A DNA stretch of 22,024 nucleotides. Origin: a virus. How positions within the stretch are numbered: position 1 is the stretch's first letter; the number at the start of each line of letters is the position of its first letter. Shown here in pieces: positions 1-22,024 of the stretch. The stretch covers positions 1 to 22,024 of the IMG/VR virus record IMGVR_UViG_3300047355_000009; one strand, written 5' to 3'. The notes beneath the pieces were generated by a model that was given only the letters and a program-made list of their open reading frames with translations, was not told the DNA's origin and did not search any database. Position numbers and translations under genes: made by a program.

Positions 1-847
1 TTATATTAAACCAATCTACCCTCCATTCACCACCTTCTAATGGCGCAGGTTCTTGTAAATACTGACCACTAAAAGTATATCTATCTGCTTGCCTTATTGC
101 TTCTAATTCTTCAAAAGAATGTTTACTATTCCATAATGGCACATTGTTTTCTTGTATTGCAGATAATTTTAAATGATACCACTCTTCACCACTATTACCA
201 TCTAATAAGTAACCGCTTAAATCCTCTTCGTGTAATCGTTGCATTATAACAATTATAGGCACATCTCTATCATTTACCCTAGACCTAATAGTTGTATTGT
301 ATCTGTTATTTATAAAAGACCTTCTTACATCTGACGTTGCATCATCTGGTTTTAGTGGGTCATCAATTATTATAGCACCACCACTACCTGCACCGAATCC
401 TGTTATTGCACCACCACTAGCAGTAGCATAAACACCACCACCCTGTGTTGTGTACCACTTCTTTTGTGATTGACTATCTTTTTTTAGTGTAATGTCCCAA
501 ACACGTTGAAACGCATCTGATTGTATATATTCTCTAGTTTGTGAACTATTATCTAATGCTAATGCATCTGAGTATGATAAATGTATAAATTTAGCATATG
601 GATTTTTAGACAACACCCAACATATGTACATTTTAACAGCTATTTCTGTTTTACCATAACGTGGAGGTATGTTTATAATCAAACGTTTTATATCGCCATC
701 ATAAACACTTTGTAAAGTATTAGCTAATGTTTTGTGAAATTCTGCTACTTCAAACTTATTACCAGTATTTTCTTTAAATATATATCTAGTAAAAAAAAGT
801 AATGAATCATCACACTTTTCTTTTATAATTCCGTTAATATTCGTCAT
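1..847 (-). CDS. terL: Terminase large subunit (partial, C-terminus off window)
   Basis: Packaging motor ATPase and nuclease that pumps phage DNA into the prohead. I read 282 codons from ATG at 847-845 to the window edge without a stop. The ATPase domain is visible: a Walker A-like PPRYGKTE at residues 61-68, a hydrophobic strand ending in a Walker B-like IIIDDP at about 159-164, and a QRLHEEDLSGYLL motif at about 203-215, the usual order in phage terminase ATPases. The C-terminal RNase H-like nuclease domain would lie beyond position 1 and cannot be seen. The start overlaps the end of the small terminase gene by 14 bases, so the two are probably translationally coupled. The identification is strong; the exact start is the first ATG in an open frame next to terS. 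Confidence 0.93.
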   Translation of the reverse strand, partial: MTNINGIIKEKCDDSLLFFTRYIFKENTGNKFEVAEFHKTLANTLQSVYDGDIKRLIINIPPRYGKTEIAVKMYICWVLSKNPYAKFIHLSYSDALALDNSSQTREYIQSDAFQRVWDITLKKDSQSQKKWYTTQGGGVYATASGGAITGFGAGSGGAIIIDDPLKPDDATSDVRRSFINNRYNTTIRSRVNDRDVPIIVIMQRLHEEDLSGYLLDGNSGEEWYHLKLSAIQENNVPLWNSKHSFEELEAIRQADRYTFSGQYLQEPAPLEGGEWRVDWFNI

Positions 848-1211
848 TCAAAATATCGTCAATTTTCTTTTGTCCTTCAGGCGATATTTTTGTTGTGTTA
901 ATGTCAGCTTCCATTTTAATGTTTTGACGTTCTATATATCCCCTTTTGCGACCTCTAGTTTTAAGTAAAAATATTGTAGCAGTTGTATTACCCTCTTCTA
1001 TTTGTTGATGCAGGTTAGTTTCTGCAAAATCTAATATTAAATCTTCTAATGCTTCTACTTTGTCTTTATACTCTAGGTCTGTTTTTAACCATTCATAATG
1101 TGTAGACCTGTTAATACCAGCCATCTTAGCAGCTGTAGTAACTATTCCCATACATTTCTCCAGTGCTTTTATCATTGCTTTTTTAAGCGTTGGATTTTGT
1201 CTCTTTGCCAT
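834..1211 (-). CDS. terS: Terminase small subunit
   Basis: Likely recognises the packaging start on phage DNA and delivers it to the large terminase. The 125-aa protein has an N-terminal helix-turn-helix at about residues 22-45 (GIVTTAAKMAGINRSTHYEW), where the second helix would contact DNA. A mostly helical middle follows (about 46-85), of the kind that forms the oligomerisation ring, and then a charged tail. Length and layout fit small terminases. Its stop lies inside the beginning of terL (14-base overlap). Upstream it is two bases from the end of the 66-aa gene. Primary sequence conservation is low in this family, so the call rests on the HTH plus its position directly before terL. Confidence 0.85.
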   Translation of the reverse strand: MAKRQNPTLKKAMIKALEKCMGIVTTAAKMAGINRSTHYEWLKTDLEYKDKVEALEDLILDFAETNLHQQIEEGNTTATIFLLKTRGRKRGYIERQNIKMEADINTTKISPEGQKKIDDILNDEY

Positions 1212-1213
1212 TG

Positions 1214-1414
1214 TTAATTATTTTGGTCATAAAGATACAAATATAATTCCCATATTTTAAAATCTAACTGTTTCTTGGTGTAAGTGTTTGGTGAAATAAA
1301 GGTTTTTCCATTATTAATTATTTCTACTTTTGTGCCTATTGTAGTAGGATATGCACTAACATAAATATTATTATTTATACACCATTGCATTGCTTTATAA
1401 TGTTTTTTTGTCAT
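1214..1414 (-). CDS. Small conserved phage protein, unknown function
   Basis: A 66-aa protein that I cannot assign to a function. It starts with an AMQWCINN segment (residues 8-15), continues with short beta-like stretches (VSAYPTTIGTKVEIINNGK) and ends in an aromatic helix-like IWELYLYLYD. The layout resembles small uncharacterised proteins of flavobacterial phages. There is no signal peptide, membrane segment or nuclease motif. It sits between the methyltransferase gene (its start codon abuts that gene's stop) and the small terminase, with gaps of 0-2 bases, so it is clearly in the same transcript. A TATATTTG box lies in its last codons, ahead of terS, but in such AT-rich DNA this may be chance. 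Confidence 0.7.
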   Translation of the reverse strand: MTKKHYKAMQWCINNNIYVSAYPTTIGTKVEIINNGKTFISPNTYTKKQLDFKIWELYLYLYDQNN

Positions 1415-2047
1415 TTAAAATAACTCTGTTTGTTTTATATTTTCTTTAGTTTTTATACCCATTACTGTATCTAATATTGTTTTACCAGCAACGTAATCTA
1501 CTAGATTCCTAGCAATTTTATTAATTGGTTGTTTGCCTTTGTATTTATAAAAATTATAATCGTGAAAATCACACAATTTTTTAACTTCTTGTGTACCAGA
1601 AGAAATTCTAGCTTCTCTATGAGTCAATTTATTAGGTAAATTAAAATTACACCAATATAGATGTCTATGCCTTTTTTTTGCAGGTATTAAAGGTTCATAA
1701 TAAGGTATTACATTTTCGACCACATACTTGCCATTATATAACTTATCTAAAAAAATAATTTCTTGATATAAACTCATATCAGGATATTTCATTTTTATTT
1801 TGTTTTTGTTTGATTGCACTAACCTACTATGTGTAGGACAAGGAGGTGAACTCCAAATAAAATCAAATTCTTTGTAGTGATCTAACAAATATTGATGCGC
1901 ATCTGCAACTATTACTTTATCGTTAGGAAATCTTTCTTGATATAGACTAGCAAGTTCCTTATCCCATTCAACTGCTGTTATTTCGTGTTCATTGCCCCAC
2001 TTGTATCTATTACCACCAAGACAAGCATATAAGTTTAGTATTTTCAT
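1415..2047 (-). CDS. DNA cytosine-5 methyltransferase-like protein (compact)
   Basis: Probably transfers a methyl group from S-adenosylmethionine to C5 of cytosine in phage DNA, which can block host restriction. The 210-aa protein carries the family landmarks in order: SAM-binding NLYACLGGNR (motif I-like, residues 5-14), SSPPCPTHS with the catalytic Cys70 (motif IV, 66-74), ENV at 111-113 (motif VI), KKRHRHLYW at 124-132 (motif VIII-like, normally QxRxR), and a C-terminal ARNLVDYVAG segment that could be motif X. It is much shorter than typical bacterial enzymes (over 300 aa), leaving only about 45 residues for a target recognition domain. No partner restriction enzyme is visible, so it looks like an orphan phage methyltransferase. 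The motif VIII variation leaves some doubt about activity. Confidence 0.82.
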   Translation of the reverse strand: MKILNLYACLGGNRYKWGNEHEITAVEWDKELASLYQERFPNDKVIVADAHQYLLDHYKEFDFIWSSPPCPTHSRLVQSNKNKIKMKYPDMSLYQEIIFLDKLYNGKYVVENVIPYYEPLIPAKKRHRHLYWCNFNLPNKLTHREARISSGTQEVKKLCDFHDYNFYKYKGKQPINKIARNLVDYVAGKTILDTVMGIKTKENIKQTELF

Positions 2048-2062
2048 ATTTTTTATTTTAAT

Positions 2063-3742
2063 TTAAAAAGGTATATTATCTTTAATTACTTCAAACTTTT
2101 TCTTAGCCAATTCTAAATGTTTATAAACACCACCTGCGTTAAAATCAGGTGCAATCTCAAATTCACCTAATTGACCATTTTCTTTACGCTTTACTTTCTC
2201 TACATACATTTTAACTAAATCACTTTTGTATTTAGATTTTTGACCAATACATCTATAAACAATTAGTCCGTTGTATGCTTTATTAAAAAAATCTGCACTA
2301 CCAGATATGTCATATAAAGTTGGTTTTTTGTAAGTGCCTTCTATTGTTTCTATTTTTCTAGGATGTGCTACTAAAAATAAATGTGTTTTAGTTTGTTGAC
2401 AAAACTGTGTTATTTCGCTTAATAATTTACCTACATAAGAATGGTCACGTTGCGCTGAGTGATCTAACATATTGTAAGGGTCTATTACACAAACATTTAT
2501 ACCTTTTTGAAATACTAGCTCTTTAAATGCGTTTAAAATACCTTTTAATGTTAGGTTTTCTAAATCTATTTTTATCCAGTTAAAGTGTTCTTCTATAAAA
2601 TCTTTTGTATTGTTTAATTCATCAGTATTACAATTTGTTTTATTAAGTTTATTTGCTATTCTCTTAATATGCCCTTCATATGGAAATGATTCTGGTGAAA
2701 ACATTGCACATCTAAAACCATACTGTGTAGCTAAATTGCAACAGATTTGGTCTACAACATCACTTTTACCACTATTAGGTATGCCAGTTACAACTGTCCA
2801 TTCGCCAAATGCTAATTTCCAATAGTCATCTGATTGACCCATACCTATAGAATAGTTTTTTATTCCCTTTTCACTATAGTTTAAAACGTTTTGCCATATG
2901 TCATTAATATTTAAAACACCTTCTAATGGAAAGTTTTTAGCGTTTTTAACAACACTTCTTAGTGCTTCAGTACCTTTAGCTATTAAAACATCATTAGCAT
3001 CCTTAAATTCACCAAAATCAACATATTTACATTTATAAAAGCCAAATCTTCTAGCTAATTCATTTCTTAGCATAAGACCTGCTTCATCATTATCTGTGCA
3101 AATAATTATAGTTTTTTTATTTTTAAAATACTTATAACAGTTGTCTAAGTATTCTAGTTTTTGATTTCCTTTACTTGCACCATTAGGTACACTACATACA
3201 GAATAAATGCCTGATTCGTGCATACTAAGTGCATCCATTTCACCTTCTACTATATAAACTGAATCAGTATTTTTTATATTATCTAGACCATAAAATATTA
3301 GTTCAGCTCCTGAAACCATTTTAAAGTTTTTTTCTGAATCTCTATATTTAACATTAACTAATTTGTTTTCTCTGTAGTAATTAAAATTTACAACTCTACG
3401 TTTTTTCTGTACTTGTGGCATATATTCTAAAGACTCGCCTACTTTCCAATGCACTAAAGTTGGCTCTGATATTTTTCTTGTAGCAAACCATTTTAAAACA
3501 CGCTCAGTTACTTCTGCATTTTGTTTTACTGGTACTATGTACTCTGGTTTAGATTTAAATTTAACATTACCAGAATAGCCACAGTTATGACAATTGTATA
3601 AACCCTCATCTATATTTACTGATAGTGGAGTGTCTTTTTTGTTTTTTCTAGTATGTGAACATTCAGGGCATTTGACTTTACATATGCCACTTGTTTTTTT
3701 CAGTATTATTCCTAATTCTGATAAATCATTATAATAAGACAT
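2063..3742 (-). CDS. Primase-helicase fusion (T7 gp4/Twinkle-like)
   Basis: Combines primer synthesis with DnaB-type replicative helicase activity. In the 559-aa protein an N-terminal zinc ribbon has Cys25/Cys28 and Cys51/Cys54. A TOPRIM primase domain follows, with VEGEMDALS (165-173) and TDNDEAG (216-222, the DxD metal site). The RecA-like helicase has Walker A GIPNSGKS at 320-327, Walker B NVCVIDPYNMLD around 416-427 and a VAHPRK segment near 458-463. Fused primase-helicases are typical of phages that replicate without host DnaG/DnaB. The C-terminus ends DNIPF, strikingly like the tip of bacterial SSB proteins. It is separated by 4 bases from the upstream nuclease-like gene. No DNA polymerase gene is visible in the window. 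Confidence 0.93.
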   Translation of the reverse strand: MSYYNDLSELGIILKKTSGICKVKCPECSHTRKNKKDTPLSVNIDEGLYNCHNCGYSGNVKFKSKPEYIVPVKQNAEVTERVLKWFATRKISEPTLVHWKVGESLEYMPQVQKKRRVVNFNYYRENKLVNVKYRDSEKNFKMVSGAELIFYGLDNIKNTDSVYIVEGEMDALSMHESGIYSVCSVPNGASKGNQKLEYLDNCYKYFKNKKTIIICTDNDEAGLMLRNELARRFGFYKCKYVDFGEFKDANDVLIAKGTEALRSVVKNAKNFPLEGVLNINDIWQNVLNYSEKGIKNYSIGMGQSDDYWKLAFGEWTVVTGIPNSGKSDVVDQICCNLATQYGFRCAMFSPESFPYEGHIKRIANKLNKTNCNTDELNNTKDFIEEHFNWIKIDLENLTLKGILNAFKELVFQKGINVCVIDPYNMLDHSAQRDHSYVGKLLSEITQFCQQTKTHLFLVAHPRKIETIEGTYKKPTLYDISGSADFFNKAYNGLIVYRCIGQKSKYKSDLVKMYVEKVKRKENGQLGEFEIAPDFNAGGVYKHLELAKKKFEVIKDNIPF

Positions 3743-3746
3743 TGTT

Positions 3747-4172
3747 TCATTGTTTAAAAAATTTGTAATTGTATTTCATTGCGTCGTGATGTAAAAGTAA
3801 AATTATTTTTTTAATTTTTGTTACTTTTTTATCGGTTATTGTTTTTACAGGACATTCTATTGACTTAGTTAAAGTTATATCTACATTGTCTAAATCATAT
3901 AAAAAACATCCTTTGTTGTCAACTACAGCGTAATATTTTTTTTTGTAGTTTTTATTGTTTATTAAATTGTTGTATTTCTTTTCTTCTAACATTTTATTTA
4001 AGTAGTATTGATTTCTAAATTTCATTTCTACTATACAACTATCACCATTCTTATCAAAACCTTTTGCATCAAAAAAACTATATTCATCGCTATCCCACTC
4101 TAAATCCCAACCACTTTGATTTAAAAGAAAAACTAATTGTCTTTCCAATTCAAATATATCTTTAAATGTCAT
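3747..4172 (-). CDS. Putative PD-(D/E)XK-type nuclease-like protein
   Basis: A 141-aa protein not recognised as a named family. An N-terminal helix (residues 4-20) is followed by WDLEWDSDEYSFFDAKGF, and then a strand IVEMKFRNQY in which E49-M50-K51 follows D35 by a suitable distance. This helix / D / ExK arrangement resembles the core of PD-(D/E)XK nucleases, and a second half with YYAVVDNKGCFLYDL strands would complete the fold. Its position between the replication protein (11-base overlap) and the primase-helicase (4-base gap) supports a role in DNA metabolism. The catalytic pattern is short and could be coincidental, so nuclease activity is an inference. The alternative is an uncharacterised replication accessory protein. 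Confidence 0.55.
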   Translation of the reverse strand: MTFKDIFELERQLVFLLNQSGWDLEWDSDEYSFFDAKGFDKNGDSCIVEMKFRNQYYLNKMLEEKKYNNLINNKNYKKKYYAVVDNKGCFLYDLDNVDITLTKSIECPVKTITDKKVTKIKKIILLLHHDAMKYNYKFFKQ

Positions 4173-5037
4173 TTATGTTGTTTATGATTATATCTATATC
4201 TTTTTTATCAAGCATTGTTTTTAGCATTGTGTAATCTATATCACCATTAATTGTTTTAACACCTATAGCTGTATTACCATTTGTTTCATTGTATTTGTAA
4301 AATTTTATAGCACCTTGTATTTTTTTCTTAATAGTATTTATATCATCTTCTTTAGCTAACATAAAACGATCTATATACTTTATGCCATTCTTATCAATGT
4401 TTCTTAATTTTAAAATGCTTAAAAAATTATTTTTCCAAAATGCATCATTTCTTAAATCTCTACTTACTGCATACACATCACGCAAATCATATTTATCTAA
4501 TCTTTCTATTTTATCTAAACAGTCTAACCATTTAGTTTTTTGTGATTTTGTTTTTGGCTTATTTTTTTCTGGAAATAATTGTACAAAATAATTAAATGCC
4601 TTTTTAGATGTTTCACTGTATTTGATTGGCATTTTATTTTTAGTACTTATATTACTTTTATTATTAGTATATATATTATTAATATTACTTTGTTCAGGAT
4701 TAACCACGTGTGGTTTTTCCGTTTGTGGTTTTTCAGTCTGTGGTACATCATTAAGTATATAATTAGTGCCAACAAATTTACCTTTGATTCTTACTTTCTC
4801 ACGTATTAAAAAGCCTTTATCTATAAGTTCTTTTATTCTACTATTAATGGCATCTCTACCGTCTTTAAAATGATTGCAAATAAATGTAATTGTTATTTCT
4901 TGTTTAATGTCGTGACTAAACAAATAAGCATATAATCCTGTAGCTCCTATACTTATATTTTTAAATCTAAATATGGCAGATGGAATTACAGTAAAGCGTT
5001 CAAAACGCTTAGGTTTTATTATTTTATTTATTTTCAT
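4162..5037 (-). CDS. Replication initiator / replisome organiser-like winged-helix protein
   Basis: Likely binds the phage origin and helps load the helicase. The 291-aa protein has an N-terminal winged-helix region (about residues 20-95: IGATGLYAYLFSHD, then NHFKDGRDAINSRIKELIDKG, then the wing IREKVRIKGKFVGTNYIL). A low-complexity linker follows, containing two tandem QTEKP repeats and an Asn-rich stretch (about 98-140). A helical C-terminal domain around 145-230 has FNYFVQLFPE and a RNDAFWKNNFLSILKLRN motif typical of DnaD-like or phage replisome organiser proteins. This two-domain plan with a linker matches phage initiators such as lambda O in concept. The linker-coding DNA contains iteron-like repeats beside an AT-rich stretch. 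The gene overlaps the downstream nuclease-like gene by 11 bases. Confidence 0.75.
   Translation of the reverse strand: MKINKIIKPKRFERFTVIPSAIFRFKNISIGATGLYAYLFSHDIKQEITITFICNHFKDGRDAINSRIKELIDKGFLIREKVRIKGKFVGTNYILNDVPQTEKPQTEKPHVVNPEQSNINNIYTNNKSNISTKNKMPIKYSETSKKAFNYFVQLFPEKNKPKTKSQKTKWLDCLDKIERLDKYDLRDVYAVSRDLRNDAFWKNNFLSILKLRNIDKNGIKYIDRFMLAKEDDINTIKKKIQGAIKFYKYNETNGNTAIGVKTINGDIDYTMLKTMLDKKDIDIIINNINDI
4621..4753. other. Candidate replication origin inside the initiator gene
   Basis: Within the linker-coding part of the replication protein gene, the hexamer TGTGGT occurs at 4709, 4724 and 4739, spaced by exactly 15 bases. The first two repeat units are near-identical (TGTGGTTTTTCCGTT and TGTGGTTTTTCAGTC) and the third diverges after six bases. 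They lie next to an extremely AT-rich stretch (about 4630-4690) made of TATTA/ATATAT runs. Iterons plus an AT-rich unwinding region inside the initiator gene is the layout of the lambda origin. The repeats also encode the QTEKP peptide repeat, so a purely protein-level explanation is possible. Confidence 0.4.
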
Positions 5038-5047
5038 TGTCTGTTAC

Positions 5048-5284
5048 TTAATCCATTAAGACCTTTATCTTGTCGCAAAAAACTCTGATGTCATTAAAAT
5101 ATTTTTTAAAATCTTCAAACGGTATATCTTTATCTTCAAAGATTTCCCATAAGACCTCAACTAATAAATCAAATTCAACTCTAGTCATTGCGCCAACATA
5201 TTGATAATCATAATGTAAATTGTCTGTAGATGTTTGTGTCCATCTAACTTTTTGATTGTTCGAGTCAAAATACACTTTATACAT
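5048..5284 (-). CDS. Small acidic protein, unknown function
   Basis: A 78-aa protein I do not recognise. It begins with a short beta-rich part (MYKVYFDSNNQKVRWTQTS), then a charged helical part, EFDLLVEVLWEIFEDKDIPF followed by EDFKKYFNDIRVFCDKIKVL. It is acidic overall, without membrane segment or zinc site. It overlaps the end of the VRR-NUC gene by 8 bases and is 10 bases from the replication protein, so it is co-transcribed with the DNA replication genes. A role as a small accessory or host-modifying protein is possible, but nothing in the sequence points to one. Confidence 0.65.
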   Translation of the reverse strand: MYKVYFDSNNQKVRWTQTSTDNLHYDYQYVGAMTRVEFDLLVEVLWEIFEDKDIPFEDFKKYFNDIRVFCDKIKVLMD

Positions 5285-5648
5285 TTTTTAAATATTTATC
5301 TATTGTTTCTACAATTTCTTCATAATTATTTAGACATAACGCTAACCAATTATTATCCTCTAAATTTTTTAACCATTCTTTTTGTAACTTAGTAGGTTTG
5401 TTATAACCCACCTTCAATTCTAGTGCCAAGCCACAATATGTTTTATTAGGTTTAAATATTAATAAATCTGGCACACCTGCTTTAGCTCCTAAGTATTTGA
5501 ATTTATATCTTTCAAAGACAGATCGTTTGCCTTCATTTGGAACGTGTGTATATAACACTTTAGGATATTGATATTTTAAATAACTAATAATTCTATGCTG
5601 TAATTTATCCTCTTTTGTTAAATATTTGTTAAATGGATTTTCTCGCAT
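5277..5648 (-). CDS. VRR-NUC domain nuclease
   Basis: A phage-type VRR-NUC protein of the PD-(D/E)XK superfamily, expected to cut branched or structured DNA during replication or recombination. Almost the whole 123-aa protein is the domain: an N-terminal helix with EDKLQHRIISYL (13-24), HVPNEGKRS (35-43), AGVPDLLIF with catalytic Asp61, LALELKVG with Glu77-x-Lys79, and LQKEWLKNL (88-96) with Gln89. This order and spacing match stand-alone viral VRR-NUC proteins. These proteins are often found next to phage replication genes, as here. A TAAATTTG box lies 13 bases before the start codon and could promote this gene and those downstream. Confidence 0.9.
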   Translation of the reverse strand: MRENPFNKYLTKEDKLQHRIISYLKYQYPKVLYTHVPNEGKRSVFERYKFKYLGAKAGVPDLLIFKPNKTYCGLALELKVGYNKPTKLQKEWLKNLEDNNWLALCLNNYEEIVETIDKYLKNV

Positions 5649-5661
5649 AGTGGTTTTAATA

Positions 5662-5669
5662 CAAATTTA
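5662..5669 (-). promoter_or_regulatory. Possible TAnnTTTG promoter box before the VRR-NUC gene
   Basis: On the minus strand this reads TAAATTTG, matching the Bacteroidota -7 consensus TAnnTTTG, 13 bases upstream of the start codon at 5648 and inside a 30-base gap. I do not see a convincing -33 TTTG at the expected distance. AT-rich DNA produces such boxes by chance, so support is weak. Confidence 0.25.
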
Positions 5670-5678
5670 AAATTTTAT

Positions 5679-6041
5679 TTATCTTTTTTTGCATTTTTCT
5701 TTTAATATATCATATTTGATTACTAATGCATTGTATTTATGTAACAATTCTTCTAAATCCATTTTTGGCTTATTGTTAAAATTACATAGTTCACGTATGT
5801 AAAAAAAATCTTCATTTAATTTTTTATCAAATTTTAACATATAAGGAAATTGACTAATACCATATAAAACTGTTGCGTGACATTTATTTAAAGTTCGACC
5901 TATTTCAGAAGTATTGTAATTAGTATATTTGTTACAGATATAATAATACATAGCACGAGCATATATATATTTTCTTAATCTTGACTTGTCATCTAATTTT
6001 ATATTATAAAATCTTTCTATTATGTCTCTATATATATCCAT
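5679..6041 (-). CDS. Stand-alone DnaA domain IV-like DNA-binding protein
   Basis: A 120-aa protein resembling the C-terminal DNA-binding domain of DnaA without the AAA+ ATPase domain. Residues 21-61 carry the recognisable pattern: RLRKYIYARAMYYYIC (the helix that normally reads R..ARxIAMYL), then TSEIGRTLNK, then CHATVLYG, which corresponds to the DHTTVxxA signature of domain IV. A basic helical tail follows. Known domain IV binds 9-bp DnaA boxes; this protein may bind similar sites in phage or host DNA, either to start replication or to interfere with host DnaA. The normally conserved Asp before His is Cys54 here, so specificity may differ. It is one base from the downstream end of the RecE-like gene. 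Confidence 0.75.
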   Translation of the reverse strand: MDIYRDIIERFYNIKLDDKSRLRKYIYARAMYYYICNKYTNYNTSEIGRTLNKCHATVLYGISQFPYMLKFDKKLNEDFFYIRELCNFNNKPKMDLEELLHKYNALVIKYDILKEKCKKR

Positions 6042-6797
6042 TTATATTACTAGACTTCCGTCTTCTTTAAATTCGTTCCAATTATAACTTGATACAATAC
6101 CACATTCTATATATAATTTATAGTCTGAAAATGCTTTTTGCCAAGCTCTTCTACCTTGTTCTATTAGTTCTTCACTTAATGCATATACCTCTACAGTATA
6201 AGGATAAGTATTTTGTACAGCTACAAAACGCCAATCATTTATGCCTAACATATCCATATAGAATGCAGCCTGTAAATGATAAGCATATTTATACACATCT
6301 CTTTTAAATGCCATTGGTGAATTGTCTTGACAAGTTTTTACATCACAAATAAAATTACCTACTTTATTTAAAACATCAGGTCTAATTCTAACTTCTATAT
6401 CTTCATATTTTGTGTAGTGTGAATATTCAATATCTCCTTTACAAAATTTTTGTGCCAAATCGTGTTCTCTAAAATTAACTAGTATTTGTTCTATTTTTTT
6501 AAAGTCATCATAACTCAATAATATTTTGCCACTTGCTTTTTGTTTTTGTAATTCATATTCACTTTTACCATCTTTTGTTCTACGATCTAATTTTGGCATC
6601 ACGTGATATTCTTTATAAAAATCATCTGGCTCTAACATTGCACAATGTACAGCAGACCCAAAAGCCATTGAACTAGACTCAAAAGGTTTTTGGTTTAGAT
6701 AGTGATATATAGATTTTTTAAATATTGTCTTTAAACCACTAGCACTAATACCAGGAGATTGATGATAAATTTCATTGCTATCTTTTTGTACTAACAT
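6042..6797 (-). CDS. Exonuclease VIII/RecE-like PD-(D/E)XK nuclease
   Basis: Probably degrades one strand of double-stranded DNA ends, producing single strands for a phage annealing protein. The 251-aa protein has the family layout: YHQSPGISASGLKTI (11-25), SSMAFGSAVHCAMLEPDDF (42-60) with His51, a DRRTKDGK block (71-78), VRIRPDVL (136-143) with Asp141, ICDVKTCQD (150-158) with Asp152-x-Lys154, and YHLQAAFYMD (173-182) containing the Gln and Tyr of the motif that closes the active site. Length matches the catalytic domain of phage RecE proteins. It overlaps the upstream coiled-coil gene by 7 bases. The likely partner is the annealing protein encoded at 8079-8567. Confidence 0.88.
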   Translation of the reverse strand: MLVQKDSNEIYHQSPGISASGLKTIFKKSIYHYLNQKPFESSSMAFGSAVHCAMLEPDDFYKEYHVMPKLDRRTKDGKSEYELQKQKASGKILLSYDDFKKIEQILVNFREHDLAQKFCKGDIEYSHYTKYEDIEVRIRPDVLNKVGNFICDVKTCQDNSPMAFKRDVYKYAYHLQAAFYMDMLGINDWRFVAVQNTYPYTVEVYALSEELIEQGRRAWQKAFSDYKLYIECGIVSSYNWNEFKEDGSLVI

Positions 6798-7018
6798 CCT
6801 ATAAGTGCTTTTTTTAATTGTTTATTTTCTTCTTTTATTTTTTCAAATTCAACTACTTGTTTTTCTAGTTTAACTATTTCTGCATTTTGTATTTCATATT
6901 GGTCGAATAATGACTCATTGATTTCATTTAATCTGTCAATTTCTATTTCCATAGCTTTGACTCTTTGATGTAAAAAAAGTGCTGCTTCTTCTACAGGTGT
7001 GTATTTATTTGCTTCCAT
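6791..7018 (-). CDS. Small coiled-coil protein
   Basis: A 75-aa protein dominated by a heptad-patterned helix from about residue 13 to the end (for example VKAMEIEIDRLNEINESL and VKLEKQVVEFEKIKEENKQL), predicting a dimeric or trimeric coiled coil. It has no catalytic motif and no membrane segment. It overlaps the exonuclease gene by 7 bases and follows the diphosphohydrolase-like gene by 11 bases. The tight coupling to the nuclease suggests an accessory or scaffold role, but that is inference from position only. Confidence 0.65.
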   Translation of the reverse strand: MEANKYTPVEEAALFLHQRVKAMEIEIDRLNEINESLFDQYEIQNAEIVKLEKQVVEFEKIKEENKQLKKALIGC

Positions 7019-7029
7019 ATTTATTTTTT

Positions 7030-7398
7030 TTATTCAGTTCCTGATATTATTTGATCCTCTGGCAATCTATTACGATTATATTGGTCTTTGTGCCATTGTT
7101 CGCTTCTAACGTTTTTACTCTCTAATTCTTTTTGTAAATTTGCTAATGCACGCCAAGCAACTTTTGCAGTATGTAATATTCCATCTACATCTGTTTTACC
7201 AGATTCTAATAAGTGTCGCATTAAAGCATCAAGATCATCAGTTGATTTATTTCTATCCCAGTGTAAAGGTTCATTAGGATGATGTTGCTTGCTACCTATA
7301 TAACTAACTTTTGCAACTTCACATAATGCGTCTGGAAAATATTTTAACAAGCCACTATATAGTGGTATTTGTTTTCTTTTTTCTTTATTTACTTCCAT
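7030..7398 (-). CDS. dATP/dGTP diphosphohydrolase-like (DUF5664) protein
   Basis: Resembles the phage family annotated as dATP/dGTP diphosphohydrolase N-terminal domain (formerly DUF5664), an all-alpha MazG-like fold that would hydrolyse dNTPs to dNMP and pyrophosphate. In this 122-aa protein the family pattern is visible: KQIPLYSGLLKYFPDALCEVAKV (9-31) with Glu27, HPNEPLHWDRN (40-50) with Trp47, DDLDALMRHLLESGK (54-68) with the RHL signature, D72, His76 and Trp82. Such enzymes may adjust nucleotide pools or support modified-base genomes. The start codon shares its A with the stop of the 27-aa gene upstream (TAATG), suggesting coupled translation. The activity and substrate are inferred from the family. 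Confidence 0.75.
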   Translation of the reverse strand: MEVNKEKRKQIPLYSGLLKYFPDALCEVAKVSYIGSKQHHPNEPLHWDRNKSTDDLDALMRHLLESGKTDVDGILHTAKVAWRALANLQKELESKNVRSEQWHKDQYNRNRLPEDQIISGTE

Positions 7399-7481
7399 TA
7401 TAATATTATAAGTATTAAAAACATACTAACTATTGATATACTAAATACTATTAAGTTTGCTTCGTATTTTCTATTTTTCAT
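7398..7481 (-). CDS. 27-aa single-pass membrane micropeptide
   Basis: A tiny gene of 27 codons with ATG at 7481-7479 and TAA at 7400-7398. The peptide begins with a basic, polar head (MKNRKYEAN) and continues as an uninterrupted hydrophobic stretch (LIVFSISIVSMFLILIIL), predicting one transmembrane helix with the N-terminus inside. The start codon overlaps the stop of the 51-aa gene (ATGA) and its own stop overlaps the start of the diphosphohydrolase-like gene (TAATG). Such tight overlaps on both sides support real, coupled translation. Function unknown; small membrane peptides in phages can alter host membranes or exclude other phages. AT-rich DNA readily encodes hydrophobic codons, so a chance ORF is not excluded. 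Confidence 0.5.
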   Translation of the reverse strand: MKNRKYEANLIVFSISIVSMFLILIIL

Positions 7482-7633
7482 CTTATGTTATTTATGGTTG
7501 AAATTATTGTGTCTCGTCTATCTAAAAAATATTTATATATAGGCTTATTTTGTGCGCCTTTATATTCGCAATATTTAATGTTTGATTCGACATCTTTTAA
7601 CTTAATTTTTAAATCTTTTAATTGTGTTTTCAT
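7478..7633 (-). CDS. 51-aa small protein, first gene of the replication unit
   Basis: I read 51 codons from ATG at 7633-7631 to TGA at 7480-7478. The peptide is charged and mostly helical (MKTQLKDLKIKLKDVESNIK at the N-terminus, then a tyrosine-rich YCEYKGAQNKPIYKYF and a DRRDTIISTINNIR tail). No family is recognised. It is the first gene after the terminator at 7707-7737 and has the 19-base element shared with the other early unit 29 bases upstream, so it probably opens the replication transcript. Its stop codon overlaps the start of the 27-aa membrane peptide. Confidence 0.6.
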   Translation of the reverse strand: MKTQLKDLKIKLKDVESNIKYCEYKGAQNKPIYKYFLDRRDTIISTINNIR

Positions 7634-7661
7634 AATATAAATTTTATTGTTTGTTTAAAAG

Positions 7662-7680
7662 TAAAAAAATATTTTCAATT
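7662..7680 (-). promoter_or_regulatory. Shared 19-bp element upstream of the replication unit
   Basis: On the minus strand this reads AATTGAAAATATTTTTTTA. It differs at one base from the element at 8801-8819. Both copies lie just downstream of a terminator and 28-29 bases before the first ATG of a transcription unit (7633 here). This fits a promoter or operator for early expression. It lacks a clean Bacteroidota -33/-7 spacing, so I cannot say whether RNA polymerase or a regulator binds it. Confidence 0.45.
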
Positions 7681-7706
7681 TCACAACATAAATGAAAAAA
7701 AACTTT

Positions 7707-7737
7707 AAAAAAAAAGGGACTCATTGCTGAATCCCTT
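7707..7737 (-). terminator. Rho-independent terminator after the SSB-like gene
   Basis: On the minus strand AAGGGATTC and GAGTCCCTT form a 9-bp stem (one T-G wobble) with a six-base loop AGCAAT, followed by a run of T residues. It begins 16 bases after the stop of the SSB-like gene and closes the HTH / annealing protein / SSB transcript. Confidence 0.85.
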
Positions 7738-7753
7738 CTTATAAAACGATAAC

Positions 7754-8041
7754 CTAAAAAGGTAAATCGCCATCCCCCTCATCTGCTTGTTTTGATCCTT
7801 CAGGTTTCCAAGTGTTAAAACTCATAGAAACTGAATTGTCATCATTTTGCCAAAGGTTAATTTTGAATTGTGTTTCCCCTTTGTATTCTGTTTTAGCATC
7901 TTGTACTTCAGCTTGCTTTAAACATTTTATTAGTTCATTTGGTGTAATTACACCATTAGCTAATAAGTTTTGTGGTGCTTTGTCTCCCTTTGGGAAAAAT
8001 CTTACACCGTTTACATAAATTGATTTTTTTTGTTCACTCAT
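7754..8041 (-). CDS. SSB-like protein with acidic LPF tail
   Basis: A 95-aa protein likely to coat phage single-stranded DNA. Residues 6-75 form a compact beta-rich domain (KSIYVNGVRFFPKG; ITPNELIKCL; TQFKINLWQ; SVSMSFNTW). The end is strongly acidic and finishes DEGDGDLPF, very similar to the C-terminal tip by which bacterial SSB proteins recruit partners. The gene follows the annealing protein gene (37-base gap) and is the last before a terminator. I do not see a standard OB-fold signature, so ssDNA binding is inferred from the tail, size and neighbours. The alternative is an accessory recombination protein that mimics the SSB tail. Confidence 0.65.
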   Translation of the reverse strand: MSEQKKSIYVNGVRFFPKGDKAPQNLLANGVITPNELIKCLKQAEVQDAKTEYKGETQFKINLWQNDDNSVSMSFNTWKPEGSKQADEGDGDLPF

Positions 8042-8078
8042 AATTATTAATTTAATTTAAATTTATTATTTATTTTTT

Positions 8079-8567
8079 TTATTTTAACATTTTATTTATT
8101 TTTTCTCTGTATTCACTTTTCATTTTAAATTTTTTTAAAACATTTTCAGCTTGTTTTGGTCCTCCTTTTAGTGTTGCCTCAAATTGTGATGCTGTCAGCC
8201 ATTTTTTAGAGTCACTTTTTACATTCTGGTTATTTTTTGCGTTTATAAGTTCATCTTCAGATGCTATAGCAGTATCTATACCAATACCTAAATAACCTAA
8301 TGCTCTACCTAGTGCAGATGTAAATCCATTTTCAACAAAAGAAGTTTTGTTTATATAAGAACTATCACGATACTCTTGCGTGTGAGCAGTTACAATTATA
8401 TTGCCATCTGCATCATTTATAGTACATTTAAAAATACCCTCTATAGTATCTATTGAAACTAAAGATTCTACTATTTGCCAATTTTTAAATTGTTCTTGTT
8501 GTCTAAAATAAATTAGTCGCTCATTTACGGTAACATATTTATTACCTTTAATGTTAATTGTTTTCAT
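8079..8567 (-). CDS. Putative phage single-strand annealing protein (Rad52/ERF-like)
   Basis: Probably pairs complementary single strands in phage recombination. The 162-aa protein begins IKGNKYVTVNERLIYFRQQ (5-23), continues with beta strands (GIFKCTINDADGNIIVTAHT) and carries a conserved-looking block SSYINKTSFVENGFTSALGR and ALGYLGIGIDTAIASEDEL (69-107). The GRALGxLGIG-type segment is similar in style to Rad52/ERF annealing proteins of phages. A short C-terminal helical domain (KKWLTASQFEATLKGG and on) ends in a basic tail. Neighbouring SSB-like and RecE-like genes support an annealing role, as these three functions usually travel together. I am confident it is a conserved phage DNA metabolism protein, less so of the exact family. 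Confidence 0.6.
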   Translation of the reverse strand: MKTINIKGNKYVTVNERLIYFRQQEQFKNWQIVESLVSIDTIEGIFKCTINDADGNIIVTAHTQEYRDSSYINKTSFVENGFTSALGRALGYLGIGIDTAIASEDELINAKNNQNVKSDSKKWLTASQFEATLKGGPKQAENVLKKFKMKSEYREKINKMLK

Positions 8568-8578
8568 ATTTTAATTGT

Positions 8579-8773
8579 TTAATTGTTTATTAAATTTTTG
8601 ACTGAATTTTCAAATCCTGTATCACGTAAAATATTTAATTCACTTATAGTAAATGTATCAGGATTTTGTATTCTTGATTTAAGTGTGGGCATTGTGCATT
8701 TAAGAATTTCGCACACATCATACCGTTTTAATTTAAGACTTTTTAACTCGTCTTTAAATAGATTTTCAAACAT
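8579..8773 (-). CDS. Small helix-turn-helix DNA-binding protein
   Basis: A 64-aa protein that is mostly one helix-turn-helix: LKLKRYDVCEILKCTMPTLK at residues 13-32 gives the HTH, followed by SRIQNPDTFTISELNILRD (33-51), similar to small Cro/XRE-type regulators. It is the first gene after the terminator at 8825-8860 and lies under the shared 19-bp element at 8801-8819, so it may regulate that element and the copy at 7662-7680. No repressor dimerisation or cleavage domain is present and there is no integrase in view, so a lysogeny repressor is not implied. Confidence 0.7.
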   Translation of the reverse strand: MFENLFKDELKSLKLKRYDVCEILKCTMPTLKSRIQNPDTFTISELNILRDTGFENSVKNLINN

Positions 8774-8794
8774 ATTTTAATTTTAAAGTTTACA

Positions 8795-8819
8795 CAAAAA
8801 TAAAAAATTATTTTCAATT
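8795..8819 (-). promoter_or_regulatory. Early promoter/operator candidate before the HTH gene
   Basis: The segment 8801-8819 (minus strand AATTGAAAATAATTTTTTA) matches the element at 7662-7680 at 18 of 19 bases. It overlaps TATTTTTG at 8795-8802, which fits the Bacteroidota -7 box TAnnTTTG and ends 22 bases before the ATG at 8773. The repeated element, its location after a terminator and its constant distance to the start codon support a regulatory role. Confidence 0.5.
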
Positions 8820-8824
8820 AACAT

Positions 8825-8860
8825 AAAAAAACCCCTAAAATTAAAAAAAAATTAGGGATT
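8825..8860 (-). terminator. Rho-independent terminator after the tail block
   Basis: On the minus strand AATCCCTAA pairs with TTAGGGGTT (9 bp, one T-G wobble) around an A/T loop, followed by a run of seven T residues. It lies 32 bases after the stop of the tail-tip gene and separates late tail genes from the early region. Confidence 0.8.
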
Positions 8861-8891
8861 TCTTCGCAAACAGAAAGGGGATTCTGAATAT

Positions 8892-10907
8892 CTATTCTGT
8901 TGTAATTCTAAACTTTAAATCAATATCATCATCATCATTTGGTAAATGTGCTATTACTTTTGCATTAGCAGATTTAACTTTATATTCTAAACCATTTATG
9001 AAACAACTTTGCTCATCTTGTGCTATTGATGCACCAAAATTGAACCATAATCTATTATGCATAGACAATGGATTCTGTGTTTCGTTTCTAAATGTGCCTT
9101 CATATCTGACAACAAAATCTCTATAGTCGTTCATTATGTTTTGTAAATGACGTTCAAATATTGGTTTTCTAGTATTATAGTCTCTAGTTCTGTGATAAGC
9201 GTAATCAGTAGTTAGAACACCATTAAAATAATAAGTACCTGTAATTGTTTTTTCATCACTAAAAACTAGTGTACTGTTATTACGTTCTGCAAATTCTATA
9301 TAAGAATTAGGAATATTTACATTAGCATTAGGTTCAGCAGATAAACCGCTTGGCTTAAAATAATTACCAATAATACCTACATTATCAAAATATATATCTT
9401 CGACACCTGTACCACTGTAAGTACAATTTAAAACTTGTATTCCAATTTGATTGTTAGTCAAACTAGTAGGGTAACCTGTACCATCAAAACTTACATCTAT
9501 TGTCTGCCAATTATTAAAAACTTGTATCTCTCTAGTTATTGTTGTGCTTGTTGTAGTCCAAGTGCTATTTTCATCGTCCCAATAATAAAAATTAGGTGGT
9601 GCGCTTACTACTATTCTAAATTGTAATGTAAAGTTTGAAACACTATTTTCATTTTTATCAACGAAAATACCAATTTGAGATTTTACACCAGTATAATAGT
9701 AATTCCAACTTTGTGCTGTTGAACCTACATAATCAGAATTAAAAACTAAAGTTTCTCCTGAAGTCGGAGCATTAACTAATTTAATAGCTTTATTACCTTG
9801 TTGATCTGTTTCATCAGTAACTAAAGATGCATAACTACTTATAATCCAACCATATGAACCATACTCAAAACCAACATTTCTAGTATATTGATATACATTA
9901 GACTGTGTAGTTTTAAAATTATACCTAGCTTTATTTAATGGTTGTATATACTCTCTAACTAAATCGCCACCAATACTTTTTAATGTTGTAGGCACTATTC
10001 TTAAGACAGAATCATTACTAGAAGATTGATAAACACCACTTTCATTATATAAATCAGTTTGTATAACTTCATCTGAACTACTTACCAACTGGTTTTTTAT
10101 ACTAGTTCTTATGTTGCTTACACTACCACCACCAGCTAAGGTGGTAAATATTGTATTTTTTACATTATAATCAAATATATTAGTGTTTTCTACTATATAC
10201 CAACAACCATAGGATTGAAATATTCTACAATTATAGCTTCTTAATATAGCTTCTAATTGTTTTTTACAAGTTGGAACATCAAAATTATTTATCAGTTCAT
10301 TACGACCAGCTGTAATTAATATGCTTTTCATAACAGCTTTACGTGATGGATAAGTTGGAGTTAAAGAAAAACCAGGTGTTATATCTGCTTGTACTTTAAT
10401 ATCTAAATCTAAATCTAAATGTGCTAATATAGTAGCAATTCTTGTTCTATTAGCTAAACCAGTATTTTCATTAAAAGGTGATGTAAATAAAGGCGTTGAA
10501 TAATTATCTAAAGTACCTAAACCATCATATGCCTTTAAAGTAAAAGCAACTGGATTTGATTTATATTGTTCTCTATGCCTATCGACTACAATATAGCCTA
10601 TCCAATATGTTTGGTAATTGTTACTAGAGTCTTTGTAAAGAACTTTAATTTGATATTCACGCTCATCGTATTCATAAAAATTATCATAGCTTACATCGTC
10701 TGTTGTAAATAAATTTAAAGAACATACAGACCCTACTATAGGCGAGTTATAATAATCATCATTAGCGTTCCATCGAATTACAACTGGCTCTGCTTGACCA
10801 ATCATATCATTAACTATACCTGTATAATTTTTTTTAAGTATTTCTACCCTTTTACCAAAGGTTAAAACATCACTAAATTCTAATCTGTATTTAACACCGT
10901 ATGACAT
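8892..10907 (-). CDS. Tail-tip/baseplate hub protein with jelly-roll module
   Basis: A 671-aa protein directly after the tape measure gene, the usual place of distal tail or tail-associated hub proteins. The first 135 residues (YGVKYRLEFSDVLTFGKRVE; VIRWNANDDYYNSPIVGS; YEYDEREYQIKVLYKD) resemble the N-terminal region of tail-tip proteins in flavobacterial phages. From about 345 to 515, NVGFEYGSYGWIISSYASLV through NNWQTIDVSFDGTGYPTSL to GVEDIYFDNVGIIG has the look of a carbohydrate-binding jelly-roll (CBM4/9-type), which may contact the host surface glycan. The C-terminal part returns to hub-like beta structure. It starts 6 bases after the tape measure stop and is followed by a terminator. 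The role is clear from context; the jelly-roll is an inference from pattern. Confidence 0.72.
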   Translation of the reverse strand: MSYGVKYRLEFSDVLTFGKRVEILKKNYTGIVNDMIGQAEPVVIRWNANDDYYNSPIVGSVCSLNLFTTDDVSYDNFYEYDEREYQIKVLYKDSSNNYQTYWIGYIVVDRHREQYKSNPVAFTLKAYDGLGTLDNYSTPLFTSPFNENTGLANRTRIATILAHLDLDLDIKVQADITPGFSLTPTYPSRKAVMKSILITAGRNELINNFDVPTCKKQLEAILRSYNCRIFQSYGCWYIVENTNIFDYNVKNTIFTTLAGGGSVSNIRTSIKNQLVSSSDEVIQTDLYNESGVYQSSSNDSVLRIVPTTLKSIGGDLVREYIQPLNKARYNFKTTQSNVYQYTRNVGFEYGSYGWIISSYASLVTDETDQQGNKAIKLVNAPTSGETLVFNSDYVGSTAQSWNYYYTGVKSQIGIFVDKNENSVSNFTLQFRIVVSAPPNFYYWDDENSTWTTTSTTITREIQVFNNWQTIDVSFDGTGYPTSLTNNQIGIQVLNCTYSGTGVEDIYFDNVGIIGNYFKPSGLSAEPNANVNIPNSYIEFAERNNSTLVFSDEKTITGTYYFNGVLTTDYAYHRTRDYNTRKPIFERHLQNIMNDYRDFVVRYEGTFRNETQNPLSMHNRLWFNFGASIAQDEQSCFINGLEYKVKSANAKVIAHLPNDDDDIDLKFRITTE

Positions 10908-10912
10908 AAATA

Positions 10913-13279
10913 TTATATAATTCTATTTCTAGTAGAATTTGCACGCTCTAAAGCAACAATTAAATCTTGTCCCCTTAGTTCAAATGACCCTCCGACTTGT
11001 ACGTTACTAGGATTGTTATTATTGCCTAGCATACCTTTTAATTTACTTAGTGGTGCTATTACTTCAGGATTGCTTCTTGCTCCAGGATATTCGCCAACTA
11101 GACCCATAGTAGGTGCGCTAACAATACCACCGTTTGCAAATGCTCCAAAACCAGATAGTTTACCAAATATATCTTTAACACCTGTACCACCACCTTGAAA
11201 TGAACCTATGCCTAAACCACCTAATATAGCTGATAGTGCTAAGGCAGCCATTGCAGCGGCAATTAATTTTTTAATAATTTGCCCTAACATTTGTCCTAAT
11301 GCTTTTACAAAATTTTCACCTTCCATAACAGCAGAAAATGCTGACATAAAAGAATTGCCAACTTCACTCATTATACCGTCAACACTTAATCCTAATTCTT
11401 GCATTTTTGTTACAAAAGCACTAATTTTTTCATCAGTTTCTTCTGGTTTACCTAATATTATATCTGGCAATGTTAATAATTGACTTAAATTATCTGTACC
11501 TGTAAGTGGTGTGATACCTTGTGCAACTAATGATTGTGTAGAATCACTACCTCCACCTCCACCACCAGAAAAGATAGAATTTACCGCATTACTTGTAATA
11601 GTTTTTAATTTAGTAACAGCATTATCTAAGCCTTTTTGTACTTGTTCAACTGTCTTTTTTTCTAGTTGATTACCTACTGAATTTGCAAAACTATCTGTCA
11701 ATTCTGTTGCTAGTTCTTCTCCTGCATCTTTAGTAATTTTTTCACTCTCAACAAATCCCTCTTTTAATATATCTCCAAAAGATGCATCAAAACCATCTTC
11801 ACTAAATGCTTTTATTAATTTCCACATTGTTTTAAAAACATTGACGAATTTCATTACAGATGCTTTAGCGGCTATAAAAACTGTTTTAAACACAGCACCT
11901 ATAGCACCTATTGCTAATCTTAAAGTTATAGATGAATTATATAAGTCTACAAATTGATTGTAAAGACCAACTATAACAGGCAAAATTTCATTCCAATTTT
12001 TACTTATTACATATGCTATGCCAGCTAATGCTGCTGTTACTAAACCTATCGGTGATAGTAAAGCACCTAAAATACCTGTAAGTGTACCTGCTAATGATAT
12101 AATTGTTGGTAACGCTATTGCTACACCACCTAAAGCAATGGCTAATTTTTTTGTATTAGGACTTAATTCATTAAATCTTTGATATAAATTTTGTACAAAC
12201 GTTGCAGCCTTTTGTAATAAAGGCACTACAGCAACTAATAATTGTTGTCCTAAACTGGCTAAAGTTTCTTTTGCGCCATTTAATGCTTTTTGAAATTTAA
12301 AGCTAGCAGACTCCTGTGTAGTTTTAAACGCTACAGATGTCATATCAAGAGTGTTTTCCATTCTTGAAAAAATACCTTCGACTTCTTTTGCGTTTTTACC
12401 TGTCAAACTCATTACAGGCAATAACGCTCTAATATTACCAAATACAGCAGTTGTAGCGTCAGCATTACCATCAAACTTTTCTGCTAATAGTTGTAATGTA
12501 TTTAATAATCCTTTTTCTTTTATGTTTTGTCTTATAAAATCTGCGCCTAGCCCCATACCTTGTAAGGCTTCACGTGCTTGTTCGCTTGGACTTAATAATG
12601 ATACTAGTACACTTCTTAATCCAGTAGCAGCTATTGAAGCATTTGAATTAGTTCTAGATACAGCCGCAAATGCAGCTCCAAGTTCATTAAATTCAACACC
12701 CATTTCTGAAGCAATAGGCACAACTTGTTCCATAGCTTGACCTAATTGCGCAGAATCCAAACGCCCTTCTCTTACAGCAGCAACTAAAACATCAGTAGCA
12801 GCTGCGGTAGTTAAATTTTCTTTACCATATGCCGCCATAGCAGCTGTGTTTAATCTTGCTATAGTTTCAGTATCACCAAGACCAGATGCCGCTGCTTTTA
12901 ACGAAATTTCTAAAGTTTTTAAGGCATCAGAACCACGTAAACCTGCGGAGGTTATAAAAAACAAAGCATCAGCTGCTTCACGTGAAGATGTAGCTGTATC
13001 AATAGCAAGTTTTTTGACAGTTTGACCCATTTCATCAACAGAGTCACCTGCAATACCAACTAAGGATTTTATTTTAGTCATAGACTTATCAAAGTCTAAT
13101 GCCATCTTAACACTTGCGCCACCTACCAATGTCATTGGCAATGTTAAAGCTTGCAAAGAAGAGCCTAGTCCTTTCAGTTTACCACCAAATGATTTTAATT
13201 TGCTTGATGCACTTGAAACAGCTTTATTTAAGCCACTAGCATCACCATTTATTTTTACTCTTAATGGTTGTGTTGCCAT
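10913..13279 (-). CDS. Tail tape measure protein (TP901 type)
   Basis: Sets tail length during assembly and is ejected with the DNA. In the 788-aa protein residues 58-240 match the TP901 tape measure core (ALDFDKSMTKIKSLVG; SREAADALFFITSAGLRG; AMAAYGKENLTTAAATDVL; GVEFNELGAAFAAVSRTNSN). A hydrophobic segment at about 379-425 and another near 675-705 are probable membrane-penetrating helices. A six-glycine run sits at 572-577. At about 0.15 nm per residue a full-length ruler gives a tail near 118 nm. The preceding gene pair is the G/GT chaperone that coats this protein, and the next gene is the tail-tip protein, the classic siphovirus order. A TATTTTTG box lies 16 bases upstream. Confidence 0.93.
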   Translation of the reverse strand: MATQPLRVKINGDASGLNKAVSSASSKLKSFGGKLKGLGSSLQALTLPMTLVGGASVKMALDFDKSMTKIKSLVGIAGDSVDEMGQTVKKLAIDTATSSREAADALFFITSAGLRGSDALKTLEISLKAAASGLGDTETIARLNTAAMAAYGKENLTTAAATDVLVAAVREGRLDSAQLGQAMEQVVPIASEMGVEFNELGAAFAAVSRTNSNASIAATGLRSVLVSLLSPSEQAREALQGMGLGADFIRQNIKEKGLLNTLQLLAEKFDGNADATTAVFGNIRALLPVMSLTGKNAKEVEGIFSRMENTLDMTSVAFKTTQESASFKFQKALNGAKETLASLGQQLLVAVVPLLQKAATFVQNLYQRFNELSPNTKKLAIALGGVAIALPTIISLAGTLTGILGALLSPIGLVTAALAGIAYVISKNWNEILPVIVGLYNQFVDLYNSSITLRLAIGAIGAVFKTVFIAAKASVMKFVNVFKTMWKLIKAFSEDGFDASFGDILKEGFVESEKITKDAGEELATELTDSFANSVGNQLEKKTVEQVQKGLDNAVTKLKTITSNAVNSIFSGGGGGGSDSTQSLVAQGITPLTGTDNLSQLLTLPDIILGKPEETDEKISAFVTKMQELGLSVDGIMSEVGNSFMSAFSAVMEGENFVKALGQMLGQIIKKLIAAAMAALALSAILGGLGIGSFQGGGTGVKDIFGKLSGFGAFANGGIVSAPTMGLVGEYPGARSNPEVIAPLSKLKGMLGNNNNPSNVQVGGSFELRGQDLIVALERANSTRNRII

Positions 13280-13294
13280 ATCTTAGAATTTTAA

Positions 13295-13302
13295 CAAAAA
13301 TA
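13295..13302 (-). promoter_or_regulatory. Possible TAnnTTTG promoter box before the tape measure gene
   Basis: Minus strand TATTTTTG, preceded by TTTTTTG, lies 16 bases before the tape measure ATG in the only gap (38 bases) of this part of the operon. It matches the -7 consensus of Bacteroidota but has no clear -33 element. Confidence 0.3.
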
Positions 13303-13317
13303 CAAAAAAAAAGACTC

Positions 13318-13656
13318 TTAATTTTTCTCTTTACTTTTGTTGACTTGTTTAAGAAATCTGTCGTATTGTTCTCTTGTGCTTTTTGGTTTATCCTTTTCTA
13401 AATAAACATCTTGTGGTAGTGGAAATAATTTATCAGGTGTAATCATATTGGCACGTTTATCTACATTTATATTAAATAAAATCATAGATAAATAACGTAC
13501 ACGTTCCCACTCTAAATTTTGTTTGATCATATGGGACTCACCGAGTAATTGATTTTCACCCCAAGTATGCGTCCAAAAATCACTTGGTGAAATCCCTATT
13601 TGACCGATATAATAATCTAAAATATCGTCCCAACTAATGGACGCTTTTACTTTCCC
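13318..13656 (-). CDS. Tail assembly chaperone T part (read by -1 frameshift)
   Basis: This frame is open from 13677 down to the TAA at 13320-13318. Its first ATG is at 13530, well inside the conserved-looking region. Before that ATG the frame encodes WDDILDYYIGQIGISPSDFW and then THTWGENQLLGESH, a plausible folded segment continuous with IKQNLEWERVRYLSM and LFPLPQDVYLE after it. The frame is -1 relative to the upstream G gene and overlaps its end at a slippery A AAA AAG. It is therefore the C-terminal part of a GT fusion of about 235 residues (123 from G plus 112). The GT form is expected to bridge the tape measure protein and the tail tube. Annotating only the 70 codons from 13530 would miss the true product. 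Confidence 0.85.
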   Translation of the reverse strand, partial: GKVKASISWDDILDYYIGQIGISPSDFWTHTWGENQLLGESHMIKQNLEWERVRYLSMILFNINVDKRANMITPDKLFPLPQDVYLEKDKPKSTREQYDRFLKQVNKSKEKN

Positions 13657-13662
13657 TTTTTT
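13626..13662 (-). promoter_or_regulatory. Programmed -1 ribosomal frameshift site (A AAA AAG)
   Basis: On the minus strand the bases 13662-13656 read A AAA AAG in the G frame, the same heptamer as the dnaX frameshift site. A -1 slip leads into AAA AAA GGG AAA GTA and the long T frame, while the G frame stops 6 bases later with TAA. Twelve bases downstream CGTCC (13643-13639) and GGACG (13630-13626) can form a small GC-rich hairpin with an 8-base loop, a possible stimulator. Confidence 0.85.
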
Positions 13663-14024
13663 GTAGTTTTTGTGACTTTACGTTTTATACCAACGTTTAA
13701 ATCATTACCAAGAATTTTAGATTCTAACATTACAGAAACAATATCTTCTAATTTAGATGCTTCTAAATCAGCTAACCAATTACCTACTGTAAATTCATTA
13801 TAATCTATTTCATTATTCTCTTCTTGATCAAAAGCTAAAAGCGCTGAATGTATCAACGCTCTTATGTTTTTAATAGAAACGCCACCTTCAAAGATAGCGC
13901 CTATTTCATCTAATGATATACCTAATGATTCAGTAAAGTTCGCCCAAAAATTCATTGAAAAATGCATTGTACGACTTTTACCACCCAATTTAATGGTGTA
14001 GTAACCCCTTTTTCTATTTGCCAT
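13647..14024 (-). CDS. Tail assembly chaperone G
   Basis: A 125-aa protein in the position and size of siphovirus tail assembly chaperone G, between the tail tube and tape measure genes. It starts with a short basic beta segment (RKRGYYTIKLGGKSRTMHFS, 4-23), is helical in the middle (NFWANFTESLGISLDEIGAI; NIRALIHSALLAFDQE; LEASKLEDIVSVMLES) and ends with a lysine-rich tail (KVTKTTKKGK) that is encoded by the slippery sequence. The known role is to keep the tape measure protein soluble and guide tube polymerisation, without entering the virion. A fraction of ribosomes should shift into the -1 frame to make GT. Confidence 0.88.
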   Translation of the reverse strand: MANRKRGYYTIKLGGKSRTMHFSMNFWANFTESLGISLDEIGAIFEGGVSIKNIRALIHSALLAFDQEENNEIDYNEFTVGNWLADLEASKLEDIVSVMLESKILGNDLNVGIKRKVTKTTKKGK

Positions 14025-14040
14025 TTATGTGTTTTTAATG

Positions 14041-14448
14041 TTAGTTTGTTGACTTAGTAATTGCTCCAGTTAACGTAATTGAACCAGAATAGCTAACAGG
14101 ACTTTCCATTTCAGCAGATTGCTCTAATGAAGATAAAAATCCTTCTGCTGTATAAACAGCATCGCCAGTCTCAGCAGTACCAAATACACAAGTAATCTGT
14201 GTTCTAGCTAATAAGAAATCAGCCATTTGAATTGCGTTTGATGAATCACTATAGTCTACTAATCCTTCAAATGAAATTTCACCACTTATTACACCAGCAA
14301 TTACTTCTTGGAATCCGTTTGAATCCTTTGTTGTAGCTTCTGGTAAATCATTTGATAACGACATTGAACAACTAGTTGTGTGTCCAAGAGTTACTGTTTC
14401 GATTTTCAATAATAGGTTAGTTCCATTAAATACTGATGTTGTAGCCAT
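14041..14448 (-). CDS. Major tail tube protein (TP901-1 MTP-like), copy 1
   Basis: A 135-aa beta-rich protein expected to form the stacked hexameric rings of the tail tube. The N-terminal motif VFNGTNLLLKIETVTLGHTT and the region DLPEATTKDSNGFQEVIAGV then ISGEISFEGLVDYSD are typical of the TP901-1-like tail tube family. It ends with a strand pair (ESPVSYSGSITLTGAITKS). It lies immediately before the chaperone pair and tape measure gene, the classical order. Residues 21-68 match the next gene upstream in 32 of 48 positions by my alignment, so the two are paralogues. An identical 17-base promoter-like segment lies upstream of this gene and of the gene starting at 15563. Confidence 0.88.
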   Translation of the reverse strand: MATTSVFNGTNLLLKIETVTLGHTTSCSMSLSNDLPEATTKDSNGFQEVIAGVISGEISFEGLVDYSDSSNAIQMADFLLARTQITCVFGTAETGDAVYTAEGFLSSLEQSAEMESPVSYSGSITLTGAITKSTN

Positions 14449-14471
14449 TTTTTAAATTTTATAATATTTTA

Positions 14472-14488
14472 TTTCTACAAATATACAA
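14472..14488 (-). promoter_or_regulatory. Late promoter candidate before tail tube copy 1
   Basis: Minus strand TTGTATATTTGTAGAAA, containing the TAnnTTTG box TATATTTG (14485-14478), 30 bases before the ATG at 14448. The same 17 bases occur at 15573-15589 ahead of the 110-aa gene. Exact recurrence in two short gaps argues for function. Confidence 0.55.
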
Positions 14489-14498
14489 TATTTATTTA

Positions 14499-14969
14499 TT
14501 ATGCAAGATTCCAATTGAAGTTAGCATTATTCCAAAATACATCTGTTGTATTCCAATATCTGTGACCACTTCTATCATCTTGTATGCTAAAAAAATCAGT
14601 CAATTGTATTTCTAAATCATAGCTTACAACATTTTCTGACTCAGCTATAGCCTCTACATTTACAATGTAACCAGTGCCAGTTAATGTCATTCCTAAAAAA
14701 GCCTCTTGTGTAAACACAAATTTATTTAGCTCTCTTGTAAGTACCATTGAGCTAAATTCTTCAAAACCAAATGTATCACTGTAATCTATTAAAGCAGATA
14801 CTGATATAGTGCCTGATTTAACACCAGCAATAACTTCTTGAAAACCAGCAGATGCTTTAGTTGTTGATTTAGGTAAGTCTACGTTTAAATTAAAACTAGC
14901 ACTTGTAGAATGTCCTAGCAATATTTCATTATGAAACAGCCCAAAAGATGTTCCATTGATATATGCCAT
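14499..14969 (-). CDS. Tail tube protein paralogue, copy 2
   Basis: A 156-aa protein of the same family as the neighbouring tail tube protein: it shares the start (YINGTSFGLFHNEILLGHST), then DLPKSTTKASAGFQEVIAGV and KSGTISVSALIDYSD. It differs by a C-terminal extension rich in Trp, Asn and Asp (DDRSGHRYWNTTDVFWNN and on). It may form a specialised ring, for example at the tail terminus or tube start, or decorate the tube surface through the extension. Its start codon overlaps the stop of the coiled-coil gene (TAATG), implying coupled translation. Which copy is the abundant tube protein cannot be decided from sequence; the other copy has its own promoter-like element, which favours that one. 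Confidence 0.8.
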   Translation of the reverse strand: MAYINGTSFGLFHNEILLGHSTSASFNLNVDLPKSTTKASAGFQEVIAGVKSGTISVSALIDYSDTFGFEEFSSMVLTRELNKFVFTQEAFLGMTLTGTGYIVNVEAIAESENVVSYDLEIQLTDFFSIQDDRSGHRYWNTTDVFWNNANFNWNLA

Positions 14970-15208
14970 TACTCTTTAACTTCTTCTTCTACTTCTTTGA
15001 ATGATCCATCTTTAAGGTCTACATTAATTTTTCCGTACTTTTCAACTAATTCATTTCTGAATTTTTCACTTTGTTCTTCTAAATTTTCGTAACCTTTGTG
15101 TAGTCTTTTTTGTTGTGTAGCTAATGCACCTAGATCGTGGTGTATAGCATTTTTAGTTCCTTCTAATTGTTTTAATTGATTGAACTCTTCTTCAGTTAAA
15201 TTCCCCAT
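14969..15208 (-). CDS. Small coiled-coil protein, probable virion or assembly factor
   Basis: A 79-aa protein that is almost entirely a charged helix with heptad spacing (EEEFNQLKQLEGTKNAIHHD; LATQQKRLHKGYENLEEQSE) and a Lys/Glu-rich tail (KEVEEEVKE). The family is not one I can name with certainty; similar small proteins occur beside tail genes of marine phages. Its stop overlaps the start of tail tube copy 2 by one base. A structural or assembly role is inferred from position. Confidence 0.65.
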   Translation of the reverse strand: MGNLTEEEFNQLKQLEGTKNAIHHDLGALATQQKRLHKGYENLEEQSEKFRNELVEKYGKINVDLKDGSFKEVEEEVKE

Positions 15209-15230
15209 TTTTGTTTTTGTTTATTATTAA

Positions 15231-15563
15231 TTATTCGTTGTTAGGTAATGGCAATGTCACACTTGTAGGATTTTCTAACTCAGCTATTTGTGCATCTAAA
15301 TTAGATTTTAATTCATCCATATCCATTAATGGTGTTATCCATCCTACAACTATATCAGTTGTTAAGTCAGCAAAAGGTATAAAATTACCTTCAGGTGCTG
15401 CAACTATTTGTGTACCTATGATTGTAGCTTGCTTAGTATCAGGTTCTGCTACATCATCTGATGCAGAATATCTCCAATGTACATTATAAACTACATCTGT
15501 ATTACCTTCTTCTAAAGGTCTACAATCTACTGCTGGAATGTCCCAAGAATATGTGTTTGCCAT
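15231..15563 (-). CDS. Small conserved tail-region protein
   Basis: A 110-aa protein resembling small proteins common in tail regions of marine phages: MANTYSWDIPAVDCRPLEEG, then DVVYNVHWRYSASDD, ATIIGTQIVA, FIPFADLTTDIVVGWITPLM and a C-terminal helix with LDAQIAELENP before a Pro/Leu tail. The conserved-looking elements are the early Trp and Cys, the VHWRY strand and the VVGW helix. Function is unknown; it is probably a virion or assembly protein associated with the fibre. It follows the giant fibre gene after a 32-base gap that contains a promoter-like element. Confidence 0.7.
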   Translation of the reverse strand: MANTYSWDIPAVDCRPLEEGNTDVVYNVHWRYSASDDVAEPDTKQATIIGTQIVAAPEGNFIPFADLTTDIVVGWITPLMDMDELKSNLDAQIAELENPTSVTLPLPNNE

Positions 15564-15572
15564 AATTATTAT

Positions 15573-15589
15573 TTTCTACAAATATACAA
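15573..15589 (-). promoter_or_regulatory. Late promoter candidate after the fibre gene
   Basis: Minus strand TTGTATATTTGTAGAAA with the TAnnTTTG box TATATTTG at 15586-15579, 16 bases before the ATG at 15563. It is identical over 17 bases to the segment at 14472-14488. The gap has no terminator hairpin, so transcription from the fibre gene probably also continues through. Confidence 0.5.
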
Positions 15590-15595
15590 ATTTAT

Positions 15596-18500
15596 TTAAT
15601 TATTTATTTGTTTTTTTAGTTCATCTATTTGTTCTTGTTGTTCTTGCATTGCTTTAATAAGCATTGGCACTAACACAGAGTATTTAACAGATTTGTAAAC
15701 CCCACCTTCTTCGCCATTTACATCTGGTTGTTTATCTTCTTTAACTAAACCAGGAAAAACTTCTTCAACTTCTTGTGCTATTAAACCAATTTGTTTTAAG
15801 TCATCGCCTATTAGATTGAAATTTTTAACTTTTAACTTTTTAATGTCTTCTAGTTTAGGTGTTGCATCAGTTATATTTTCTTTTAATCTAATATCTGATA
15901 TTTGACCATAAGAATTATTTTTGTTTCTTACATCGCCATCACGTTCTATAATTAAAGTATTTGTTTGACCACCTGAACCATCACCAGCTTCACAAACTAA
16001 ATTATACCAAGCGTCTGTAGAGTTATAAGCTTTAGTTGCATATATAAGCATTTGAGAAACCGAAGTGCTTGGATGTGCTTCTAGTTTAAAAGGAACACCA
16101 TTACTAGCTATTGCTCTTAAATGTAATGTAGCACTAGGGTTTGGTTGGTTTATTCCTACTTCTCCGTTAGACTCAATTATCATTCGTGTGTTTGCACCAG
16201 TAGCAAAAGCTAGTTTATCACTAGAATCTCTAAATATACCAGTATCTGTGTCATTTGCAAAAGAAATACCAGGCGCACCTTTGTTGCCATCTACTGCATA
16301 TATTATACCTCCAAACGTAGATGTAGTATCAGCGTTAAGAGTTAGCGCAACACCTTGTTGATCTACTAAAAATCTTAAATAACCATTACTAGAATTACTA
16401 GCAGCTATTGTGTTTACGCCAGCGTTTGTTAGATTTATACTACCGCTTGTGTTTATTGACCCTGCAAAAGTTGTGTCACCTCCAGTAGTCATAACCATTA
16501 TATCAGAAGAACTATGTCTTATACTAAATTTATGTGAGTGTGTTGCATATGGATATCTAACTAACGTCCATTGACCATAACCAGTGCCACTTGTTCCGCT
16601 AACAGCACCAAGAACTAAACTTGAATAATCATTAGATGTACTTGGAAACATTCTAATGTTTTCATTGTAACTCTGACCATTAGATATTTGAACCGTGCTT
16701 GTACTTATATCACCTGAAAAAGTTGCATTACCTGTAAAATTTGTGGGTTTAAAAAAATCTAGGCTACTTACATCTCCTGCCGCACTACTTGCATTAGCAC
16801 GCATCCATATGTCGTGACTTAAAGTGCCAGATCCATTATTTGTTTCTTTAGAAAATGTTAAATCATAACCACCAGCAGCAATTCCGTGTCTTGCTCCAGA
16901 TATATCATTTACAATCAAGCCTCCACCTCTGTCTCCTGTACCAGCCAGTAGATAATCTTTTGATGTAGGAAAGCCACCAGATGCTGCGTTTTCTATTGAA
17001 TTGAAAGTTGCACCTTTAACATCTCCTGCAAAAGTTGAGTTTCCAGAACCCTCAATAGTTAAAGCTGTTGTATCTAAAATAGCTGAATTACTAACTCTAA
17101 AATTAATAGTTGCTCCAACTGTAGTATGGTCAATAAACGCTGTACCTGTAGAATTAAATCTAAGTACATTTTCAGCAAATATTGAATTACTAGTTCCTAC
17201 TGTAACTTGTCCACTTATGTCAGCATTTCCTGCAAAAGTTGCGTTTGTTCCAATAGTTGCTAAAGTTGTTGTAAATGAAGATTGAGCAGTTGATAAATTC
17301 CAAGCAGTAGGTCTCAATAAAACTTCTCCACTTGAATTTGTGCCAAGAACAGCAGATGTTCCTGATGATTTATAATAAGTTGCAGCAGTTACTGTTCCTC
17401 CAAAAGTTGCGCCATCAGCAGCTTTGAAATATCCTGTAGTAGAAAAACCAAATACATTTGTGAATCCAGACCCATTATAATAGAAGTAATCTAAACCATT
17501 ATTACCACCAAAATCATTGCTATTAGATACTCTTTTAGATATATGCCAAAACACATTTGAACTACTAACGTTAGAGCCTAAATTTAAATTAGCGTAACCA
17601 TCGCCATCGTGCATAGCACCAATCGTTGCTTGATTACTACCACCTGCTGTTGTTAAAATACCATAATTTCCATAACCAGCACTACCATTATCTCCAGTAG
17701 AAGTTACTTGTAGTTGTGCCGAAACACTTGTTGTATTAATACCAACTTTTCCGTTAGAGTTTAATATCATAGTTGGATATGGCGTTACAAAATCACCAGC
17801 ATTTCCTGTCACAAACCTATTAAAAGTTATTTTACCGTCTTGCATATACATCTGCGTAGCATAACCATTACTTCTTAATTTCCAACCACCATTATAATAT
17901 AAATTTTCTGCGTACCAACTATTGTTAACAGCATAAGATTGCATTTCTAATCCACCAGCTCTTATGCTCGAGTTTGATTGTGATGCAACAACTTCTAAAT
18001 GAGTAGTAGGATTTGTTAATCCAATCCCCACATTTCCGCCAATAGGGTTTAAGGCTAAATTATATTGAGCTAAACTTGTGTCTACTACATATGCAGATTG
18101 AATATATGAAGTATAAGGCGAACTAGCAATAGTACCAAACATAGTACCATTACCACCACCACCTTGTACTTTTAAATTTGCAGTTGTTTCGTCTATAGTA
18201 TCATTTGAACCGCCTAATATATGTAATGGAGCTGTTGGTCCAGTAGTCCCAATCCCGACTCTGCCAGACGGTACTATAAAGTTTGTACTAGCGTTTAAAG
18301 TAATAACACCAGCAGTGTAACCTGCTAGTGTATCTGCATATAAAACGCCAGTACCTCTCACATAAACATTTCCATTAACGTCTAATGGAGCTCCAGGACT
18401 AGTCGTCCCAATACCCACTCGACCTAAACTATCAATACGCATTCTTTCTGTTGTAGTAGTATCTCCAGTAAAAAAACTTATATTTGCATCTGTTGTTCTT

Positions 18501-21500
18501 CCTGCTTGTATGGAAACATCACCACCTGCACCTGTATATTCATTACCATAAAAAGCAATTAAACCACCTCTGCCTGCCGAAGCATCACCACCACCAGAAA
18601 TAAATAATCTTTCATTATCAGAAGCATCAGAAGTATTGCTACCTATAAAATTATAAGATAAAGAAGAAGATAATAAGATTCTTCCTGAACTGTCTATACG
18701 CATTCTTTCGTTATTGCCATTAGTTCCAAACCTCATAGCGTCAACATCGTGAAGATATTGTATCCAACCAGCTTGTACACTTTGAGGGTCAGCAAATGCT
18801 ATAGTGGCTGCCGCATCATTAGGTGTTGCAAATGTTAAACCTAAATTAGTATTATGTTCAAAAACTATATCATCTGCGTTTGACCAGATAGATGTAACGC
18901 CTGAATCATTACCACCAACTTGTAGTTTTGTAGCTGTGTCGATTTTCGGTTGACCACCTATTAAAACAGCTCCTGAACTATCAATACGCATTCTTTCACT
19001 TAAAGTAGCTGCACTATCTGCCGCTGCTGAAGCACTAGTATAAAATACAAAATTTCCTAAAGCATCAAAATCTAATAAAGAACCTGCTCCTGTTGTTCTG
19101 TTTTTCCAACCACTATTGTAATAAAGATTATTACCTATATCTAAAGCACCTAAAGAGCCTCCTAGAAGAACTCCTTCAGAGCCAATAAAAAGTTGCGGAT
19201 GCACATTTGTTGTTGGTGGTGTAGTACCAACCCCAATCGAACCTGAACTATCAATACGCATTCTTTCTGAAGAATTTGTATAAAGAGCAACATACGCTCC
19301 ACTTCCTGTTTCTGTTGCTGAACCAATAGCTAAACTACCTCCGCCAATTCTATAAAGAAAAGGAGAATCTTGATTTGTTGGAAAAGCACCTGATCTTAAT
19401 AATAAAGTTCCTGCTGAGGTAATACGCATTCTTTCTGTAGCACTCGTTCTGAAAATATAATCTAAAGCATTAAAATTAATTCTTCTATATGCAGTTTGTC
19501 CTCTATCATAAGATAATACAACAACCTGTTCAGAAGTATCATTTGGAGCAATTTCTAATCCTGTTCCATTACTATCACATACTGCAAGTTTGTTTGAAGG
19601 CGAAGTCGTCCCGATCCCGACGTTGCCGCCAGCTTGTATAATTATTCTTTGAAGATTACTAGTACGAAAATTCATATCACCTGCTTCTCTATTTATAAGA
19701 TAAGAAGATGTACCATATTGTAATAATTCGAAACCATCTGCTGCCGCAGCACCCGTAGTTGTATCAGTTAATTTTAAAACCGCTCCTACGCCTGATGCTG
19801 CGTTTATTTGTAAAACTTTATTATAAGAAGCATTTGTTACTGGACTAGTCGTTCCGATCCCGACGTTGCCGCTATTGTCCATTACCATAACATCAAGTCC
19901 ATTTCTGCCAATAAATAATTTACCTGCAGAACCTACGTTTGTTATGTTCCAAGTTCTATTTGTGTATGTAGTATCTGCTGTATCTAATATAATAGTGGGT
20001 CTGTTCGCCGCTTGTAAACCTATAAGAACATTATTAACTGTATCTGAAGCCCCACTAACAATTGTGCTTGTGATAACTTCTAAGTTACCATCAGGACTAG
20101 TCGTCCCGATCCCTACGTTGCCAGAACTGTCTAGGCGCATTCTTTCTACTGAGTCAGCCGATCCAGTTCCTGAGCCGTGAGTAAAGAAAGCTAATCCTTG
20201 TCTATCCCCGTCAGTTGATGCCGATGACATAACCCCAGATATTGCCGCGCGACCTGATGATGCACCTCCGAAAGAAATACCTGCCGAATATGAGCCAGCT
20301 CCTCCGTTTGCATTTGCTCTTAAATCTATTCCTCCTAAAGATTGCCCTGAACTAGATATTGAGTACGCAGCTCCTGTAACAACTAACTTACCGGTATTAG
20401 GATTAGTCGTACCGACACCAACGTTGCCGCTTGAATCAATACGCATTCTTTCTATGTTACTCGTATTAAATAATATATTTCCTGCAAATTCATTATCAAA
20501 TTGAATATCTCCACCTGTACTATTTCTTAATAAAATACTACCAGTTGATGTATTTCTTAAATATGAATTTCCAACACTATTATCAATAAATAAATGACTA
20601 CCATCGTGTTTTATTTGTGCGTCATTACCAGTACCTAGTTTTAACTTAAAAGAATCAGGAAACACAACACCATTTGTCCCTGTCATTGTACCACCAGCAA
20701 GTGGTAAGTAAGGACCAGGATCTCCACCTGGTGTAGATAAAGTTTTAACTACATTACCTGAAGCGTCTGTACCTAGTAAATAAGTTGGAGTACCTGTTTT
20801 GTTTGTGCCATCGTAAGTGTTGAATCTTATACTTCCATTATTTGCAATGTTCATTACGTGTGTGCCCCCTTGTGTTGACAAATTAGTTGAATTTGTATAA
20901 AATTTTATTTGTGTCGCTGCATTAATTTCATAAGGACCACCGCCTATATACACTACATTAGTAGTGGAGTTTGCGAAAGAGCCTATTAAAGCCACACCTG
21001 CTGACCCTGCTCCATTGCCAGAGCCTGATGCTTGGTTATAATGAGTGCCTGCTAAAAAGCTCCATTTACTAGTTCCACTTCCGCCCTGGCCTAACAGCAT
21101 TGAACCGCCATTAACGTTACCAGGGTAAGCAACTTGCAGCTTTGACTGAGGGCTAGTTACCCCGATCCCGACTTTGCCGTCAGACGTGATAATCATTCTG
21201 TTATCTCCATTGGTGTAGAAATATAAATCTTTGAAAATATTATAAATTGATGCTAAAACAGTTGCCTGTGTTGAATTCCAAAAAGTTATTTGACTTTCAC
21301 TATTAGAGCCAGCGTCACGCCCAACTAAATCTAAACCATAAGCACTTGAAGGTGTTTTAATTTGTAATTTAGAATAACTTACGTTTGGTGTTAATCCAAT
21401 ACCGACGTTGCCCGCGGAATCAATACGCATTCTTTCAGAATTACCATTAGTTCTGAATTCTAGGTGATTATCACTATGTTGATAAACTATACCTCCTGTG

Positions 21501-22024
21501 TATGGAGCTTGGGCATCTCCAAAATAAACGCTTGAGTATGTAGTACCTAAAATCCCTATAGAAGATTCATTAGATTGTTCAACTATTAACGTACCGTATA
21601 CAGAAGAAGGACTTATACTTGAATGCTGGACGTGTAGTTTTGTTTGAGGACTAGTCGTACCAATCCCGACTCTTAAATTAGGGTCTAGAGTCATAAGCAC
21701 TTGTTCGCTACTTCCTGTTGGATTACCACCACCTCTATAAAAATGAAATTTGTTAGCGTCAGTCGATCCTCTTGAACTTAATGACCAATAAGCACCTGTC
21801 CAACTTGTTTGGTTTGCAGCAGCAGTATGACCAAATAACATATCTGATGGATATGATGCTCCATTAGCATCTAGTCTTATTGTAGCTCTATTAGTTATAG
21901 ACCAATTTCTACCTGCCCTAACGCCAAATACATCTAATGGAGCTGTTGGACTAGTAGTCCCAATTCCGATTTTTTCTGTAAAAGTTGCATTTCCAGAGCT
22001 GTCTATTTGCATAACGTTTGTTCC
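15596..22024 (-). CDS. Giant repetitive tail fibre with S74 chaperone (N-terminus off window)
   Basis: The frame is open to the right edge, with at least 2142 residues visible; the first in-window ATG (22012) is probably internal because GTNV precedes it in frame. Most of the protein repeats a module of the form ERMRIDSSGNVGIGTTSPxxxL: I count about eight ERMRI/L boxes and over ten GxGxTxP-like boxes with variable segments between, suggesting a long trimeric beta-structured fibre. The last 100 residues, from SDIRLKENI (Ser codon 15898-15896), form a peptidase S74 / endosialidase chaperone domain, with GLIAQEVEEVFP and a terminal coiled coil (KAMQEQQEQIDELKKQI). That domain folds the trimer and is usually cut off at the Ser-Asp site. 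The fibre should bind the host surface. It lies upstream of the tail tube genes, an unusual place. Confidence 0.9.
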   Translation of the reverse strand, partial: GTNVMQIDSSGNATFTEKIGIGTTSPTAPLDVFGVRAGRNWSITNRATIRLDANGASYPSDMLFGHTAAANQTSWTGAYWSLSSRGSTDANKFHFYRGGGNPTGSSEQVLMTLDPNLRVGIGTTSPQTKLHVQHSSISPSSVYGTLIVEQSNESSIGILGTTYSSVYFGDAQAPYTGGIVYQHSDNHLEFRTNGNSERMRIDSAGNVGIGLTPNVSYSKLQIKTPSSAYGLDLVGRDAGSNSESQITFWNSTQATVLASIYNIFKDLYFYTNGDNRMIITSDGKVGIGVTSPQSKLQVAYPGNVNGGSMLLGQGGSGTSKWSFLAGTHYNQASGSGNGAGSAGVALIGSFANSTTNVVYIGGGPYEINAATQIKFYTNSTNLSTQGGTHVMNIANNGSIRFNTYDGTNKTGTPTYLLGTDASGNVVKTLSTPGGDPGPYLPLAGGTMTGTNGVVFPDSFKLKLGTGNDAQIKHDGSHLFIDNSVGNSYLRNTSTGSILLRNSTGGDIQFDNEFAGNILFNTSNIERMRIDSSGNVGVGTTNPNTGKLVVTGAAYSISSSGQSLGGIDLRANANGGAGSYSAGISFGGASSGRAAISGVMSSASTDGDRQGLAFFTHGSGTGSADSVERMRLDSSGNVGIGTTSPDGNLEVITSTIVSGASDTVNNVLIGLQAANRPTIILDTADTTYTNRTWNITNVGSAGKLFIGRNGLDVMVMDNSGNVGIGTTSPVTNASYNKVLQINAASGVGAVLKLTDTTTGAAAADGFELLQYGTSSYLINREAGDMNFRTSNLQRIIIQAGGNVGIGTTSPSNKLAVCDSNGTGLEIAPNDTSEQVVVLSYDRGQTAYRRINFNALDYIFRTSATERMRITSAGTLLLRSGAFPTNQDSPFLYRIGGGSLAIGSATETGSGAYVALYTNSSERMRIDSSGSIGVGTTPPTTNVHPQLFIGSEGVLLGGSLGALDIGNNLYYNSGWKNRTTGAGSLLDFDALGNFVFYTSASAAADSAATLSERMRIDSSGAVLIGGQPKIDTATKLQVGGNDSGVTSIWSNADDIVFEHNTNLGLTFATPNDAAATIAFADPQSVQAGWIQYLHDVDAMRFGTNGNNERMRIDSSGRILLSSSLSYNFIGSNTSDASDNERLFISGGGDASAGRGGLIAFYGNEYTGAGGDVSIQAGRTTDANISFFTGDTTTTERMRIDSLGRVGIGTTSPGAPLDVNGNVYVRGTGVLYADTLAGYTAGVITLNASTNFIVPSGRVGIGTTGPTAPLHILGGSNDTIDETTANLKVQGGGGNGTMFGTIASSPYTSYIQSAYVVDTSLAQYNLALNPIGGNVGIGLTNPTTHLEVVASQSNSSIRAGGLEMQSYAVNNSWYAENLYYNGGWKLRSNGYATQMYMQDGKITFNRFVTGNAGDFVTPYPTMILNSNGKVGINTTSVSAQLQVTSTGDNGSAGYGNYGILTTAGGSNQATIGAMHDGDGYANLNLGSNVSSSNVFWHISKRVSNSNDFGGNNGLDYFYYNGSGFTNVFGFSTTGYFKAADGATFGGTVTAATYYKSSGTSAVLGTNSSGEVLLRPTAWNLSTAQSSFTTTLATIGTNATFAGNADISGQVTVGTSNSIFAENVLRFNSTGTAFIDHTTVGATINFRVSNSAILDTTALTIEGSGNSTFAGDVKGATFNSIENAASGGFPTSKDYLLAGTGDRGGGLIVNDISGARHGIAAGGYDLTFSKETNNGSGTLSHDIWMRANASSAAGDVSSLDFFKPTNFTGNATFSGDISTSTVQISNGQSYNENIRMFPSTSNDYSSLVLGAVSGTSGTGYGQWTLVRYPYATHSHKFSIRHSSSDIMVMTTGGDTTFAGSINTSGSINLTNAGVNTIAASNSSNGYLRFLVDQQGVALTLNADTTSTFGGIIYAVDGNKGAPGISFANDTDTGIFRDSSDKLAFATGANTRMIIESNGEVGINQPNPSATLHLRAIASNGVPFKLEAHPSTSVSQMLIYATKAYNSTDAWYNLVCEAGDGSGGQTNTLIIERDGDVRNKNNSYGQISDIRLKENITDATPKLEDIKKLKVKNFNLIGDDLKQIGLIAQEVEEVFPGLVKEDKQPDVNGEEGGVYKSVKYSVLVPMLIKAMQEQQEQIDELKKQINN
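18436..21436 (-). repeat. Dispersed DNA repeats in the fibre gene (ERMRI and GIGTTSP boxes)
   Basis: The plus-strand 13-mer TACGCATTCTTTC (ERMRI box) recurs at 18436, 18697, 18985, 19255, 19423, 20440 and 21424, with a variant starting GG at 20134. A second box encoding GIGTTSP (plus strand ACTAGTCGTCCCGATCCC-like) recurs near 18399, 19846, 20095, 21650 and 21949. The boxes are better conserved at DNA level than the code requires and are locally richer in G+C than the surrounding sequence, so they could serve as recombination sites between modules. Confidence 0.75.

Follow-up and report, generated by a model that had tools for sequence, protein, structure and literature searches.

Gene organization and protein identity

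The stretch analysed here (the window) is 22,024 bases long and is the entire virus record. Two overlapping reading frames, G and T, lie on its minus strand between the genes for the major tail protein (before G) and the tape measure protein (after T), the standard position of G/GT pairs:

14041..14448, minus strand: major tail (tube) protein, upstream of G (phrog_1407, E 3.7e-23; PF06199 above cut-off)
13647..14024, minus strand: G, putative tail assembly chaperone, short product of 125 aa (ORF; phrog_2115; predicted fold)
13318..13677, minus strand: T, extension in the −1 frame (open 13677-13321; stop codon 13320-13318; conserved across homologues)
10913..13279, minus strand: tape measure protein, downstream of T (phrog_1533, E 7e-63; PF10145 above cut-off)

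A fusion of G and T would comprise 235 aa. In the window, the T frame contains no ATG, GTG or TTG before the ATG at 13530, which bears out the earlier note's remark that T lacks an ATG up to that position and extends it to the other two start codons. The major tail protein (14041-14448) is one of a tandem pair of Phage_tail_2 tube proteins, the other lying at 14499-14969, and the minus strand also encodes a tail fibre-like protein of more than 2,100 aa (15596-22024) with many ERMRIDSSGNVGIGTTSP-like repeats, which is cut by the window end.

G matches phrog_2115, annotated "tail protein" (E 1.2e-5), as do 29 of 29 homologues. Its predicted fold (pLDDT 77) matches models in BFVD that carry the name tail assembly chaperone, for example A0A8S5M2L5 (E 3.6e-5, TM 0.63/0.66). 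T and 28 of 28 homologues match phrog_16333, a family of unknown function that can be interpreted, in this G/T family, as the T half of the tail assembly chaperone; the structure model of T was too poor for use (pTM 0.36). No Pfam tail-chaperone family matched G or T, and sequence and fold searches of the PDB returned nothing meaningful.

A Bacteroidota host is plausible from sequence matches: those of the primase/helicase include Flavobacterium and Cellulophaga phages, and T and G have weak matches in phages of Cellulophaga and Bacteroides. The terminase has its closest matches in phages of Iodobacter and Vibrio. Genome matches, as a route to the host, gave just two hits; each is a MAG contig and may be virus sequence placed in the wrong bin. 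Related tail modules (L245 and L246) occur in contigs binned as a Woesearchaeota and a Gammaproteobacteria MAG, which are probably mis-binned virus sequence.

Conservation of the −1 frame

Homologues were collected by scanning with G and T as well as with alignments of each, and loci in which both were found were collapsed at 90% DNA identity into 66 clusters, which are mutually related, so that cluster counts are not counts of independent events. T lies in the −1 frame relative to G in all 66 clusters, and all 66 carry an in-phase slippery heptamer within the G/T overlap (GGGAAAG in 57, A AAA AAA in eight and GGGAAAC in one). Any in-phase heptamer of the form XXXYYYZ occupies 0.6% of positions in the body of G, a rate at which ∼4.7 of the 66 clusters would carry one in the overlap by chance. 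The joint arrangement of frame and heptamer is thus far above chance.

In 53 of 66 clusters the 60 nt that follow the G stop contain no start codon for T. The ATG at 13530 is not conserved, its Met varying among homologues, and the conserved T domain starts ∼40 codons before it. One 51-kb viral contig (IMGVR_UViG_3300026187_000022) contains two T matches ∼32 kb apart (L033 and L045), representing a duplicated module, a concatemer or an assembly artefact.

The probable slip site

In the window, G ends in ACA AAA AAG GGA AAG TAA, with the stop codon TAA at 13649-13647, and two in-phase heptamers with one G in common lie at this end:

13656..13662, minus strand: A AAA AAG heptamer, the earlier note's choice (11/66 clusters)
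13650..13656, minus strand: G GGA AAG heptamer, the likeliest slip site, adjoining the TAA stop of G (57/66 clusters)

The earlier note correctly placed A AAA AAG (13662-13656) in phase six nucleotides before the G stop, but overlooked GGGAAAG, which directly follows and overlaps it. Comparison among related phages, which that note had proposed, confirmed the −1 frame in every cluster and went against its heptamer: A AAA AAG is present in 11 of 66 clusters and is accompanied by GGGAAAG in all 11. In other relatives it is replaced by synonymous AAG AAG, by AGG, or by a preceding T or C. Nor is the heptamer remarkable by itself, since AAAAAAG occurs 17 times in the window against 19.25 expected. 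GGGAAAG, for its part, was found at 0 of 6858 in-phase positions in the bodies of G. On conservation (11 against 57 of 66 clusters), A AAA AAG was ruled out as the main slip site; perhaps it serves as an accessory site.

The codon before the heptamer varies: among the 36 GGGAAAG clusters of an earlier set it encodes Lys, Gln, Glu, Val, Ala, Ser or Thr and always ends in G, and the 57-cluster set agrees except that Arg is added as an eighth type. The junction Gly and Lys of the GGGAAAG clusters are always GGA and AAG, which make up 17% of Gly and 27% of Lys codons; because these codons and the preceding third-base G belong to the definition of the heptamer, the informative point is that no cluster keeps the junction Gly-Lys with other codons.

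Slips at either heptamer would yield an identical 235-residue protein with the junction TTKKGKVKASISW, because GGA AAG and GGG AAA both read Gly-Lys. Mass spectrometry of the junction is therefore unable to separate the two sites, and a fusion peptide alone is insufficient to locate the slip site.

A covarying RNA stem downstream of the heptamer

The 80 nt that begin 5 nt past the heptamer fold more strongly than shuffled sequences (mean z −2.92, compared with −0.3 to −0.6 in control stretches) because of a stem 5–6 nt after GGGAAAG. In the window, the two arms of this putative stimulatory stem are:

13638..13644, minus strand: 5′ arm GCGUCCA, 5 nt after GGGAAAG
13569..13575, minus strand: 3′ arm UGGACGC, pairing with the 5′ arm

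The window stem has 7 bp, its arms are ∼62 nt apart with a long and partly structured interval, and its distance from A AAA AAG is 11 nt. When all 66 sequences were analysed jointly, RNAalifold gave no structure because three stem registers were mixed and misaligned by MAFFT, and the clusters were therefore split into three classes. Among stem-bearing clusters the 5′ arm is fixed 5–6 nt past GGGAAAG in all three classes and the 3′ arm has moved between registers. Covariation and a start ∼5–9 nt after the slip site mark −1 signals with a 3′ stem stimulator of the dnaX and IS3 type, and the stem shows both.

Class A (37 clusters, 3′ arm ending at +56) forms all seven pairs in 37 of 37 clusters, with pair types that include GCCAACU/AGUUGGC, CCCAGCU/AGCUGGG and CCCGGCU/AGCCGGG. 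All of its cells (100%) are paired, 24 of them being double-change cells, and slid control registers reach at most 54% paired. Class B (13 clusters, 3′ arm ending at +59) has 98.9% of cells paired and five covarying pairs. Class C, comprising the window and its close kin, has a 3′ arm ending at +81, 90% of cells paired and two covarying pairs; its arms read GCGUCCA/UGGACGC in the window, GCGACCA/UGGUCGC in L195 and AGUCCA/UGGACU in L310. The window's close relatives L310, L018, L015 and L177 keep only 5–6 of the seven pairs. The covariation score was reached by 0 of 500 shuffles in each class. An unbiased scan of all helices in 150 nt ranked the GGGAAAG-linked stem first in each class and found no further conserved helix or pseudoknot with comparable covariation. 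Rfam had no match for the stem region.

When T codons were randomised synonymously with the register left free, a stem score of ≥18 was found in 86% of clusters and 2% of randomised sequences, and for the window the count was 0 of 60 randomised sequences. The same control at one fixed register was weaker (median p 0.02 in class C, 0.085 in A and 0.16 in B) because the arms also encode conserved residues. The case for the predicted stem is carried by the free-register test together with covariation.

The earlier note had suggested a GC hairpin 12 bases downstream of its slip site. A local 5-bp hairpin does exist at 13643-13626 in the window, but it is not conserved, shows no covariation and scores no better than shuffles, and was rejected as a candidate. 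The long-range stem is, on this comparative evidence, most likely the 3′ stimulator of frameshifting.

Lineages with a run of nine adenines

Eight clusters (L266, L297, L121, L265, L309, L212, L237 and L051) carry an A-run at the G/T overlap, with exactly nine A in 39 of 39 members. They lack GGGAAAG, and none forms a class A, B or C stem; the downstream region is less structured on average, though not uniformly (mean z −1.59). In a tree of the G and T proteins, one branch sets class B apart from all other sequences (99/96) and another does so for class C (99/84), and the A-run lineages need three changes. GGGAAAG and the stem have both been lost in at least three lineages, which carry nine A instead.

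The nine-A run could act via ribosomal slippage on A AAA AAA or via polymerase slippage. A tentative reading, which we regard as possible but doubtful, is that this tail-gene family switched its mode of GT fusion at least three times, from GGGAAAG with a covarying stem to nine-A slippage without that stem, possibly by RNA polymerase (transcriptional realignment). If so, two mechanisms would reach one protein ratio in close relatives.

Two annotated phages contain related pairs. Genes 00005 and 00004 of Bacteroides phage Bacuni_F1 (L163, 3171-3850), annotated as hypothetical, form a −1 pair whose first gene ends in GAA AAA AAA AGT TAG, and are likely an unannotated GT frameshift. In Cellulophaga phage phi39:1 (L162, 3086-3812), gp19 and gp20 are flanked by tail proteins on one side and the tape measure gene on the other and stand in a +1 (or −2) relation, with an eight-A run near the gp19 stop.

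Proposed mechanism and alternatives

We consider it very likely that this marine phage makes a G-T fusion by a −1 slip on G GGA AAG, with the RNA stem probably setting the G:GT ratio. The earlier note's central proposal, a programmed −1 frameshift fusing tail chaperones G and T, is supported by the gene order, the −1 relation in 66 of 66 clusters, the absent T start, the conserved heptamer and the G fold. A minority of the ribosomes translating G would slip −1 at G GGA AAG, directly before the G stop, and read on into T, giving the 235-aa G-T beside abundant 125-aa G. The stem 5 nt past the heptamer probably pauses the ribosome at the slip site and sets the ratio of the two products. We infer the frameshifting itself, its efficiency and the stimulatory action of the stem; the chaperone roles, assigned by analogy with lambda, would have G covering the tape measure, with tail tube subunits recruited by the T part.

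Slippage on A AAA AAG in the manner of dnaX, aided by the local 5-bp hairpin, is very unlikely to be the main event. That heptamer is in phase, is a classic highly shift-prone sequence in E. coli (PMC5009743) and might add to slippage at GGGAAAG in the 11 clusters that have it, but it is not conserved and is never found without GGGAAAG; the hairpin that would assist it does not covary, and the conserved stem stands 11 nt from it rather than 5–6. It is extremely improbable that T is a separate protein with its own initiation, either at ATG 13530 or by re-initiation at a non-canonical start beyond the G stop. The G stop is close to T and the window does offer a downstream ATG, yet that Met varies and lies well inside the conserved T domain, a start codon close to the G stop is missing from most clusters, and the heptamer is conserved.

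The stem might instead have another role, such as in mRNA stability or tape measure expression, with GGGAAAG alone sufficing for the frameshift. Reports that downstream structure is absent at the P2 E+E′ site and rare at phage sites (PMC3091744) speak for this alternative, which we nevertheless think unlikely: the stem start keeps its distance from GGGAAAG in all three registers, and lineages without GGGAAAG are also without the stem. Stimulation of a slip on G GGA AAG is the reading we prefer. The three registers and the nine-A replacements offer natural material for testing how the slip site and the stem would jointly set the protein ratio.

Comparison with known systems

The G/GT frameshift of phage lambda (Levin 1993 and Xu 2004, as summarised in PMC5009743 and PMC7618472) is the closest parallel. 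In both cases two ORFs lie between the major tail protein and the tape measure gene, T is in the −1 frame without a start of its own, and the slip site is identical, G_GGA_AAG being lambda's own G/GT site (PMC7618472) and highly shift-prone in E. coli (PMC5009743). In lambda, G acts on the tape measure and T recruits the tube protein (PMC5009743). The window differs from lambda in that the stop codon immediately follows the heptamer and that a conserved, covarying 3′ stem is present, such structure being only rarely reported in phage cases (PMC3091744). No lambda-like phage was among the matches when annotated phages were searched with G and T.

A heptamer with a stem a few nucleotides downstream, at which the ribosome would pause, is also the layout of E. 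coli dnaX and IS3-type −1 signals, from which the present signal differs in lying in a tail gene and in its slip site, GGGAAAG rather than A AAA AAG. Gene position and −1 logic equal those of P2 E/E+E′ and SPP1 17.5/17.5*, whose slip sites are TTTTTTG and TTTTTTC (PMC3091744, PMC6316719). No hairpin is predicted downstream of the P2-like site (PMC3091744, PMC6316719), and RNA structure downstream of a phage frameshift site is described as known from rare cases only and as absent in P2-like phages (PMC3091744). By its sequence features, then, the arrangement and slip site place this locus in the known class of lambda-type GT frameshifts, with unusually good support for a putative RNA stimulator. 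Beyond the corrected slip site, the locus provides a well supported comparative case for such a stimulator at a tail-chaperone frameshift.
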